A stretch of 64,000 bases of DNA. Origin: Streptomyces sp. NBC_00102. Lineage in GTDB: Bacteria; Actinomycetota; Actinomycetes; Streptomycetales; Streptomycetaceae. Shown here piece after piece: positions 1 through 64,000 of the stretch. Both the position numbers and the translations under genes were made by a program. The stretch is from NCBI RefSeq assembly GCF_026343115.1, contig NZ_JAPEMC010000001.1, forward strand, positions 4,049,501-4,113,500, read 5' to 3'. The notes under the pieces are model-generated. The model was not told the origin of the DNA. It saw nothing but the letters and a program-made list of their open reading frames with translations, and did not search any database. How positions within the stretch are numbered: the stretch's first letter is position 1; each line of letters opens with the position of its first letter.

Positions 1-1
1 C

Positions 2-844
2 CGATGCGAAAGCCGAGGAGTGCGGCCGTTCACCGTGGATGTGAACACGCCGTTCGGACCCAGCCTTGGGGCGACAGTGACCTCGATGCTGCTCGCCGCT
101 CGTGCGCCGGGAACGAGCCTGATCACCCATCCGTCCATCGAGCCGGAGGTCGCCGAGACTGCCCGGTTTCTCCAGGCGCGAGGGATTCACATCGCCTTAG
201 ACCAGGACGGCTTGCACGTGACGGGTAGCGACAGCGTGGGCGGAGGCACTTTTGCCGTGGCAGGCGACCGCATCGAGGCAGCGACCATGATGATGGCCGG
301 GGCCGCGACCGGGGGGAGCGTCCATCTCGACAACATCAGCGTCGGCGATCTCCCGACAGGGCTGACGGACGCCCTGTCCCGGGCCGGACTCGTCCTGACC
401 GACGACGAAGCCTCCGGCGGAGTTCGCTCCTCTCCGGTTGGACTGTTGCGTGGGGTGGAAACGGCGACGGGGCCGCACCCTGGGCTGCCCACCGACAGCG
501 CGCCCCAGCTTGGCGCCATGCTCACGCAGGCCGAAGGGGCCTCGCTGATCTCCGAGCGCGTCTACCCGCAGCGTGACACCCATGTGAGGGGACTTCGCGC
601 CTTCGGCGCAGACATTTCCTCCTCCGGCTCCTTGATCCGGATTCGAGGACCCGTGCGACTGCGCGGTGCGGACGCGGAGGCCGCCGACATTCGCGCGGTG
701 ACCTCTCTGCTGATTGCCGCCCTTGCAGCAGACGGGACCTCTACGATCCGGGGGATCTACCACCTCCGGCGCGGCTACGGCAACCTCCTGGACAACCTCG
801 CCACGCTGGGAGCCGTCATCGCAACGACCCCCGGAGGCCCTTGA
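2..844 (+). CDS. MurA-like enolpyruvyl transferase (5' end outside window)
   Basis: This is the C-terminal two thirds (about 280 codons) of a protein of the EPSP synthase / MurA family, whose MurA members transfer enolpyruvate from PEP to UDP-GlcNAc in the cytoplasm. The reading frame is open to the window edge, so the true start and the PEP-binding Cys region are not visible. MurA hallmarks that can be seen are GLPTDSAPQ (the family's FPTD-x-x-PQ with its catalytic Asp), ERVYPQRDTHVRGLRAFGADI, and the closing RRGYGNLL-x-LATLGA with the Arg-Gly-Tyr. Divergence from housekeeping MurA suggests a paralogue. A leucine at 197-199 is encoded by TTA, the rare codon read by the bldA tRNA. The stop overlaps the next start (TGATG). 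It could also act on another nucleotide substrate, as NikO/PolA-type enzymes do. Confidence 0.85.
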   Translation, partial: RCESRGVRPFTVDVNTPFGPSLGATVTSMLLAARAPGTSLITHPSIEPEVAETARFLQARGIHIALDQDGLHVTGSDSVGGGTFAVAGDRIEAATMMMAGAATGGSVHLDNISVGDLPTGLTDALSRAGLVLTDDEASGGVRSSPVGLLRGVETATGPHPGLPTDSAPQLGAMLTQAEGASLISERVYPQRDTHVRGLRAFGADISSSGSLIRIRGPVRLRGADAEAADIRAVTSLLIAALAADGTSTIRGIYHLRRGYGNLLDNLATLGAVIATTPGGP

Positions 845-1884
845 TGTCTGTTGTCCCGTTCACTGCCGAAGACGCCGCTCGACTCCAGGACTCTCTCGAG
901 CAGGTCGTTGCGGACGGCGCTACCCCTGGTGGTGTGCTCGCCTTCGGCACCCTGGACGCCGTCCCCAGGTTCCTGTCCGCCGGCCGAATCGCATTCGAGT
1001 GCGGCGACGCGGAGCCTGACCGGCACACTGCGTACGACATCGCCTCGCTGACAAAGGTGGTAGCCACCTGGCCTCTGATCGGTCAGGCTCTCCAGGATGG
1101 CCTTCTTGACCTGGACGCACCGATCCGCGACTTCCTGCCTCCGATGCGCAGCGAGACGCCCAGCGCTGAGCCCTCCGTCCGCCAGCTTCTCGCCCACACT
1201 TCGGGGCTGCGGGCTTCCACTCGCCTCGATCACTACCGCGGCGCAGAACTACCGTTGCATGAACTTCTGTGCCGGGAGCCCCTCGAAGACACGTCAGGAC
1301 AGCACCGGTACATCAACCGCGGCTACATTCTTCTCGGCCTGGCTCTCACTCACCTTCGCCACCGCTCGCTCGACCAGCTCACCGACAGCCTGTGGCACGC
1401 CCTCGGCATGAACGACACCGTATTCGGGCCCGTTACCCGTACTCGTCAGGTCGCGCCAACGGAGCAGCGCATCCCCGGCGCCCCGCGCATCTGGGGCGCG
1501 GCCCATGACGACAACGCAGTTCTTCTCGGTGGCGTCGCTGGCCATGCTGGTGTCTTCTCCACCCCTGCCGACCTTGCCGTCTACGCGCAGCGGCTGCTGA
1601 CCGCCCACGTAGGGGGTGACGAGACGGCGCTCGGCTCGTGGCTGCAGGACAGCCTCGTTCCCCAGACTCCGATCGAGCCGGGCCTGGATCGAGGCCTGTC
1701 CTGGATCCTCGCCGCCGGGGGACGCGTGGCTTACCACCACGGCTTCACCGGTACCAGCCTCTACCTCGCCCCCGACACCGGCCGCTACCTCGTCCTCTGC
1801 ACCAACGCCGTTTATCACGGCAACGCCCGCACGCGCATTGCACCGCTCCGCGCTCTCGCGATCAAGACTGTCTCTGCCACCTGA
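844..1884 (+). CDS. Serine hydrolase, class C beta-lactamase / DD-peptidase family
   Basis: A 346-residue protein of the penicillin-recognising serine hydrolase family. The nucleophile motif SLTK is at residues 68-71, a YIN triad lies near residue 155 in RYINRGYILLG, and a HHGFTGTS segment near the C-terminus matches the H/K-x-G motif. GGVAGHAGVFST is also typical of the family. No signal peptide or membrane segment is obvious, so it may be cytoplasmic, which is unusual for a DD-carboxypeptidase. ATG at 844 is preferred; it overlaps the preceding stop, and an in-frame TTG lies at 841. It sits between murA-like and murB-like genes, so a role on a muropeptide or related amide/ester is inferred. 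Substrate unknown. Confidence 0.85.
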   Translation: MSVVPFTAEDAARLQDSLEQVVADGATPGGVLAFGTLDAVPRFLSAGRIAFECGDAEPDRHTAYDIASLTKVVATWPLIGQALQDGLLDLDAPIRDFLPPMRSETPSAEPSVRQLLAHTSGLRASTRLDHYRGAELPLHELLCREPLEDTSGQHRYINRGYILLGLALTHLRHRSLDQLTDSLWHALGMNDTVFGPVTRTRQVAPTEQRIPGAPRIWGAAHDDNAVLLGGVAGHAGVFSTPADLAVYAQRLLTAHVGGDETALGSWLQDSLVPQTPIEPGLDRGLSWILAAGGRVAYHHGFTGTSLYLAPDTGRYLVLCTNAVYHGNARTRIAPLRALAIKTVSAT

Positions 1885-1899
1885 CCAAAGGAGGCCCCC

Positions 1900-2940
1900 A
1901 TGGGCGAGCTCCTTGCCGACCACACCACGTTGCGTCTCGGTGGACCTGCCGATCGGTTCCTTACCCATACCGACCCCGCTGCCTGGCCCGATCTCGCCCG
2001 CGCTCTGCGCGATGACGATTCGGCGTTCTTCGTGCTCGGCGGTGGAAGTAACACCCGGGCAGCCGACCTTGGTTACCCGGGCACTGTTCTTCGTATGGCC
2101 ACCCGGGGCATCACCGCGCGCCCCCTCGGTGACGGATTGATCGAGGTGGTTGCCCAGGCAGGAGAACCACTCGCGTCGCTCGTCGCCTTCAGCGTCGCCG
2201 AGGGGCTGTCCGGCATCGAGTACCTCGGTGGTATTCCGGGCACCTGCGGCGCCGCCCCCGTCCAGAACACCGGGGCATACGGCCAACAGATGTCCGACAC
2301 CCTCGTCCGCATCACCGTTCACGACCGGTTGCGCGGTCACACCGTTGAACTCAGTCCTGAGGATTGCGGTTTCAGCTACCGCACCAGCATCTTCAAAGCT
2401 TGTCCCGGCCGATGGACGATCCTCGCGATCACTCTGCGTCTCATCCGAAGCGTGTGGGCAGCTCCCGTCCTGTATCAACACCTGGCCACGGCCCTGGACG
2501 TTACCCCCGGGGCTCGGCCGCCGCTTGCCGAGGCCGCCCATGCGGTGATTGCAGACCGGTCGAATCGCGGGCTGGCGTTGCCGGCTTCCGGCCCTGACGC
2601 CCGTCAGGCGGGCTCGGTCTTCCTGAACCCGGTAGTTGACCGCGCGCAGGCCACCGCTGTCCGTGCTGCTGGTGGTCCGGTCCGCCGTGATCAGGCAGGT
2701 CAGCTGTGGGCGAGTGCCGGATGGCTCGTGGAACAGGCTGGACACCGACCCGGCAGCAGAGTCGGGCTGGGCGTGTACTGCTCCACTGTCCGGAGTCTGA
2801 CGTTGACCGTCCGCCATGGGGCCACGTCCCATGCCTTCAGCGAGGCTCTCCGGATGCTGGCCGACGAGATTCATGGCACGTACGGCATCCAGTTGCGGCC
2901 TGAACCCGTCGTGCCCATGAGCGGCAGAGCTAAGCGGTAG
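1900..2940 (+). CDS. MurB-like UDP-N-acetylenolpyruvoylglucosamine reductase
   Basis: A 346-residue type I MurB homologue. MurB reduces the MurA product with NADPH and bound FAD to give UDP-MurNAc. Visible motifs in order are TTLRLGGPA, LGGGSNTRAAD, GLSGIEYLGGIPGTCGAAPVQNTGAYGQ (FAD site), CGFSYRTSIFK, AGSVFLNP with the catalytic Ser, AGWLVEQAG, and a terminal PEPVV with the acid residue, so it looks catalytically complete. It starts 15 bp after the hydrolase behind a strong AAAGGAGG ribosome site. Together with the murA-like gene it covers two consecutive steps to UDP-MurNAc, probably a second dedicated set beside the housekeeping pair. The trio is visibly less G/C-rich at third positions than the core genes to the right. 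Confidence 0.9.
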   Translation: MGELLADHTTLRLGGPADRFLTHTDPAAWPDLARALRDDDSAFFVLGGGSNTRAADLGYPGTVLRMATRGITARPLGDGLIEVVAQAGEPLASLVAFSVAEGLSGIEYLGGIPGTCGAAPVQNTGAYGQQMSDTLVRITVHDRLRGHTVELSPEDCGFSYRTSIFKACPGRWTILAITLRLIRSVWAAPVLYQHLATALDVTPGARPPLAEAAHAVIADRSNRGLALPASGPDARQAGSVFLNPVVDRAQATAVRAAGGPVRRDQAGQLWASAGWLVEQAGHRPGSRVGLGVYCSTVRSLTLTVRHGATSHAFSEALRMLADEIHGTYGIQLRPEPVVPMSGRAKR

Positions 2941-3156
2941 TTGACCAGGGAGCCGTAGCGGGGCGGCCCACGTGATGAACCAGAGCCCGAAGCGATCCAA
3001 GCGAAGGTCCCTGACCCTGCCGGTCGCGGCACGCGAGCGAGGAGAGATTCAGCCGCCAGTTTTCCGACCGGACCGGGTGAGCTCGGTGGGAACTCCAGAT
3101 CGCACGGTTCTAGGACGAAGCCCGTTCGGCGGCGAGCACTGCTGATCTTGTCCGTG

Positions 3157-3453
3157 TCAGACCTGCGGGGCCGAGTCGGAGCTCCGGGCCGTGACGCGCG
3201 CGCCGGGGCCGGTGCCGTGGGTGTCCGCGCCCGCGACGGGCGGGGCGTAGAGCGGCCCGAACGCCGCGTACGCGTCGTCGAGGATCTCCTGGGCCGTGAC
3301 CAGCGTCCGCTCCCCGGCCAGGCGGAGCGCCTGGTGGGTGTACGGGGAGGGCGGGGAGGGGTGGCGCCGGCGCCACCAGCTCGCGCCCACGGCGTACGCG
3401 CCACTGGCGAGGACCACGGCGGGGACGGACAGGATCGGCAGCACATCGCCCAC
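3157..3453 (-). CDS. Small conserved membrane-anchored protein
   Basis: A 98-residue protein of unknown function. The GTG start has an AGGAGG site 6 nt upstream. An N-terminal hydrophobic stretch (VLPILSVPAVVLASGAYAVG, residues about 3-22) is followed by WWRRR, suggesting one membrane anchor with the rest inside the cell. The remainder (YTHQALRLAGERTLVTAQEILDDAYAAFGPLYAPP) is soluble and mildly helical. It is read in the same direction as the upstream conserved hypothetical gene, with a 232-bp gap that contains no convincing gene. This small pair marks the switch from the accessory trio to core-like sequence. Confidence 0.6.
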   Translation of the reverse strand: MGDVLPILSVPAVVLASGAYAVGASWWRRRHPSPPSPYTHQALRLAGERTLVTAQEILDDAYAAFGPLYAPPVAGADTHGTGPGARVTARSSDSAPQV

Positions 3454-3685
3454 AGCGGGACCTCCTTCAGCGGATGTCCTCTTGTGTCGGCAGGTTCCGG
3501 GGCCCGGCTGGAGATCGTTCTTCGGCCAATGAATGGCCGGATGACTACTGATGGATGCGCAGGGCGAGCAGCCGCGCTCCGGTGCACCCCGGCGTGCGCG
3601 TGAGCGTCGCGTGCGTCCGGCAGGTCGTTCGGTGCGCCCAGTGCGTCGCTTGCGTGCGTGCGGTGCGTCCAGCGCTTCGCGTGCG

Positions 3686-4117
3686 TCAGGGCCACACCAG
3701 GCAGTACGCCTGGTGGCCCGCGTCGTGCAGGCGGACGGAGAAGTCCTGCCACTCGTGGAGGAGGCGGTAGACGTTGAAGGCGTCGCGCGGGCCTCCCCGG
3801 TCGGGGACGGTCGACCATATGAAAGCCGCCGCGCCCACCGTCTCCTCGCCCACGTCACGCAGGGGGTCGACCACGGTCATCGGCAGCTTCACCACCGCGT
3901 AGTCGGGGTGGAGGACGACGAGCTCCAGCGGCGGGACCTGGTGCAGCGGGATTCCCTGTATCCCGGTGAGGACCATGGCCGCCACCGTCTCCGGCTTGAT
4001 CTTGGTGAACATGCCCCCCATGCCCAGCTCGTCGCCGCCCAGCTCCTCCGGGCGCATCGAGATGGGCACGCGTGCGGCGGTCGCCCCGTCCGGGGCGCCG
4101 AAGTACTTGTAGGTCAC
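3686..4117 (-). CDS. Conserved actinobacterial protein of unknown function
   Basis: A 143-residue protein with no signal peptide. GTG at 4117 (VTYKYFGAPDGATAARVPISMRPEELGGDELGMGG) is chosen because the sequence upstream of it is Arg/Gly-rich and looks non-coding. The middle TIKPETVAAMVLTG-like segment and the C-terminal RLLHEWQDFSVRLHDAGHQAYCLVWP are well structured and look conserved. From memory, proteins like this sit next to hemL in other Streptomyces, so the gene appears to be core. No catalytic motif was recognised and no function is proposed. Confidence 0.65.
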   Translation of the reverse strand: MTYKYFGAPDGATAARVPISMRPEELGGDELGMGGMFTKIKPETVAAMVLTGIQGIPLHQVPPLELVVLHPDYAVVKLPMTVVDPLRDVGEETVGAAAFIWSTVPDRGGPRDAFNVYRLLHEWQDFSVRLHDAGHQAYCLVWP

Positions 4118-4560
4118 CCCCACCCGGCCACCGCTCCTGATCCCGGGACCGCCGCCGGTCTCCGGGACCGGTCTGCTGCCCTGTACGCGTTCAGCATCGC
4201 GCCGGTGCCGCCCCCGCCGCGCAGGCTCGGGCCCCAGGCCGTCGGTGCCTTCGCCCACTCCGCCACCGCGATGCATATTTCATCCACCCGACTACTTCTT
4301 AGGAGACACAGCCCCACCGCGCAACCCGATCATCGTGTCAGTGACCTCCCCACCAGGCGTGCGGCGAAACACCTGCCCGCGAGTCCGCGCGCGCCTCTGA
4401 CACCATGGCATGTGTGAGCTTTCCCCATGACGCCCCAGTTTCGCAGACGCGAGGGGGCTGACGCCCTTTCGTGATAACAGGGGTGCGCGCTCCTCGCTCA
4501 CCGGTGGCCGCGAAGTCCCCACCAGCCCTCCGACCCCCCGAATCGCAGATCAGGACCAAA
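4118..4560. other. Intergenic region upstream of hemL
   Basis: About 440 bp between the divergent conserved hypothetical gene and hemL. No convincing coding sequence is present. It must hold the promoters of both flanking genes, but no clear -35/-10 pair could be assigned. It contains a 19-nt stretch (4432-4450) that matches 17 of 19 positions with the first codons of hemL (4579-4597), in the same phase but closed by a stop shortly after. An in-frame extension of hemL back to 4471 is open but reads as low-complexity Pro/Arg sequence. Confidence 0.5.
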
Positions 4561-5868
4561 GTGGCGTATTCATACGAAGCCCCAGTTTCACAGTCGCTCT
4601 TCGACCGCGCGTCCGCCGTGACGCCCGGTGGCGTGAACTCGCCGGTGCGCGCCTTCAACGCCGTCGGCGGTACGCCCCGGTTCATGGTGTCCGGCACCGG
4701 TCCGTACCTCACCGACGCCGACGGCCGCGAGTACGTCGACCTCGTCTGCTCGTGGGGGCCGATGATCCTCGGCCACGCCCACCCCGAGGTCATCGGCGCC
4801 GTTCAGGCGGCGGTCGGCCGGGGCACCTCCTTCGGTACGCCGGGCGAGGGCGAGGTCGCGCTCGCCGAGGAGATGGTCGCCCGCGTCGAGCCCGTCGAGC
4901 AGGTGCGCCTGGTCTCGTCCGGCACCGAGGCGACCATGTCCGCGATCCGGCTGGCCCGCGGCTTCACCGGCCGGGCCAAGGTCGTGAAGTTCGCCGGCTG
5001 CTACCACGGCCACGTCGACGCGCTGCTGGCCGCCGCCGGCTCCGGCGTCGCCACCTTCGCGCTGCCCGACACCCCCGGGGTGACCGGCGCGCAGGCCGGG
5101 GACACCCTGGTGCTGCCGTACAACGACCTGGAGGCCGTCCGCGCCGCCTTCGCCGCGCACCCCGGCGAGATCGCCTGTGTGATCACCGAGGCGGCCGCGG
5201 GCAACATGGGCGTCGTCCGGCCGGTGGACGGCTTCAACGCCGGGCTCAAGGAGCTGTGCGCCGCCAACGGCGCGCTGTACATCTCCGACGAGGTCATGAC
5301 CGGATTCCGTACCTCGAAGGCCGGCTGGTACGGCGTCGACGGCGTCCGCCCCGACCTGATGACCTTCGGCAAGGTCATGGGCGGCGGCTTCCCGGCCGCG
5401 GCCTTCGGCGGTCGCGCCGACGTCATGGCGTACCTCGCCCCGGCCGGCCCCGTCTACCAGGCGGGCACCCTCTCCGGGAACCCGATCGCCACCGCCGCCG
5501 GCCTCGCGCAGCTGCGGCTGCTCGACGACGCCGCGTACGCGAAGGTCGACGCGGTCTCCGCCGAGCTCCAGGGCCTGGTCAGCGGCGCGCTCAGCAAGGA
5601 GGGCGTCGCGCACCACGTGTCCACGGCGAGCAACATGTTCTCCGTGTTCTTCACCGACGAGCCGGTCCGGAACTACGCCGACGCGAAGAAGCAGGAGGCG
5701 TTCCGCTACACCGCCTTCTTCCACTCGATGCTGTCCCAGGGCGTCTACCTGCCGCCCTCGGCGTTCGAGTCCTGGTTCGTCTCCACCGCCCACGACTCGC
5801 GGGCCGTCGAGCGCATCGCCGACGCCCTGCCCGCCGCCGCCCGCGCCGCCTCGGAGGCCACCGCATGA
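4561..5868 (+). CDS. hemL: Glutamate-1-semialdehyde 2,1-aminomutase
   Basis: Converts glutamate-1-semialdehyde to 5-aminolevulinate in the C5 route to haem. At 435 residues it has the usual family length. Class III aminotransferase features are clear: [10 protein letters not shown] near the N-terminus, [13 protein letters not shown], the PLP-phosphate-binding [15 protein letters not shown], the DEVMTGFR Asp, and the Schiff-base lysine K271 in [15 protein letters not shown] at 4561 gives the conserved N-terminus ([23 protein letters not shown]); a longer in-frame start at 4471 would add 30 residues of low-complexity sequence. The stop overlaps the next gene's ATG (ATGA), indicating coupling. 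Confidence 0.96.
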
Positions 5869-6554
5869 GCGAGAACGGTTCCCAGGACATCACCGTCGTC
5901 CACCTGATGCGCCACGGCGAGGTGCACAACCCGGAGGGCGTGCTCTACGGACGCAAGCCCGGGTACCACCTCTCCGAGCTGGGCCGGAAGATGGCCGACC
6001 GGGTCGCCGAGCACCTGGCCCAGCGCGACATCCGCCACGTCGTCGCCTCCCCGCTGGAGCGCGCCCAGGAGACCGCCACCCCGATCTCCACGGCGCACGG
6101 GCTGGACCTCGCCACGGACGAGCGGCTGATCGAGGCCGCCAACGTCTTCGAGGGCAAGACCTTCGGCGTCGGCGACGGCGCGCTGCGCAACCCGGACAAC
6201 TGGAAGCACCTCACCAACCCGTTCAAGCCCTCCTGGGGCGAGCCGTACGTCGAGCAGGTCGTACGGATGATGGGCGCGCTGGACGCCGCGCGCGACGCGG
6301 CCCGGGGCCACGAGGCGGTCTGCGTCAGCCACCAGCTGCCGATCTGGATCGTGCGCAGCTTCGTGGAGCGCCGCCGGCTCTGGCACGACCCGCGCAAGCG
6401 GCAGTGCACCCTCGCCTCGCTGACCAGCTTCACCTACCAGGGCGACAAGATCGTCTCGGTGGGCTACTCCGAGCCCGCCCGCGACCTGGTGCCCGCGCAC
6501 CTGCTCGCCGGGGCGAAGCCGGTGAAGGGCAAGTCGAAGGCGTTCGGCGCCTGA
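5865..6554 (+). CDS. Histidine phosphatase family protein (phosphoglycerate-mutase-like)
   Basis: A 229-residue member of the histidine phosphatase superfamily. The phospho-acceptor motif LMRHGE puts R16-H17-G18 at the N-terminus, [13 protein letters not shown] supplies the second phosphate-binding Arg, and [13 protein letters not shown] supplies the second catalytic His. The extra sequence between them ([20 protein letters not shown]) resembles broad-specificity phosphatases more than true mutases. It is translationally coupled to hemL by ATGA, an arrangement I recall as conserved in Streptomyces, but nothing in the sequence shows a substrate or a direct haem role. A strong hairpin follows the stop codon. 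Confidence 0.85.
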
Positions 6555-6567
6555 GTGCCGCATGACG

Positions 6568-6613
6568 GATCCCGGGGGCGGGCCACTCACCGTGGTCCGC
6601 CCCCGGGATCTTT
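6568..6613 (+). terminator. Rho-independent-type terminator after the hemL operon
   Basis: A perfect 14-bp G/C-rich stem (arms 6568-6581 and 6597-6610) that can be lengthened by further pairs into the loop, followed by TTT. It lies between the + strand hemL/phosphatase operon and the - strand phosphatase gene, so it can stop transcription from both sides. Confidence 0.8.
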
Positions 6614-6628
6614 CGTGGACGGGGACGC

Positions 6629-7831
6629 TCAGCCCTCCGGGCCGCCCTTCTCGCCGAACCAGTCGAGGCAGACGACCAGCGCGTCGTCCTCCGGCTCCGC
6701 GTCGCGGTGCTCGGCCAGGGCGCGCAGCACGGCCCTGGGCACGGACGGGGCGTGCAGCAGGCTCGCCGCCTGGATGGCCCGGGCCAGTGCCCGTTCGCCG
6801 TACGGCTCGCCCGCCCGGTTCCCCGCCGCGTAGACCCCGTCGCTGACGAAGACCAGCCGGTCCCCGGGGAGTACCTGGAACTCCTGGACCACGTAGGCGG
6901 TCTCGTCGAACATGCCGAGGGGGAGCTGCGCCTCCAGGTCGATCCGCTCCACGGTCTTGCCACGCCTGCGCCAGAGCTGCGGGGACCCGGCGTCGACCAC
7001 CTGGACGTTGCCGGTGGCCAGCTCGAAGGTGAGCAGCAGCGTCGACACGTGCGAGGCGCCCCGGTACTCGGCGTACAGCGCCTGGTCCGCGAGGGCCGCC
7101 TGGTCCGCGATGCCGATGCCGGCCCGGCGGGCGTTGCGCAGGGCGTTGACGGCGAGGTTGGTGAGGAGGGATGCCTCGATGCCCTCGCCCATGCCGTTGG
7201 TGACGGTGAGGGTGAGCGTGTCGGCGGTGGTGGACCAGTCGAAGTTGTCGCCGTGGATCGCGTACGCCGGCTCCAGCTGGGCGCCTATGGCGTACTCGGG
7301 CCGCGAACACGCCCGGGCGGGCAGCAGCTGCCACTGCATCTCGGCGGCGAGGGTCAGCCGGCTGACCCGGCGGGCCCGCAGATAGAGGTCGGTGTCGCGC
7401 TCGGCGACGATGATCTCGTGGCCGAGGAGCTGGGCGATCTCGGTGAGGTCGTGGACGGCGGCGGTCGTGCGCCGCTCCCGGGGCAGTCCCACGGTGAGGA
7501 CGCCGAGCCGGTCGCCCCGTACCGTCACCGGCAGGTGGAGCACGACCGTTCCGTCCCGCCCCGGTGCGGTGCGTTCGTACGGGGTCTGGCTGCCGAAGGC
7601 ACGGCCCTCCGGGCTGCCGTTGACCGGCACCGGGCCCTCGGTCCGCGCAGGGGCGTCGACCGGCTGGAGCACCGTCAGGCTGTAGTCGGCCATCAGCAGT
7701 TCGATGCCCGTGGCGCCGTAGTGCTCGGCCAGGGCCGCACGCGCGGCCTCCACCAGCGCGTGCGGCGCGGCGGTACGCAGGGCGCGTTCCACGGCCAGGT
7801 AGTTCGTCACAGTTCGGTCGGCTTTCTTCAC
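6629..7831 (-). CDS. GAF-type / SpoIIE-like PP2C phosphatase with degenerate metal motif
   Basis: A 400-residue soluble protein. The N-terminal half (to about residue 170) resembles a GAF sensor; the C-terminal half is a SpoIIE/RsbU-type PP2C domain, a family that dephosphorylates anti-anti-sigma factors. The metal-binding motifs are only partly kept: the usual GGDFYD reads HGDNFDW, the usual GDVSGHG reads TNGMGEG with Asn in place of Asp, while the terminal EPEDDALVVCLDWFG retains its acidic pair. It may have low activity or act by binding. GTG at 7831 is used, with GTG at 7810 as alternative; neither has a strong ribosome site. The response-regulator phosphatase gene lies just upstream on the same strand. 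Confidence 0.75.
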   Translation of the reverse strand: MKKADRTVTNYLAVERALRTAAPHALVEAARAALAEHYGATGIELLMADYSLTVLQPVDAPARTEGPVPVNGSPEGRAFGSQTPYERTAPGRDGTVVLHLPVTVRGDRLGVLTVGLPRERRTTAAVHDLTEIAQLLGHEIIVAERDTDLYLRARRVSRLTLAAEMQWQLLPARACSRPEYAIGAQLEPAYAIHGDNFDWSTTADTLTLTVTNGMGEGIEASLLTNLAVNALRNARRAGIGIADQAALADQALYAEYRGASHVSTLLLTFELATGNVQVVDAGSPQLWRRRGKTVERIDLEAQLPLGMFDETAYVVQEFQVLPGDRLVFVSDGVYAAGNRAGEPYGERALARAIQAASLLHAPSVPRAVLRALAEHRDAEPEDDALVVCLDWFGEKGGPEG

Positions 7832-7982
7832 CAGAGTGCTGCTCGGGGGCGAGCAGAGTAACGGGACCAGGGGGTGTCCGGAGCGCCCCGGACGGGCCTT
7901 CGGGACCGGGCCGCTCCGACGGCGGAGCGCCGGCCGGGGTGTCACCGGGCGGGGCGGGGCGTGGCCGGTGAGGGCGCCGCCG

Positions 7983-9278
7983 TCACACGGTGTCCGTCCA
8001 GCCGAGGTGGAGTACGGCCACGTCGTCGGCGAGTCCGCCGCTGTCGGCGGCGAGGTCCTCGCACCGTTGGACGACCGCGTCCACGAAGGCGTCGGCGGGC
8101 AGGCGGTGGGGGTACTCCCGTGCGATCTCCACGAGGCCTTCCTCGCCGAGGCGTTCGTGCCCCTTGCCGGTGCGGCCCTCGATGAGGCCGTCGGTGAAGA
8201 GCGCGAGCCGCGTACCCCGGGGCGCCTCCAGCACGGTCACCGGCCAGTGCGCGCGGCCGGGCAGCAGGCCGAGGACGGGGCCGCCCGGCACTTCCTCCAG
8301 GCGGACCGGTCCGTCGGGCGGGCGCACCAGCAGTCCCGGGTGGCCGGCGCGCAGGACCTCCACCCGCGGGGCGCGGGCCGCCCGGCTGAGCGTGGTGAGG
8401 GTCGCGAAGATCTCGGGGCCGGACCGCTCGGCCACCAGCATCTGTTCGAGCAGGTCCAGCAGCCGCTGCCCGCGCGCCCCGGAGAGGATGAAGGAGCGCC
8501 AGGCGACCCGCAGGCACACCCCGAGGGCGGCCTCGTCGGGGCCGTGGCCGGAGACGTCGCCGACGACCGCGTGCGTGGTGCCGTCGGGTGTCTGGACGAC
8601 GTCGTAGAAGTCGCCGCCGAGGAGGGTCTGGGCGCGGCCGGGGCGGTAGCGGGAGCAGACCTGGGCGGTGCCGTCGAGGAGCAGCGGGGTGGGCAGCAGG
8701 CCGCGTTCGACCCGGCTGTTCTCGGCGGCCAGCATCCGGCTCTCGCGGAGGTCGGCGGCGGCCCGCTCGGCGCGCTTGCGCTGTATCGCGTAGCGGATGG
8801 CCCGGACGAAGAGGTCGGCTTCGAGGCGGCCCTTGATCAGGTAGTCCTGGGCGCCGCCGGAGACCGCGGCGAGGCCGGACTCCTCCTGCGCGAGCCCGGT
8901 CAGGACGACGACGGCCGTGTCCGGCGAGCGGGAGAAGATCGTCTCCAGCGCGCCGAGACCCTGGGAGTCGGGCAGGTGGAGGTCGAGCAGGACGCACTCG
9001 GGGGTGTCCCGGTCGAGGACGTCGAGCGCCTCCGCGAGCGTCCGCGCCCAGGAGAGGTCGATGGCCACTCCGCTGTCGGCGACCATCTCCTCCACCAGCA
9101 GGGCGTCCCCGGGGTCGTCCTCGATCAGCAGGACGCTCGGCCCGTCGCCGCTCCACAGGTCGAAGCCCGGGACGTGGCCGGTACGGGCGGCGGGCAGGGA
9201 GACGGCATCGGCGGTGCGCGACGGCTCGGAGGAACTGCCGTCGTGAGGTGTGAGGACGGTGGGGGGCGGGGTGCCCAA
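7983..9278 (-). CDS. Response regulator fused to PP2C/SpoIIE phosphatase
   Basis: A 431-residue RsbU/RssB-like signalling protein. The receiver domain (about residues 45-160) has all key residues: the acidic pair in LLIEDDPGD, the phospho-acceptor in LLDLHLPDS, Thr in LTGLAQEE and Lys in DYLIKG. A helical linker (AIQRKRAERAAADLRESRMLAAENSRVERGLLP) leads to an intact PP2C domain with GGDFYDVV, GDVSGHGPDEAALG and GGLADDVAVL. It probably controls an anti-sigma partner switch in response to phosphorylation. A TTG start is chosen because AGAGGAGG lies 9 nt upstream; starting further up adds low-complexity sequence. The promoter contains a palindrome overlapping the -35. Confidence 0.88.
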   Translation of the reverse strand: MGTPPPTVLTPHDGSSSEPSRTADAVSLPAARTGHVPGFDLWSGDGPSVLLIEDDPGDALLVEEMVADSGVAIDLSWARTLAEALDVLDRDTPECVLLDLHLPDSQGLGALETIFSRSPDTAVVVLTGLAQEESGLAAVSGGAQDYLIKGRLEADLFVRAIRYAIQRKRAERAAADLRESRMLAAENSRVERGLLPTPLLLDGTAQVCSRYRPGRAQTLLGGDFYDVVQTPDGTTHAVVGDVSGHGPDEAALGVCLRVAWRSFILSGARGQRLLDLLEQMLVAERSGPEIFATLTTLSRAARAPRVEVLRAGHPGLLVRPPDGPVRLEEVPGGPVLGLLPGRAHWPVTVLEAPRGTRLALFTDGLIEGRTGKGHERLGEEGLVEIAREYPHRLPADAFVDAVVQRCEDLAADSGGLADDVAVLHLGWTDTV

Positions 9279-9341
9279 GGCGCTGTGCCTCCTCTCACCA
9301 TGGACCGGCCGGCCATGGGGCCGCACGGTGCGTCCGCGACG

Positions 9342-9378
9342 AGACTAGAGGCAATAGTTGTTCACTGACAACAATTGC
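9342..9378 (-). promoter_or_regulatory. Promoter with MarR-type palindromic operator for the REC-PP2C gene
   Basis: Read on the minus strand, TTGTCA (9366-9371) and TAGTCT (9342-9347) are 18 bp apart and fit a sigma-70-type promoter. The -35 lies inside a 28-bp inverted repeat (9351-9378): arms GCAATAGTTGT and ACAACAATTGC, 10 of 11 positions complementary, around TCACTG. The TTGT-N6-ACAA core is typical of MarR operators, and a marR gene ends 91 bp away. Repression by that MarR protein is inferred. Confidence 0.6.
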
Positions 9379-9469
9379 AGGAAGTAAACATCCCTGGTCG
9401 GGGCGGTGCGGGACGAAACGGTGCGTACCGGTCGCCCTGGCACGGGCCGGAGCGGCGGAGTCGGGGTGC

Positions 9470-9973
9470 TCAGGCGGGGTTGGCCAGCCAGGCCGGTGCG
9501 TCACGCTCGTATCCGTCCCCGTCCACCGCTTCCGCCGCGGCGTCCCGGAACGCCGCGAGCCCCTTGTGCAGCGCCTCGGCCGCCTCGGGATCCATCGCCG
9601 CGAGCACCAGCGAGACCTCGCGCACCTGGGCGGCCCTGATCTCGTCCAGCAGGGCCCGGCCGGGGCGGCTCAGGTAGAGCTCTATCTCCCGGCGGCTGGC
9701 CGTGCTGAGGCGGCGTTCGACGAGGCCGGCCGCTTCCAGCCGGTCGCAGAGGCGGCTCGTCGCGGGCGGGGTGGACCCCAGCGCCTCGCCGAGGGCCCGC
9801 ATGTTGCCGCCCTCCCGGCGCTCGATCGCCAGCAGTGCGCGCAGCTGGGAGGGGGAGGTGGGGCCGGCCGGAGCGTCGGCCTGGGCTCTTCCCCAGAGGA
9901 CCGCGAGCAGATCCGTCACCTCGGACGCGGTACGAGCCACTTCTTGGGGGGGCGACGGCCGGCGCGGGAACAT
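9470..9973 (-). CDS. MarR-family transcriptional regulator
   Basis: A 167-residue winged-helix repressor. The DNA-binding core is SQLRALLAIERREGGNMRALGEALGSTPPATSRLCDRLEAAGLVERRLSTASRREIELYLSRPG split over helices 2-4 and the wing, with flanking helices for dimerisation. The recognition helix TPPATSRLCDRLEAAGLV fits the MarR pattern. It lies upstream of, and on the same strand as, the response-regulator phosphatase, whose promoter carries a MarR-like palindrome, so it probably controls that gene. No ligand can be inferred. Confidence 0.85.
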   Translation of the reverse strand: MFPRRPSPPQEVARTASEVTDLLAVLWGRAQADAPAGPTSPSQLRALLAIERREGGNMRALGEALGSTPPATSRLCDRLEAAGLVERRLSTASRREIELYLSRPGRALLDEIRAAQVREVSLVLAAMDPEAAEALHKGLAAFRDAAAEAVDGDGYERDAPAWLANPA

Positions 9974-10135
9974 CGCTCCACTGTGCCACCCCTGCGGCGC
10001 CGTTGTCAGCCCGCGCGGTCGCCGGGAGGCGGGGCGGGTGGGGCTCCCTCGGCGGGGGCGTCCGAACGGCGGGTTACGGCCCGGGTTCCGGGCGGAGGGC
10101 GTATGTGGAGACCCGGTGAGGGTCCGGTCGTGTAG

Positions 10136-10150
10136 TGAAAATCATTTAAT
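10136..10150 (+). promoter_or_regulatory. Possible Zur/Fur-like box upstream of the deacetylase gene
   Basis: In a 265-bp gap otherwise without a gene, the AT-rich string TGAAAATCATTTAAT matches about 12 of 15 positions (on the complementary strand) of the Zur box that I recall for Streptomyces, TGAAAATGATTTTCA. It lies about 90 bp before the deacetylase start. The match may be chance. Confidence 0.2.
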
Positions 10151-10238
10151 CGCAGGAACCATCGCGTCGCTCCTCTCATCTCAGCCATAGCCAGTTTGTA
10201 TGGGCATGAGACAAAACGACCGCTGATGGGGACTGGAC

Positions 10239-11543
10239 GTGAACCAGAAACACGCGAACAACATCAACCGGAGGGGACTGCTGGGAGCGGGCCTGGGAGC
10301 CGCAGCCGCCGCGGGAATCGCGGGCTGCGGCTCACTGGGTTCCGGGGGCGGGGCGGACCCGGGTCCGGAAAAGAGTTCCCCGGGGGCCGCTGCCACGCCT
10401 CTCGGTCACGAGCCCGGAGCCGGCGGACGGCAGGGGCACGGAAAGGGGCCGGCGAACAGTGCCGCACGGCTGATCGGTGACGGCTCGACCTCCGACACCG
10501 GAAAGCAGCCGAAACAGCCCGACGCCCCCGTCCCGCTCGAACCCGGCCAGACGCCCCCGCAGTTCGTGATCTTTTCCTGGGACGGTGCGGGTGAGGTCGG
10601 CAACGGTCTTTTCCCGCGCTTTCTCGAACTCGCCCGGGAACACGACGCCGCGATGACCTTCTTCCTCTCCGGGATCTATCTGCTGCCCGAGTCGAAGAGC
10701 TCCCTCTACCAGCCGCCCAACAATCCGCGCGGCGCGTCCGACATCGGCTACCTCACCGACGAGCACGTCAAGCTGACCCTGCGGTACGTGCGTGAGGCGT
10801 GGCTCGACGGCCACGAGATCGGCACCCACTTCAACGGGCATTTCTGCGCCGGTTCCGGATCGGTCGAGAACTGGACTCCCGCGCAGTGGCACAGCGAGAT
10901 CAATCAGGCCATCTCCTTCGTGACGCAATGGCGTACGAACAGCGGCTGGGAGAACGTCGAACCGCTGCCTTTCGACTACCGGAAGGAACTCACCGGCGGG
11001 CGCACCCCCTGCCTCCTCGGCCAGGAGAACCTGCTGCCGACCGCGAGCAGGCTCGGCTGGCGGTACGACGCGAGTTCGCCGGGCGGGGTGCAGATGTGGC
11101 CGGAGAAACGATTCGGCGTATGGGATCTCCCGCTCCAGGGAATGCCGTTCCCCGGTCACACCTTCGAGGTCCTCTCGATGGACTACAACATCCTCGCCAA
11201 CCAGTCGCAGAATTCCACCCGGGGCATGCCCTCGCGCTATCCCGGCTGGCGCGAACAGGCGACCGGTTCCTACCTCGCCGGTTTCCGTCGCGCGTACGAG
11301 ACGAATCGCGCGCCGTTCTACATCGGCAATCACTTCGAGGAGTGGAACGGCGGTATCTACATGGACGCCGTCGAAGAGGTGATCAAGGAAGTGGCCGGAC
11401 AGCCGGACGTACGGCTCGTCTCGTTCCGCCAGTTCGTGGACTGGCTGGACGTCCAGGACCCGGAAGTTCTGGCGAAGCTCCGTACACTGGAGGTCGGTCA
11501 GGCGCCCGCGGGTGGCTGGAACGCTTTCTTTAAGCAGGCCTGA
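10239..11543 (+). CDS. Tat-exported lipoprotein, polysaccharide-deacetylase-like
   Basis: A 434-residue cell-surface protein. The N-terminus combines a twin-arginine segment (NNINRRGLLGAGLG) with a lipobox (GIAGC, Cys about residue 29), so Tat export followed by lipid attachment is likely. A Gly/Pro/Ser-rich linker leads to a NodB-like fold: VIFSWDGAGE (the usual D-D replaced by W-D), AAMTFFLSGIYLL, GHEIGTHFNGHFC with the two metal-binding histidines, and RYDASSPG. It resembles polysaccharide deacetylases, but the first Asp motif differs, so activity is uncertain. GTG start. It is co-directional with the cytochrome c maturation operon that begins 67 bp downstream and may act in the cell envelope. 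Confidence 0.75.
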   Translation: MNQKHANNINRRGLLGAGLGAAAAAGIAGCGSLGSGGGADPGPEKSSPGAAATPLGHEPGAGGRQGHGKGPANSAARLIGDGSTSDTGKQPKQPDAPVPLEPGQTPPQFVIFSWDGAGEVGNGLFPRFLELAREHDAAMTFFLSGIYLLPESKSSLYQPPNNPRGASDIGYLTDEHVKLTLRYVREAWLDGHEIGTHFNGHFCAGSGSVENWTPAQWHSEINQAISFVTQWRTNSGWENVEPLPFDYRKELTGGRTPCLLGQENLLPTASRLGWRYDASSPGGVQMWPEKRFGVWDLPLQGMPFPGHTFEVLSMDYNILANQSQNSTRGMPSRYPGWREQATGSYLAGFRRAYETNRAPFYIGNHFEEWNGGIYMDAVEEVIKEVAGQPDVRLVSFRQFVDWLDVQDPEVLAKLRTLEVGQAPAGGWNAFFKQA

Positions 11544-11610
11544 CAAGGGGCTTTACGGGCACCGAGGGGGGTGCCCAAGATCCCCGGAACTGCCATGCGA
11601 AACTTTTCAC

Positions 11611-12222
11611 ATGAGCCATGGCCGCGCACCCCGACGCCGCTTCACCCTGCTCGCCGCCACGACCGCCGTCGTGGCCGGTGCACTGACCCTGTCCGCGTGC
11701 GGCGGGGACGACGTCAAGTCGGGCGGCGGCGGTGACACCAACTTCGTCACCGGCAGCGGCGGCATCTCGACCGTGGCCGCGAAGGACCGCAAGGCAGCCC
11801 CGGAGCTCGAAGGCAGCACGCTGGAGGGCGAGAAGCTCGACGTCGCCGCCTACAAGGGCAAGGTCGTCGTCATCAACGTCTGGGGATCGTGGTGCGGCCC
11901 CTGCCGGGCGGAGGCGAAGCACTTCGCCGCGGTCTCCAAGGAGACCGCCGGCCAGGGCGTCCAGTTCGTCGGCATCAACACCCGCGACACGCAGAAGGAC
12001 GCCGCGGTGAACTTCGAGGCCGACGCGGACATCACCTACCCCAGCCTCTACGACCCGGTCGGCAAGCTCATCCTCCGTTTCCCCAAGGGCACGCTGAACC
12101 CGCAGACCATCCCGTCGACCGTGGTCATCGACCGCGAGGGACGCATCGCCGCCCGCACCCTCCAGGCGCTCGACGCGGAACAGCTGCACAAGATGATCGA
12201 CCCGCTGATCGCGGAGAAGTGA
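11611..12222 (+). CDS. resA: ResA/TlpA-like thioredoxin lipoprotein for cytochrome c maturation
   Basis: A 203-residue membrane-anchored thiol-disulfide oxidoreductase. The signal peptide ends in lipobox LSAC; the redox motif WCGPC (C95, C98) follows WGS, as in ResA/TlpA. The cis-Pro loop is in NPQTIPSTVVIDREG. The family keeps the CXXCH cysteines of apocytochrome c reduced outside the membrane, taking electrons from CcdA. The next gene is ccdA, 4 bp away, then resB and ccsB, so the function is well supported by context. Confidence 0.9.
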   Translation: MSHGRAPRRRFTLLAATTAVVAGALTLSACGGDDVKSGGGGDTNFVTGSGGISTVAAKDRKAAPELEGSTLEGEKLDVAAYKGKVVVINVWGSWCGPCRAEAKHFAAVSKETAGQGVQFVGINTRDTQKDAAVNFEADADITYPSLYDPVGKLILRFPKGTLNPQTIPSTVVIDREGRIAARTLQALDAEQLHKMIDPLIAEK

Positions 12223-12226
12223 CCCG

Positions 12227-12988
12227 GTGACCGCTCTCGCCGCCGCCACGTACAACGAGACGGTCGTCAACGGCGCGCTGCTGGCCGCCGTGCCGATCGC
12301 GCTCCTCGGCGGTCTCGTGTCGTTCTTCTCGCCCTGCGTCCTGCCGCTGGTCCCCGGCTACCTGAGCTACGTCACCGGCATCAGCGGCACCGACCTCGCG
12401 CAGGCCCGGCGGGGCAGGATCGTCGGCGGCGCCTCCCTCTTCGTCCTCGGCTTCACCGCCGTGTTCGTCTCGGGCGGGGCGCTCTTCGGCTACTTCGGCG
12501 GCAACCTCCAGGAACACAGCGAGGCACTCCAGAAGGTCCTCGGCGTGCTGATGATCCTCATGGGCGTCTTCTTCATGGGGCTGATGCCGTGGATGACCCA
12601 GCGCGAGTTCCGCATCCACCGCAGACCCGTCACCGGGCTGCTGGGCGCCCCGCTGCTGGGCGCCCTCTTCGGGATCGGGTGGACCCCCTGCCTCGGCCCG
12701 ACGCTGAGCGCGGTGTCCATGCTCGCCTTCGACCAGGGCACCGCCGAGCGCGGGGCACTTCTGACGGTCGCGTACTGTCTGGGACTCGGTGTCCCGTTCG
12801 TCCTCGCCGCCGTCGCCTTCCGCAAGGCGCTCGGAGCATTCGGCTGGGTCAAGCGCCACTACGCCTGGGTCATGCGCATCGGGGGCGTCATGATGATCGC
12901 GACCGGCATCCTGCTGCTGACCGGCCTCTGGGCCACGTTCATGCAGGACGTGCAGGGCTGGTCCAACGGTTTCACTGTGGGGATCTGA
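12227..12988 (+). CDS. ccdA: CcdA-type thiol-disulfide transporter
   Basis: A 253-residue integral membrane protein with about six helices. The two redox cysteines sit in FFSPCVLPLVPGYLSYVTG and GWTPCLGPTLSAV, the CcdA/DsbD-beta signature. It carries electrons from cytoplasmic thioredoxin across the membrane to the ResA-like protein encoded just before it. GTG start 4 bp after the resA stop; an internal 4-gene operon order resA-ccdA-resB-ccsB is the system II arrangement. Confidence 0.93.
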   Translation: MTALAAATYNETVVNGALLAAVPIALLGGLVSFFSPCVLPLVPGYLSYVTGISGTDLAQARRGRIVGGASLFVLGFTAVFVSGGALFGYFGGNLQEHSEALQKVLGVLMILMGVFFMGLMPWMTQREFRIHRRPVTGLLGAPLLGALFGIGWTPCLGPTLSAVSMLAFDQGTAERGALLTVAYCLGLGVPFVLAAVAFRKALGAFGWVKRHYAWVMRIGGVMMIATGILLLTGLWATFMQDVQGWSNGFTVGI

Positions 12989-12994
12989 GTTCCA

Positions 12995-14785
12995 TTGAGC
13001 AAGCTGAACACCACTGACGAGCGCGACGCCGCGCGCGCCGACGAGCAGGACGCCCGGGAGCTCGGTGACGCCGGAGCACAGCTCTCCACCGCACCCGTGG
13101 AGGAGCGCCCCGACCGCGAGGCCGGGCTGCCCGCCATGGGCGTCGTCGGCTGGATCCGCTGGTTCTGGCGCCAGCTCACCTCGATGCGGGTCGCGCTGAT
13201 CCTGCTCTTCCTGCTGTCGCTCGGCGCCATCCCCGGCTCGCTGATCCCGCAGAACAGCGTGGACGAGCTGAAGGTGCTGACCTTCAAGAACGCGCACACC
13301 GCGGTCACCCCGATCTACGAGAAGCTCCAGCTCTTCGACGTCTACAGCTCGGTGTGGTTCTCCGCGATCTACATCCTGCTGTTCGTCTCGCTCATCGGCT
13401 GCATCCTGCCGCGCAGCGTCCAGTTCGTGGGCCAGCTGCGCAGCCGCCCGCCGCACGCCCCGAAGCGCCTGACCCGGCTGCCCGCGTACACGACCTGGCG
13501 CACGGAGGCCGAACCGGAGCAGGTCCGCGAGGCCGCGCTCGCCCTGCTGCGCAAGCGGCGGTTCCGCTCCCACACGGTGGGCGACGCGGTCGCGGCGGAG
13601 AAGGGATATCTCCGCGAGGCCGGCAACCTGATCTTCCACGTCGCGCTCATCGTGATGCTGGTGGCTTTCGCCGTCGGCTCGCTCTTCAAGTACGAGGGCG
13701 GCAAGCTCGTCACCGAGGGCGACGGTTTCGCCAACACGCTGACGCAGTACGACGACTTCAAGTCCGGTTCGCTCTACGACAGCGACTCGCTGACGCCGTT
13801 CAGCTTCACCCTCGACGACTTCGTCGGCACGTACGAGAAGACCGGCCCCCAGCGGGGCACGCCCCGCACCTTCGAGGCACGGGTGACGTACGCCGAGGGC
13901 GCGTACGGCAAGGACAAGAAGGGCGTCATCAAGGTCAACGAGCCCTTGGTGATCGACGGCACCAAGATCTTCCTGATCTCGCACGGCTACGCCCCGGCGG
14001 TCACCGTCCGGGACGGCAAGGGCAAGCAGGTCTTCAAGGGCGCCGTGCCGCTGCTGCCGCGTGACGCCAACATCACCTCGTCCGGCGCCATCAAGGTCAT
14101 GGACGGCTACAAGGACAAGAACGGCAAGCGGGACCAGCTCGGTTTCAGCGCGTTCTTCGTACCGACCTTCGCCGGGGCGGGCAGTGGCACGATGCTCTCC
14201 CAGTTCCCCGGCGCGGAGAACCCGGTGCTGGCGCTCAACGCGCTGCACGGCAGCCTCGGCGTCGACTCCGGCCTCCCGCAGAACGTCTACCAGCTCAACA
14301 CGGACAAGCTGAAGCCCTTCAAGGACGCCGACGGCAACAACCTCAAGCAGCGCCTGGCTCCCGGCGAGACCATGCAGCTCCCGGACGGCGCGGGCTCCAT
14401 CACCTTCGACGGCGTCGAGGAGTGGGCCAGCTTCCAGATCTCGAAGCAGCCCGCCGCCGGCTGGGCGCTCGGCGGGGCCATCGCCGCCATCGCCGGACTC
14501 GCCGGTTCGCTCTTCATCCAGCGCCGCCGCGTCTGGGTGCGGGCCGTGCGCGGGGCCGACGGGGTGACCGTCGTGGAGATGGCCGGACTCGGCCGCAGCG
14601 AGTCCGCGAAGCTGCCCGAGGAACTGCTCGCCCTGGCGGTGGCGCTGAACGACGTGGCGCCGACCGCACCCGATCCGCAGCCCGGCCCCGACCCTGTTCC
14701 CGGCCAAGGGCCCGCTACCGACTCCGTGGCCGAACCCGGTCCCGACGTACCTGCCGCAGAAACTGCCGAAGGGGCTGAGAAGTGA
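12995..14785 (+). CDS. resB: ResB-family cytochrome c biogenesis protein
   Basis: A 596-residue membrane protein of the system II haem export/ligation complex (ResB with CcsB). An acidic N-terminal tail of about 45 residues precedes WIRWFWRQLTSMRVALILLFLLSLGAIPGSLIPQ, the ResB signature; further helices follow near residues 115-135 and 205-225, then a large external domain and a last helix near 490-510 (AIAAIAGLAGSLFIQRRRVWVRA). A Pro-rich cytoplasmic tail ends the protein. The TTG start at 12995, 6 nt after the ccdA stop, has no good ribosome site, so coupling or a slightly different start is possible. The stop overlaps the ccsB GTG. Confidence 0.9.
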   Translation: MSKLNTTDERDAARADEQDARELGDAGAQLSTAPVEERPDREAGLPAMGVVGWIRWFWRQLTSMRVALILLFLLSLGAIPGSLIPQNSVDELKVLTFKNAHTAVTPIYEKLQLFDVYSSVWFSAIYILLFVSLIGCILPRSVQFVGQLRSRPPHAPKRLTRLPAYTTWRTEAEPEQVREAALALLRKRRFRSHTVGDAVAAEKGYLREAGNLIFHVALIVMLVAFAVGSLFKYEGGKLVTEGDGFANTLTQYDDFKSGSLYDSDSLTPFSFTLDDFVGTYEKTGPQRGTPRTFEARVTYAEGAYGKDKKGVIKVNEPLVIDGTKIFLISHGYAPAVTVRDGKGKQVFKGAVPLLPRDANITSSGAIKVMDGYKDKNGKRDQLGFSAFFVPTFAGAGSGTMLSQFPGAENPVLALNALHGSLGVDSGLPQNVYQLNTDKLKPFKDADGNNLKQRLAPGETMQLPDGAGSITFDGVEEWASFQISKQPAAGWALGGAIAAIAGLAGSLFIQRRRVWVRAVRGADGVTVVEMAGLGRSESAKLPEELLALAVALNDVAPTAPDPQPGPDPVPGQGPATDSVAEPGPDVPAAETAEGAEK

Positions 14786-15864
14786 ATCTCGCCGCCGCCA
14801 CCAACGAGAATCTGGCGCACACCAGCAATGTGCTGATCTATTCGTCGATGGCCGTCTACACCCTGGCCTTCCTCGCGCACATCGCGGAATGGGTGTTCGG
14901 CAGCCGCAGCAAGGTCGGCCGCACGGCCGCCGCGCTCGACGCCGGGGCCGCCGCCAACTCCTCGGTGAAGGTCCAGGTCACCAAGGCCGGCGGTGCGACC
15001 GCCGTGCTGGAACGCCCGAAGGTGGTCACCCGGTCCGCCGCCGGCACCCGTGACGTCCCGGACGGCCCCGGTGCCTCCGGCGGCACGTTCCAGGGCGACC
15101 TGTGGGGCCGGATCGCGGTCTCGATGACCGTGCTCGCCTTCTTCGTACAGGCGGGCGGCGTCGTCGCCCGCGCGCTCTCGGTGGAGCGCGCCCCCTGGGG
15201 CAACATGTACGAGTTCTCGATCACCTTCTCCACCGTCGCCGTCGCGGCCTACCTGATCCTGCTCCTGCTGCGGAAGAACGTCCGCTGGATGGGTCTGCTG
15301 CTGGTCACGGTCGTCCTGCTGGACCTCGGCATCGCGACCACCGTCCTCTACACGGACAGCGACCAGCTGGTGCCGGCGCTCCACTCGTACTGGCTGTGGA
15401 TCCACGTCTCCACCGCGATCATCTGCGGCGCGGTCTTCTTCCTCGGCGCCGTCGCCACGCTGCTTTACCTCTTCCGCGACAGCTACGAGCGGAAGGTCGA
15501 GAACGGCGAGACGCCGGGCCGGTTCGCCCAGTCCGTGCTGGACCGGCTGCCCTCCGCGGCGACGCTCGACAAGTTCTCGTACCGCGCCAACGCGGCCGTC
15601 TTCCCGCTCTGGACGTTCACGATCATCGCGGGCGCGATCTGGGCCGGCGAGGCATGGGGCCGCTACTGGGGCTGGGACGCCAAGGAGACCTGGTCGTTCA
15701 TCACCTGGGTCGCCTACGCCTGCTACCTGCACGCCCGCGCGACCGCAGGCTGGAAGGGCCGCAAGGCCGCCTACCTGGCGCTCATCGCGTTCGGCTGCTG
15801 GCTGTTCAACTACTACGGCGTCAACATCTTCATCACCGGCAAGCACTCCTACGCCGGGGTCTGA
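14782..15864 (+). CDS. ccsB: CcsB (CcsA-type) haem-handling cytochrome c synthase subunit
   Basis: A 360-residue polytopic protein of the HCP family. The haem-binding tryptophan-rich WWD region is WGRYWGWDAKETWSFITWV, and conserved histidines occur in HSYWLWIHVSTAI and in ATCYLHARAT-type positions (YACYLHARAT). It joins haem to apocytochrome c together with ResB. The GTGA overlap with resB supports a strict stoichiometry. A Gly/Ala/Thr-rich loop near residues 45-105 separates the first helix from the core. A strong terminator follows. The family is named both CcsA and CcsB in different genomes. Confidence 0.93.
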   Translation: MNLAAATNENLAHTSNVLIYSSMAVYTLAFLAHIAEWVFGSRSKVGRTAAALDAGAAANSSVKVQVTKAGGATAVLERPKVVTRSAAGTRDVPDGPGASGGTFQGDLWGRIAVSMTVLAFFVQAGGVVARALSVERAPWGNMYEFSITFSTVAVAAYLILLLLRKNVRWMGLLLVTVVLLDLGIATTVLYTDSDQLVPALHSYWLWIHVSTAIICGAVFFLGAVATLLYLFRDSYERKVENGETPGRFAQSVLDRLPSAATLDKFSYRANAAVFPLWTFTIIAGAIWAGEAWGRYWGWDAKETWSFITWVAYACYLHARATAGWKGRKAAYLALIAFGCWLFNYYGVNIFITGKHSYAGV

Positions 15865-15881
15865 CGCACCACCACGTGCGA

Positions 15882-15929
15882 CGGCTGCCCGCCCCTCCCG
15901 TACGTACGGGGGAGCGGGCAGCCGCTTTT
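15882..15929 (+). terminator. Terminator after the cytochrome c maturation operon
   Basis: A long inverted repeat with outer arms CGGCTGCCCGC and GCGGGCAGCCG, which continues inward through CCCTCCCGTA pairing with its complement, followed by CTTTTC. The next gene starts only about 20 bp downstream, so its promoter must overlap this element or it depends on read-through. Confidence 0.85.
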
Positions 15930-15951
15930 CGTGTGCTGGGATCATCCGGGG

Positions 15952-16665
15952 ATGCGCGCACTCGACGAACTCATCCACGTGGACAACCCGGCCTGGCCCG
16001 AGGTGCGGGAACTGTTCTCGGACGGCCCGGCTCAGGTCGACGTGCTCCCCGCCGACCGGGCCGAGGCCGAGCGGTGCCTGGTCCAGATGCAGGTCACCGT
16101 CGGGTCGACGCTCGGCGCCCTGGCGTGGCACAGCGGCGGCCTGCTCGTCGACGGGTGGGTCCGCGTGTTCGGCGGTGGCGGCGGCGGACTGCCGAGCCTC
16201 GCCCGGGTCAACGCCTTTCCCGCCGACCTCGATCCCGCCTGGTATCCGGCCGACGGCCTGATCGTCGGCCATGACGTCCTGGGCGGGGTCTTCGCGCTGA
16301 ACGGCCACGATCCCGAGGCGGCGGCCCGGCCCGGCCTCCCGGGCCAGATGATCTACTTCGCCCCCGACTCGCTGGAGTGGGAGGCGTTGGAGACGGGCCA
16401 CTCGGGGTGGGTCTCCTGGCTGGCCTCCGGGGGAACGGAAGGGTTCTACCGGGACCTGCGGTGGCCCGGCTGGCGCGAGGAGGCCGCCGCGCTCTCCTGC
16501 GACCAGGGGTTCTCCGTGTTCCCGTTCCTGTGGTCGAAGGAGGCCAGGGACGACCTCGCGGCCACCAGCCGTCGCGCCGTACCGATGCGGGAGGTACTTG
16601 GCGTGGCCGCCGACTTCGGCCGGCAGATGGGCCCGGCCGACCCTGGGCTCCTGGGCAGGGTCTGA
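15952..16665 (+). CDS. DUF2625 family protein
   Basis: A 237-residue soluble protein that matches the DUF2625 pattern along its length: RALDELIHVDNPAWPEVRELF, QVTVGSTLGALAWHSGGLLVDGWVRVFGGG, GLIVGHDVLGGVFALNG, IYFAPDSLEWE and FYRDLRWPGWREE. The family has no known biochemical role. ATG at 15952 fits the conserved start RALDELI; a GTG 21 nt upstream is an alternative. It lies directly behind a strong terminator and is convergent with the aldehyde dehydrogenase gene. Confidence 0.8.
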   Translation: MRALDELIHVDNPAWPEVRELFSDGPAQVDVLPADRAEAERCLVQMQVTVGSTLGALAWHSGGLLVDGWVRVFGGGGGGLPSLARVNAFPADLDPAWYPADGLIVGHDVLGGVFALNGHDPEAAARPGLPGQMIYFAPDSLEWEALETGHSGWVSWLASGGTEGFYRDLRWPGWREEAAALSCDQGFSVFPFLWSKEARDDLAATSRRAVPMREVLGVAADFGRQMGPADPGLLGRV

Positions 16666-16700
16666 CCTCGCTGCGCCTCTGCCGGGCGGGGTCTGGGGGC

Positions 16701-18026
16701 TCAGCCGAGCGGGGTGTCCAGGACGGCCTTGCGGTGGGTGAAGGTGTCGATCGAGTAGGGGCCGTGGTAACTGCCCATGCCGCTCTCGCCGACCCCGCCG
16801 AAGGGCAGGTCGGAGACGGTCAGGTGGGCCAGCGGCAGACCGATTCCGACGCCGCCCGAGGAGGTCTCGTTCAGCAGCCGTTCGCGGACCTCGGGCGACT
16901 CGGTGAACGCGTAGAGCGCCAGTGGCTTGTCCCGGTCGTTGATGAACCCGATCGCCTCGTCCAGCCCTGCCACCGTGAGGATCGGCAGCACCGGGCCGAA
17001 GATCTCCTCGCCCATCACCGGCGCGTCCGGGGCGACATCGGCGAGGACGGTCGGCGCGATGTACTTCGTGGCCCGGTCGTGGGCGCCGCCGGTGACCGTG
17101 CGGCCCGAGTCCAGCAGGCGTACCAGGCGGTCGAAGTGGCGCTCGTTGATGATCCGGCCGTACTCGGTGGAGGCCGAGGGGTCCGTGCCGAACTGCGCCT
17201 CGACGGCGGCGGCGAGCGCGTCCGCGAGGGCGGTGGCGGTCTCGGGGTCGGTGAGGACGTAGTCGGGGGCCACGCAGGTCTGGCCCGCGTTGAGGAACTT
17301 CCCCGAGGCGAGCCGCTGCGCGACCGTCTTGAGGTCGGTGTTCCGGTCCACGAAGACCGGGGACTTGCCGCCCAGCTCCAGCGTCACCGGGGTGAGGTGC
17401 TTCGCGGCGGCGGTCATCACGATCCGGCCGACCGTGCCGTTGCCGGTGTAGAAGATGTGGTCGAAACGTTCCTCCAGCAGGGCCGTGGTCTCCTCGACGG
17501 CACCCTCGACGACGGCGACCGCGTCGGTGTCCAGGAAGCGCGGGAGCAGCCGGGCCACGGCGGCGGAGGTGGCGGGGGCCAGCTCGCTGGGCTTGGCGAT
17601 CACGCAGTTGCCGCCCGCCAGCGCGCCCGCGAGAGGGGCGAGCAGCAGCTGCACCGGGTAGTTCCACGGGGCGATGACCAGGACGACCCCGAGCGGGTCG
17701 CGCACGGTGAGCGCGGTGGCGCCGGCGGCGGCGAGCCCGGCGTGCACGGGGGCAGGTTCGGGGCGCAGCCAGTCTTCGAGGTGCTCCAGGGTGTGGTCGA
17801 TCTCGCGGACGGTGAAGTCGATCTCGGTCCGGTAGGACTCGGTGCGGCTCTTGCCGAGGTCCGCGTGGAGCGCCTCGGCCAGCTCGTCGCCGTGCTCGGT
17901 GAGCAGAGCGCGCAGCCGCTCCAGCTGGTGGGTGCGCCAGGCCAGGTCCTTCGTACGGCCGGTGCGGAAGGTGGTGCGGAGGCGGGCGACGACGTCGGCC
18001 GGGGCGGCCGGGGACTCGGCGGGCAT
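16701..18026 (-). CDS. Aldehyde dehydrogenase (class 3-like)
   Basis: A 441-residue NAD(P)-dependent aldehyde dehydrogenase, the short class 3 / fatty-aldehyde type. Visible motifs are VIAPWNYPVQLLLAPL, the general-base Glu in VTLELGGKSPVF, the nucleophilic Cys in NAGQTCVAPDY, MGEEIFGPVLPI and LPFGGVGESGMGSYHG. ATG at 18026 has an AGGGAG ribosome site 5 nt upstream; an upstream ATG at 18080 would add 18 Pro/Ser-rich residues. It is divergent from a MarR gene that probably represses it. Aldehyde specificity cannot be told from sequence. Confidence 0.9.
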   Translation of the reverse strand: MPAESPAAPADVVARLRTTFRTGRTKDLAWRTHQLERLRALLTEHGDELAEALHADLGKSRTESYRTEIDFTVREIDHTLEHLEDWLRPEPAPVHAGLAAAGATALTVRDPLGVVLVIAPWNYPVQLLLAPLAGALAGGNCVIAKPSELAPATSAAVARLLPRFLDTDAVAVVEGAVEETTALLEERFDHIFYTGNGTVGRIVMTAAAKHLTPVTLELGGKSPVFVDRNTDLKTVAQRLASGKFLNAGQTCVAPDYVLTDPETATALADALAAAVEAQFGTDPSASTEYGRIINERHFDRLVRLLDSGRTVTGGAHDRATKYIAPTVLADVAPDAPVMGEEIFGPVLPILTVAGLDEAIGFINDRDKPLALYAFTESPEVRERLLNETSSGGVGIGLPLAHLTVSDLPFGGVGESGMGSYHGPYSIDTFTHRKAVLDTPLG

Positions 18027-18099
18027 GGGGGCTCCCTGCGGAGAGGCGGGTGGGGTGGGCCGTGGGGAAGTTGACATCATCAAGCAACGCTTTTCATGT

Positions 18100-18113
18100 A
18101 ACTGCCGGAAGTT
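18100..18113. promoter_or_regulatory. Possible MarR operator between the ALDH and marR genes
   Basis: In the divergent promoter region a short inverted repeat AACT-GCCGGA-AGTT is embedded in the only AT-rich stretch. The arms are just 4 bp, so this is weak. The layout (marR divergent from an enzyme gene) makes an operator here likely. Confidence 0.25.
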
Positions 18114-18224
18114 GAGTAAGTCAAATAATCGGAGTGCGGCGCGCCCGCGACGTACCGTGGAGGGTCCGCACGCTTACTCCGCGCCGCTCACCCGGCCGCG
18201 CCCCTGCCCAAGGATGACCACCCC

Positions 18225-18665
18225 ATGCCCCCGGAACCGGCACCCCGCGCCGTCCCCACCCCGGACGATCTGCTGGAGCCCCTGGCTGTCGTCGTCCGGG
18301 GTCACTCCGACGACCTCACCGCCGTCGCCGCCCGCCACGGCCTGAGCAGCGCGCAGGCCCGCGCCCTCATCGCACTCGACGCGCCGATGCCGATGAGCGC
18401 CCTCGCCCGCCACCTGGTCTGCGACGCGTCCAACGCCACCGGGCTCGTCGGCCGCATGGAGACCCGGGGCCTGCTCGTCCGCACCCCCGCCCCCGGCGAC
18501 CGCCGCTCCAAGGTCGCCTCCCGCACCCCCGAGGGCACCGGGCTGGCGCACCGCCTCCGCGCCGAGATGCGAGTGGTGCACGGTGCCCTGGAGGCGCTCA
18601 CCCCGGAGGAACGCACCGCGCTGCTGCCGCTGCTGAAGCGGCTGGGCGGGCTGCTGGGCGCGTGA
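18225..18665 (+). CDS. MarR-family transcriptional regulator
   Basis: A 146-residue MarR repressor. The winged helix is AARHGLSSAQARALIAL, MPMSALARHLVCDASNATGLVGRMETRGLLVRTPAPGDRRSKVASRTPEG, with the DRR wing typical of the family. It is divergent from the class 3 aldehyde dehydrogenase and probably controls it and itself. It converges on the PLDc_N gene across a shared terminator. Confidence 0.87.
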   Translation: MPPEPAPRAVPTPDDLLEPLAVVVRGHSDDLTAVAARHGLSSAQARALIALDAPMPMSALARHLVCDASNATGLVGRMETRGLLVRTPAPGDRRSKVASRTPEGTGLAHRLRAEMRVVHGALEALTPEERTALLPLLKRLGGLLGA

Positions 18666-18686
18666 GCGGCCGTCCCTGAACGCGGA

Positions 18687-18726
18687 AGAGCCCGCGCGGT
18701 CCGGTCTCCCGGCCCGTGCGGGCTCT
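18687..18726. terminator. Bidirectional terminator between marR and the PLDc_N gene
   Basis: A perfect 9-bp stem, AGAGCCCGC (18687-18695) with GCGGGCTCT (18718-18726), lies between two convergent genes and can serve both strands. No long T-run follows. Confidence 0.6.
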
Positions 18727-18747
18727 GTCGTACGGGCGAGTCGCCGG

Positions 18748-19164
18748 TCAGGCGGTCGCCGGAGGCGGGGTGCCCGGGGCCTCGTCGGGGCCGGTACCGC
18801 GCTCGCGGCGCTTGAGTTCGTCCTCGCGGCGGCGCAGGTCGGCCTCCCAGTCCTTCAGGAGCGACTCGTCCTTCTTGTTCTCCGCGCGGAGGCTCTGGAG
18901 GAACTCCGGGTTGTCGTCGGGCGCCACCCACTGGGTGCGGTGGTTGCGGTGCCACTCGGAGGGCGTACGGCCTGCGGCGGGCGCGTGGCGCAGCTTGCCC
19001 GCCGCCAGCCAGACGATCGGACCGACGATCCAGAACAGCAGGATGATGAAGACCCAGGCGACCTTCGGCAGGTGCTTGGCCTCGTCCTCCGGGGTGTTGA
19101 GGCAGTCGATGAAGGCGTAGATCGTCAGCGCCAGCGGCAGGAGGTAGATCAGGGCCCTGAGCAT
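18748..19164 (-). CDS. PLD-nuclease N-terminal-domain (PLDc_N) membrane protein
   Basis: A 138-residue membrane protein. Two transmembrane helices (LRALIYLLPLALTIYAFIDCL and VAWVFIILLFWIVGPIVWLAAG) make up the PLDc_N domain found at the start of cardiolipin synthases but here standing alone. A charged cytoplasmic tail with a probable coiled coil (LRAENKKDESLLKDWEADLRRREDELKRRER) follows. Function unknown; a membrane scaffold is possible but not shown. Confidence 0.8.
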   Translation of the reverse strand: MLRALIYLLPLALTIYAFIDCLNTPEDEAKHLPKVAWVFIILLFWIVGPIVWLAAGKLRHAPAAGRTPSEWHRNHRTQWVAPDDNPEFLQSLRAENKKDESLLKDWEADLRRREDELKRRERGTGPDEAPGTPPPATA

Positions 19165-19232
19165 GGTTGAGGATTTCCCCCCGGAAACGGCGGCGGGGCG
19201 TGAAGGCCCCCGGTGAGGCGTCAGGGTACCGG

Positions 19233-20045
19233 CTACCGGTGACAGCCCACGGCCAGTAGATGTGAACTGGCGGCGAGCAGCTGCGGATGAGGCTCCGCCA
19301 GCAGGGCCGCGGCGAGCGCGGACTCGAAAAGCGGGGAGCCCACGAGCGACTCCCCGGTGTGCTGTTCCGTCGCCTTCAGCAGCGACCAGGCAGGCCCCTC
19401 GATCCCGTACACCACCGGGTCCTCGCACCCGGAGTCGCGCAGTTCGGCCGCCAGTTCCTCCGGGGTGTGGAAGTACGCCTCGGTGAACCCGCGCCGGCCG
19501 TCGTACACCCCTGTCGCCAGGCTCTCCACGATGCTCTCCCCGATGGCGGGTTCGTGCAGGTGGGCGTAGGCGGTGTGCTCGAAGAGCGGGGCGTACCGGT
19601 TGATGCCCGCCGCCGCGACGAGCCCGCCCGGCCGGACCACCCGTCGGGCTTCCGCCAGCGCCGCCTTCCGGTCGGCGGGATCGGTCAGGTGGTAGAGCGG
19701 GCCGAGGAGCAGCACCGCGTCGTACGAACCGTCCGCCGCCGTCAGCGCCCGCGCGTCCCCCCGCTCGGCGGTGGCCCCGGTCTCCAGCGCCTCCTGGACG
19801 TGCCGTTCCACCGGGTCGACGAGGCGGACCGCGTACCCCGCCTCCACCAGCCACCGCGCGTGCGCCCCGGGGCCGCCGCCCACGTCGAGCACCTTCGCCG
19901 GGGCGGGCGGCAGATGCCTGCGCAGCAGCTCCTGCGTCCGCACCAGCTCCAGCACCCCGTCAGCGCTCTTGGTGAGCCGACTGCCCTCGTCGTAGCCGGA
20001 GGCGTAGAAGTCGATGATCCCGGGCGGTACGTGATGCGGTGCCAT
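19233..20045 (-). CDS. Class I SAM-dependent methyltransferase
   Basis: A 270-residue cytoplasmic methyltransferase. The SAM-binding motif I is VLDVGGGPGAHARWL, motif II ends in VRLVDPVERHV, motif III region is YDAVLLLGPLYHLTD, and ARRVVRPGGLVAAAGINRYA is the post-motif helix. The ATG has a GGAGG site 6 nt upstream. The acceptor substrate cannot be inferred. It is divergent from the gntR gene; part of a GntR-type operator lies in the shared region, so it could be co-regulated. Confidence 0.85.
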   Translation of the reverse strand: MAPHHVPPGIIDFYASGYDEGSRLTKSADGVLELVRTQELLRRHLPPAPAKVLDVGGGPGAHARWLVEAGYAVRLVDPVERHVQEALETGATAERGDARALTAADGSYDAVLLLGPLYHLTDPADRKAALAEARRVVRPGGLVAAAGINRYAPLFEHTAYAHLHEPAIGESIVESLATGVYDGRRGFTEAYFHTPEELAAELRDSGCEDPVVYGIEGPAWSLLKATEQHTGESLVGSPLFESALAAALLAEPHPQLLAASSHLLAVGCHR

Positions 20046-20083
20046 GCGTGCCTCCTGGGGCAGCCATGAGGGGGAGCGAACTC

Positions 20084-20114
20084 CTGGACTAACCTAACCG
20101 GTTGACCAGTCCAG
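20084..20114. promoter_or_regulatory. Operator site upstream of gntR
   Basis: CTGGACT (20084-20090) and AGTCCAG (20108-20114) form 7-bp inverted arms around an inner AACCGGTT palindrome. The right part, ACCGGTTGACCAGTCCAG, matches 17 of 18 positions with the palindrome upstream of the neighbouring small gene. The site is just before the gntR start, which suggests autoregulation. Confidence 0.6.
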
Positions 20115-20130
20115 CGAACAGGAGGCTGCG

Positions 20131-20850
20131 ATGCCGCTTCTCAAGTACGAGCAGATCGCGGAGGCGCTGCGTTCCCGTATCACCGAAGGTGAGTTCGGAC
20201 CGGGCGACCTTCTCCCGTCCGGTCGTGACCTCTGTGAGCAGTGGTCCGTCTCGCGGGCGACCGTCATCAAGGCGATGGATGTACTCCGCGCGGACGGGTT
20301 GGTCGTCGCGCGGCAGGGGTCTGGGTTCACAGTGATGGAGACGCCCTTGGCGCGCCCGGCGGGGCGACGGACCGCAGGTTCCGCGCGTCTCTCGGGCGGC
20401 TCGGCCTTCCGCCGCCTCGGGACGCCGGCCCGGCAAGAGCCTCCGGAGAGGGTGGCCGAGGCGCTGGGTCTGGCCGCGGGGGTCGCCGCACTCCGCCGCG
20501 ACCGCCTCATGCTGCTGGACGACGGATCGCCGCAGTCGCTGGTGGTCGCCTGGTTCCCGCCGGACATCGCCGATGCCTGCCCGAGGCTCGCGCAAGCCGG
20601 ACCGCTGATGGAGGGCACCACCCACTACGTCGCCCGCACCACCGGCAGGCGCCCCGCTGAGGGCGTCGACGTGTCGACGGTCCGGCTGGCCTCCGAGGAC
20701 GAGGCGGAACTTCTGGGTCTCACTCTTCCCGAAGCGGTCGCCGTCGTCCTTCACACGGCATCGGACTCCGAGGGGAGGCCGCTCGTCTGCGAGGAGGGTG
20801 TGACACCGGCACAGGTCTGGGAACGCACCGACGCCTACCCGATGAGTTGA
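20131..20850 (+). CDS. GntR-family regulator with UTRA-like domain
   Basis: A 239-residue regulator. The N-terminal winged helix is classic GntR: KYEQIAEALRSRITEGEFGPGDLLPSGRDLCEQWSVSRATVIKAMDVLRADGLVVARQGSGFTV. The rest (about residues 85-239) resembles the HutC/UTRA ligand-binding domain. An AGGAGG ribosome site precedes the ATG. Two copies of one operator, before this gene and before the next, indicate that it represses both. GntR plus a small partner of this kind recurs in Streptomyces, but the ligand is unknown. Confidence 0.87.
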   Translation: MPLLKYEQIAEALRSRITEGEFGPGDLLPSGRDLCEQWSVSRATVIKAMDVLRADGLVVARQGSGFTVMETPLARPAGRRTAGSARLSGGSAFRRLGTPARQEPPERVAEALGLAAGVAALRRDRLMLLDDGSPQSLVVAWFPPDIADACPRLAQAGPLMEGTTHYVARTTGRRPAEGVDVSTVRLASEDEAELLGLTLPEAVAVVLHTASDSEGRPLVCEEGVTPAQVWERTDAYPMS

Positions 20851-20887
20851 GGCTGTTACCCGATGGGCTGAAGGCGTTCGACATCTC

Positions 20888-20916
20888 TTGACTGGACCGG
20901 TCAACCGGTCCAGTCT
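20888..20916 (+). promoter_or_regulatory. Promoter with 26-bp palindromic operator for the small gene
   Basis: A perfect inverted repeat with 12-bp arms (GACTGGACCGGT and its complement, 20890-20901 and 20904-20915) and a 2-nt centre. It fills the spacer between a -35 TTGACT (20888-20893) and a weak -10 CAGTCT (20911-20916), spaced 17 bp. Transcription should begin at about the ATG, giving a leaderless mRNA. Binding here would block the promoter directly. Confidence 0.65.
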
Positions 20917-20923
20917 TCCGTGT

Positions 20924-21229
20924 ATGGCACCAGATCAACTCGACCACTCGGTGGCTCGGTTACTTCCCTGGGTGCGGGACGACGGCGCCCCTTGCTACCT
21001 CGTCACGGACGGGCACGGCCCTGTCTCGCGCATGGCGGACGAGATGGAGCGGATGCAGATCCGCATGGCCGTCGAGATTCAGGAGTACGCGCACTCGCTC
21101 GTGGAGGACGCCGACGCGACGGTCTTGGAGCTTCGCTTCGCCGCCACCAGGCTCTCCGAGTGCCTCACCGACGCTCTGCGGATCGCGGAAAGCCGAGGCG
21201 GTCGGCTGGAACGTGAGCGGATGACCTGA
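20924..21229 (+). CDS. Small conserved protein, GntR partner
   Basis: A 101-residue soluble protein, mainly helical after residue 30 (RMADEMERMQIRMAVEIQEYAHSLVEDADATVLELRFAATRLSECLTDALRIAESRGGRL), probably a coiled coil. No enzyme motif. ATG at 20924 lies at the expected transcription start, so it is read as leaderless. The promoter is covered by the same operator that stands before gntR, so the two genes form one regulatory unit. Function unknown. Confidence 0.7.
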   Translation: MAPDQLDHSVARLLPWVRDDGAPCYLVTDGHGPVSRMADEMERMQIRMAVEIQEYAHSLVEDADATVLELRFAATRLSECLTDALRIAESRGGRLERERMT

Positions 21230-21327
21230 GGGACGCGCTGCTGCCCGCGCACCCGCCCCGCCCCCCCCGGCGCGGCGGTGGGGGAGGGGCCGAGGGGGAG
21301 TGAGGGGAGGATGACAAACTGGTGGGC

Positions 21328-22785
21328 ATGGCTTACGACGATCTTCGCTCCCTGCTCCGGGCCTTGGAACGTGAGGGCGATCTCAAGCGCATCAAGGCCG
21401 AGGTCGATCCGTACCTCGAAGTCGGCGAGATCGTCGACCGCGTGAACAAGGCCGGCGGGCCCGCGCTGCTCTTCGAGAACGTCAAGGGGTCCTCGATGCC
21501 CCTGGCCATGAACGTGTACGGCACCGACCGGCGGCTGCTGAAGGCGCTCGGGCTGAAGGCGTACTCGGACATCAGCGACAAGATCGGCGGGCTGCTGAAG
21601 CCGGAGCTGCCGCACGGGTTCGTCGGCGTGCGCGAGGCCTTCGGGAAGCTCGGCTCGATGATCCACGTGCCGCCGAAGAAGGTGAAGGGGGAGAGCGCCC
21701 CCGTCCAGGAGGTCGTCCTCATGGGCGACGACGTGGACCTCGAACAGCTTCCCGCGCTCTTCACCTGGCCCGAGGACGGCGGCTCCTTCTTCAACCTGGG
21801 GCTCACCCACACCAAGCACCCCGAGACCGGCGTCCGCAACCTCGGGCTCTACCGCCTCCAGCGTCACGACCGCCGGACCATCGGCATGCACTGGCAGATC
21901 CACAAGGACAGCCGCAACCACTACCAGGTCGCCGCCAAGCGCGGCGAGCGGCTTCCGGTGGCCATCGCCTTCGGCGCCCCGCCCGCCGTGACGTACGCGT
22001 CCACCGCACCGCTGCCCGGGGACATCGACGAGTACCTCTTCGCCGGGTTCGTCCAGGGCAAGCGGATCGAGATGGTCGACTGCAAGACGGTGCCGCTCCA
22101 GGTCCCGGCCAACGCCGAGGTCGTCATCGAGGGCTGGCTGGAGCCGGGGAAGATGCTCCCGGAGGGTCCCTTCGGCGACCACACCGGCTTCTACACCCCG
22201 CAGGAACCGTTCCCCGCGCTGACCATCGACTGCGTGACCATGCGGAAGCGTCCGCTGCTCCAGTCGATCGTGGTCGGCCGCCCGCCCACCGAGGACGGGC
22301 CGCTGGGCCGCGCCACCGAACGGTTCTTCCTGCCGCTGCTGAAGATCATCGTCCCGGACATCGTGGACTACCACCTGCCCGAGGCCGGCGGCTTCCACAA
22401 CTGTGCGATCGTTTCGATCGACAAGAAGTACCCCAAGCACGCCCAGAAGGTCATGAGTGCCATCTGGGGCGCCCACATGATGTCGCTGACCAAGCTGATC
22501 GTCGTCGTGGACTCCGACTGCGACGTCCACGATCTGCACGAGGTGGCCTGGCGGGCGCTCGGCAACACCGACTACGCCCGGGACCTGACCGTCACCGAGG
22601 GGCCGGTCGATCACCTCGACCACGCTTCCTACCAGCAGTTCTGGGGTGGCAAGGCGGGCATCGACGCGACGAGGAAGTGGCCCGAGGAGGGGTACACGCG
22701 GGACGGAGGCTGGCCGGAGATGGTCGAGTCCGACCCGGAGACGGCGGCGAAGGTCGACCGCCGCTGGAAGGAATACGGACTGTGA
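21328..22785 (+). CDS. mqnL: Menaquinone biosynthesis decarboxylase, UbiD family
   Basis: A 485-residue UbiD-type decarboxylase that uses prenylated FMN. In the futalosine menaquinone route it is assigned to decarboxylation of the 1,4-dihydroxy-6-naphthoate-derived ring acid. Family regions are clear: GGPALLFENVKG, GFYTPQEPFPALTIDCVTMRKRPL and the Glu-rich EGPFGDHTGFY with the conserved E/D catalytic residues, plus the C-terminal KLIVVVDSDCDVHDLHEVAWRALGN. ATG at 21328 is preferred; a GTG 6 nt upstream is in frame. It overlaps mqnP by GTGA, with mqnM and mqnE close by, so assignment to menaquinone rather than ubiquinone synthesis is secure. Confidence 0.93.
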   Translation: MAYDDLRSLLRALEREGDLKRIKAEVDPYLEVGEIVDRVNKAGGPALLFENVKGSSMPLAMNVYGTDRRLLKALGLKAYSDISDKIGGLLKPELPHGFVGVREAFGKLGSMIHVPPKKVKGESAPVQEVVLMGDDVDLEQLPALFTWPEDGGSFFNLGLTHTKHPETGVRNLGLYRLQRHDRRTIGMHWQIHKDSRNHYQVAAKRGERLPVAIAFGAPPAVTYASTAPLPGDIDEYLFAGFVQGKRIEMVDCKTVPLQVPANAEVVIEGWLEPGKMLPEGPFGDHTGFYTPQEPFPALTIDCVTMRKRPLLQSIVVGRPPTEDGPLGRATERFFLPLLKIIVPDIVDYHLPEAGGFHNCAIVSIDKKYPKHAQKVMSAIWGAHMMSLTKLIVVVDSDCDVHDLHEVAWRALGNTDYARDLTVTEGPVDHLDHASYQQFWGGKAGIDATRKWPEEGYTRDGGWPEMVESDPETAAKVDRRWKEYGL

Positions 22786-23699
22786 CTGCCGCAGAAGCAG
22801 CGCTGGGCCACGGCCCGGCGCAGCCCAGTAGCAAGGTGAAGGCGTTCCTGCGGCTGGTGATGATCGAGCACTCGGTGTTCGCGCTGCCCTTCGCGTACAT
22901 CGCCGCGCTGATCGCGATGTTCCAGGACACAGAGTCGATCCACTGGGTCGAGCTGCTGCTCGTCACGGTGGCGATGGTCGGCCTGCGGACCTTCGCGATG
23001 GCCGCGAACCGGATCATCGACCGGGAGATCGACGCCCGCAATCCGCGCACCGCGACCCGCGAGATCGTCACCGGCGCGGTCTCCGTGCGCTCCGCGTGGA
23101 CGGGCGCCGTGGTCGCGCTGGTCTTCTTCCTCGGCGCCGCGGCCCTCCTCAACCCGCTCTGCCTGGCGCTCGCCCCGCTCGCGATCGTGCCGATGGTGGT
23201 CTACCCGTACGGCAAGCGGTTCACGAACTTCCCGCACGCCATCCTCGGCATCGCCCAGGCCATGGGCCCGATCGGCGCCTGGCTCGCGGTGACCGGCAGC
23301 TGGTCGTGGGACGCGGTCATCCTCGGGCTGGCCGTCGGCGTCTGGATCGGCGGCTTCGACCTGATCTTCGCCTGCCAGGACGTCCGCGCCGACCGCGCGC
23401 ACGGCGTGCTCTCGGTGCCCGCCCGCTTCGGCATTCCGGCGGCGCTCTGGGGCGCCCGGGTCTGCCACGCGATCACGACCGGGCTGCTCGTCTGGTTCGG
23501 CCTCGCCACCGACGCGGAGCTCTTCTACTGGATCGGCATGGTGGTCGTCGCCGTGGCCTTCGTGTACGAGCACCGGGTGGTGCGCCCGCACGACCTGTCC
23601 CGGCTCAACCGGGCGTTCTTCTCCGTCAACGGCTTCATCGGCATGGCGCTCTTCGCCTGCACCCTGCTCGACCTGGTGGTGCGCGGCCTCACGCCGTGA
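22782..23699 (+). CDS. mqnP: Menaquinone biosynthesis prenyltransferase, UbiA family
   Basis: A 305-residue membrane prenyltransferase with about eight helices. The first Asp-rich motif is NRIIDREIDARNPRT and the second is DVRADRAHGVLSVP, both binding the Mg-prenyl diphosphate. It attaches the polyprenyl chain to the naphthoate ring at the membrane. Its GTG start overlaps the mqnL stop. The 3' end overlaps the convergent rhomboid gene by 11 bp. Confidence 0.93.
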   Translation: MTAAEAALGHGPAQPSSKVKAFLRLVMIEHSVFALPFAYIAALIAMFQDTESIHWVELLLVTVAMVGLRTFAMAANRIIDREIDARNPRTATREIVTGAVSVRSAWTGAVVALVFFLGAAALLNPLCLALAPLAIVPMVVYPYGKRFTNFPHAILGIAQAMGPIGAWLAVTGSWSWDAVILGLAVGVWIGGFDLIFACQDVRADRAHGVLSVPARFGIPAALWGARVCHAITTGLLVWFGLATDAELFYWIGMVVVAVAFVYEHRVVRPHDLSRLNRAFFSVNGFIGMALFACTLLDLVVRGLTP

Positions 23700-24312
23700 T
23701 CCCGGTGTACGGGAGCGGACGCGGCCGCCGGAACGCGAAGGCCGCGCCCACCCCGCCGATCAGGCCGAAGAGGTGTGCCTGCCAGCTGATGCCGGAGTCG
23801 GTGGGGAGCACGCCCCAGACGATCGAGCCGTAGACGACCGCGACGAGGACGCCGATCACGACGTCGAGCGCCCGGCGGTCCACGAAGCCCCGGACCAGCA
23901 GGTATCCGAAGAGTCCGAAGATCACCCCGGACGCCCCGAGCGTGACCGTGTGCGCGGGGGCCGTCAGCCAGACGCCCAGACCGCTCGTCAACACGATGGT
24001 GAGTACCACGCCGAGGAACCGGCGGATTCCGGCGAGTGCCGCCGTCCAGCCGAGGACCAGCAGCGGCACGGTGTTGGACGCGAGATGGTCCCAGCCGCCG
24101 TGCAGGAAGGCGGCGGGCACCACGTCGAGGAGCTCGGCGGGGTCGCGCGGGCTGATGCCGTACGGGTCGAGCGCGTGACCGGTCAGGGCGTCGACGCCCT
24201 CCAGCGCCCAGAGCAGCGCCACCCAGCCGAGCATCAGCACCGCTGCCGCCACGGCCCGCGCACCGGCCCCCGTTCCCGCCCCGCCCCCGGGGTTCGTACG
24301 GATGTCGGTCAT
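23689..24312 (-). CDS. Rhomboid-family intramembrane serine protease
   Basis: A 207-residue six-helix membrane protease. The nucleophile is in TLGASGVIFGLFG (GxSG), the partner His is in SWQAHLFGLIGG, and the conserved Asn is in HGGWDHLASNTVPLLVLG, so the active site is complete. The GGAGGAA ribosome site supports ATG at 24312. It lies inside the menaquinone block, facing the other way. Its 3' end overlaps mqnP, and no terminator separates them. Substrate unknown. Confidence 0.92.
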   Translation of the reverse strand: MTDIRTNPGGGAGTGAGARAVAAAVLMLGWVALLWALEGVDALTGHALDPYGISPRDPAELLDVVPAAFLHGGWDHLASNTVPLLVLGWTAALAGIRRFLGVVLTIVLTSGLGVWLTAPAHTVTLGASGVIFGLFGYLLVRGFVDRRALDVVIGVLVAVVYGSIVWGVLPTDSGISWQAHLFGLIGGVGAAFAFRRPRPLPYTGITA

Positions 24313-24454
24313 GGCTTCCTCCCCGGACCGGACGGCATCAGGGCCTCCGGACGGCATCAGGGCCTTTCGTCGAAGGGCCCGAGGTGACAACGCCCGGGAG
24401 TCCCTGCCCGGTTCCGGGTTCGGCCGGTGCGCGGGGGACGGATACTCTCGGCGT

Positions 24455-25177
24455 GTGGAATCCACGACTTCAGTGAGTCAGCAGCGGCGACGGCCTTGGA
24501 TTGTCGGGGTGTCCGGCGCCTCGGGGACCCCGTTCGCCGCTTCGGTGGTGCGCGGTCTGATCGCCGCCGGTGAGGACGTGGACCTGGTGGTGAGCCGCGC
24601 CTCGCGGCTCACGCTGCTGGACGAGACGGGAATCGCCTTCCGTGACGCGCACTGGCGGGACGACCTGCGCGAGTGGCTCGCGCGGGGCGCGGACGGCAAG
24701 CCGGACACCTTCGCCCCGGACCTCTCCGGGGTGCGCCACTGGCCCGCCGGGGACCTCGCCGCAGGACCGTCCTCGGGGTCGTACCCGGCGAAGGGGATGC
24801 TCATCGTGCCGGCCTCGACGGCCTGCGTGGCCGGGGTCGCGCTCGGGCTGTCGAAGGACCTGCTCCAGCGGGCGGCGAGCGTCACGCTCAAGGAGCGGCG
24901 CACGCTGGTCGTCGCCGTACGTGAAACACCCCTGAGCGGGGCGACGCTGAAGCAGATGGTGGCCCTGGACGAGGCGGGGGCCGTGGTGCTGCCCGCCTCC
25001 CCGGCGTTCTACGCGGGCGCCACGCACATCCAGGACCTGGTGGACTTCGTCGCCGGACGGGTGCTGGACGCGGCGGGGGTGCCGCACGGCCTGTACCGCC
25101 GCTGGGAGGGGCAGCTCGGTGGGGGTTCGCAGAACGGTTCACGTACCGGTGCGCCCGCCGGTTCGCGTACCACCTGA
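24455..25177 (+). CDS. mqnM: UbiX-type flavin prenyltransferase
   Basis: A 240-residue flavoprotein that prenylates FMN to supply the cofactor for the UbiD-type MqnL. The fold is evident: VGVSGASGTPFAASVVRGLIAAG at the N-terminus, MLIVPASTACVAGVALGLSKDLLQRAA, VVAVRETPLS and the C-terminal VDFVAGRVLDAAGVPHGLYRRW. GTG at 24455 lies 8 nt after a GATACT -10-like box, fitting a leaderless start; GTG at 24473 is the alternative. The Gly/Ser/Arg-rich last 15 residues look disordered. Confidence 0.92.
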   Translation: MESTTSVSQQRRRPWIVGVSGASGTPFAASVVRGLIAAGEDVDLVVSRASRLTLLDETGIAFRDAHWRDDLREWLARGADGKPDTFAPDLSGVRHWPAGDLAAGPSSGSYPAKGMLIVPASTACVAGVALGLSKDLLQRAASVTLKERRTLVVAVRETPLSGATLKQMVALDEAGAVVLPASPAFYAGATHIQDLVDFVAGRVLDAAGVPHGLYRRWEGQLGGGSQNGSRTGAPAGSRTT

Positions 25178-25288
25178 GAGCCGAGCGCTTCTCGGATCTC
25201 CCGAAAGATTCGCAGGGCTTTAGCCCTATTCGCCTTACTTTCTATACGTAGACTTGCGATAGCGCTGAACAATGGAAGGTTCTGTCAT

Positions 25289-25744
25289 ATGGACGCGGTG
25301 GACAGGCAGCTCATCCAGGCCCTCCGGGAGAACGGCCGGGCGTCGTACGCCGAACTGGGCCGGCTCGTCGGCCTCTCCGGCCCCAGCGTCACCGACCGGA
25401 TCAACCGGCTGGAGTCGGCCGGGGTCATCACCGGTTACCGCGCCACCGTCAACGCGGCGGCGCTCGGCCTCGGCGTCACCGCGCTGATCGGCATCTCCCT
25501 CTCCGACGCGGCCGACCACGAGGACGTGGCCCGCCGGCTGCGCGATCTTGAGGAGATCGAGGACGCCTGGTTCATCGCGGGCGACGACTCCTACATGCTC
25601 AAGGTGCGCGTCGGCGACGTGGACGGCCTGGAGAAGACCATCCGCCGCCTCAGCGGAACCAAGGGCGTCTCCCGTACGCGTACCACCATCGTGCTCTCCA
25701 CCAAGTGGGAGAACCGGGTCGGGGAGCTTCCCGAAGAGCGCTAG
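25289..25744 (+). CDS. Lrp/AsnC-family transcriptional regulator
   Basis: A 151-residue regulator with an AsnC helix-turn-helix (DRQLIQALRENGRASYAELGRLVGLSGPSVTDRINRLESAGVITGYRATV) and a RAM ligand domain (GVTALIGISLSD to TTIVLSTKW). GGAAGG precedes the ATG. It lies between mqnM and mqnE on the same strand, a position I recall as conserved in Streptomyces, so it may tune menaquinone synthesis or respond to an aromatic amino-acid-type ligand; that is inference. Confidence 0.9.
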   Translation: MDAVDRQLIQALRENGRASYAELGRLVGLSGPSVTDRINRLESAGVITGYRATVNAAALGLGVTALIGISLSDAADHEDVARRLRDLEEIEDAWFIAGDDSYMLKVRVGDVDGLEKTIRRLSGTKGVSRTRTTIVLSTKWENRVGELPEER

Positions 25745-25793
25745 GCGTACGGTTACGGGAAGTCTGTTTCGGAGAGAAATGAGAGGCGAATCT

Positions 25794-26957
25794 GTGGACG
25801 CGGGACTCAAGCGCGAGCTGGAGGAGAAGGTCCGGGCCGGCGAGCGGCTGAGCCGCGAGGACGGGATCGCTCTCTACGAGTCCGACGACCTGGCCTGGCT
25901 CGGCGGTCTGGCCCACGAGGTGCGCACCCGCAAGAACGGCGACGTCGTGCACTTCAACGTCAACCGGCACCTCAACATGACGAACGTGTGCACCGCTTCG
26001 TGCGCGTACTGCTCGTTCCAGCGCAAGCCGGGCGAGAAGGACGCGTACACGATGCGCATCGAGGAGGCCGTCCGCCTCGCCAAGGCGATGGAGAACGACA
26101 ACCTCACCGAGCTGCACATCGTCAACGGGCTGCACCCGACCCTGCCCTGGCGGTACTACCCGCGCTCGCTCAGCGCCCTCAAGGAGGCGCTGCCGAGCGT
26201 GGCGCTGAAGGCGTTCACGGCGACGGAGATCCACCACTTCGAGACCATCTCCGGGCTCAGCGCCTCCGAGATCCTCGACGAGCTGATCGAGGCCGGTCTG
26301 GAGTCGCTGACCGGCGGCGGCGCGGAGATCTTCGACTGGGAGGTCCGCCAGCACATCGTCGACCACAACACCCACTGGGAAGACTGGTCGCGCATCCACC
26401 GCCTCGCGCACGAGAAGGGTCTCAAGACCCCGGCGACGATGCTGTACGGGCACATCGAGGAGCCCCGTCACCGCGTCGACCACGTGCTGCGGCTGCGGGA
26501 GATGCAGGACGAGACCGGCGGTTTCCAGGTCTTCATCCCGCTGCGCTACCAGCACGACTTCGTGGACATGAAGGACGGCAAGGTCCGCAACAAGCTTCAG
26601 GCGCGCACCACGATGGCCACCGGCGCCGAGGCGCTGAAGACCTTCGCCGTGTCCCGGCTGCTGTTCGACAACGTCCCGCACGTCAAGGTGTTCTGGGTGA
26701 TGCACGGCGTGCAGACCGCCCAGCTGGCGCTCCAGCACGGCGCGGACGACATGGACGGCTCGGTCGTCGAGTACAAGATCACGCACGACGCGGACAACTA
26801 CGGCACGCCGAACAAGCTCGGCCGTGACGATCTGCTGGAGCTCATCCGGGACGCGGGCTTCCAGCCCGTCGAGCGCAACACCCGGTACGAGATCATCCGC
26901 GAGTACCCGGGCCCGGACGCCGACCGGCGCGAGTCGCCGCAGGCGATGCGGGTCTGA
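25794..26957 (+). CDS. mqnE: Aminofutalosine synthase, radical SAM
   Basis: A 387-residue radical SAM enzyme that joins 3-[(1-carboxyvinyl)oxy]benzoate with the adenosyl group of SAM in the futalosine route. The [4Fe-4S] cluster motif is CTASCAYC (C66, C70, C73). Other family segments are HIVNGLHPTLPWRYYPRSL, GLESLTGGGAEIFDWEVR and RIHRLAHEKGLKTPATMLYGHIEEP. GTG at 25794 is chosen, with GAGAGG 7 nt upstream; an ATG at 25779 lies only 2 nt from a ribosome-like site. A hairpin follows the gene. Confidence 0.95.
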   Translation: MDAGLKRELEEKVRAGERLSREDGIALYESDDLAWLGGLAHEVRTRKNGDVVHFNVNRHLNMTNVCTASCAYCSFQRKPGEKDAYTMRIEEAVRLAKAMENDNLTELHIVNGLHPTLPWRYYPRSLSALKEALPSVALKAFTATEIHHFETISGLSASEILDELIEAGLESLTGGGAEIFDWEVRQHIVDHNTHWEDWSRIHRLAHEKGLKTPATMLYGHIEEPRHRVDHVLRLREMQDETGGFQVFIPLRYQHDFVDMKDGKVRNKLQARTTMATGAEALKTFAVSRLLFDNVPHVKVFWVMHGVQTAQLALQHGADDMDGSVVEYKITHDADNYGTPNKLGRDDLLELIRDAGFQPVERNTRYEIIREYPGPDADRRESPQAMRV

Positions 26958-27003
26958 CGTACCGCGTGACGGGCCGGAGCGGCCCGGTTCTGCTCGGTTT
27001 CGA

Positions 27004-27044
27004 GGGCCTCGGCCGCAGGTGGACGACCTGCGGCCGGGGCCCTT
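27004..27044 (+). terminator. Terminator after mqnE
   Basis: A 10-bp perfect stem, GGCCGCAGGT (27011-27020) with ACCTGCGGCC (27026-27035), loop GGACG, with several further pairs outside, then CCCTT. It closes the menaquinone gene run. Confidence 0.75.
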
Positions 27045-27146
27045 CGCCGTCCGTCCCGGGCGTGCCGTCACCTGCTCCCCGGCTGTGTGTCCCGCATACC
27101 GGAAAGCTGGTTGAGCCCATCCGGGTGTAATGGTTAACCTGGCCCT

Positions 27147-27671
27147 ATGCCTCTTACCTTCACCCTGGACCCCGCCTTCGACCCCGAGCTGCGCGACGGC
27201 CTCCTGGCGCTCTGGACCGACGTCTCCAACGCGGGCGGCGCGGTCGGGTTCGTACCGCCGGTCACCACCGAGGACATCCGCCCCGAGCTGCTCAAGCACC
27301 TCACCGCGATCGTCCAGGGCCAGACCCGGCTGCTCGTCGGGCGGGACGAGAACGGAGCGGTGGCCGCGACGGCCTTCCTCAGCCTCAACAGCCACCGGCT
27401 GATGAGGCACTGGCTCTGGCTCTACACCGTGATGGTCCACCCCTCCCACCAGGGCAAGGGATACGGGCGCGACCTCATGGCGGCGGCGGCCGAGTCGGCG
27501 CGCGGCATCGACGGCATCGAGGCCGTCCGGCTCACCTGCCGGGGCGGTACCGGGGTGGACCGCTTCTACAAGAGCTGCGGCTACGAGGAAGTGGGCCGGG
27601 TGCCGGGCGGGATCCGGGTCGCCGAGGGCGACGACCGGGACGACATCATCATGCTGCTCCCGCTCGGCTGA
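27147..27671 (+). CDS. GNAT-family N-acetyltransferase
   Basis: A 174-residue acetyltransferase. The acetyl-CoA pyrophosphate loop is VHPSHQGKGYGRDLMAAAAES, preceded by the strand LYTVMV and followed by VRLTCRGGTGVDRFYKSCGYEEVGRVPGG. No leader of note; TTAACCTGGCCCT before the ATG leaves little room for a ribosome site, so a leaderless start is possible. Substrate unknown. The stretch after it (to 27831) holds only a promoter region for the next gene. Confidence 0.85.
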   Translation: MPLTFTLDPAFDPELRDGLLALWTDVSNAGGAVGFVPPVTTEDIRPELLKHLTAIVQGQTRLLVGRDENGAVAATAFLSLNSHRLMRHWLWLYTVMVHPSHQGKGYGRDLMAAAAESARGIDGIEAVRLTCRGGTGVDRFYKSCGYEEVGRVPGGIRVAEGDDRDDIIMLLPLG

Positions 27672-27831
27672 CCGGCCCGGCGGGGGTCGCCGTCCGCGTT
27701 CCCGCAGTTCAGCCGGGGGTGTCCGAGGTGTGCGGGGGCTCGCGGCAACCCCGTGAACCGAACGATTTCGGGGCATGCTTCACTGGTCGGGCAGGTTCGC
27801 ACGACCGTCGTACGTAGAGAGAGGTTCAGCC

Positions 27832-28125
27832 GTGTCCGCTGCCAAGCCGAGCGCAACGATCCGCTACTCCGCGCTGCGACTGCTGATTTTCGTCGCCTGC
27901 TTCTTCGTCTCCGGGGTGGCCGTCCACTTCGGCGTCATCCCCTCCGGCGTCGGTGGCTCCAACGTCATCTGGGTGGTGCTGCTCGGGCTGGTGCTGTCCG
28001 CCCCGCTGAGCTACGTGCTGCTGCGCAAGCAGCGCGACGAGATGTCCGCCCAGGTCGTCGAGAAGGTGGGCCGCGCCAAGACCCGCCTGGAGGCGAACCG
28101 CACGCGCGAGGACGTCGTCCAGTAG
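27832..28125 (+). CDS. DUF4229 membrane protein
   Basis: A 97-residue protein with two helices, IRYSALRLLIFVACFFVSGVAV and VIWVVLLGLVLSAPLSYVLL, then a charged tail (RKQRDEMSAQVVEKVGRAKTRLEANRTRED). This matches DUF4229, a small actinobacterial membrane family without known function. GTG start with GAGAGG 8 nt upstream. A hairpin follows 75 bp downstream. Confidence 0.8.
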   Translation: MSAAKPSATIRYSALRLLIFVACFFVSGVAVHFGVIPSGVGGSNVIWVVLLGLVLSAPLSYVLLRKQRDEMSAQVVEKVGRAKTRLEANRTREDVVQ

Positions 28126-28201
28126 GGCGCGGTTCACGTCCTGCCGGAACTCCCGGCGTAACCTTCGTCACACACGCGCCCGTGGGCGCGAGCGCACGTC
28201 G

Positions 28202-28250
28202 GACCCCGATCCGGAGCAAGTCGCTCCAGGGCCGGGGTCTTTGGTGTTTT
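28202..28250 (+). terminator. Terminator between the DUF4229 gene and the leader/symporter unit
   Basis: Arms GACCCCG (28202-28208) and CGGGGTC (28233-28239) enclose a second small stem GGAGC/GCTCC, followed by TTTGGTGTTTT. It insulates the leader-peptide transcription unit from upstream transcription. Confidence 0.75.
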
Positions 28251-28299
28251 CATGCACGCCCTGCCGGGCTCGCGCGACGGGACGCGTGGTCATAGAAAA

Positions 28300-28332
28300 A
28301 CTTTGAGGGCCTCAAAGTCGCGGTGTTAACGT
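28300..28332 (+). promoter_or_regulatory. Promoter of the leader/symporter unit with a 19-bp palindrome
   Basis: A perfect inverted repeat with arms ACTTTGAGG and CCTCAAAGT around a single G (28300-28318). It contains a -35-like TTGAGG (28303-28308), 18 bp from a -10-like TAACGT (28327-28332). Transcription would begin at about 28339, at the ATG of the leader peptide. The repeat is a likely repressor site; no cognate regulator is recognised in the window. Confidence 0.55.
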
Positions 28333-28339
28333 GAACGAC

Positions 28340-28444
28340 ATGAAGACAGCAGTGCGAATCCGCTACGCCCCGGGCGTCCCGCTCGTGGCGCGCCTGCACG
28401 TCGATCTCTGCCGCCGCACGACCGCGGCCTGTTGTCGCGTCTGA
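28340..28444 (+). CDS. Cysteine-containing leader peptide (putative attenuator)
   Basis: A 34-codon open reading frame, MKTAVRIRYAPGVPLVARLH then VDLCRRTTAACCRV. It has three Cys codons, two adjacent (TGT TGT) just before the stop. The segment VARLHVDLCRRTTAACCR resembles the short Streptomyces proteins annotated as putative leader peptides upstream of sulfur and cysteine genes. The ATG lies at the predicted transcription start, so translation is probably leaderless, as for the polycysteine leaders known in mycobacteria. It ends 113 bp before the symporter. Ribosome stalling at Cys codons when cysteine is short is the inferred control. A 10-bp interrupted hairpin (28509-28534) lies in the spacer. 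Confidence 0.65.
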   Translation: MKTAVRIRYAPGVPLVARLHVDLCRRTTAACCRV

Positions 28445-28557
28445 CCGACAGCATGCAGCGGCGCCGCCTCCCGGCGAGGACGCCGCCTTCCGTCCCCACA
28501 CCTTTCCCGCGTACCCGCACCCCCGTGCGTACGCCGCGTCCTGTCTGGAGTGTGTCC

Positions 28558-29907
28558 GTGTCCGCGAACTCCGCGTTCACCACGGAGACCGCCGAGCCCA
28601 AGAGCTCCGGTTTCCGTATACCGAAGGTGCCCTTCTGGGCCCAGATCGTCGCCGGTCTGGTCCTCGGTGTCGTCCTCGGCTGGATCACCCGCAGTTACGA
28701 CGTCGCGTGGCTCTACACCACGCTCGACAAGGTCGGCCACATCTTCGTCCAGCTGCTGAAGCTGGCCGTCGCGCCGCTCGTCTTCTTCGCGATCCTGGTG
28801 TCGATCACCAACCTCCGCAAGGTCAACAACGCGGCCCGGCTCGCCACCCGCACCCTGCTCTGGTTCATGATCACCTCGCTGATCGCGGTGGCCATCGGCC
28901 TCGCCATCGGCCTGATCACCAACCCGGGTTCCGGTACCGGCCTCACGCCGAAGGACGGCCTCAAGCCCGAGCACGCCGGCTCCTGGCTCGACTTCCTCAC
29001 CGGCATCGTCCCGACCGACGTGATCACGCCGTTCACCGAGCTGAACGTCCTCCAGATCGTCTTCATGGCCGCCGTCGCCGGCATCGCCGCCCTCAAGCTC
29101 GGCGAGAAGGCCCAGCCGATCCTCACCCTCAGCGAGTCGATCCTGGAGCTGCTCCAGAAGGCCCTGTGGTGGGTCATCCGCCTCGCCCCGCTCGGCACCG
29201 TCGGCCTCATCGGCTACGCCATCGCCGACTACGGCTGGGACCTCATCGGCAAGTACGCCACCTTCACCGCCGACGTGTACGTCGGCTGCGCCCTGGTGCT
29301 GTTCGGCGTCTACCCGCTGCTGCTCGCCACCGTCGCCAAGGTCAGCCCGCTCCAGTTCTTCAAGGGCGCCTGGCCCGCGATCCAGCTGGCGTTCGTCTCC
29401 CGCTCCTCGGTGGGCACCATGCCCGTCACCCAGAAGGTCACCGAGCGCCTCGGCGTCCCGAAGGAGTACGCCTCCTTCGCCGTCCCGTTCGGCGCCACCA
29501 CCAAGATGGACGGCTGCGCCGCGATCTACCCGTCGCTGGCCGCGATCTTCATCGCGCAGATCTTCGACGTGCAGCTCGGCGTCGGTGACTACGTCCTGAT
29601 CGCGTTCGTCTCGGTCATCGGCTCCGCCGCGACCGCCGGTCTCACCGGCGCCACGGTCATGCTGACCCTGACCCTCTCGACGCTGGGCCTCCCGCTGGAG
29701 GGCGTCGGCCTGCTCATGGCGATCGACCCGATCCTGGACATGATGCGCACCGCCACCAACGTGGCCGGCCAGGCGCTGGTCCCGGTGATCGTCTCGGCCC
29801 GCGAGAAGATCCTCGACCTCGGCAAGTACAACTCCGCCTCGGCCTCGCCGGTGGACGAGATCGAGGTCGTCGAGGAGGAGCCGGCGCGGGTCCCCGTCGC
29901 CGCCTGA
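28558..29907 (+). CDS. Dicarboxylate/amino acid:cation symporter (DAACS/GltP-TcyP type)
   Basis: A 449-residue secondary transporter. Family motifs include LLKLAVAPLVFFAILVSI, SRSSVGTMPVTQKV (the serine-rich hairpin), PFGATTKMDGCAAIYP and the helix-8 region AIDPILDMMRTATNVAGQALV. Members import glutamate, aspartate, C4-dicarboxylates or, in the TcyP branch, cystine, coupled to Na or H ions. GTG at 28558 has GGAG 7 nt upstream. The cysteine-containing leader before it argues for cystine or another sulfur-linked substrate rather than a plain dicarboxylate; this is inference. Confidence 0.9.
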   Translation: MSANSAFTTETAEPKSSGFRIPKVPFWAQIVAGLVLGVVLGWITRSYDVAWLYTTLDKVGHIFVQLLKLAVAPLVFFAILVSITNLRKVNNAARLATRTLLWFMITSLIAVAIGLAIGLITNPGSGTGLTPKDGLKPEHAGSWLDFLTGIVPTDVITPFTELNVLQIVFMAAVAGIAALKLGEKAQPILTLSESILELLQKALWWVIRLAPLGTVGLIGYAIADYGWDLIGKYATFTADVYVGCALVLFGVYPLLLATVAKVSPLQFFKGAWPAIQLAFVSRSSVGTMPVTQKVTERLGVPKEYASFAVPFGATTKMDGCAAIYPSLAAIFIAQIFDVQLGVGDYVLIAFVSVIGSAATAGLTGATVMLTLTLSTLGLPLEGVGLLMAIDPILDMMRTATNVAGQALVPVIVSAREKILDLGKYNSASASPVDEIEVVEEEPARVPVAA

Positions 29908-29940
29908 CGTCGCTCGCCGACTGAACACCGCACCTCGCGC

Positions 29941-29972
29941 GGGGCGCCCGGTCCTTCGGGACCGGGCGCCCC
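29941..29972 (+). terminator. Terminator with UUCG tetraloop after the symporter
   Basis: A perfect 14-bp stem (GGGGCGCCCGGTCC and its complement) closed by the extra-stable TTCG tetraloop, 34 bp after the symporter stop. Confidence 0.85.
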
Positions 29973-30024
29973 CGCGCGCGTTCCGGGCCCTTCGCGTTCG
30001 GGGTGCCGTTCCCGTTCCCCGTAC

Positions 30025-30042
30025 CCTTACTCGGGAGTAAGG
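30025..30042. promoter_or_regulatory. TetR operator upstream of the tetR gene
   Basis: A perfect palindrome, CCTTACTC-GG-GAGTAAGG, 25 bp before the tetR start. Its core TTACTC-N2-GAGTAA recurs in the promoter region between the fabG4-type and thiolase genes. Autoregulation by the adjacent TetR is inferred. Confidence 0.7.
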
Positions 30043-30067
30043 CAGCGGGGGCGGAAGGAAGTCCGAC

Positions 30068-30709
30068 ATGGATGCCGTGAAGAGCAAGCGAATGCCACGC
30101 GCGGTGCGTGAGCAGCAGATGATGGACGCGGCGGTACGGATCTTCGGGCAGCGCGGCTACCGGGCGGCCTCGATGGACGAGATCGCGGAGCTCGCCGGCG
30201 TGTCGAAACCGCTGGTCTACCTCTACCTGAACTCCAAGGAAGAGCTCTTCACCGCGTGCATCCGCCGCGAGGCGAAGGCGCTGGTGGACGCCGTCCAGGC
30301 AGGGGTCGGGCCGGGGCTGCCCGCCGACCGTCAGCTCTGGGAGGGGCTGCGCGCCTTCTTCGTCCACACCGCCGAGAACCCGGACGGCTGGGCGGTGCTG
30401 CACCGCCAGGCGCGTACCCACGGGGAGCCGTTCGCCTCGGAGATCACCGCGATGCGGGACGAGATCGTCGCCTTCGTGACCGGCCTCATCGGTGCCGCAG
30501 CCCGGGAAGCGCACCACGATCCCGCGCTGCCCGACAGGGACGTGGCGGGCCTCGCGCAGGCGCTCGTGGGTGCCGCCGAGGCGCTGGCGGGCTGGGCCAA
30601 CGAGACCCCGGGCGTATCGGCACGGGAGGCGGCGGCGACGCTGATGAACTTCTCCTGGGCGGGCCTGGAGAACCTCATGAACGGACGGCCCTGGCAGCCG
30701 CCGGCCTGA
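30068..30709 (+). CDS. TetR-family regulator, probable lipid-gene repressor
   Basis: A 213-residue TetR protein. The helix-turn-helix region is AVREQQMMDAAVRIFGQRGYRAASMDEIAELAGVSKPLVYLYLNSKEELFTACIRREAKAL; the C-terminal domain is all-helical. GGAAGGAA precedes the ATG. The palindrome before it is shared with the fatty-acid module 3.5 kb downstream, so it probably represses both and responds to an acyl-CoA. It is convergent with the NTF2-like gene. Confidence 0.88.
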   Translation: MDAVKSKRMPRAVREQQMMDAAVRIFGQRGYRAASMDEIAELAGVSKPLVYLYLNSKEELFTACIRREAKALVDAVQAGVGPGLPADRQLWEGLRAFFVHTAENPDGWAVLHRQARTHGEPFASEITAMRDEIVAFVTGLIGAAAREAHHDPALPDRDVAGLAQALVGAAEALAGWANETPGVSAREAAATLMNFSWAGLENLMNGRPWQPPA

Positions 30710-30720
30710 CGCGGGTGCCC

Positions 30721-30796
30721 GGGACGCGCGCGGTGGGTTCCGGGCGGCACACGGTGGGTTCCGGGCGACGACGCCGCCCGGAACCCACCGCGTCCC
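30721..30796. terminator. Convergent terminator with duplicated left arm
   Basis: CGGTGGGTTCCGGGCG occurs twice (30731-30746 and 30752-30767), and its complement occurs once (30775-30790). Either copy can pair with the single right arm, giving two mutually exclusive stems; GGGACGCG/CGCGTCCC adds an outer stem. The element separates convergent tetR and NTF2-like genes. Confidence 0.7.
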
Positions 30797-30803
30797 GGTC
30801 CGG

Positions 30804-31235
30804 TCAGGACTCCGCCGCCGGGGCGAGCCCCTCGGCGACCAGGCCCGCGTAGACCGCCTTGCCCAGCGCCTGCACCGCGGACTGGGGGCGCACCATCACG
30901 GTGAACTCCTTGATCAGCCCGGCCTCGTCGTAGTGGAGCAGGTCGATGCCGTGGATCTGGGCGCCGTCGACGGTGGCCCGGAAGAGCAGGACCTCCGAAG
31001 GGGCCTCGGTGCCGTCGACGCTGGTCTCGGCCGTGCCCTCGTAGCGGCCGACGTAGTGGAAGTCCTCGAAGATCCGGAGCAGGACCCCGAAGAGGCCCAG
31101 CACCTGAGGCTTGCCCTCGAAGGGGGTGAACTTCACCGGGCTGTAGAGCCGGACGTCCTCGGTGAACAGGGCGTCGAACGCGCCGAGGTCGTTCTTCTCG
31201 ACTGCGGTGCGGAAGCGGTCGGCGGTCGTCGCCAT
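30804..31235 (-). CDS. NTF2-like / SnoaL-like protein
   Basis: A 143-residue alpha+beta-barrel protein. DRFRTAVEKNDLGAFDALFTEDVRLYSP at the N-terminus and GIDLLHYDEAGLIKEFTVMVRPQSAVQAL at the C-terminus are typical of the nuclear transport factor 2-like superfamily, which includes isomerases, hydrolases and scaffolds. Substrate unknown. It is upstream-adjacent on the opposite side of the tetR gene; whether it belongs to the same regulon cannot be told. Confidence 0.8.
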   Translation of the reverse strand: MATTADRFRTAVEKNDLGAFDALFTEDVRLYSPVKFTPFEGKPQVLGLFGVLLRIFEDFHYVGRYEGTAETSVDGTEAPSEVLLFRATVDGAQIHGIDLLHYDEAGLIKEFTVMVRPQSAVQALGKAVYAGLVAEGLAPAAES

Positions 31236-31386
31236 GGTTCCTCCTGGTGCGGGGCAGGTGCTGGTGTCGTGCGCGCGTGGTGATCCATCCTGCGGTGGCG
31301 GCCGGTGGTGGGGAAGGGGCCGGTGCGCACCGCCTGTTCCGTTCCGTACGGGCGCCGGGCGCCGGGCGCCGCCCGTTCCGTACGGG

Positions 31387-32220
31387 TCAGAGGTCCCGGA
31401 TCACCGATCCGGTGAGGTGGAGCCGCTCGCCGTCCGGGCCGCTCCGCAGCTGGAACGTCGTGCCCGAGCCGTCCGCCGCGTACGTCACCGTCCCCGGCAG
31501 CAGCACGGGTGCCCGGAACTCCGCCCGTACGGCGCGGATGTGCTCGGCGCCCTCCGCCTCGGCGAGGCACCGGGCGACGGTCCACATCCCGTGGGCGATG
31601 GCCCGGGGGAAGCCGAACAGACGGGCGGTGAGCGGGTGGAGGTGGATCGGGTTGCGGTCGCCCGAGGCGGCTCCGTACCGCCGCCCGAGGTCGCCGGTGA
31701 GCCGCCACTCGGCGACGGAGGGCAGGTCGGGGAGGGGGGCGGGTGCGGGTGCCGCGGGGGCTTCCCGAACGGCGTGGCGGGCGAGGTATCCGCTGCGGGA
31801 CTCCCACACCAGCTCGTCCGCGACCCGGGCCTCCGTCGACACGGTGACCTCGGTTCCGCGTCGGTGAGGCCTCAACTCCTGCGCGTACACGCTTAGTCGC
31901 AGTGGTTCCGTCGGTCTCACCGGCCGGTGGGAGGTGATCTCGATCCAGGTGTGGACGAGCCCGAGGACCGGCAGCGGGAACGACCGTGCCGTCATCAGCC
32001 GCATCGCGAGCGGGAACGCCAGCACGTGCGGATAGGTCAGCGGGAAGGGTCCTTCGGCGGGGAAGCGGCAGATCTGGCGGTAGCGCGCGAGGAGTTCGGC
32101 CGGGGCGACCACCGGGTCGCGGGACACCCGTGTGGCGGGAAGCGTGGCGCCGCCCCGGCCGGGGCGCTTGAACGGAGAGGTCAACGCGCCGCGCAGGAGC
32201 GCGAGTTCGAGGCCGGTCAT
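31387..32220 (-). CDS. MaoC-like (R)-3-hydroxyacyl thioester dehydratase
   Basis: A 277-residue double-hotdog enzyme. The hydratase motif is RRYGAASGDRNPIHLHPLTARLFGFPRAIAHGMW, with catalytic Asp and His, in the C-terminal hotdog; the N-terminal hotdog lacks it, as in mycobacterial HtdX. It dehydrates 3-hydroxyacyl thioesters. It starts 4 bp after the FabG4-type reductase stop, so the two are one operon. The order (hydratase, FabG4, divergent thiolase) matches mycobacterial Rv0241c-Rv0242c-Rv0243. Confidence 0.87.
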   Translation of the reverse strand: MTGLELALLRGALTSPFKRPGRGGATLPATRVSRDPVVAPAELLARYRQICRFPAEGPFPLTYPHVLAFPLAMRLMTARSFPLPVLGLVHTWIEITSHRPVRPTEPLRLSVYAQELRPHRRGTEVTVSTEARVADELVWESRSGYLARHAVREAPAAPAPAPLPDLPSVAEWRLTGDLGRRYGAASGDRNPIHLHPLTARLFGFPRAIAHGMWTVARCLAEAEGAEHIRAVRAEFRAPVLLPGTVTYAADGSGTTFQLRSGPDGERLHLTGSVIRDL

Positions 32221-32224
32221 CGGG

Positions 32225-33565
32225 TCATGCCCCCAGCAGACTCTGGCCGCAGACCCGGACCACCTGGCCGTTGACGGCGGTGGAGGCGGGCTGCGCGAAC
32301 CAGGCGGTGGTCTCGGCCACGTCCACCGGAAGTCCGCCCTGGGAGAGGGAGTTCATGCGACGGCCCGCCTCGCGGATGAAGAGCGGCACGGCGGCGGTCA
32401 TCTTCGTCTCGATGAAACCGGGGGCGACCGCGTTGACCGTGACCCCGTGCTCGGCGGCGGCGCGCGGGGCCAGCGAGCGGACCAGGCCGATGATGCCCGC
32501 CTTGCTCGCCGCGTAGTTGGTCTGCCCGTTGTTGCCGGCGATGCCCGCGATGGAGGCGGTGGCGACGATCCGGCCGCCCCGGTTGAGGGCGCCCCCCTTG
32601 AGGAGCTCGTCCGTGGTTCGCAGCACCGAGCCGAGGTTGACGTCGATCACCGAATCCCAGCGGTCGGCCGCCATGTTGGCGAGCCGGCGGTCACGCGTGA
32701 TGCCCGCGTTGTGCACCAGGACGTCGAGCCCGTCCGGGACCGCCGCGGCCATCCGCTCTGCGGCGTCCGGCGCGGTGATGTCCAGCGCCAGCGCGGTGGC
32801 GCCGAGCCGGTCCGCCGTACGCACCAGGTCGGCCTCGGCCTGCGGGACGTCGAGGCAGATCACCCGGGCGCCGTCACGGGCCAGCACGGAGGCGACGGCC
32901 TCGCCGATGCCCCGCGCGGAGCCGGTGACCAGCGCGGTACGCCCGGCCAGCGGGGCGAACCAGTCGGCGACCGGGTCGGGGGCGGCGCCGGACACCTCGA
33001 CGACCTGGCCGCTGACGTACGCGGACCGGGGCGAGAGCAGGAAGCGCAGGGTGGACTCGGCGGACGCGGCGGCGCCCGGCACGATCCGTACCAGCTGCAC
33101 GGTGGCGCCCCGGCCGATCTCCTTGCCGAGCGACCGGACGAACCCCTCCAACGCCTGTTGGGCGGCGGCCTGATGGTGGTCCTCGGGGGACGGGGCCGTA
33201 CCGAGGACGACGACCCGGCCGCCGCGGGCGACCGACCGGACGACGGGGTGCAGGGCCGCGTGGAGGGCGGCGAGCCCGGTCGCGGAGGTGATGCCCGTCG
33301 CGTCCACGACGACCCCGGCGGGGCGGGCCGCCCCCGCGCTCCCGGCCGCCGATTGGTCCAGCACCGGCAGTCCGAGTCCGGCGAGCAGCTCGCGGACCTC
33401 CCCGGGGACGGCCGGTTCACCCGCTGCGAGGTGGAGCAACGGGCCGTCGAGCGTGGGTGTCTCCAGCGACCAGCGGCGCAGCGGGGTGGGCTGGGGGAGA
33501 CCCAGGCGGCGGGTGAGGAAACGGCCGGGGGCTGTGCCGGTCAGGTGCAGATAGCGGTCGGCCAT
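32225..33565 (-). CDS. fabG: 3-oxoacyl thioester reductase, high-molecular-weight FabG4 type
   Basis: A 446-residue SDR, twice the length of ordinary FabG. The N-terminal 200 residues form a degenerate Rossmann-like domain; the C-terminal domain is a complete SDR with TGSARGIGEAVASVLA (cofactor), HNAGITRD, and the Ser-Tyr-Lys set in ATASIAGIAGNNGQTNYAASKAG. It reduces 3-ketoacyl-CoA or -ACP. Like FabG4 (Rv0242c) it pairs with a HtdX-type hydratase and a divergent thiolase. Its promoter region holds two TTACTC-type operators, so TetR control is likely. Confidence 0.9.
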   Translation of the reverse strand: MADRYLHLTGTAPGRFLTRRLGLPQPTPLRRWSLETPTLDGPLLHLAAGEPAVPGEVRELLAGLGLPVLDQSAAGSAGAARPAGVVVDATGITSATGLAALHAALHPVVRSVARGGRVVVLGTAPSPEDHHQAAAQQALEGFVRSLGKEIGRGATVQLVRIVPGAAASAESTLRFLLSPRSAYVSGQVVEVSGAAPDPVADWFAPLAGRTALVTGSARGIGEAVASVLARDGARVICLDVPQAEADLVRTADRLGATALALDITAPDAAERMAAAVPDGLDVLVHNAGITRDRRLANMAADRWDSVIDVNLGSVLRTTDELLKGGALNRGGRIVATASIAGIAGNNGQTNYAASKAGIIGLVRSLAPRAAAEHGVTVNAVAPGFIETKMTAAVPLFIREAGRRMNSLSQGGLPVDVAETTAWFAQPASTAVNGQVVRVCGQSLLGA

Positions 33566-33593
33566 TGTCCAGACTCCCTGCTCGGTCGTAGAT

Positions 33594-33623
33594 TTACTCC
33601 GGAGTAAGGTTACTCAAGAGTCA
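33594..33623. promoter_or_regulatory. Two tandem TetR-type operators, fabG4-type / thiolase promoter region
   Basis: TTACTC-CG-GAGTAA (33594-33607) and TTACTC-AA-GAGTCA (33610-33623, one mismatch) stand 2 bp apart, about 30 bp upstream of the reductase start and 136 bp upstream of the thiolase start. The core equals the palindrome before the tetR gene at 30068, so that protein probably controls both divergent units. Confidence 0.7.
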
Positions 33624-33758
33624 GGAGCTGGTCGAGATGAACCGCTTGCGGAAACGGTCCGGAGCGACGGCACGACTCCGCGCGGGAGCGTGGCGAGGGG
33701 CGTCGGCTGTTCCGGGTGCTTCGATTGTTCCGAGTGCCTCGAAGAAGAGAGGCTCGCG

Positions 33759-35027
33759 ATGATTCCCCTTCCGCTCCCGCAGCCGCGCAGGGTCGCCGTC
33801 CTCGGCGGCAGCCGCATCCCCTTCGCCCGCTCGGACGGCCCCTACGCCGAGGCGTCCAACCAGCTGATGCTCACCGCCGCGCTCGACGGGCTCGTCGAGC
33901 GGTTCGGCCTGGCCGGGCAGCGGGTGGGGGAGTTCGCGGCCGGTGCCGTCCTCAAGCACAGCCGCGACTTCAACCTCGCCCGCGAGACCGTGCTCGGCTC
34001 CCGTCTGGACCCCCGTACCCCCGCGTACGACCTCCAACAGGCGTGCGGCACCGGCCTCCAGGCCGTCATCGCCGTCGCCAACAAGATCACCCTCGGCGCG
34101 ATCGACTCGGGCATCGCAGGTGGCGCGGACACCGCGAGCGACGCCCCGCTCGGCGTCAACGACCAGCTCCGCCGCATCCTGCTGAACGCCCGACGCGCCA
34201 AGGGGAACGCCGCCCGGATCAAGGCCCTCGCGGCCGTCCGCCCCCGCCACCTCGTCCCCGACGTCCCGCGCAACGCCGAACCGCGCACCGGCCTGTCGAT
34301 GGGCGAGCACGCGGCGATCACCGCCCGCCGCTGGGGCGTCGCCCGCGAGGCCCAGGACCTCCTGGCCGCCACCAGCCACCAGCGGCTGGCCGCCGCGTAC
34401 GACCGGGGGTTCCTGGACGACCTCGTCGTCCCGTACCTCGGCCTGGAACGGGACCAGAACCTGCGTCCCGGCTCCACGGTCGAGAGACTCGCCACTCTCA
34501 AGCCGGTGTTCGGCACCGGACACCCCGGTGCGACGATGACCGCCGGAAACTCCACGCCGCTCACCGACGGCGCCGCCACCGTGCTGCTGGCGAGCGAGGA
34601 GTGGGCCGAGGCGCGCGGCCTGGAGCCGCTGGCGTACCTCTCGCTGTACGAGACCGCCGCCGTGGACCACGTGAACGGCGAGGACGGTCTGCTGATGGCC
34701 CCGGCGTACGCGGTACCCCGGCTGCTGGAGCGGGCGGGCCTGACCTTCGCGGACTTCGACCTCTTCGAGGTGCACGAGGCGTTCGCCTCGCAGGTGCTGG
34801 CCACGCTCGCCGCCTGGCAGAAGCAGGGTCTCGGCCCGGTCGACCGGGAGAAGCTCAACGTGGCCGGCTCCTCGCTCGCCACCGGCCACCCGTTCGCCGC
34901 GACCGGCGCACGGATCGTCGCCACCCTCGCCAAGCTGCTCGCGGAGCGCGAGGGGCCGGGGCGCGGGCTGATCTCGATCTGCGCGGCCGGTGGGCTGGGG
35001 GTGACCGCGATCCTCGAACGGCCCTGA
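33759..35027 (+). CDS. Thiolase / acetyl-CoA C-acetyltransferase (FadA2 type)
   Basis: A 422-residue thiolase. The nucleophile is C96 in LQQACGTGLQA; the catalytic His motifs are VHEAFASQ and GHPFAATGAR, and the second Cys is in CAAGGLG. It condenses or cleaves acyl-CoA. GAGAGG supports ATG at 33759. It is divergent from the FabG4-type gene, sharing the TetR-type operators, and it is followed by an acyl-CoA synthetase. Context points to fatty acid elongation or degradation of a dedicated lipid pool. Confidence 0.92.
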   Translation: MIPLPLPQPRRVAVLGGSRIPFARSDGPYAEASNQLMLTAALDGLVERFGLAGQRVGEFAAGAVLKHSRDFNLARETVLGSRLDPRTPAYDLQQACGTGLQAVIAVANKITLGAIDSGIAGGADTASDAPLGVNDQLRRILLNARRAKGNAARIKALAAVRPRHLVPDVPRNAEPRTGLSMGEHAAITARRWGVAREAQDLLAATSHQRLAAAYDRGFLDDLVVPYLGLERDQNLRPGSTVERLATLKPVFGTGHPGATMTAGNSTPLTDGAATVLLASEEWAEARGLEPLAYLSLYETAAVDHVNGEDGLLMAPAYAVPRLLERAGLTFADFDLFEVHEAFASQVLATLAAWQKQGLGPVDREKLNVAGSSLATGHPFAATGARIVATLAKLLAEREGPGRGLISICAAGGLGVTAILERP

Positions 35028-35120
35028 CGGCGATGGCCGAACGGCCCGGAGTCCACCGGGCTGTTCGCCTGCCGGACCTGCCCCGCCCCCGCCCGCCCGT
35101 CCCCGTCCGAGGAGCCGCAC

Positions 35121-37052
35121 GTGTCCACGCCCCCCGCCTCGCCCGCGTCCCCGGCGCACACCGATCCCGCCGCGCCGCCCGTCCTGGTCCCCCCGTTCGT
35201 CCGGCGCGGCGCGGACGGCCGGGTGCGGGAGGTCTCCGTACCCGCGTTCGCGCCGCCCGTCCGCCATGGCTCCCTCGCGGACATCCCGTTCGACAACGCC
35301 CGCGAGGCGCCCTCGGACGCCGTCCTCAGCCGCAAGCAGGAGGACGGCAGTTGGCGCGACGTGACCGCCCGCGAGTTCGCCGACGAGGTGCGCGCCGTCG
35401 CCAAGGGGCTGATCGCGGAGGGGTTCCGGCCGGGTGCGCGGATCGCGATCATGGCTCGTACGACGTACGAGTGGACGCTGCTCGACTTCGCCGCCTGGAC
35501 CGCCGCGCTCGTCACCGTGCCGATCTACCCGACGTCCTCGGCGTACCAGGTGCGGTGGATCCTCCAGGACTCCGGCGCGCAGGCCTGCGCGGTCGAGGCG
35601 AAGGAACAGGCGCGGATCGTCAGCCAGGAACGCAAGGAGATCGGTGGCCTGGCCCACTTGTGGCAGCTGGACACCGGGGCGCTCGGCCGGCTCAAGGCCG
35701 CGGGCGCGCACGTGCCCGACGCGGCGGTGGACGAACGCCTCGCCCTGCTCAGCCCGGACAACGCCGCCACCCTGATCTACACCTCCGGCACCACCGGCCG
35801 CCCCAAGGGATGCGTGCTCACCCACGGCAACTTCTTCGCCGAGGTCGACAACGCCATCGAACTGCTCCACCCGGTCTTCAAGTCGGTCTCCAAGTACCCG
35901 GCGTCCACCCTGCTGTTCCTGCCGCTCAGTCATGTCTTCGGCCGGATGGTCGCGGTCGGCTGCCTGCGCGCCCGGGTCCGCCTGGGCCACGCTCCCTCGA
36001 TCCGTACCGAGGACCTGCTGGAGGACCTGGCCGGCTTCAAGCCGTCGTTCCTGCTGGCGATCCCGTACGTCCTGGAGAAGGTCTTCAACACCGGGCGCGC
36101 CACCGCCGAGAAGATGGGCCGCGCCTCCTCCTTCGACCGGGCCGCCGGGATCGCCCAGCGGTACGGCCAGGCCGTCGAGGCCGCCGAACACGGCACGGGC
36201 CCGGGTCCCGGCAAGGCCCTCAGGATGGCCCGCGCGCTCTACGACCCGCTGGTCTACCGCCGTATCCGCGCCGCCCTCGGCGGTCACGTCCGGTACGTCA
36301 TCTGCGGCGGTTCCCCGCTGGGCCGCCGGCTCGCCGCCTTCTACGCGGGTGCCGGCATCGAGATCTTCGAGGGGTACGGCCTCACCGAGACCACCGCCGC
36401 CCACACCGTGACCCCGCCGCTCAAACCCCGCCTGGGCACGGTCGGCTGGCCGCTGCCCGGCGGCGCGGTACGGATCGCCGACGACGGCGAGGTGCTGCTC
36501 CGGGGCGGCCAGGTCTTCCACGGCTACTGGGACGCCCGGCGCGGAGAGTCCGTACCGGTGCTGGACGAGGGCTGGTTCGCGACCGGCGACCTCGGGGTGC
36601 TCGACGACGACGGTTACCTCACCATCACCGGCCGCAAGAAGGACATCATCATCACCTCGGGCGGGAAGAACGTCATCCCGGCCCCGCTGGAGGACTGGCT
36701 GCGCGCCCACCCGCTGGTCGGTCAGTGCATGGTCGTCGGCGACAACCGCTCCTTCATCACCGCGCTGATCACCCTGGAGGAGGACGGGCTCGCGCACTGG
36801 CGGCAGATGAAGAAGAAGCAGGGCGTCCCGCTCCGCGAGCTGGTCCACGACCCGGAACTCCGCGAGACGATCCAGCACGCGGTGGACGAGGCCAACAGCT
36901 CCGTGTCGCGCGCCGAATCGATCCGCAAGTTCACCGTGCTGCCCGTCGACTTCACCGAGGAGAGCGGCCACCTCACGCCCTCGCTGAAGCTCAAACGGGA
37001 CGTGGTGGCACGGGACTTCGCGGCGGAGATCGAGGAGCTGTACCGGAAGTAG
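35121..37052 (+). CDS. Long-chain acyl-CoA synthetase (AMP-binding, FadD15 type)
   Basis: A 643-residue ligase of the eukaryotic-like long-chain FACS group. The P-loop is LIYTSGTTGRPKGCVLTHGN, the A5 motif is EGYGLTETTAAHT, and the ATP motif is WFATGDLGVLDDDGYLTITGRKKDIIITSGGKNV. It activates fatty acids through an acyl-adenylate. GTG start with GGAG 7 nt upstream, 93 bp after the thiolase. A Pro/Ala-rich N-terminal tail of about 25 residues is dispensable-looking. Confidence 0.92.
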   Translation: MSTPPASPASPAHTDPAAPPVLVPPFVRRGADGRVREVSVPAFAPPVRHGSLADIPFDNAREAPSDAVLSRKQEDGSWRDVTAREFADEVRAVAKGLIAEGFRPGARIAIMARTTYEWTLLDFAAWTAALVTVPIYPTSSAYQVRWILQDSGAQACAVEAKEQARIVSQERKEIGGLAHLWQLDTGALGRLKAAGAHVPDAAVDERLALLSPDNAATLIYTSGTTGRPKGCVLTHGNFFAEVDNAIELLHPVFKSVSKYPASTLLFLPLSHVFGRMVAVGCLRARVRLGHAPSIRTEDLLEDLAGFKPSFLLAIPYVLEKVFNTGRATAEKMGRASSFDRAAGIAQRYGQAVEAAEHGTGPGPGKALRMARALYDPLVYRRIRAALGGHVRYVICGGSPLGRRLAAFYAGAGIEIFEGYGLTETTAAHTVTPPLKPRLGTVGWPLPGGAVRIADDGEVLLRGGQVFHGYWDARRGESVPVLDEGWFATGDLGVLDDDGYLTITGRKKDIIITSGGKNVIPAPLEDWLRAHPLVGQCMVVGDNRSFITALITLEEDGLAHWRQMKKKQGVPLRELVHDPELRETIQHAVDEANSSVSRAESIRKFTVLPVDFTEESGHLTPSLKLKRDVVARDFAAEIEELYRK

Positions 37053-37300
37053 GGCCGGGCTGGCGGGGTGCGGGGCGGCCGGGCGGAGGCACGGGCGGCG
37101 GCGGCACGGGGGTCTGCCGCTGCCCGTGCCGCGGGTCCCGCCCGGCCCCGCCGGTCCTGCGGGCCCCGCCCGTCCTGCGGCGCCGGGTGATGCCGGGGTC
37201 TACTGGCACGGCTCGAACTCCGGCATGCTGGGGCGTGTTCGGCTCGATGTGACGCCCGTACCCCACGACGCCCGGCTCTCGACCCGGAGGATGAATCCGC

Positions 37301-38122
37301 GTGCGATCCCCCCTGCGCATCGCCCTGCTCGCTCTCGTCGCCCTGGTGGCCGGCCTGCTCACGGCCACCCCCGCGGCGGCGGCCCCGAACTTCAAGGCCC
37401 CCTACCCCTGCGGCCAGCAGTGGACCTACAGCCACCACTCGGCCGAGGTCCGGCTCGCCCTCGACTTCGTCCGTACCGACGGCGGGACCACGGCCGGTAC
37501 GCCCGTGCTGGCCTCGGCGGCCGGTACCGCCTACCGCTACTCCCAGCCCAGCGGCGCGGGCAACTACATCGCCATCGATCACGGCGGCGGCTGGCAGACC
37601 TACTACTTCCACCTCTCCGCGTACTCCGTCGCCAACGGCGCCCAGGTCGCCCAGGGGCAGCAGATCGGGGTGACCGGCTCGACGGGCAACAGCACCGGCG
37701 CGCACATCCACTACGAGCAGCTGTACAACGGGGTCGGCCAGAACATCGTGCTCAACGGCCAGTCCCTGGCGCCGTATCCGGGCGCGTACTACAGCAAGTA
37801 CCTCACCAGCGACAACGGATGCGGCGGCGGTACGGCGAAGTACTGGGTGGACACCTTCGCCAACGCCACCGGCTACGCGGCGGCCAACACCGCCGACGCG
37901 CAGGGCGTGCTCAACGCCGGTACGAACTACGTGTACTGCAAGGTCTGGGGCGCGCAGATCGGCTCGGGCTCGGCCTACAACCACTGGTGGCTGCGGACCG
38001 ACCTGGACACGGTGTACGCGGGCAAGAGCGGACGCAACGCCTACGTCTCCGCCTACTACCTCTCCCGCTGGGGCAACGACGAGGCCCGCGACAACAACGG
38101 CGCGGTGATACCGGACTGCTGA
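37301..38122 (+). CDS. Secreted M23-like (LytM) protein with altered metal site
   Basis: A 273-residue secreted protein. Signal peptide RSPLRIALLALVALVAGLLTATPAAAA, cleaved after about residue 28. Residues 50-150 follow the lysostaphin-type M23 fold: LALDFVRTDGGTTAGTPVLASAAGTA, NYIAIDHGGGWQTYYFHLS, VTGSTGNSTGAHIHYEQL with H135 and H137. The usual first zinc ligand His (H-x3-D) is R51 before D55, while H45-H46 lie just upstream, so zinc binding may be lost or rearranged. The C-terminal half (YWVDTFANATGYAAANTAD to the end) has paired cysteines and may bind the wall. Endopeptidase activity is uncertain. Confidence 0.75.
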   Translation: MRSPLRIALLALVALVAGLLTATPAAAAPNFKAPYPCGQQWTYSHHSAEVRLALDFVRTDGGTTAGTPVLASAAGTAYRYSQPSGAGNYIAIDHGGGWQTYYFHLSAYSVANGAQVAQGQQIGVTGSTGNSTGAHIHYEQLYNGVGQNIVLNGQSLAPYPGAYYSKYLTSDNGCGGGTAKYWVDTFANATGYAAANTADAQGVLNAGTNYVYCKVWGAQIGSGSAYNHWWLRTDLDTVYAGKSGRNAYVSAYYLSRWGNDEARDNNGAVIPDC

Positions 38123-38372
38123 GGCGAGGACGGTACGGCGGGGCGGGCGGGGACGGGACGGACCGGTTCCCGGCGACCGACGGCGCCCCGCCGGTCTTCG
38201 TGCTCCCGCCCGCCCCCGCGCACCCCGGGCGCACGGCCCGGCCAGAGTCGCTCCCGCCTCAGCGGGCCCGGACCGGCCGGAGCAGTTCGGCCGTCGGCCG
38301 GGCACCGGCCCGGCGGGCGGTCCGGAACGCGGCGGTGCGGAAGGGAAACTACTCCCGGGCAGGTCACGCGCC

Positions 38373-38819
38373 CTACAGGGGGTTGTCGCCGTTCATGTTG
38401 AGGGCGTGCCCCTGCCGGAAGAAGCGTTTCGCGGCGAAGTGCCCGTGCTCGGCGGCCATCCGGAACCACTGTTCCGAGGCGGCCAGCCCGTCGCGGGCCT
38501 CGACCAGGCGCCCCATCTCCCACATCGACTCGGGGTCCTTCCGGTCCACGCCGAGCCGGAAGAGGCGCTCCGCCTCGTCCAGGTCTCCCTGGATCTTCGC
38601 GAGGAGCGCGACCGACCGCAGGGCCGGCAGATCACCGCTCTCGGCGGCGGCCATCAGCTTCTCCGGGGTGCCGTACTTCCGGTGCAGCCGCCAGGCGCGG
38701 AGCGCCAGCAGCAGACCGAGCAGCCAGGCCACCCAACTGACGTCGAAGAGCGTGTCGTTGTCGGTCGCCATCCCGATCACGCTCAGGACCGCCGCCACGA
38801 CGAACAGCAGGAATGCCAT
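38373..38819 (-). CDS. Membrane protein with Sel1/TPR-like repeats
   Basis: A 148-residue protein. Two N-terminal helices (AFLLFVVAAVLSVIGMA and FDVSWVAWLLGLLLALRAW) anchor it; the rest has helix-turn-helix repeats of Sel1 type (GDLDEAERLFRLGVDRKDPESMWEMGRLVEARDGLAASEQWFRMAAEHGHFAAKRFFR). ATG at 38819 is preceded by a run of G. Such repeats bind proteins; no partner is evident. The 250 bp between it and the M23-like gene show no gene. Confidence 0.7.
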   Translation of the reverse strand: MAFLLFVVAAVLSVIGMATDNDTLFDVSWVAWLLGLLLALRAWRLHRKYGTPEKLMAAAESGDLPALRSVALLAKIQGDLDEAERLFRLGVDRKDPESMWEMGRLVEARDGLAASEQWFRMAAEHGHFAAKRFFRQGHALNMNGDNPL

Positions 38820-39116
38820 GCGTACCCCCCCGGGTCGAGCACTGCCCACCCGCACTCTTCCCGGCGGGAGGCCCCGCTACCCCTGGGGAGTGGTCCGGGA
38901 TGCGCCGGCCGGTGCGGCGGCCGCTTCGGGGGCCGCATCGGGGGCCGCCGGGCCCGCCCCGGACTCCGTCCACGACAATGCTTCGGTACGCACGAAGCCA
39001 TGTCGCTCCGGACCGTCGCCCCGGGGCGGTCCGGAGCGTCCCCCCGATCCGTCCGACGGCCCGCCCCGGCGGGGACTCTCCGCGGCCGGAGCGGGACCAG
39101 CGGAAGAAAGATCTCC

Positions 39117-39500
39117 ATGAGCGACCCCAGTGACCACGGTGTTCTCTCCGTCGCACCCCCTCTCCTGTGGGGGGTGGTGTCCGCCGCGGTGGTGATCGTC
39201 GCGGTCGTCCGGTCCTCCAGGATCAGGCGCGGGTCCGTGAAGGGGGCCGGCAAGCCGTGGGAGGTCTTGGGGCCGGAATGGACCTGGGCCCTGGCGGGGG
39301 CGGCAGTCGGGTACGCCGTCGGGGCCGTGATCGAGCGCCGCTTCGGCTGGGGTGACCTCTCGGAGAGCATGTGGCTGCCCTCCTTCGCCGCGTCGGCCGT
39401 CGCCTACGTGACCGGGCGGCGCCTGGGCGGACGGGCGCGATGGGCTGCCGCGATGTACGCCGTCCTGGGTGCCGTGGTCCTCGGGCCGCTGTTCGACTGA
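39117..39500 (+). CDS. Hypothetical four-helix membrane protein
   Basis: A 127-residue hydrophobic protein with helices near residues 12-30, 55-72, 82-98 and 105-125 (LLWGVVSAAVVIVAVV, TWALAGAAVGYAVGAVI, SFAASAVAYVTG, AAAMYAVLGAVVLGPLF). GGAAG lies 10 nt before the ATG. The 297 bp on its left (38820-39116), between it and the divergent Sel1-type gene, contain no convincing gene and must hold both promoters. Function unknown. Confidence 0.55.
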   Translation: MSDPSDHGVLSVAPPLLWGVVSAAVVIVAVVRSSRIRRGSVKGAGKPWEVLGPEWTWALAGAAVGYAVGAVIERRFGWGDLSESMWLPSFAASAVAYVTGRRLGGRARWAAAMYAVLGAVVLGPLFD

Positions 39501-39587
39501 CACGGCGCACGGCGGTTACCGTCACGCCCTCCGCGCCCTACCGTGGGGCCCGTCACGTCACCGGGCCCACCTCGGAGGTTCCCCCGC

Positions 39588-40433
39588 ATGCGGATCGCCA
39601 CCACCATTTTCCTGACCGACCGGACGGTCGCGCCCGTCGCGCTCGCCCGCGAGCTGGAGCAGCGCGGTTTCGCCGGGCTCTATCTGCCCGAGCACACCCA
39701 CATCCCGGTGAGCCGGGAGACCCCGTACCCGGCGGGCGGCGAACTCCCGGAGGAGTACGGCAGGACGCTGGACCCGTTCGTCGCGCTCGGGCAGGCGGCC
39801 GCGGTGACCGAGCGGCTCGCGCTGGGGACCGGGATCACGCTGGTCGCGCAGCACGACCCGATCGACCTGGCGAAGCAGGTCGCCACGCTCGACCACCTCT
39901 CCGGCGGCCGGTTCACCCTGGGGGTCGGCTTCGGCTGGAACGTGGAGGAGGCCGCCGACCACGGGGTGGAGTGGAAGACCCGGCGCGCCCGGGGCCGCGA
40001 CCGTCTGGCCCTGATGCGGGCGCTGTGGGCGGACGAACCGACCCCGTACGAGGGCGAGTTCGGGTCCGTACGGGCCAGCATCGCCTACCCGAAGCCGGTG
40101 CGGAAGGCGCGCGGGCCGGTCAGCGGTCCTCGTACGCTCCTCGGCGGCGCGGCCGGGCCGAAGCTCTTCGCGGACATCGCCCGGTACGCGGACGGGTGGC
40201 TGCCGATCGGCGGGCACGGGCTCACGGAGGCGGTGCCGCGGCTGCGTACGGCCTGGGAGGAGGCGGGCCGCGACCCGGCGGACCTCCAGGTGGTGCCGTA
40301 CGCGATCGTGCCGACGCCCGGCAAGCTGGCGCACTTCGCGGAGCTGGGCATCGAGGAGGTCGTGGCGCAGCTCCCGTCGGCCGGTGAACCGGAGGTGCTG
40401 CGGGCGCTGGACGCGTACGCCGCGTTCCTCTGA
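39588..40433 (+). CDS. LLM-class (F420-type) flavin/deazaflavin oxidoreductase
   Basis: A 281-residue TIM-barrel oxidoreductase of the luciferase-like monooxygenase superfamily, subgroup usually assigned to F420. Visible features: RIATTIFLTDRTVAPVALARELEQRGFAGLYLPEHTHIPV, GTGITLVAQHDPIDLAKQVATLDHLSGGRFTLGVGFGWNVEE and PRTLLGGAAGPKLF. GGAGG supports ATG at 39588. F420 use fits the fbiC gene 8 kb away, but the substrate is unknown. Confidence 0.87.
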   Translation: MRIATTIFLTDRTVAPVALARELEQRGFAGLYLPEHTHIPVSRETPYPAGGELPEEYGRTLDPFVALGQAAAVTERLALGTGITLVAQHDPIDLAKQVATLDHLSGGRFTLGVGFGWNVEEAADHGVEWKTRRARGRDRLALMRALWADEPTPYEGEFGSVRASIAYPKPVRKARGPVSGPRTLLGGAAGPKLFADIARYADGWLPIGGHGLTEAVPRLRTAWEEAGRDPADLQVVPYAIVPTPGKLAHFAELGIEEVVAQLPSAGEPEVLRALDAYAAFL

Positions 40434-40518
40434 GGGCCGCGTTCCTCCGAGGTGCGGGGCATGAGCCGGGCGGGCAGTGGTTCCACCCACCCGGCTCACG
40501 CCCCGGACTCCGCCCGGC

Positions 40519-41760
40519 TCACGCCTCCCGGGCGTCGCCCCGCAGCCGTTCCAGCAGCGCGTCCTCGGCGCGGTGGGCGTCCGGGTCCTCCCAGAAGGTG
40601 ACGGGGACGCCCCGGATGTGGCGGCCGTGCGGGTCCAGTACGTGGCCGGCCAGCTTGAGCGGCCAGAGGGTCACCGCCCGGTCGGCGACGACCAGTTCGG
40701 GGAAGCGGATCGCCAACCGGGCCTCGAACGCGCCGATTTCCTCGGCCGAGCGCAGCCACACCGCCAGCATCAGGTTGTACGGCCCCGACAGCGAGGCGCA
40801 GAGGCGGGTTTCGCGCATCCCGATGAGCTGGGAGGCGATCCGGGCGGTGTCGGCGGCCGGGGCGATGCCCCACAGGGTCACGGAGATCGGCCAGCCGGAG
40901 AGGTAACGCGCCACCTCGCAGCGGTAGATGAGGGCGTCCTCGCGGTGCATCCGGTCGAGCCGCCGGCGCACCGTGGTCGGGCTGACGCCGAGGCGTTCCG
41001 CGAGCCGGGCGGCGGGCCGGCGGAAGTCCTCGCTCAGCAGCAGGTAGAGCCGGTGGTCCAACTCGTCCGGGGCGGTCAGGCCCCGGCGCGGCAGGGACGG
41101 GCCCCGGTCCTTCGTCAGGGCCTCCTGGCTGTCCGGATCGAGCCGGTCCAGCCGCCAGCGGCTGCCCTCGGTGTGGACGGCGGTGGCGATCTGCGAGCGG
41201 GTGGCGGCGACGCCGGGCAGGGCGCCGAGGCGGAAGCCGACGTACCGGGCCAGCATCGCCTGGTCGGGGAAGGCGGCGGTGAGGACGAGGTCCCGGGAGC
41301 CGGTGACGTGCTCGATGGTGATCAGGTGCGGGTCGTCGGCGATCTCCGCCGTCACCTCGTGCAGGGCGCCCGCCGCACAGTCCACCTCGATGAACGCGAT
41401 GATCGGCAGCGTCACTCCGGACGCCACCGTGTAGCAGCTCAGCCAGGCGTGGCCGGCCTCGGTGAGCCGGTTCCAGCGGCGCGCGGCCGTCGAACCGTCC
41501 ACCCCCAGCGCCTTGCCGATCTGCGCCCACTCCGCGCGGGGCGAGGTCTGCAGGGCGGTGATCAGCAGATAGTCCAGCTCGTCCAGCGGGGCGTCGGCGG
41601 CGGCCCGTGGGCCGCGGGAAGGCGCCGAGGTGGGGGCGGCCCGTGGGCCGCGGGAAGGCGCCGAGGTGGGGGCGGCCCGTGGGCCGCGGGAAGGCGCCGA
41701 GGTGGGGGCGGATTTCTGCGTGGAGGACCTCATCGGTGCCGCTTTCCTGCGGATGATCAT
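40519..41760 (-). CDS. Double-AsnC transcriptional regulator with N-terminal tandem repeat
   Basis: A 413-residue fusion of two Lrp/AsnC units. The first HTH is DELDYLLITALQTSPRAEWAQIGKALGVDGSTAARRWNRLTEAGHAW, the second DELDHRLYLLLSEDFRRPAARLAERLGVSPTTVRRRLDRMHREDALIYR, each followed by a RAM-like domain. Residues about 18-53 are three perfect copies of APTSAPSRGPRA, a disordered basic arm encoded by a 36-bp DNA repeat. ATG at 41760 is used; ATG at 41733, with AGGAAAG upstream, would drop nine residues. It is divergent, by 32 bp, from an M20 amidohydrolase and probably regulates it. Confidence 0.88.
   Translation of the reverse strand: MIIRRKAAPMRSSTQKSAPTSAPSRGPRAAPTSAPSRGPRAAPTSAPSRGPRAAADAPLDELDYLLITALQTSPRAEWAQIGKALGVDGSTAARRWNRLTEAGHAWLSCYTVASGVTLPIIAFIEVDCAAGALHEVTAEIADDPHLITIEHVTGSRDLVLTAAFPDQAMLARYVGFRLGALPGVAATRSQIATAVHTEGSRWRLDRLDPDSQEALTKDRGPSLPRRGLTAPDELDHRLYLLLSEDFRRPAARLAERLGVSPTTVRRRLDRMHREDALIYRCEVARYLSGWPISVTLWGIAPAADTARIASQLIGMRETRLCASLSGPYNLMLAVWLRSAEEIGAFEARLAIRFPELVVADRAVTLWPLKLAGHVLDPHGRHIRGVPVTFWEDPDAHRAEDALLERLRGDAREA
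41600..41707. repeat. Three perfect tandem 36-bp repeats in the double-AsnC gene
   Basis: Three head-to-tail identical 36-bp units (41600-41635, 41636-41671, 41672-41707) in coding sequence. 36 bp is a multiple of three, so copy number can change without a frameshift and would alter the length of the N-terminal arm. Confidence 0.95.
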
Positions 41761-41792
41761 CAGTGGAGTGCTCGGGTCCGCACCATACGCCC

Positions 41793-42989
41793 ATGTCTCT
41801 GCTCCAGGATGCCCACGCCCTCGCCCCCGTGCTGACCGACCTCCGCCACGCCCTGCACCGGGAACCCGAACTCGGCCTCGACCTCCCGCTCACCCAGCGC
41901 AGGATCGTGGACGCCCTGGCGGACCTCGGTCTGGAGATCACCCTGGGGAAGGGGCTCGGCTCCGTCACCGCGGTGCTGCGCGGTGGGCTGCCCGGCCCCG
42001 CGGTGCTGCTGCGCGGCGACATGGACGGGCTGCCCGTCCAGGAGGACACCGGCCTGCCGTACGCCTCCGTGCTCGACGGCCGGATGCACGCCTGCGGCCA
42101 CGACCTGCACGTCACCGGGCTGGTCGGTGCGGCCCGGCTGCTGGCGGACCGGCGCGAGGAGCTCGCCGGGGACGTGGTCTTCATGTTCCAGCCCGGCGAG
42201 GAGGGTCAGGGCGGCGCGAAGATCATGATCGACGAAGGGGTGCTGGACGCGGCGGGCGAGCGGGTCGTCGCCGCGTACGCCCTGCACGTGATCTCCACCG
42301 GGGCGCCCACCGGCTTCGCCGCCACCCGGCCCGGCCCGATGCTGGCCGCCTCGGACGTCGCCCACGTCACCGTGCACGGCCGGGGCGGACACGGGTCCTC
42401 CCCGCACCTGGCCGCCGACCCGGTGCCCGCGATGTGCGCGATGGTCACCGCGCTCCAGACCCTGGTCACCCGTGAGACGGACATCTTCGACCCGGCGGTC
42501 GTCACGGTCGGCCGGATCGAGGCCGGTACGGCACCCAACGTCATCCCGGAGGACGCGCGGTTCTCGGCCACCGTGCGGACCTTCTCCGACGCCGCCCGCA
42601 CCACCGTGCGCGCCGCCTTCGAGCGGACCGTGCTCGGAGTCGCCGCCGCCCACGGCGTCACCGCCACCGTCGAGCACGTCGACCAGTACCCGCCGACCGT
42701 CAACCACCCCGAGGAGGCGGCCTTCGCGCTGGAGACCGCCCGGCAGGTCCTCGGCCGGGACCACGCCTTCGAGGCGCCCAAGCCGATGGCCGGGGCGGAG
42801 GACTTCTCCTTCGTGCTGCGCGAGGTGCCCGGGGCGTTCGTCGGGCTCGGCGCCTGCCCGCCCGGCGCGGACCCCGCCACCGCCCCGATGAACCACTCCG
42901 CGCAGGCGGTGTACGACGACGGCGCCCTGCCGCACGCCGCCGCGCTGCTCGCCGGGCTGGCCCTGCGCCGCCTCGGCCACGACGTGTAG
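41793..42989 (+). CDS. M20-family amidohydrolase (hippurate-hydrolase-like)
   Basis: A 398-residue metal-dependent amidohydrolase. Metal and catalytic motifs: LLRGDMDGLPVQEDTGLPYAS, HACGHDLHVTGLVGAA, MFQPGEEGQGGAKIMIDEGVL with the catalytic Glu pair, and GAEDFSFV near the C-terminus; the dimerisation domain lies at about residues 185-300. The family hydrolyses N-acyl amino acids or aromatic amides. It is divergent from the double-AsnC regulator and is followed 59 bp later by an MFS transporter, possibly one operon for degradation and export or uptake. Confidence 0.9.
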   Translation: MSLLQDAHALAPVLTDLRHALHREPELGLDLPLTQRRIVDALADLGLEITLGKGLGSVTAVLRGGLPGPAVLLRGDMDGLPVQEDTGLPYASVLDGRMHACGHDLHVTGLVGAARLLADRREELAGDVVFMFQPGEEGQGGAKIMIDEGVLDAAGERVVAAYALHVISTGAPTGFAATRPGPMLAASDVAHVTVHGRGGHGSSPHLAADPVPAMCAMVTALQTLVTRETDIFDPAVVTVGRIEAGTAPNVIPEDARFSATVRTFSDAARTTVRAAFERTVLGVAAAHGVTATVEHVDQYPPTVNHPEEAAFALETARQVLGRDHAFEAPKPMAGAEDFSFVLREVPGAFVGLGACPPGADPATAPMNHSAQAVYDDGALPHAAALLAGLALRRLGHDV

Positions 42990-43048
42990 CGGTCCGCCCG
43001 CCGCCTTCCGGTGTCACCGCCGTCCGTACCCGTAGGAGGAGCCCGCCC

Positions 43049-44458
43049 ATGGCCGTCACCGCCACGCCCGCACCGCCGCCCGCCACCGCCTCGGTCACGG
43101 CCGTCGTCGGTCTGCTGGTCTTCTTCGAGGCGACCAGCGGGTTCCTCCAGGTCGGGCTCTCCCCGCTGCTGCCCGACCTCGCCGATCATCTGGGCATCGG
43201 CTCGGCAGCCCTCAACTGGGTCGTCTCCGTACAGCTGTTGGCGGCGGCGGTCTGCGTCCCGCTGTTCGGCCGGCTCGGCGATCTGTACGGCCACCGCCGG
43301 ATGCTCCGGATCTCGCTCGCGCTGATCGCCGCCGGGACACTGACCGTCGCCCTCGCCCCCGACTACCCGGTCCTGCTCGCGGGCCGGGTGCTCCAGGGGC
43401 CGATCGCGGCGCTGCTGCCGCTGGAGATCGCCCTCGTGCGGGACCGGCTGCCGGTCCCCGAGGCGCGCCGGGCCATCGCCCGCCTCGTCGGGGCGCTGAC
43501 GCTGGGCGGGCTGGCCGGCGGGGTGGTGATGGGGCTGATGGACTCCGCCTTCGGCTCGCTGCGGCTGACCCTGCTGGTCCCGGCCGTGCTGGCGGCGGCC
43601 TGCGTGCCGGTCTCCTTCGTCGCCGTGCCGGAGTCCCGGAACAGGGCGGGCGGACACGTCGACCGGGCCGGAGTCGTCCTCCTCGGCGCCGCGATGATCG
43701 CCCTGCTCGCCGGGGTCTCCGGCGCGGAGGACGGCTCCTGGGCCTCCGTACGCGTGCTCGGTCCGGTGCTGCTGGGGCTCGCGCTGCTCGCCGTCTGGGT
43801 GCGGGTCGAGCTGCGCGGCAGCGAACCGCTCGTGGACGTAAGGGCGTTGGCGGCACGGACCACCGCGCCCTTCTACTGTGCCGCCTTCCTGTTCGGGGTC
43901 TTCTACTTCGGCAGCCAGACTCCCAACTCCACTTTCTACGCCGCCGATCCGGAGGCCGACGGATACGGGTTCGGGCTCGGCGCCCTGGCCATCTCCCTGG
44001 CCCAGCTCCCCGGGGCGGTCGGCAGCGTCGTCGGCTCCCTCTCCACGGCCGCGCTGGCCAAGCGCATCGGCTACCGCCCGACGCTGATGGCCGCCTTCGC
44101 CCTGGTCTCGCTGGCCTTCCTGCAGTTCGCTCTGCTGCACGCCGAGTTGTGGCAGATGGCGGCCGGTTCCGCCTTCCTCGGCCTCGGGATCGGGCTGGCG
44201 CTGGGCGCCATGCCGACCGTCATCGTGGAGGCCTCCGACCCGGCCCGTATGGGGATCGCCGCCGCGCTCTACAACAACGTGAAGACGCTCGGCGGAGCCG
44301 TCGCGGGCGGGGTCTTCGCCTCCCTGCTCGGCGCCTTCCGCTCCGGCGCCACCGGGGAGCCCGGCGAGGGCGGCTACACGGCGGTGTGGCTGGTCGCGGC
44401 GGCGGCGGCCCTCGGCGCGGTCGCGCTCAGCGCGCTCTCCCGGCGCCGGGAGGGGTGA
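43049..44458 (+). CDS. MFS transporter (DHA-type)
   Basis: A 469-residue transporter with about 13-14 helices. The MFS motif A is in GRLGDLYGHRRMLRISLAL between helices 2 and 3; motif C-like Gly-rich GALTLGGLAGGVVMGL follows helix 5. AGGAGG precedes the ATG. It follows the M20 amidohydrolase. Length and motifs resemble drug/H antiporters; the substrate is unknown. Confidence 0.88.
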   Translation: MAVTATPAPPPATASVTAVVGLLVFFEATSGFLQVGLSPLLPDLADHLGIGSAALNWVVSVQLLAAAVCVPLFGRLGDLYGHRRMLRISLALIAAGTLTVALAPDYPVLLAGRVLQGPIAALLPLEIALVRDRLPVPEARRAIARLVGALTLGGLAGGVVMGLMDSAFGSLRLTLLVPAVLAAACVPVSFVAVPESRNRAGGHVDRAGVVLLGAAMIALLAGVSGAEDGSWASVRVLGPVLLGLALLAVWVRVELRGSEPLVDVRALAARTTAPFYCAAFLFGVFYFGSQTPNSTFYAADPEADGYGFGLGALAISLAQLPGAVGSVVGSLSTAALAKRIGYRPTLMAAFALVSLAFLQFALLHAELWQMAAGSAFLGLGIGLALGAMPTVIVEASDPARMGIAAALYNNVKTLGGAVAGGVFASLLGAFRSGATGEPGEGGYTAVWLVAAAAALGAVALSALSRRREG

Positions 44459-44509
44459 GACGGCTTCCTCGCCGACGGGCCGGGGGCCGGCCCCCTCCCG
44501 GCGCCGGGG

Positions 44510-45106
44510 TCAGGGCGCCTTTGGCGCTCCGGGGGTCAGCCGGCGGGCCAGTTCCACGACGTACGCCCGTGCTTCCGCGTCACCGGCACCCTCGTGGCCG
44601 GTACTCCCCATGATCAGCCTGGCCAGTTGCGGGAACGCCGAGGGCAGCACCGCGATGCCCAGCACCGCGAGGAAGGTGGCGGCGGCGCGGGTGTCCGGGG
44701 CCGTGCCGAGGGTCCGGGCGAGCGAGTCCACCATTCCGGCGTACCGGGCGCGGCGTTCCTCCTCGGCGGGCAGTGCCCCCGTGTCGTAGTGCAGCGCCTC
44801 CCACATCATCAGGCGCAGCAGCTCGGGGTTGGCGCGGTGCAGGTCGTGCACGCGTCCCGCGTAGGCGCCGAGGTCGCCGGCCGGCGGGCCGAGCAGCGCC
44901 GCGTGCTCGTCGAGCGCCGCGGCGACGACCGCGGCGAAGAGCTTCTCCTTGCTGCCGAAGTACCCGTAGATCCGCTCCTTGTTGGCGCCCGCAGCCCGGG
45001 CGATGCGGTCGACCCGGGCGCCGCCCATGCCGTGTGCGGCGAATTCCGTACGAGCCGCCGCCAGGAGTCGGGAGCGGGTTCCCACAAGCTGATCGGGTGA
45101 GGACAT
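44510..45106 (-). CDS. TetR-family regulator of the adjacent ketosynthase
   Basis: A 198-residue TetR protein with HTH TRSRLLAAARTEFAAHGMGGARVDRIARAAGANKERIYGYFGSKEKLFAAVVAAALDE. The gene diverges from a beta-ketoacyl synthase gene, and a perfect 20-bp palindrome lies between them, 17 bp from this start. It probably represses both. Confidence 0.88.
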   Translation of the reverse strand: MSSPDQLVGTRSRLLAAARTEFAAHGMGGARVDRIARAAGANKERIYGYFGSKEKLFAAVVAAALDEHAALLGPPAGDLGAYAGRVHDLHRANPELLRLMMWEALHYDTGALPAEEERRARYAGMVDSLARTLGTAPDTRAAATFLAVLGIAVLPSAFPQLARLIMGSTGHEGAGDAEARAYVVELARRLTPGAPKAP

Positions 45107-45123
45107 GGCACAACCCTACATGG

Positions 45124-45143
45124 CCAACCAACCGGTTGGTTGG
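45124..45143. promoter_or_regulatory. Perfect 20-bp TetR operator palindrome
   Basis: CCAACCAACCGGTTGGTTGG is perfectly self-complementary and consists of repeated CCAA/TTGG quartets. It lies in the 83-bp divergent region between tetR and the ketosynthase gene. Confidence 0.8.
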
Positions 45144-45189
45144 GTACGGTTCCGGGCATACCGCAGACATCTGGAAAGGCGGACCACCC

Positions 45190-46464
45190 GTGGGCGCGAC
45201 CAGCACCGCGATCTCGACCGATACCTCGTCCGCGACCGGCCCGGCGGCCGGCCGGCCCCTCCCCGAGGTGGTGGTGACCGGGCTCGGGGCCACCACCCCG
45301 CTCGGCGGCAGCCTCCCGGAGACCTGGTCGGCGCTGCTGGCCGGGGAGAACGGCGTCGGGGTCCTGGACGAGCCCTGGGCCCAGTCGCTGCCCGCCCGGC
45401 TGGCCGCCAGGATGCGGGTGGACCCGGCGAGCGTCCTCGAACGCACCCTGGCCCGCCGGCTGGACCGCTGCGAACAGGCAGCCCTGGTGAGCGCCCGGGA
45501 GGCGTGGGCCGACGCGGGCCGGCCGGAGACCGATCCGGAGCGGGTGGCCGTGGTCATCGGTACGGGCGTCGGCGGTGTGCTCTCGCTGCTCGGCCAGGAC
45601 GACGTGCTGGAGAGCGCGGGGCCCCGGAAGGTCTCCCCGCACACCGTCCCGATGCTGATGCCCAACGGGCCCGCCGCCTGGGTGAGCATCGACCTCGGCG
45701 CGCGGGGCGGCGCCCACGCCCCGGTCAGCGCCTGCGCGTCCGGCGCCGAGGCCGTCGCGTACGGACTCGACCTGATCCGGCTCGGCCGGGCCGACGTGGT
45801 GGTGGCGGGCGGCGCTGAGGCGTGTCTGCACGCGCTGCCGTTGGCCGGGTTCGCCCGGATGATGGCGCTCTCCACGGCCAACGACGACCCGGGGCGGGCC
45901 TCCCGTCCCTTCGACGCGGCCCGCAGCGGCTTCGTGCTGGGGGAGGGTGCCGCCGCCCTCGTACTGGAACGCGCCGGACACGCCCGCGCGCGGGGCGTCC
46001 GGCCCCACGCGGTCCTCGCCGGGGCCTCGGTCACCTCCAGCGCCGGGCACATCACCGCCTCCGACCCGGAGGGTCAGGTGCGGTCGATGCGCAGGGCGTA
46101 CGAGGAGGCGGGGCTCGCCCGCGCGGACATCGGCCTCGTCCACGCGCACGCCACGTCCACCCCGCAGGGCGACCTCGCCGAGGCGCTGGCGGTCACCGAG
46201 GCGCTGGGCGCCCCGGCGGTCACCGCCACCAAGTCGATGACGGGCCATCTCCTGGGCGCTTCAGGGGCGTTGGGGGCGGCGGTCGCCGTGCTCTCGCTGT
46301 GCGACGGGATCACCCCGGCGATCAGGAACCTCGACGACCCCGACCCACGCGTCGGACTGGACCTGGTGAGAGGTGAACCGCGCAAGGGGGATTGGGGAGC
46401 GGCCCTGGCCAACTCCTTCGGATTCGGCGGCCACAACGTCTCACTCGCTTTCACGACGGCCTGA
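45190..46464 (+). CDS. Beta-ketoacyl synthase, KAS II (FabF)-like
   Basis: A 424-residue condensing enzyme. The active-site Cys is C182 in SACASGAEAVAYG, the two His residues are in HAHATSTPQGD and KSMTGHLLGASGALG, and the Gly-rich end is NSFGFGGHNVSLAF. It elongates acyl-ACP by decarboxylative condensation. It stands alone with a TetR regulator and no acyl carrier protein or partner KAS, so it is a stand-alone FabF paralogue rather than part of a polyketide cluster. GTG start after GGAAAGG. Confidence 0.9.
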   Translation: MGATSTAISTDTSSATGPAAGRPLPEVVVTGLGATTPLGGSLPETWSALLAGENGVGVLDEPWAQSLPARLAARMRVDPASVLERTLARRLDRCEQAALVSAREAWADAGRPETDPERVAVVIGTGVGGVLSLLGQDDVLESAGPRKVSPHTVPMLMPNGPAAWVSIDLGARGGAHAPVSACASGAEAVAYGLDLIRLGRADVVVAGGAEACLHALPLAGFARMMALSTANDDPGRASRPFDAARSGFVLGEGAAALVLERAGHARARGVRPHAVLAGASVTSSAGHITASDPEGQVRSMRRAYEEAGLARADIGLVHAHATSTPQGDLAEALAVTEALGAPAVTATKSMTGHLLGASGALGAAVAVLSLCDGITPAIRNLDDPDPRVGLDLVRGEPRKGDWGAALANSFGFGGHNVSLAFTTA

Positions 46465-46564
46465 GGGCCGGTCCCCGAGGCGCCCGAGGCGCGGCCCGGG
46501 CCCGGCGGCGGCCGGGCCGACGCACCGGGCGAAGGCCCCTTTACGGCTCCGGCCGCAGCGCCCG

Positions 46565-47353
46565 TTACCGCACCGACCTCAGCGCCCGGAGCGTGGGCGT
46601 ACCGTCCTGCTCCGGCCGCCGCCCCGGCTCCCGTACGGACCCCTCGCCGCCTGCGGCTCCCGCGTCGGCGGCCCCGGCACGGGCGGCCCCGGCATGGGCG
46701 GCCCCCCGCTCCCGTACGAGACCCGGCAGTCCGGCCAGTCCGGTGAGCGCGTCCACCCGCCAGTCCGCCGAGTCGACCACGTCCGGGTGGTCCGCCCACC
46801 AGTGCCCGAACGGGCCCCGCCGCAGGTGTGCGGTCCGCAGGCCGGCGGCCTTGGCGGGGAAGAGGTCCTCGGCGGGGTGGTCGCCGACGTACACCGTGGT
46901 GCGCGGGTCGGCGTCCGCCGCCTTCAGTACCTGGGTGAAGAACTCCGGGTCCGGCTTGGCGGCGGCCCACCGGTCCGGGGTGACGACGAGGTCGGCCGGG
47001 AGGTCCAGGGCGCTCAACTGCTCGGTGGCACGCGCCGACCGGTTCCCCGCCACGACCACGCGGAGCCCGAGCGAGCGGAGTCCGGCGAGCGCCGGGCGTA
47101 CGTCCGGGTAGAGGTCCCGCTCGCCGAGGTGCTCGCCGCGCCCCGCCGCCTCCCGGGCCAGCTCGGCCTCCGCGACGTCCATGCCGGGGCGGAGCAGCGC
47201 GAGCGCGTCCTCGGCGCTGCCGCCGCCGACGACGGCCGCGCCGACGAGGGCGCTCACCGTGTGCACGGGCACCCCCAGCCAGTCGGCCCAGGACGCCCAG
47301 TGGCGGTCGTCGCGTACGAGGGTCTCACCGATGTCGAACACGATCGTTTCCAT
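46565..47353 (-). CDS. HAD-superfamily hydrolase
   Basis: A 262-residue HAD phosphatase-like protein. Motif I is [12 protein letters not shown], in which the second Asp of the usual DxDxT is replaced by Gly-Glu; motif II Asn in VVVAGNRS; the Lys in [11 protein letters not shown]; motif IV in [18 protein letters not shown]. The altered motif I (DIGE) points to a group where phosphatase activity is uncertain. The C-terminal tail ([20 protein letters not shown]) is a low-complexity Ala/Gly repeat. Convergent with the ketosynthase gene. Confidence 0.82.
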
Positions 47354-47480
47354 CACCGTCCCGACCCTACGGGGCGGACCCCGTCGCACCGCGACCATCC
47401 GCGCCCGGGCGCGCGGCGCGGGCCGTACGGGTGCACGTACCCGTGAGGAAGTGAACACCTCCGCGCTCCGACCCCGCTCG

Positions 47481-47486
47481 TATGCT
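47481..47486 (+). promoter_or_regulatory. -10 element of a leaderless fbiC mRNA
   Basis: TATGCT lies 6 nt before the fbiC ATG, and no ribosome site fits in the gap. Transcription should start at or next to the A of the ATG. A -35 is not clear. Confidence 0.5.
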
Positions 47487-47492
47487 CGAACC

Positions 47493-50075
47493 ATGACCGA
47501 TGATCAGAGCGGACGCCCCACGACCAACGCCATGCGGCGCGCACTCAAACGGGCACGTGACGGTGTGGCCCTCGACGCGACCGAGGCCGCCGTCCTTCTC
47601 CAGGCGCGCGGTGAGGATCTGACGGACCTCGCCGCCTCCGCCGCCCGGGTGCGCGACGCGGGCCTGGAGGCGGCGGGCCGGCCGGGCGTCATCACGTACT
47701 CCCGCAAGGTGTTCATCCCCCTCACCCGCCTCTGCCGCGACATCTGTCACTACTGCACCTTCGTCACGGTCCCCGGCAAGCTCCGCCGCGAGGGCCACGG
47801 GATGTTCCTCTCGCCCGACGAGGTCCTCGACATCGCCCGCAAGGGTGCGGAGCTCGGTTGCAAGGAAGCGCTCTTCACCCTCGGCGACCGCCCCGAGGAC
47901 CGCTGGCCCGAGGCGCGGGAGTGGCTGGAGGCCGAGGGGTACGACGACACCCTGGCGTACGTACGCGCCATGGCGATCCGGGTCCTGGAGGAGACGGGCC
48001 TGCTCCCGCACCTCAACCCCGGGGTGCTCGGCTGGACCGACCTCCAGCGCCTGAAGCCGGTCGCCCCGTCGATGGGGATGATGCTGGAGACCACCGCGAC
48101 GCGTCTCTGGTCCGAGAAGGGCGGCCCGCACCACGGCTCCCCGGACAAGGAACCGGCCGTCCGGCTGCGCGTCCTGGAGGACGCCGGCCGCTCCAACGTC
48201 CCCTTCACCACCGGCATTCTGATCGGCATCGGCGAGAACTACGAGGAGCGTGCCGACTCCCTCTTCGAGATCCGCCGCACCGCCCGCGCCTACCACGGCA
48301 TCCAGGAAGTGATCATCCAGAACTTCCGCGCCAAGCCGGACACCGCGATGCGCGCGATGCCCGACGCGGAGCTGGAGGAGCTGGCCGCGACGATCGCCGT
48401 GGCCCGGCACATCCTCGGCCCCTCGGCCCGCATCCAGGCCCCGCCGAACCTGGTGGACTCCGAGTACGCCCTGATCGTGGGCGCGGGCATCGACGACTGG
48501 GGCGGGGTCTCGCCGCTCACCCCCGACCACGTGAACCCCGAGCGCCCCTGGCCGCACATCGACGAACTCGCCGCCCGCACCGCCGAGTCCGGCTTCTCCC
48601 TGCGCGAACGCCTCACCATCTACCCGGAGTTCATCCGGCGCGGCGAGCCGTGGCTCGACCCCCGGCTGCTCCCGCACGTGCGGGCGCTCGCCGACCCGGA
48701 GACCGGCATGGCGAAGGAGGGCGCGATCCCGGTCGGCCTGCCCTGGCAGGAGCCGGACGAGGGGTTCGGCGCGAGCGGCCGCACCGACCTGCACCGCACC
48801 ATCGACACCGAGGGCCGCACCGGCGACCGCCGCGAGGACTTCGACGAGGTGTACGGGGACTGGGAGGCGCTCCGCGAGGCCGCCGCCCCCGGCATGGTCC
48901 CGTCCCGCATCGACGCGGACGTGCGCGAAGCGCTCGGCCAGGCCGCCGACGACCCGACGAAGCTCACGGACGCGGCGGCGCTCGCCCTGCTGCACGCCGA
49001 GGGCCCGGCGCTCGACGAGCTCTGCCGGATCGCCGACACCCTGCGCCGTGACACGGTCGGCGACGAGGTCACCTACGTCGTCACCCGGAACATCAACTTC
49101 ACCAACGTCTGCTACACCGGCTGCCGTTTCTGCGCCTTCGCGCAGCGCCGCACCGACGCCGACGCGTACACCCTCTCCCTCGACCAGGTCGCCGACCGGG
49201 CCGTCCAGGCGTGGGACGTGGGGGCGGTGGAGGTCTGCATGCAGGGCGGCATCCACCCGGACCTGCCCGGTACCGCGTACTTCGACATCGCGCGGGCCGT
49301 GAAGGAACGCGTCCCCGGCATGCACGTGCACGCCTTCTCGCCGATGGAGGTCGTCAACGGGGCCACCCGCACCGGGCTTTCGATCCGCGACTGGCTGACC
49401 GCCGCCAAGGAGGCCGGACTCGACTCGATCCCCGGCACGGCGGCGGAGATCCTGGACGACGAGGTCCGCTGGGTCCTCACCAAGGGCAAACTCCCCACCG
49501 CCACCTGGCTGGAGGTCGTGAAGACCGCCCACGAGGTCGGCCTGCGCTCCTCCTCGACCATGATGTACGGACATGTGGACCAGCCCCGCCACTGGCTCGG
49601 ACACCTGCGCACCCTCGCCCGGCTCCAGCAGGAGACGGGCGGGTTCACCGAGTTCGTGACCCTCCCCTTCATCCACACCAACGCCCCGGTCTACCTCGCC
49701 GGCATCGCCCGCCCCGGCCCCACCGACCGCGACAACCGGGCCGTCACGGCGATGGCCCGGCTGCTGCTCCACCCGCACATCACCAACATCCAGACCAGCT
49801 GGGTGAAGCTCGGCACCGAGGGCGCCGCCGAGATGCTCCGCTCGGGCGCCAACGACCTCGGCGGCACCCTGATGGAGGAGACCATCTCCCGTATGGCGGG
49901 GTCGAGTTACGGCTCGTACCGCTCGATCCAGGACCTGGTGGCCATCGCCGAACTGGCCGGCCGCCCGGCGAAGCCGCGCACCACCCTGTACGGAGAGGTC
50001 CCGGCCGAACGCGTCGCCGCCGCGACCGCCTCGGACGGCCACCTGCCGGAGCTGCTGCCGGTCCTGCCCGCCTGA
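47493..50075 (+). CDS. fbiC: FO synthase (CofG/CofH fusion), F420 cofactor biosynthesis
   Basis: An 860-residue fusion of two radical SAM enzymes that makes 7,8-didemethyl-8-hydroxy-5-deazariboflavin (FO), the chromophore of F420, from tyrosine and 5-amino-6-ribitylaminouracil. The CofG half has its cluster at C81, C85, C88 (CRDICHYC); the CofH half at C540, C544, C547 (CYTGCRFC). Other markers are [57 protein letters not shown] and [11 protein letters not shown]. Full length for actinobacterial FbiC. Its start fits a leaderless mRNA. Confidence 0.97.
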
Positions 50076-50097
50076 CCCGGTGCGCGCCGCCGTCTCC

Positions 50098-50127
50098 GTG
50101 CCCCTTCGCCCGCGCGTCGAGGGGCAC
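50098..50127. terminator. Hairpin between convergent fbiC and tetR
   Basis: An 8-bp stem GTGCCCCT/AGGGGCAC with a 14-nt loop, midway between the two convergent stops. Without a T-run, so only moderate support. Confidence 0.45.
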
Positions 50128-50152
50128 GGGAGGCGGCCGTGCCGCGCCTCTG

Positions 50153-50713
50153 TCAGTCGCTCTTCGTCAGGGCCGCGTGCGCGGCGGTGAGGATCTCCTC
50201 GGAGAGCGGGGAGCCCTTGGTGGCCCGTGAGAGGACCAGCGCACCGAACAGCGTGCAGAGGCGGGCGATCCCGTCCTGGTCGTCGGTGGCGAGGAAGTCT
50301 GCGAAGTCGGCCACCCCCTCGGTGTAGACGCGCCGGGCCTCGGGCCCGCCGCCTTCCCGTGCGATGTCGGTGGCGAGCGCTGCGACCGGGCAACCGCCCG
50401 CCGGGTCGTCACGGTGGGCGACAGAGAGATAGGTGTCGATCAGTGCCCGCTGGGTGGCGTCGCGCTGCCCGGCGTGCTGTTCCAGCCCTGCGGCGTGGTG
50501 CCCGGCGAGTCCGGCGAAGGCGTGGGCGGTGGCCTCGTCGACGAGCGCCTCCTTGGAGGCGAACTGCTTGTAGAACGCGCCGTGGGTCAGACCGGCCGCC
50601 TTCATCAGGTCGGCGACGCTGACCTGCGTGCCCTGCTCCCGGAACAGCCGGGAGGCGGTGTCCACCACCCGGCCGCGGTTCTCCTGTGCCTGTGCCTGCG
50701 ACACGCGGCCCAT
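50153..50713 (-). CDS. TetR-family regulator of the adjacent SDR
   Basis: A 186-residue TetR protein: RGRVVDTASRLFREQGTQVSVADLMKAAGLTHGAFYKQFASKEALVDEATAHAF is the HTH region, of the AcrR/QacR-like group with GLTHGAFYKQF. The ligand domain includes GGCPVAALATDI, typical of regulators of reductases that sense electrophiles. It diverges from a short-chain dehydrogenase across a perfect inverted repeat. Confidence 0.87.
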   Translation of the reverse strand: MGRVSQAQAQENRGRVVDTASRLFREQGTQVSVADLMKAAGLTHGAFYKQFASKEALVDEATAHAFAGLAGHHAAGLEQHAGQRDATQRALIDTYLSVAHRDDPAGGCPVAALATDIAREGGGPEARRVYTEGVADFADFLATDDQDGIARLCTLFGALVLSRATKGSPLSEEILTAAHAALTKSD

Positions 50714-50761
50714 GACTGCCTCCCTCTTTGGATGTCGACTGGCATCTATCGTAGGACAGTG

Positions 50762-50785
50762 TTTAGATTGTGGACGTAATCTAAA
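50762..50785. promoter_or_regulatory. TetR operator between tetR and SDR
   Basis: Perfect 8-bp arms TTTAGATT and AATCTAAA separated by 8 nt, in an AT-rich patch midway between the divergent starts. This fits the spacing of TetR-family operators. Confidence 0.7.
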
Positions 50786-50842
50786 GGGGCGGGTGTCCGA
50801 GGATGCCCGCGAGGGCGACATGCCCTGGAGCCGGGAGCGGAC

Positions 50843-51535
50843 ATGGAACTCAGGAACGCGGTCGCGGTCGTCACCGGTGCCAACCGGGGTCTCGGGCGGC
50901 ACCTGGCCGCCCAACTCGTGGAGCGCGGCGCGAAGGTGTACGCGGCGGCCCGGCGCCCCGAGCTGATCGACCTGCCCGGCGTCACCCCCTTGCGGCTGGA
51001 CGTCACGGACCACCTGTCGATCGAGGAGGCGGCCCGCGTCGCGTCCGACGCGACGCTGCTCGTCAACAACGCGGGCGTCCTCACCGGCGCGGCGCTGATC
51101 GGCGGCGACCTGGACGAGGTGCGCCGGGAGATGGAGACCAACTTCTTCGGCCCGCTCGCCACGACCCGGGCCTTCGCCCCCGTCATCGAGGGCAACGGCG
51201 GTGGCGCCGTGCTCAACGTCCTGTCCGTCCTGTCCTGGACGCACCCGGGCGGCGTCGGCTCCTACGCCGCCTCGAAGGCAGCCGCCTGGGCGCTGACCGG
51301 TGCGACCCGGGACGAACTGGCGCCCCGCGGTATCGCCGTCTCGGCGTTGCACGTCGGCTACATGGACACCGACATGGCCTCCGGTGTCCCCGCGGACCGG
51401 AAGACCGCCGCCGCCGACGTCGCGGCCCTGGCCCTGCACGGCATCGAGGCGGGACTGCCCGAGATCATCGCCGACGCGGTGACCCGGCAGGTCAAGCAGA
51501 GCCTGGCCGTCACGCCGCGGCCGAGCGCCGGCTGA
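50843..51535 (+). CDS. Short-chain dehydrogenase/reductase (classical SDR)
   Basis: A 230-residue NAD(P)-dependent oxidoreductase. Cofactor motif TGANRGLGRHLA, NNAG motif LLVNNAGV, active site Ser in LNVLSVLSW and YxxxK in GSYAASKAAAWAL. GGAG precedes the ATG. The divergent TetR gene and palindrome suggest induction by its substrate, perhaps an aldehyde or ketone; not provable here. Confidence 0.9.
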   Translation: MELRNAVAVVTGANRGLGRHLAAQLVERGAKVYAAARRPELIDLPGVTPLRLDVTDHLSIEEAARVASDATLLVNNAGVLTGAALIGGDLDEVRREMETNFFGPLATTRAFAPVIEGNGGGAVLNVLSVLSWTHPGGVGSYAASKAAAWALTGATRDELAPRGIAVSALHVGYMDTDMASGVPADRKTAAADVAALALHGIEAGLPEIIADAVTRQVKQSLAVTPRPSAG

Positions 51536-51647
51536 GGCATTCCCGGCCCGAACCCAGCCGTCCCCGCCCTGCACCACACCGCGGCAGGTTGTCCGGGCCG
51601 GGCGGGGGCGCGGGCGTGCGCGACAGGTCCGGGCGTGCGCGACGGAC

Positions 51648-52868
51648 TCAGGCGTGCGCCACGGGCTGCGATGCTCCCGGCGTGCCCAGTGCCTTGCCCA
51701 GTCGCAGCAGCCCCTCGCGGATCTCGTCGGGGGTGTGGGTCGTGAACGACATCCGCAGGGCGGCCGGGTCCGGCGCGCCCGCGAAGAACGGCGCCCCGGG
51801 GACGTACGCCACCTCGTGGGCGATCGCCCTGGGCAGCAGCGCGGTCGCGTCGTGGCCGTCGGGCAGCCTGACCCAGACGAACATCCCGCCGTCCGGCCGG
51901 TTCCAGGTGCTGCCCGGCGGGAGGGCGGCGGGCAGGCCGTCGAGCAGGGCGTCCCGGCGCTCGCCGTACGCGGCGCGGACCCGGCCCACGTGGGCGTCGA
52001 GGTCGGAGACCTCCAGGTAGCGGGCGGCTGCCGCCTGGTCCACGGCCGAGCAGTGCAGGTCGGCGGCCTGCTTGACGATCACGCAGGCCCGGCGCAGTGC
52101 GGCGGGCGCACGGAGATGACCGAGCCGCATGCCCGGGGACATCACCTTCGAGAAGCTGCCCAGCAGCACCGTGCGGTCCGCGGCGGCCTCCAGCGAGGAG
52201 ATCCACGGCATGTGCTCGCCCTCGTAGCGGAGTTCGCCGTACGGGTCGTCCTCCACGATCCACAGACCGAGCCGCTGGGCCACCTCGGCCACGGCCCTCC
52301 GGCGGGCGAGCGGGAGCGTACGCCCGGTCGGATTCTGGAAGTTGGGGATGGTGTAGAGCATCTTGGGCCGTTCGCGCTCGACGAGTTCCGCGAGCGCCAC
52401 CGGGTCGATGCCGTCGTCGTCGCAGGGCACCGGCACCACCCGCGCCCCCGCGAAGCCGAAGCACTGCAACGCCGCGAGGTACGTGGGGTCTTCGACGAGC
52501 ACCGTGTCCCCGGGTTCCACCAGTGCCGTCGTCAGGAGCGTCAGCGCCTGCTGCGAACCGGTGGTGACCACCAGGTCCTCCGTCCCGGTCGGCAGGCCGC
52601 GCGCCGTGTACCGGGCGGCGACGGCCACCCGCAGCCCCGGATCGCCCTCGGTCACGGAGTACTGGAGGGCCCGCGCCGCGTCCTTCGCCAGCACGTGGTC
52701 GTACGCGGCCCGTATCTCCCCGGTGTCGAACAGCTCCGGCGCCGGAAGCCCGCCCGCGAACGAGATCACCTCGGGCCGCGCGGTCAGCGCGAGGATCTCC
52801 CGTACGGGCGAGGCGTCGACCGAGGCGGCGCGGGCGGCGAGGGCGGGGGTGTCGGCTCGGGGCGTCAT
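51648..52868 (-). CDS. PLP-dependent aminotransferase (class I/II, 2-aminoadipate type)
   Basis: A 406-residue fold-type I aminotransferase. ISFAGGLPAPELFD at the N-terminus, LQYSVTEGDPGLRVAVA, VVTTGSQQALTLL, VEDPTYLAALQCF, YTIPNFQNPTGRTLPLARR, the Schiff-base Lys in LLGSFSKVMSPGMRLGHL and the carboxylate-binding Arg in LRMSFTTHT match the LysN/ARO8-like aminotransferases. The fold equals that of MocR regulators but there is no HTH. Substrate unknown. Confidence 0.88.
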   Translation of the reverse strand: MTPRADTPALAARAASVDASPVREILALTARPEVISFAGGLPAPELFDTGEIRAAYDHVLAKDAARALQYSVTEGDPGLRVAVAARYTARGLPTGTEDLVVTTGSQQALTLLTTALVEPGDTVLVEDPTYLAALQCFGFAGARVVPVPCDDDGIDPVALAELVERERPKMLYTIPNFQNPTGRTLPLARRRAVAEVAQRLGLWIVEDDPYGELRYEGEHMPWISSLEAAADRTVLLGSFSKVMSPGMRLGHLRAPAALRRACVIVKQAADLHCSAVDQAAAARYLEVSDLDAHVGRVRAAYGERRDALLDGLPAALPPGSTWNRPDGGMFVWVRLPDGHDATALLPRAIAHEVAYVPGAPFFAGAPDPAALRMSFTTHTPDEIREGLLRLGKALGTPGASQPVAHA

Positions 52869-53405
52869 GGCCGCAGCCTACGAGCAACCGCCATGTCTCC
52901 AGAAGGCATTGAAGCCGTCGAAGTCGCAGGAGGCGGCCCGTCCGGTGATCACGTCCGGCCGGGGTGTGCACGGGTGGGTGAGAACCCCGGGTCAGGACCG
53001 ATCGGTACACCGCGGTGCCCAGCGCCGCGCCCCCCAGCAGGGGTCCGCCGCGGTGGGGATCGCGGCCCGCCCGGTGTCGCGGGGCCGCCGCGGGCTCGCG
53101 GCCGAGGTGCGGGTGATTGAATTCTTGATTTCCGACCAACGGGATTCAATTGTTGAAATCGATTCCCAAAGGTTTCTCGGCCAAGGCGAAAAACTGACGT
53201 TGCCTGTAAAGGTCGGGCAAAGCTATGGTCATTCGCGAAGTGCGGCGCACATTCATCCGCGCTTCATTCGTGGACGAAAATGCCATGACATCCTTGGTGC
53301 TTCGTCCGATTATCCGCATTCTGCGTCGCGCGCCAGAATTGCTGTCAGCGAAGACGCATCCCCAGGCGGAGTGCGCCGGGGGGTTCCCCTCCACTGGAGA
53401 TAATC
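52869..53405 (+). other. Intergenic region and promoter of the lyase operon
   Basis: 537 bp with no convincing gene. The right half is clearly more AT-rich than its surroundings (for example TTGATTGAATTCTTGATTTC around 53115-53130). A promoter-like pair TTGCCT (53200-53205) and TATGGT (53224-53229), 18 bp apart, lies about 170 bp before the lyase ATG, leaving a long 5' leader. A minus-strand frame at 53146-53394 is open but has no recognisable protein character. Confidence 0.45.
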
Positions 53406-54269
53406 ATGACGTACGGAAATGTCCTGCGGCAGGAGATCAAGGCGTCCGGGACGACGCCGCTCATCGGGATCTACGACATGTATTCCGCGTCCGTCGCGGC
53501 CCAGCACTACAACGGATTCTTCGTATCGGGATTCGGTTTTGCTGCGTCGTACTACGGCCTGCCGGACATCGGTTTCATCGCCTGGCCGGACATGGTGGCC
53601 TTCGTGGAGCGGCTGCGCGGTGCGTTTCCGCGCCAGCACCTCCTGGTGGACATCGACGACGGCTACGTCGACCCCGAGGTGGCCTGCCACGTGGTGCAGC
53701 GTCTGGAGCGCATCGGCGCTTCCGGGGTGATCCTGGAAGACCAGAAGCGGCCCCGCAGGTGCGGCCACGCGGACGGGAAGCAGGTCCTCCCCCTGGAGGA
53801 GTACCTGGAGAAGCTGGAACTGGTCCTGGCCAGCCGCACCGACCTCGTCGTGGTGGCACGCACGGACGCGACGGAGGAGGCCGACATCCTGCGCAGGGCG
53901 GCGGCCCTCGCCGAGACCGACGCGGACGTGGTCCTGGTGGACGGGGTGCGCAGCGTCGACTGGATCAAGCGCATCCGCCGCGTTGTCGGCGACAAGCCGC
54001 TGTTGTTCAACCAGATCGCGGGCGGGAAGTCCCCCCGTCTGTCGCTCACGGAGCTCACGGAGCTCGGTGTGGACGTGGCGATCTACAGCACGCCCTGCCT
54101 GTTCGCCGCGCACCGTGCGATGGACACGGCCCTGGCGGAGCTGCAGTTCGCGGACGGTCGGCTGCCCGAGGCGGGCGACACCGGGGAGGTCGGCGTGCGT
54201 GAGTCGACCGAGCTGCTGGAGCTCAACATCAGCCGTCATCACGACGTGCGGGAGGCGCTCTCCGCATGA
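53406..54269 (+). CDS. Isocitrate lyase / PEP mutase superfamily enzyme
   Basis: A 287-residue TIM-barrel enzyme. SGFGFAASYYGLPDIG, the metal-binding VDIDDGYVD, EDQKRPRRCGHADGKQVLP and VVARTDA are the superfamily motifs. The catalytic loop reads RRCGH with C119, resembling lyases (KKCGH in isocitrate lyase, KRCGH in methylisocitrate lyase) rather than PEP mutase (where that loop carries an Asn and no CGH), so C-C bond cleavage of a 2-hydroxy or 2-oxo diacid is favoured. It overlaps the next gene by ATGA and so is co-translated with a secreted peptide and an SBF transporter. Confidence 0.85.
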   Translation: MTYGNVLRQEIKASGTTPLIGIYDMYSASVAAQHYNGFFVSGFGFAASYYGLPDIGFIAWPDMVAFVERLRGAFPRQHLLVDIDDGYVDPEVACHVVQRLERIGASGVILEDQKRPRRCGHADGKQVLPLEEYLEKLELVLASRTDLVVVARTDATEEADILRRAAALAETDADVVLVDGVRSVDWIKRIRRVVGDKPLLFNQIAGGKSPRLSLTELTELGVDVAIYSTPCLFAAHRAMDTALAELQFADGRLPEAGDTGEVGVRESTELLELNISRHHDVREALSA

Positions 54270-54595
54270 CCGTAAGCATCCTTCCGGCCGGGGCGGCCTC
54301 TTCCCGCCCCGGCCGAGGGCCGCACCGACGTCCTGCCCTCGGCCGGGGCTCTGCCACCGCGATGGCGCTGGCGGCGGCTCTGCTGGCCGCCGCGGGTTCC
54401 CCGGCCGCGGCCGGGGACCTGAACCTGACGCTGATCGACAACTCCGAGGCGGACTCCTGGCTGGAGATCGACCGCACGGCGAACACCAACTCCGGCAGCG
54501 GCACTTCGGGCAGCGATCACGACGGCAGCGCGGTGGACCTCATGGACACCCTGATCAACCCCGACAGCACGGACGACGAGGAGGACGGCGGGTGA
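54266..54595 (+). CDS. Small acidic secreted protein of the lyase/SBF operon
   Basis: A 109-residue protein. An Arg-rich head (RPGRGPHRRPALGRGS) and hydrophobic core ([19 protein letters not shown]) form a long signal peptide ending in SPAAA-G, at about residue 49. The mature part of about 60 residues is very acidic (LTLIDNSEADSWLEI, GSDHDGSAVDLMDTL, STDDEEDGG), lacks Cys and is Ser/Asn/Asp-rich. DHDGS resembles a calcium-loop start. Both neighbours overlap it by 4 bp. Unknown function; a substrate or metal-binding accessory, or a secreted peptide, is possible. Confidence 0.6.
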   Translation: MTVSILPAGAASSRPGRGPHRRPALGRGSATAMALAAALLAAAGSPAAAGDLNLTLIDNSEADSWLEIDRTANTNSGSGTSGSDHDGSAVDLMDTLINPDSTDDEEDGG

Positions 54596-55683
54596 CCGAC
54601 GCCGGGCGGCAGAAAACCGTCGAGCGCCCGCCCTCGCCCCGTCCCCGCCGCGCGGCGGCGAGAAGCCCACGATCGCCCCGGCTCCGGCGCCGGCCCCGGT
54701 TCGTCGATCCCTATGTGGCGGCACTCGTCGGGACCGTGGCGCTGGCCACCCTCCTGCCGGCCGGAGGCGGGGGCGAGGCCGTCGCGCGTACCGCGTCCGA
54801 CATCGCGATCGTTCTCCTCTTCTTCCTCTACGGCGTGCGGCTCTCCACGAGGGAGACCCTCGCGGGCCTGCGCCGGGTGCGCCTCCACGCGCTGATCCTG
54901 CTCTGCACCTTCGTTCTGTTCCCGCTGCTGGGGCTTGTGGCCCTGTGGCTCGCGCCCGGCCTGCTGGGCGGTCAACTCGGTGCCGGCTTCCTGTTTTTGT
55001 GCGTCGTACCGTCCACCGTCCAGTCGTCGGTGGCGCTGACCTCCACCGCCCGGGGGGACATCGCCGCGGCCATCTGCGCCGGCACGTACTCCAGCGTGAT
55101 CGGACTCGCGGCCACCCCGCTGCTCGCCGCGTGGCTGATCGGCTCGGAAGCCGGCCTCTCCGCAGACGGAGCGCTCCGCATCGGCGCCCAGCTGTTCGCC
55201 CCGTTCCTTGCCGGGCAACTGCTGCGCCGCAGGCTGGGAGAGTTCGTCAGCCGGAACAAGCGGGTGTTCGGTCCGGTGGACCGCGGGTCCATCCTGCTGG
55301 TCGTCTATGTGGCGTTCAGCGCGGGGATGAACCAGGGCGTCTGGGGCCGCGTCACCCCCCTCCGGCTGCTGGAACTCCTGGCCGTCCTGGCGGTGCTGCT
55401 CGCGGTGGCCCTGACCTGTACGCGGACCGCCGCCCGGTTCGCCGGGCTGGACCGTCCCTCAGGCATCGCCGTCGTACTCTGCGGATCGCAGAAGAGCCTG
55501 GCCAACGGACTGCCCATGGCCGCGGTGCTGTTCGGCGGACAGGCCGCCCTGGCGGTCCTCCCGCTGATGCTCTACCACCAGATGCAATTGATGGTCTGCG
55601 CGGTCCTCGCCGCCCGATGGGCACGTGCCGCTCCTGCCGGTCCGACGCCGGAGGTGGCCTCCGCCCCATCTCCGGCGTTTTAG
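54592..55683 (+). CDS. SBF-like (bile acid:sodium symporter family) transporter
   Basis: A 363-residue membrane protein with a basic N-terminal tail of about 40 residues and nine to ten helices. FFLYGVRLSTRETLAGL, CVVPSTVQSSVALTSTARGDIAAAICAGTYSSVIG (the SBF crossover motif) and VVLCGSQKSLANGLPMAAVLF are the family signatures. Relatives import organic acids with sodium. GTGA overlap with the acidic peptide gene. Likely moves the lyase's substrate or product. Two strong stem-loops follow. Confidence 0.85.
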   Translation: MTDAGRQKTVERPPSPRPRRAAARSPRSPRLRRRPRFVDPYVAALVGTVALATLLPAGGGGEAVARTASDIAIVLLFFLYGVRLSTRETLAGLRRVRLHALILLCTFVLFPLLGLVALWLAPGLLGGQLGAGFLFLCVVPSTVQSSVALTSTARGDIAAAICAGTYSSVIGLAATPLLAAWLIGSEAGLSADGALRIGAQLFAPFLAGQLLRRRLGEFVSRNKRVFGPVDRGSILLVVYVAFSAGMNQGVWGRVTPLRLLELLAVLAVLLAVALTCTRTAARFAGLDRPSGIAVVLCGSQKSLANGLPMAAVLFGGQAALAVLPLMLYHQMQLMVCAVLAARWARAAPAGPTPEVASAPSPAF

Positions 55684-55700
55684 GGCGTGTGTCGAAAGGC

Positions 55701-55804
55701 CCGCCACCTCGGCCCGCGCCGAGGTGGCGGGGAGCTCATCCGTACACCTGCCGACGACAGCGGTCCTGAGGTCACAGCCCGCCCCCTTGGTTCGGGGGCG
55801 GGCT
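55701..55804 (+). terminator. Two tandem stem-loops after the lyase/SBF operon
   Basis: First stem: 13 perfect pairs (CCGCCACCTCGGC, 55701-55713, with 55718-55730), 4-nt loop. Second stem: 11 perfect pairs (AGCCCGCCCCC, 55776-55786, with 55794-55804), 7-nt loop. No T-run follows either, as is common for strong actinobacterial terminators. Confidence 0.75.
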
Positions 55805-55873
55805 CCCGAGCCTCCGGCGCGAGTCACCGCGCCGAGCGACGGTGGACTTTCGAAATGTCCTAGCATCGGGGAC

Positions 55874-55924
55874 ATGCCGTACGAGTGGCTCCGACGGGGA
55901 GTTCGCCACGGCGTCCGGTGGTGA
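55874..55924 (+). CDS. Possible 16-codon upstream ORF
   Basis: MPYEWLRRGVRHGVRW. The ATG is 7 nt after a -10-like TAGCAT (55861-55866), which would make it leaderless. Its TGA overlaps the GTG at 55921 that begins VTMDAG, so it may couple translation of the next gene. May be chance. Confidence 0.3.
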   Translation: MPYEWLRRGVRHGVRW

Positions 55925-55926
55925 CC

Positions 55927-56307
55927 ATGGACGCGGGAACAGCGGTCGGGGTCGTGGGAGCGTTCGCGCTGCCACTCCTGACCCAACGGGAATCGCTGGG
56001 CCGGTCACTCAAGTTCGTCTTCGCGGCGCTCGCCGGCGCTGCTGTGGCCGCAGGGCTGCTTCTCGGCGAGGCAGCGCTCGGACCGACAGCCTTGGCCGCC
56101 GCGTTCTCCTGCGGGATCGTCCTGCAGTCATGGAGGACGGATGCCCTCCTCGACAGCCTGGAACGCGAACGGCGGGGGATCCCGGTCCTGCTGAAGGGCG
56201 ACGCTTCCACCCGTGGGCTCTTCGACGTCGTCTGCCTGGTCCGCTACCGGGTCCGCATGAGGAAACAGCCGCTCACGGAGAGTGGCGCGAAGCCGGCGCA
56301 GTCCTGA
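55927..56307 (+). CDS. Hypothetical membrane protein
   Basis: A 126-residue protein. Hydrophobic segments AVGVVGAFALPLL, LKFVFAALAGAAVAAGLLLGE and GPTALAAAFSCGIVLQSW suggest two to three helices, followed by a charged soluble tail (RTDALLDSLERERRGIPVLLKGDASTRGLFDVVCLVRYRVRMRKQ). GTG at 55921 would add two residues and overlaps a short upstream ORF. No family recognised. Confidence 0.55.
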   Translation: MDAGTAVGVVGAFALPLLTQRESLGRSLKFVFAALAGAAVAAGLLLGEAALGPTALAAAFSCGIVLQSWRTDALLDSLERERRGIPVLLKGDASTRGLFDVVCLVRYRVRMRKQPLTESGAKPAQS

Positions 56308-56450
56308 CGCTGCGGCACATACCGTGTCCCTGCGCCGGGTTGCGACTTTGTGGGCTCGCGCGCACCCCGGCGCGCTGTGTGCATGGTGGCGCCGGTTATT
56401 CGAAGTGCCTTTGTCTGGTGCGGTGTTGAGGGTTCTCGCATGCTGAGTGT

Positions 56451-56880
56451 GTGACCGAACGAGACTTCACCCCGGCTCTCGGCCGTTTCGCGCCCACCCG
56501 CCTCTACGACCCGGTGATCGCCGCGCTGACCCGCGAGGGCGCGTGGCGGCGCCTGGTCGTCACCCGGATCGCGCCCGGACCCGATGATGTCGTGGTCGAC
56601 GTGGGCTGCGGGACGGGATCACTCGCCCTGCTGCTGCACGCGGCGCAGCCCCGGGCCCGGATCGTCGGTGTCGACCCCGACCGTCAGGTGCTGGCCATCG
56701 CGCGGCGGAAGGCGGAGGCGGCGGGCGCCGGGGGCGGTACGGGCCCCGAGTGGCGGGAGGGCATGGGAGACACGCTTCCCGAGGCGTTGGGCGGGGCGGG
56801 GCGGGGCGGGGCGGGGCGGCCACAGGCCCGGCACCGGGCGCCCGACCGGCACCGGGCGCCCGACCGGCCCGCCGGTAACC
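56451..56880 (+). pseudogene. Truncated SAM-dependent methyltransferase
   Basis: A normal methyltransferase N-terminus (FTPALGRFAPTRLYDPVIAALTREGAWRRLVVTRIAPGPDDVVVDVGCGTGSLALLLHA with the SAM motif and VDPDRQVLAIARRKAE) breaks off at about residue 115, at MGDTLPEALGG. The frame then runs through GCGGG-type repeats and into the nitrilase gene in another frame, where it makes only low-complexity residues. The C-terminal half of the enzyme is missing, so this is read as a 3'-truncated remnant. Confidence 0.65.
56791..56865. repeat. Simple repeats at the methyltransferase break point
   Basis: A pentamer tract of GCGGG units (56791-56820) is followed by two perfect tandem copies of an 18-bp unit, GGCACCGGGCGCCCGACC (56830-56847, 56848-56865). 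They lie where methyltransferase homology ends and just before the nitrilase start, as expected of a deletion or slippage scar. Confidence 0.85.
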
Positions 56881-56889
56881 TGGGGTTCC

Positions 56890-57768
56890 ATGACCGCACG
56901 CACCGCCCCGTCCCGTACGTACCCGATCCCGTCGAGCCCGCTCCGGGTGGCCGCCGCGCAGGCGCAGGCCGTGGCCGGGGACGTGGAGGCCAACACGGCC
57001 ACCGCCGCCGCCCTGGTCCGCGAGGCCGCCGGGGCGGGGGCGCGGGTGGTCGTCCTCCCGGAGAAGTTCCTCAGCGGGTACGAGCCCGACCTCGTGCGCG
57101 CCGAGCCGCTGCGGTGCGCCGTACAGCCGGACGACCCGCGCCTCGCGCCGCTCGCCGACGCCTGCCGGGAGACCGCCACGGTCGCGGTGGTGGGCGCCGC
57201 GTTCCACGAGGCCGGGGAGCTGTACGTCTCCGCGCTGGTCATCGGGGCCGACGGCACGCTCGTCACCCGCTACGACAAGCAGTACCTCTTCAAGACCGAG
57301 CGCGAGGTCTACCGCCCCGGCGCGGCCGGGTGCACCCTCGACGTGGACGGCTGGCGGCTCGGTCTCGGCATCTGCTACGACTCCGGCTTCCCCGAGCACG
57401 CCCGCGCGGCGGCCCTGGACGGCTGCCACGCGTACCTCGTCGGCGCGCTGTTCAGTGTCGGCAACGGTCACCACGAGTCCCGTACGTGGTTCCCCGCGCG
57501 CGCCCTGGACAACACCGTCTACACGGTTCTCGCCAACCACATCGGGACCACGGGCGGCTGGAACACCTGCGGGGGCAGCGGCATCTGGGGCCCGGACGGG
57601 CATCTGCTGACCGAAGCCGCCGCGGACCGGCCCGAGGTGGTCTTCGCCGACCTCGACCCGGTCGCCCTGACCGCCGCCCGCGCGGCCGAGGGGATGCTGG
57701 GCGACCTGCACCGGGTGCTCCCGGCCGAGCGGGCGCGGTACGCGCTGGGTGGCGCCGGGCGCTCGTAG
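56890..57768 (+). CDS. Carbon-nitrogen hydrolase (nitrilase family)
   Basis: A 292-residue nitrilase-superfamily amidase. The Glu-Lys-Cys triad is in VLPEKFLSGYE, RYDKQYLFKTERE and LGICYDSGFPEH. The fold ends with GIWGPDGHLLTEAAAD. The ATG follows a TAACCT element with no ribosome site, so a leaderless start is possible. Its TAG stop is made of the TA duplication plus the first base of the adjacent inverted-repeat element, so insertion may have changed the original C-terminus. Substrate unknown. Confidence 0.88.
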   Translation: MTARTAPSRTYPIPSSPLRVAAAQAQAVAGDVEANTATAAALVREAAGAGARVVVLPEKFLSGYEPDLVRAEPLRCAVQPDDPRLAPLADACRETATVAVVGAAFHEAGELYVSALVIGADGTLVTRYDKQYLFKTEREVYRPGAAGCTLDVDGWRLGLGICYDSGFPEHARAAALDGCHAYLVGALFSVGNGHHESRTWFPARALDNTVYTVLANHIGTTGGWNTCGGSGIWGPDGHLLTEAAADRPEVVFADLDPVALTAARAAEGMLGDLHRVLPAERARYALGGAGRS

Positions 57769-57932
57769 TGCCGCGTCAGCCAGGGTTTGCCCCGTCGCGA
57801 CGCCCGGCACGCACTCTCGCCGCGCCGGCCGAAAGCCCGAGTACGTCCAGTACGGGGGCTTCCAGCCATCACACCGAGAGTACGCACCTGACGCCGCTCC
57901 TCGGCGGGCAAACCCTGGCTGACGCGGCACTA
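57766..57932. mobile_element. 163-bp MITE-like element with 25-bp terminal inverted repeats
   Basis: Perfect 25-bp inverted termini (57768-57792 and 57906-57930; left begins GTGCCGCGTCAGCCAGG) flanked on both sides by TA, as left by IS630/Tc1-type transposases that duplicate TA. The interior is also largely self-complementary (for example AAGCCC with GGGGCTT and GCACTCTCG with CGAGAGTACGC), so the whole unit can fold back. It has no coding capacity. It sits exactly between the convergent nitrilase and MFS genes. Confidence 0.85.
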
Positions 57933-57939
57933 GCACCGC

Positions 57940-59460
57940 TCAGGCCGCTTCCGGCTGCCCGTCCCCGGCCCGTGCGATATGGCCGGCCAGGAAGGCGAAG
58001 GCCAGGGCGAGGACGGACTGTACGGTCACGGCGACGGCGAAACCGTGCGGCAGCCCGGCGGCGGAACCGTCCGCGGCCCCGTCGGCCACGGCGTGGAAGA
58101 GGCCGCCCAGCAGTGCCACGCCCAGGCCGAGGCCGAGCTGCTGCAAGGTGGTGAAGAGACCGCCGGCGACACCCGCCGCCCAGGTCGGGGTACGGGAGAG
58201 GACCGTGCGCAGGACCGGGCCGTACATCAGGGCCTGGGTGACACCGAGCAGGATCAGGAGCGGCTGAAGGGCCCACGGAGCCCCGCCGTGGGTGCCGTAC
58301 ACGGTGACGGCGAGGACCAGGAGCACCGCCGCCTGCCCGATGGCCGCTCCGGTCATCGTCCAGCGTCCGGTGCGGCGTTCCACGGCCGGCAGGGCGAGGG
58401 CGGTGACGATGAACCCCGCGCCGAACCCGAGCAGCAGCACCACGGTGCCCCAGGCGGTCACGCCGAACGCGCCCTGGGCGAGCGCCGAGAACTCGTACAG
58501 GAAAGCGCCGTAACCGGTGAAGAACAGCAGGGACATGATCAGGCCCTGCCGCACGGCCGGGGTGCGCAGCACGCTCGGCGGGACGACGGGCAGTTCGCCG
58601 CGGCGCTCGGCGGCGCGCTGCGTGCGGGCGAAGACGGTGAGCACCGCGCCGGCCGCGGCCAGCATCGCGAGCACCGGGGCCGGACCGCCCGCGGAGGTGC
58701 CGAGGGTCAGGGGCACCACGACCAGGAGCAGGCCGGTGCCGAGGAGCGCGGCCCCGCGCAGGTCGAGCGCGAGCGGTGCCGTCGAGCGCGACTCGGGCAC
58801 GGTGCGCAGGGCGAGCAGCGCGGTGGCGCCGATCGCCCCGGTGAGTATCTGCACGAGCCGCCAGCCCCAGTGGTCACCGGCGGTCTGGGACACGGCGCCC
58901 GCGAGGAGTTGCCCGGCGACGGTCGCGATGCCGCCGACGGCGGCGAAGAGCGTGACGCCCAGCGCCCGCAGCTTCTCGGGCGCCGTGGACTGGATGGTGG
59001 AGAGGACCTGCGGGGTGAACAGGCCGGCGGCGACGCCCAGCACGGCGCGCAGGACGACGAGGGTGGCCAGGTTCGGTGCGAGCGCGGCGAGCACGGAGGC
59101 CACGCCGAACGCGCCGACCCCGGCCGCGAGCAGCCGCCGCCGTCCGAACCGGTCGCCCAGGCGCCCCGCGACGACGAGGGTCGCGGCGAACGCCGTGGTG
59201 TACGCGGAGAGCACGAGCTGACCGCCCGACACGGTCACGCCGAGGTCCGAGGTGATCTGGGGTTCGAGCAGGTTGACCGACCCGAACGTCATGTTCACGG
59301 GCAGGAAGGCGACGAGCAGCGCGGCGAGGCCGGCGCCGGTGAGGGCGCGCGCCGGGGCCGGTGCCGCGGTGTGCGGGACGGCTGCGGAGATGGGGGCGGC
59401 GACGGGGACGGCCGGAGGTGTGTGCGTGGCGGCGACGGACGGTGCGGTCGTGAGGGTCAT
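57940..59460 (-). CDS. MFS transporter, DHA2 (14-helix) drug-efflux type
   Basis: A 506-residue transporter with about 14 helices. Motif A GRLGDRFGRRRLLAAGVGAFG, LRAVLGVAAGLFTPQVLS (motif B-like) and LFAAVGGIATVAGQLLAGAVSQ (motif C-like, antiporter signature) are visible. The Ala/Pro-rich N-terminal tail of 40 residues is cytoplasmic. It is divergent from an XRE regulator that likely controls it. Confidence 0.88.
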   Translation of the reverse strand: MTLTTAPSVAATHTPPAVPVAAPISAAVPHTAAPAPARALTGAGLAALLVAFLPVNMTFGSVNLLEPQITSDLGVTVSGGQLVLSAYTTAFAATLVVAGRLGDRFGRRRLLAAGVGAFGVASVLAALAPNLATLVVLRAVLGVAAGLFTPQVLSTIQSTAPEKLRALGVTLFAAVGGIATVAGQLLAGAVSQTAGDHWGWRLVQILTGAIGATALLALRTVPESRSTAPLALDLRGAALLGTGLLLVVVPLTLGTSAGGPAPVLAMLAAAGAVLTVFARTQRAAERRGELPVVPPSVLRTPAVRQGLIMSLLFFTGYGAFLYEFSALAQGAFGVTAWGTVVLLLGFGAGFIVTALALPAVERRTGRWTMTGAAIGQAAVLLVLAVTVYGTHGGAPWALQPLLILLGVTQALMYGPVLRTVLSRTPTWAAGVAGGLFTTLQQLGLGLGVALLGGLFHAVADGAADGSAAGLPHGFAVAVTVQSVLALAFAFLAGHIARAGDGQPEAA

Positions 59461-59485
59461 GACCAGACTGTGCGCCTCGCGTCAT

Positions 59486-59519
59486 CCTGGTACCAGGAGC
59501 CTGTTCATAGGGGTACCAG
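59486..59519. promoter_or_regulatory. Repeated GGTACCAG sites between the MFS and XRE genes
   Basis: CCTGGTACCAGG (59486-59497) is a perfect 12-bp palindrome. GGTACCAG recurs at 59512-59519, 23 bp from its first copy. Both lie in the 98-bp divergent promoter region and are candidate sites for the adjacent XRE regulator. Confidence 0.55.
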
Positions 59520-59558
59520 TACTACCTGGATGGATCGGCCCGCAGGCCCGACACTGGG

Positions 59559-60452
59559 GTGGTGACCGCTTCCACGCCCGACCGCGATGCCCTCGGAACC
59601 TTCCTGCGCGCCCGCCGCGCCCGCGTCACCCCCGGTGAGGTGGGTCTGCCCGCGGGCGGCCGTCGCCGCACACCCGGACTGCGGCGCGAGGAGGTCGCGC
59701 AGCTCGCCGGTGTCGGGGTCACCTGGTACACGTGGCTCGAACAGGGGCGGGCCAGGAACGCCTCCGACCAGGTACTCGAAGCGGTGGCGCGGGTACTGCG
59801 CCTGGACGCCGCCGAGCGCCGGCACCTGATGGTGCTCGCGGGGCGCGGTACGCCCACCGAACCGGGACCGCCCATGGACCTGCGCCCCGAGCACACCGTC
59901 CTCCTGGCCAAGCTGCTGCCGTACCCGGCCGCCGTACAGACCGACTGCTACGACCTGGTCGCCGCCAACCGCACCTACCGGTACCTCTTCGCCGACCTGG
60001 ACGCGTACCCGGCCGAGGAACGCAACTGCGCCTGGCTGATGTTCACCGAACCGAGCTGGCGCAACAGCCTGCTCGACGAGGAGACCGTCCTGCGTGACAT
60101 GACCGCGAGGCTCCGCGCCCGCCAGCCCGAACACCGCGACGACCCCCGCTGGAACGCGCTGATCACCCGGCTGCGCCAGGAGTCCCCGGACTTCGTACGG
60201 CACTGGGAGTCGTACGAGGTCGGGGCCGACCGCACCCAGCTCCGCCACTACCAGTCCCCGCGCGTCGGCCTCCTCGACGTCCAGTTCCAGAGCCTGTGGC
60301 TGGACCGGACGCGGGGCGAGCGGATCATCGTCATGACGCCCGACGACGCCGCCACCGCCCAGCGCCTGGAACGCCTCGACTCGCTGGTCGGCGCCGCACC
60401 GGCGTGGACCGCCGGCAGCGCCTACGCCGAGAGCTCGGCCGCGGGGGCCTGA
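59559..60452 (+). CDS. XRE-family regulator, MmyB-like
   Basis: A 297-residue regulator. The HTH is LRARRARVTPGEVGLPAGGRRRTPGLRREEVAQLAGVGVTWYTWLEQGRARNASDQVLEAVARVLRLDAAERRHLMVLAG; the C-terminal MmyB-like ligand domain includes CYDLVAANRTYRYLFADLDAYPAEERNCAWLMFTEP and a closing LDVQFQSLWLD. GTG at 59559 or 59562. Divergent from an efflux-type MFS gene; such pairs usually sense the exported compound. Confidence 0.9.
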   Translation: MVTASTPDRDALGTFLRARRARVTPGEVGLPAGGRRRTPGLRREEVAQLAGVGVTWYTWLEQGRARNASDQVLEAVARVLRLDAAERRHLMVLAGRGTPTEPGPPMDLRPEHTVLLAKLLPYPAAVQTDCYDLVAANRTYRYLFADLDAYPAEERNCAWLMFTEPSWRNSLLDEETVLRDMTARLRARQPEHRDDPRWNALITRLRQESPDFVRHWESYEVGADRTQLRHYQSPRVGLLDVQFQSLWLDRTRGERIIVMTPDDAATAQRLERLDSLVGAAPAWTAGSAYAESSAAGA

Positions 60453-60537
60453 AGGACCCACGCCCGGGGACCGCGTACCGGGCCCGGCGAGACCCGGCGC
60501 GGGGGGCTTCGCCGCCGGGGCGTTCAGCGCGGGCCGT

Positions 60538-61473
60538 TCAGCGCGGGAGCACCCAGCCCGGTACCCAGGTCCCGGCGGCGTCGTGGCCGGGGCTCGTGGC
60601 GGCGAGGTGGCCGCGGAGGGTGGCCAGCGCCGGGTGGGGGTTGTCGCGGTGCCAGAGGAGCGAGTGCGGGTAGACGGGCGTCGGGCCGGTCACCGGAATG
60701 CGGCGCAGACCGTGCCCGTCGGGCCAGATGAGGCGGCTGTGCTCGCCCATGAAGGTGGCCAGGGCCGGGGTGTCGGCGATCGTGTCGAGGAGGGCGTCGG
60801 AGCCGAAGTTGGGGCCGGTCACCTCGATGGTGAGCCCGAACTCGGCGACGAGGTCGTCGTAGTAGGCGCCCCATTCGGTACCGGGGGCGATGCCGGGCAT
60901 CCAGATCCGGTGCCCGGCGAGCTGGGCGACGGTCACCGACCGGGCGCCCGCCAGCGCGTGGGCGGGGCCGGTGAGGAGCTGGAGGGGCTCGTCGAGCACC
61001 CGGACGGACTCGATGTCCTCAGGAAGCGGCCGGCCGGGCGCGGCGACCGCGCGGAAGGACGCGTCGATCGCGCCGGTGCGGAGGGCGGTGACGGCGGTCT
61101 CGATATCGAACAGCATCATCACGTCGAGGTCGATCTCGGGGTGTGCGCGGTGGAAGCCGCGCATCAGGGCCGACTGCGCGCTGCGCGAGGTGAGCACGTC
61201 GACGCGGAGCGGACGGCGGCCGGGGCGCACGGACGCGCCCGCCCGCTCGGCGACGCGGAGCAGCTCACGCGCGTGGGGCAGGAACGCCTGCCCGTCGATG
61301 GTGAGTTCCGTGCCGCGCGGTGCGCGGGTGAACAGCCGCACACCGAGGGCACGCTCCAGCGCGGCGATGCGCTTGGAGACGGCCTGCTGGGTGATCGACA
61401 GGTCGTCCGCGGCGTTCCGGAACCTGCCCGTCTCCGCGACGGCGACGAAGGTGCGTACTGCTTCGAGATCCAC
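60538..61473 (-). CDS. LysR-family regulator
   Basis: A 311-residue LysR protein. N-terminal winged helix MDLEAVRTFVAVAETGRFRNAADDLSITQQAVSKRIAALERALGVRLFTRAPRGTELT; the periplasmic-binding-like effector domain follows (LRVDVLTSRSAQSALMRGFHRAHPEIDL). GTG start. It diverges from an MFS gene, and repeated GGTTGT half-sites occupy the gap. Confidence 0.9.
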   Translation of the reverse strand: MDLEAVRTFVAVAETGRFRNAADDLSITQQAVSKRIAALERALGVRLFTRAPRGTELTIDGQAFLPHARELLRVAERAGASVRPGRRPLRVDVLTSRSAQSALMRGFHRAHPEIDLDVMMLFDIETAVTALRTGAIDASFRAVAAPGRPLPEDIESVRVLDEPLQLLTGPAHALAGARSVTVAQLAGHRIWMPGIAPGTEWGAYYDDLVAEFGLTIEVTGPNFGSDALLDTIADTPALATFMGEHSRLIWPDGHGLRRIPVTGPTPVYPHSLLWHRDNPHPALATLRGHLAATSPGHDAAGTWVPGWVLPR

Positions 61474-61491
61474 GCCGACCCACCTTAGTCA

Positions 61492-61543
61492 ACAACCCGT
61501 GGTTGTGTGGCTCCTGCGGGCTGGTTGTTTGACCTGCGGTTGT
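61492..61543. promoter_or_regulatory. GGTTGT half-sites between the LysR and MFS genes
   Basis: ACAACC-CGT-GGTTGT (61492-61506) is an inverted pair; GGTTGT recurs at 61523-61528 and 61538-61543. Clustered half-sites next to a divergent lysR gene fit LysR activation and repression sites. Confidence 0.5.
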
Positions 61544-61587
61544 CCTCCCCGCTTACCTCTCTTCAGTCAACGTCGGTTTGTTCGAAC

Positions 61588-61635
61588 GGGGCTTCGAGTG
61601 GGGCTTCGAGCGGGGCTTCGGATGGGGCTTCGAGG
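61588..61635 (+). repeat. Four 12-bp repeats before the MFS start
   Basis: Four consecutive near-identical units of the form GGGGCTTCGAGN lie just before the preferred start. If translation began at the TTG at 61578 they would encode GFE(W/R) repeats; otherwise they form the 5' leader. Confidence 0.8.
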
Positions 61636-61646
61636 GGGTGCTGAGC

Positions 61647-62981
61647 GTGGTGGGCAGGAGAGGGCTGGGCCCTCGGTTCGGCCGGCTGTGGGCTTCGTAC
61701 GCGGTGAGCGCGTACGGGTCCGGGCTGGGGTTCGGGGCGTTGCCGCTGATCGCCGTGCTGGTGCTGCACGCCGGACCCGCCGAGGTGTCCGCGCTGTCCG
61801 CGGTGGGACCCGCGGTGGGTGCGCTGATCGCGGTGCCCCTCGCGCCGTGGGTGGAGTTCCGGCGCAAGCGCCCGGTCATGATCACGATGGACCTGGCCCG
61901 GTTCGCGGCCATGGCGACGATCCCCGCCGCCTACGCCCTCGGGCTGCTCGGTTTCGTCCAGTTGCTGGTGGTCTCGGCCGTGGTCGCCGCCGCCAAGATC
62001 GCGTTCAACGCGGCCAGTGGCGCGTACCTCAAGGCCCTCGTGCGGCCGGATGACCTGCTCGTCGCCAACGCGCGGTTCGAGTCCACGAACTGGAGCTCCA
62101 TCGCGGTGGGGCCACCGCTCGGCGGGGCGGCCATCGGCCTGTTCGGGCCGGTCACCACCGTGGTGGCCGACGCGCTCAGCTACCTCCTCTCCGCGCTGGG
62201 CATCACCGCGATCCGCGGCCGGGAGGAAGCGCCGCCCGCGACCGGCGGGAGCCCGGTCCGGGCGGGAGCGCTGCTCGACGGCTGGCGCCACCTCATGGGC
62301 CACCCCGGCCTGCGGTCGCTCTACCTCAACCAGATGCTCGTCGGCGGCCTGATCATGGCCACCGAACCCCTGCTGGCCGTACTCCTGCTGCGCCAACTCG
62401 GCTTCCCGCCCTGGCAGTACGCCCTCGCCTTCGCAGCCCCCTGCCTCGGCGGACTCGTCGGATCGCGGCTGGCCCGCCGGGTCGTGGCCCGCTTCGGCCG
62501 GCACCGGGTCTTCCGGACCGTCGGCACTTTGCGCGCCGTCTGGCTGATCGGCCTGGCCTTCGTCGGTCCCGGCGTCGTCGGCCTCGTCACCGTGATCGCC
62601 GTCGAGCTGGCGATCATCGTCAACATGAGCCTGTACAGCCCGGTGCTCGCCACCTACCGGCTCGAACACACCCCTCAGCATCTCGTCGCCCGCACCCTGA
62701 CGGCGTGGTCGATCGGGCAGCAGGCATCCATCGCCGTCCTCACCGCGCTCGCGGGACTGCTCGCCGACCTCACCGGCCCCCGCGCCGCCCTCACCGTCGC
62801 GGGACTGCTCATCCTGACCAGCCCGCTCCTGCTTCCCCGACGGGACCAGGCGCCACCGGACCGGACGTCACCGGACCGGACGTCACCGGACCGGACGTCA
62901 CCGGACCGGACGTCACCGGACCGGACGTCACCGGACCGGACGTCACCGGACGAGCCGGAAGCGTCCCGCAGCCGTTCCTGA
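61647..62981 (+). CDS. MFS transporter (MdfA/enterobactin-exporter-like) with C-terminal repeat tail
   Basis: A 444-residue transporter with about 12 helices, beginning GPRFGRLWASYAVSAYGSGLGFGALPLIAVLVLHAG, with NAASGAYLKALVRPDDLLVANARFESTNWSSIAVGPPLGGAAIGLFGP as in the DHA3 group (EntS/MefA type). GTG at 61647 is chosen because GAGGGGG lies 8 nt upstream; TTG at 61578 would add repeats. The last 45 residues are a (SPDRT)n tail encoded by a 15-bp tandem repeat. Divergent from lysR. Confidence 0.85.
   Translation: MVGRRGLGPRFGRLWASYAVSAYGSGLGFGALPLIAVLVLHAGPAEVSALSAVGPAVGALIAVPLAPWVEFRRKRPVMITMDLARFAAMATIPAAYALGLLGFVQLLVVSAVVAAAKIAFNAASGAYLKALVRPDDLLVANARFESTNWSSIAVGPPLGGAAIGLFGPVTTVVADALSYLLSALGITAIRGREEAPPATGGSPVRAGALLDGWRHLMGHPGLRSLYLNQMLVGGLIMATEPLLAVLLLRQLGFPPWQYALAFAAPCLGGLVGSRLARRVVARFGRHRVFRTVGTLRAVWLIGLAFVGPGVVGLVTVIAVELAIIVNMSLYSPVLATYRLEHTPQHLVARTLTAWSIGQQASIAVLTALAGLLADLTGPRAALTVAGLLILTSPLLLPRRDQAPPDRTSPDRTSPDRTSPDRTSPDRTSPDRTSPDEPEASRSRS
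62856..62950. repeat. 15-bp tandem repeat, six full copies plus a part, in the MFS gene
   Basis: Six perfect copies of CCGGACCGGACGTCA with a 5-bp remainder, encoding SPDRT units at the transporter's C-terminus. The unit is a multiple of three, so gain or loss of copies keeps the frame. Confidence 0.95.
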
Positions 62982-63028
62982 GGGAAAACGGGTTGCTCCG
63001 ACGCCGGACCGGCCCCGAAGATCCGCCC

Positions 63029-63139
63029 ATGACCACGACGACTTCTCCGCTGCCGATGCCCGCCCCCGCCGTCGTACGCGGTCCGGGCCGGCAGCAGCGG
63101 TCCGGCGGTCCGGGGAGGCCGACTCCGCACCCCGCGTGA
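63029..63139 (+). CDS. Possible small ORF coupled to the LysE gene
   Basis: A 36-codon frame (MTTTTSPLPMPAPAVVRGPG and on) with a Pro/Arg/Gly-rich composition, whose TGA overlaps the LysE GTG. The LysE start has no ribosome site at the proper distance (GGGGAGG is about 20 nt away), so translational coupling from this frame would explain its initiation. No family. Confidence 0.3.
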   Translation: MTTTTSPLPMPAPAVVRGPGRQQRSGGPGRPTPHPA

Positions 63140-63771
63140 GCGCGGCGCTGGTCGCGGGGCTGCTGGCCGGCTACGGCATCGCCGTGCCGGTGGGAGCGGT
63201 CGCGGCCTACCTCGTCGCCCTCACCGCGCGGACCTCGCCGCGAGTGGGCTCCGGAGCCGCCCTGGGCGTCGCGACCGCGGACGGCCTCTACGCCCTGGTC
63301 GCCACGGCCGGAGGCTCGGCCCTCGCCCCGCTCCTCGCACCGGTCACCCAGCCCCTGCGATGGGCCTCGGCCGCTGTCCTCGCGGCGCTGGCGTGCCGGG
63401 GCGCGGTGGCGGCCGTACGCGACCACCGTGCGCGGCAGGACCCCGTCGGCGGCCCCGGGCGGAGGCCGGTGGGCCCGTTGCGGGCGTACCTCGCGCTGCT
63501 GGGCATCACGCTGCTGAACCCGGTCACCGTCGTGTACTTCACCGCCCTGGTGCTCGCGGGCCGGGGCGCCGCCGAGCCGGGGGCCGGTGAGCAGGCCGTG
63601 TTCGTCCTGGCCGCCTTCGCCGCTTCCGCCACCTGGCAGCTGCTGCTCGTGGGCGGCGGAGCTCTGCTGGGACGCGTACTCACCGGGCCGCGCGGCCGTC
63701 TCTGCACCGCCCTGGTCTCCAGCGCCGTGATCGTCGGCCTCGCCGCCCATCTGCTCCTCACCCCGCCGTGA
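63136..63771 (+). CDS. LysE-family exporter
   Basis: A 211-residue membrane protein with about six helices. AGLLAGYGIAVPVGAVAAYLVALTARTSPRVGSGAALGVATADGLYALVA is the LysE signature, and LALLGITLLNPVTVVYFTALVLAGRG the second conserved block. The family exports amino acids or related small molecules. The GTG start overlaps a short upstream frame. It lies 155 bp after the repeat-tailed MFS gene on the same strand. Confidence 0.87.
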   Translation: MSAALVAGLLAGYGIAVPVGAVAAYLVALTARTSPRVGSGAALGVATADGLYALVATAGGSALAPLLAPVTQPLRWASAAVLAALACRGAVAAVRDHRARQDPVGGPGRRPVGPLRAYLALLGITLLNPVTVVYFTALVLAGRGAAEPGAGEQAVFVLAAFAASATWQLLLVGGGALLGRVLTGPRGRLCTALVSSAVIVGLAAHLLLTPP

Positions 63772-63813
63772 CAGGCGTGCGGGGGCCTTTACCGGGGGAG
63801 GGAGACCGGTACG

Positions 63814-64000
63814 TCAGGCGACCGCGTCCCCCGCCGCTGCCGCCTTGGCGGCTGCCGCAGCCGAGGGCGTCTGCTCCTTCGCGGTGGCGATCACGTCGTC
63901 CAACACGTCCCGGGAGCGCTGGAGTTCGCTGATCATCCGGTCGATCCGCTCCCGCTCCGCGCCGAGGTCGGCGACCAGCCGGGGCGTGGCGGTCGCGGAC
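63814..64000 (-). CDS. C-terminal part of a probable MerR-family regulator
   Basis: The last 62 codons of a gene running off the right edge. RLVADLGAERERIDRMISELQRSRDVLDDVIATAKE is a long amphipathic helix like the dimerisation coiled coil at the end of MerR regulators; it is followed by an Ala-rich tail (TPSAAAAAKAAAAGDAVA). The DNA-binding part is outside the window, so the family call rests on this helix alone. Confidence 0.5.
   Translation of the reverse strand, partial: SATATPRLVADLGAERERIDRMISELQRSRDVLDDVIATAKEQTPSAAAAAKAAAAGDAVA

Follow-up and report, generated by a model that had tools for sequence, protein, structure and literature searches.

We found that the symporter gene in the window, that is the whole stretch of 64,000 nucleotides analysed here, is preceded by a short reading frame with a conserved peptide core and a fixed cysteine codon. 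With a probability of roughly 70%, we read this leader as a cysteine-responsive, ribosome-directed attenuator of a cystine-type symporter, the substrate being cystine, cysteine or S-sulfocysteine. Transcription would begin at the AUG of the leader, and the ribosome would translate the leader from the bare 5' end of the RNA. When Cys-tRNA is scarce, the ribosome would pause with the conserved UGU in its A site (in the window three codons before the stop), while its exit tunnel would hold the conserved ...RLHVDLCR...SA segment. The pause would then change what becomes of the RNA that joins leader and symporter, and the symporter would be made. A conserved leader in front of a probable cystine importer suggests that the cell, a soil bacterium, raises the importer when cysteine is low.

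The leader MKTAVRIRYAPGVPLVARLHVDLCRRTTAACCRV occupies 28340..28444 on the forward strand, on which all stranded features given below lie as well. Its ATG (28340-28342) and its TGA (28442-28444) enclose 34 codons plus the stop. The conserved HVDLCR core is found at 28397..28414, and the conserved sensor codon, a UGU for cysteine, at 28430..28432 in the SAxC position, which is TAAC in the window. A second, optional UGU follows at 28433..28435; after this TGT pair (28430-28435) the frame ends in CGC GTC TGA. The gap to the GTG of the symporter at 28558 is 113 nt, with a Shine-Dalgarno GGAG at 28547..28550 that is found at the same site before the orthologues. The pattern H[VIM][DE]L.R..SA.C has a single match in the window and none in 60 random 64-kb sequences that keep the base-to-base transition frequencies of the window; because it also recurs at the same place in orthologues, the leader is not a chance frame. 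Against the NCBIfam model NF042934 ('putative leader peptide') it scores 22 bits, which does not reach the cut-off of 27. A search of the genome with the VDLCR pattern gave 7 matches, of which the frame of the window and L007 are leaders; it is superseded by the profile search described below.

Upstream of the frame we detected a -10 box TAACGT at 28327..28332, identified by its position and its conservation in orthologues, and a possible -35 element TTGAGG at 28303-28308. The ATG of the leader lies 7 nt past the -10 box, which is the spacing expected of a leaderless start. A simple sigma-70 scan reported no promoter at the locus. A box of the GTTAVSRT type is present in 60 of the 67 Streptomyces leader loci, and the distance from the hexamer to the leader start is 7 nt in 57 of these 60 and 6 nt in the other three. 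The locus L077 keeps the same -10 spacing, but there it reaches the symporter's own ATG. That the spacing stays constant, whichever start codon follows, is our strongest evidence for a leaderless transcript, and we infer one for the leader and the symporter. A GTG in frame at 28331 shares bases with the -10 box and is an implausible leader start from this promoter. Leaderless mRNAs are given as 21% in S. coelicolor (PMC4895711) and as 17% in S. lividans (PMC8079986); the excerpted text of the latter paper lists eight leader peptides, none of which it terms cysteine-dependent. The 34-codon frame of the original prediction, with its VDLCR...CCR pattern, is borne out by the coordinates, the 0 of 60 random sequences and the recurrence in orthologues, and the -10 spacing would fit the predicted transcription start at its first codon.

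Absence of the leader before orthologous symporters would have counted against the original prediction, and we checked for it. Our sample comprised 101 Streptomyces genomes including that of the window; 72 of them contain a close orthologue of the symporter, and all 72 upstream regions were read. The leader is present in 69 of the 72 loci (window counted), in 67 by motif and in two as variants recognised by eye, namely L045 with VDLG and L027 with an in-frame insertion. The upstream regions of the remaining three (L038, L075 and L077) hold no leader. In 26 fresh Streptomyces loci, we found 24 leaders by motif and two variants, L222 and L231, by eye. The symporter match of L026 (genome G059) carries one in-frame TGA.

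Beyond this, a wider set of 44 loci was collected, 37 from the family (genera other than Streptomyces) or from the order and 7 from Streptomyces, with L194 (genome G088) shared between these 7 and the set of 72. The set leaves out the matching family genomes G151 and G171; of 95 matching genomes, those read were the other-family loci L240-L242, the loci common to other sets and L214-L239. The first motif gave 17 leaders in the 44 loci and a second motif 6 more. The single TGC in the second-motif set, in L192, is the codon after the sensor, and the leader of L199, VDFCRRVSAACRG, was recognised by eye. Ten loci of one genus, g14, have a cysteine-rich leader without HVDL at the same promoter, which looks unrelated and is possibly a replaced or strongly diverged form (L202, L203, L205-L207, L209-L211, L243 and L244; for example ...RRCRAMSCIPAARP). 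In L195, L196 and L198 the symporter's own start codon takes the position of the leader start, and L190 and L191 look alike by eye. In all, the leader is absent in about 5 of the 44 wider loci, and 5 others (L197, L201, L204, L247 and L251) are ambiguous. L077, L195, L196 and L198, together with L190 and L191 as judged by eye, are natural experiments on the role of the leader.

The leader is selected as a coding sequence. Over the codons LVARLHVDLCR of the 67 leaders, with kinship ignored, pN is 0.044 and pS is 0.322, giving a ratio of 0.136, compared with 1.13 for the preceding 11 codons and 1.70 and 1.77 for the core in the other two frames. From this in-frame purifying selection we conclude that the core is translated and that its amino acids matter. 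The same selection argues that the leader is not vestigial, and this bears on a 17-bp dyad, CTTTGAGG-G-CCTCAAAG, which spans the -35 region at 28301..28317 (no strand assigned) and is a candidate operator. The dyad reads CTTTGAGGGCCTCAAAG in the window and takes the form tCAAAG-N5-CTTTGAG-N3-CTCAAAG in orthologues, in most listed ones at a constant distance to the -10 box. We consider it improbable that the main control is transcriptional through this dyad, with the leader minor or vestigial. The dyad is retained in loci that have lost the leader (L038, L075, L077, L195, L196 and L198), and it is unique in the genome, where CTTTGRGNNNCYCAAAG at up to 1 mismatch has a single copy, the dyad itself. 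The strong purifying selection on the leader core speaks against this idea, and both controls can coexist.

The original prediction had placed the sensor in the two adjacent TGT codons just before the stop. The pair is indeed present in the window, but only its first codon is conserved: a cysteine follows the sensor in just 35 of 67 orthologous leaders, where it is TGC in 31 of the 35, and we rejected the adjacent pair as the conserved sensor. The cysteine of SAxC is present in all 67 symporter leaders and is encoded by TGT in 65 of them. The cysteine of HVDLC is TGC in 63 of the 67, and in the long open frames of the window with high GC3 TGT makes up 22 of 187 cysteine codons. The same preference is seen in leaders of other genes. 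For 15 Streptomyces genomes, we took 78 such leaders, 10 from the genome of the window and 68 from the other genomes, out of a total of 141 matches ranked by score; 74 of the 78 have cysteine at the sensor place, in 73 of the 74 as TGT, and among their remaining cysteine codons TGT accounts for 14 of 75. The four that were set aside are L270, which is not leader-like, and three (L307, L316 and L319) in which serine replaces the sensor cysteine (SAAS, SAIS), two of them with a cysteine just upstream of the motif. Sampled across the class, the sensor is TGT in 28 of 28 leaders against 44 of 305 cysteine codons in surrounding open frames; these 28 loci are new ones, two of them from Streptomyces, and the choice of the sensor codon is arbitrary in the polycysteine cases. 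Even in the g14 leaders without HVDL the last cysteine codon is TGT in 10 of 10. Pooled, UGU stands at the sensor in 166 of 169 leaders, and additionally in 24 of 24 previously unused Streptomyces leaders, while ordinary genes use 12-14% UGU. Since the neighbouring bases are more variable, the constraint appears to act on the codon rather than on some longer RNA word.

UGU is decoded by wobble by tRNA-Cys(GCA), a gene for which was found in the genome by pattern search. The one pattern search able to show a tRNA with the anticodon ACA returned none. Among the open-licence papers listed by our searches we found no mention of the UGU rule, and the UGU lock appears to be new; we found neither HVDLC nor HVDLCR there, and the lone match for VDLCR has a title about abalone sperm. 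The rule makes the question of whether tRNA charging or the nascent peptide is sensed testable through a one-base synonymous change.

A leader that only counted cysteine codons would have no need of a conserved core. It is conceivable in this context that the nascent HVDLxRxxSAxC chain itself responds, as TnaC does, to a ligand in the tunnel (cysteine, another thiol or sulfide), and that the cysteine codon only marks the site of arrest. The conservation of the core under synonymous change would fit such an arrest peptide, as would the fact that the core is common to leaders of unrelated genes and that cysteine codons alone would suffice for a pure Cys-tRNA sensor. However, the genus g14 keeps its cysteine-rich leader at the same promoter without HVDL, and the fixation of UGU over UGC points to decoding and not to the side chain only. 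On balance we regard sensing by the peptide as rather unlikely and prefer the ribosome paused for Cys-tRNA. More tentatively, and at a little less than even odds, the cysteine leaders of actinomycetes may all belong to one type of sensor shared across the class: a single wobble-read UGU would be combined with a conserved nascent peptide, and the device would here have been recruited before a cystine-type symporter. If this were true, UGU would be fixed against a strong preference for UGC, the wobble position and not a run of cysteines would set the sensitivity, and a synonymous change of UGU to UGC would blunt the response with the peptide unaltered. The class-wide fixation of UGU, coupled to a conserved peptide, is the part of the data that was unexpected.

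Leaders of this family keep the company of sulfur genes. A search of the window's genome with the NF042934 profile gave 17 matches, of which six (L095-L100), weaker than that of the window, were dropped by eye as not leader-like; of the 11 leader-like sites, 9 lie above the cut-off. The ten other leaders precede, among others, genes of the ThiS, nitrite/sulfite-reductase and cysteine-dioxygenase families, a sulfatase gene, an SsuE gene (above its own cut-off), a cystathionine-beta-synthase/cysteine-synthase-like gene and a rhodanese-domain gene; the rest are a flavin reductase, an MFS transporter and a gene without a Pfam match. By eye, the ThiS-family gene is followed by a cysteine-synthase-like gene. 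Plausibly seven or eight of the ten genes are sulfur-related. At ten loci elsewhere, the leaders precede luciferase-like monooxygenases (two), a sulfatase, ABC-type binding proteins (four), an ABC permease, an acyl-CoA-dehydrogenase-like gene and one gene without a match. Most of this company fits sulfur scavenging. An awkward case is the cysteine-dioxygenase-family gene, which follows L087 and leaders like it (VRLWRRVHMDLVRYAGCVCRPSC), since one would not expect a lack of cysteine to induce an enzyme that breaks cysteine down. Possibly the dioxygenase has a different thiol as its substrate, or its leader exerts control of another sign.

In a sample of the class, the profile has matches in 57 of 79 genomes and in 39 of 53 genera, and at E values up to 0.005 it has no match in 14 well-known control genomes. 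Among 15 Streptomyces genomes, the symporter leaders of G009 (32.8), G012 (29.5) and G005 (27.4 with neighbours) lie above the cut-off, while those of G000, G002, G004 and G006 fall below it. The leader of the window resembles this cis_reg_atten family in having HVDLxRxxSAxC near the stop and in the sulfur genes that follow such leaders, and it differs in its score of 22 of the required 27 bits, which symporter leaders of three other genomes do exceed.

The symporter (449 amino acids, GTG start) belongs to the DAACS/SDF family (PF00375, E value 1.1e-104), and the records of its relatives mostly label it 'dicarboxylate/amino acid:cation symporter'. Its suspected kinship with cystine importers is supported by a signature in TM7, derived in this analysis and unpublished. 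The window protein has KMDGCAAIYP where TcyP has GQNGCAGLYP, and both are one residue longer here than GltP, DctA, SstT and the paralogue in the same genome. All 80 enterobacterial TcyP loci that were fetched carry the GCA..YP insertion, as do all 29 Streptomyces orthologues examined and all 54 additional full-length loci of the family or order; it is missing from E. coli GltP, DctA and SstT and from the genome's DctA-like paralogue. A scan for TcyP relatives returned enterobacterial loci only. E. coli TcyP is annotated as 'cystine/sulfocysteine:cation symporter', and the protein, also called YdjN, is described in the literature excerpt as an L-cystine symporter (PMC4383340). The two proteins share the SDF fold, the GCA..YP of TM7, SRSS in HP1 and RTA..N in TM8; they differ in an overall identity of only about 30% and in the residues around the common GCA (KMDG in the window, GQNG in TcyP).

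Overall similarity does not settle the substrate class of the protein. In blastp the symporter scores 159 bits with the paralogue, 156 with E. coli DctA, 155 with GltP and 150 with TcyP, and its best NCBIfam models, DctA (212 of 513 bits needed) and GltP (168 of 638), remain far below their cut-offs. These rankings, in which DctA and GltP stand slightly above TcyP, would suit a carrier of an acidic amino acid or a dicarboxylate instead of a sulfur amino acid. Aspartate transporters are also the nearest solved structures by sequence, and the symporter keeps the arginine in TM8, which binds acidic side chains in GltPh. TcyP, however, has this arginine as well and is alone in having the TM7 insertion in common with the symporter, and among the six proteins compared its own best match other than itself is the window symporter with 151 bits (GltP 127). 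Moreover, a second SDF protein of the genome is 47% identical to E. coli DctA, which argues that the window symporter is not the DctA, and the leader is of the sulfur type. We consequently judge an acidic substrate unlikely. What decides for us is the local TM7 signature, and cystine or a close relative is our best guess for the substrate.

How the paused ribosome would act on the RNA between leader and symporter is less clear-cut. It had been proposed that stalling exposes the ribosome site of the symporter. When the RNA was folded with the sensor region covered by a ribosome, the opening of this site did not change in the window, and over the 67 loci the trend is weak: the energy needed to open the site is lower by over 0.5 kcal/mol in 25 loci and higher by over 0.5 kcal/mol in 9, with a median drop of 0.25 kcal/mol (p 0.007). 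Placing the ribosome earlier has much the same effect (p 0.28 against the sensor position). The probability that the Shine-Dalgarno is unpaired is 0.139 with free RNA, 0.170 with the ribosome at the sensor and 0.159 with the early ribosome over the loci; the corresponding values in the window are 0.049, 0.040 and 0.128. Compared with 15 genes of the window including the symporter (mean 0.254, median 0.161), this sequestration is not clearly unusual. The RNA of the locus has no significant fold (z -1.44) and no Rfam match. The sequence CATGCAGCGGC after the stop, at 28452..28462, could pair with the leader's Cys-Arg-Cys codons in many orthologues, imperfectly so in the window. A helix between the cysteine codons and this stretch reaches at most 13 bp in one clade and was matched by no more than 2 of 40 shuffles in only 27 of 67 loci, the window not among them; we rejected it.

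The alternative that stalling prevents termination finds no support in its intrinsic form. A perfect-stem scan detected an intrinsic terminator between leader and gene in 0 of 67 loci (shuffles 10 of 335), and a second scan, of 28100-28620, gave three matches, all of them outside the stretch from leader to gene. In a few loci (for example L040, L048 and L078), visual inspection shows an imperfect hairpin or a T-rich run, so that a terminator in some relatives is possible. The original prediction is thus supported in part: for a coding-selected leader of the actinobacterial cysteine type, which precedes sulfur genes and is conserved with the symporter, and for a symporter with a TcyP-type signature. 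The paired-cysteine sensor and a terminator of the intrinsic kind are not supported, and the release of the ribosome site shows a weak trend over the 67 loci and none in the window.

The absence of a terminator from the simple scan would be expected if the leader ribosome controlled Rho-dependent termination in the spacer and not access to the ribosome site. The 60 nt before the Shine-Dalgarno average 48% C and 21% G over the 67 loci, figures given without a genomic background, and the same idea was put forward in print for mycobacterial cys leaders, as the excerpted text has it (PMC1262725). On the other hand, C-rich and G-poor stretches may be common in such genomes, the conservation of a rut site is not established, and the hairpins or T-rich runs seen by eye in L040, L048 and L078 were not counted by the scan. 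Control through Rho is a serious possibility that we would nevertheless bet against; purely by analogy with mycobacteria, we slightly favour a pause that acts on translation initiation.

The locus is likely a cysteine-responsive leaderless attenuator of a kind that is already known. For mycobacteria, polycysteine leaderless short ORFs that control initiation were reportedly described by Canestrari et al. in 2020. Second-hand accounts of these ORFs, and of the response of M. smegmatis to cysteine, are contained in excerpts of three further papers (PMC13236596, PMC9094748, PMC9031893). As far as these accounts go, the likeness lies in a short ORF, here predicted to be leaderless, with cysteine codons near its end and in several cysteine-metabolism operons per genome. 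In addition, two polycysteine leaders of the class, L324 and L326, match the same NCBI model as the Streptomyces leaders. The present locus differs in that it has one conserved UGU instead of a cysteine run, with just two adjacent cysteines in the window, in its symporter target, and in that masking of the ribosome site is unsupported in the window. The same-type leaders of the genome precede recognisable sulfur genes, while the substrate of the window's own gene is a predicted one. A second comparison is uORFC-8-2, the leader before cysS in Rhodobacterales, for which the excerpt reports conserved tandem cysteine codons and proposes attenuation by uncharged tRNA-Cys (PMC8632094). The two have in common a leader with cysteine codons and a proposed attenuation; there, UGC dominates and an intrinsic terminator is present, according to the same excerpt, whereas here UGU is fixed and the scan gave no terminator (PMC8632094).

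The leader gives a probable signal and a probable substrate to a symporter that is otherwise named only in general terms, and it extends the set of Streptomyces sulfur genes under leader control to an importer. Downstream of the symporter, we noted by eye a palindrome, CTTACTCGGGAGTAAG, at 30026-30041, just before a TetR/FasR-like gene at 30068; judging from this position, it is likely the operator of that regulator.
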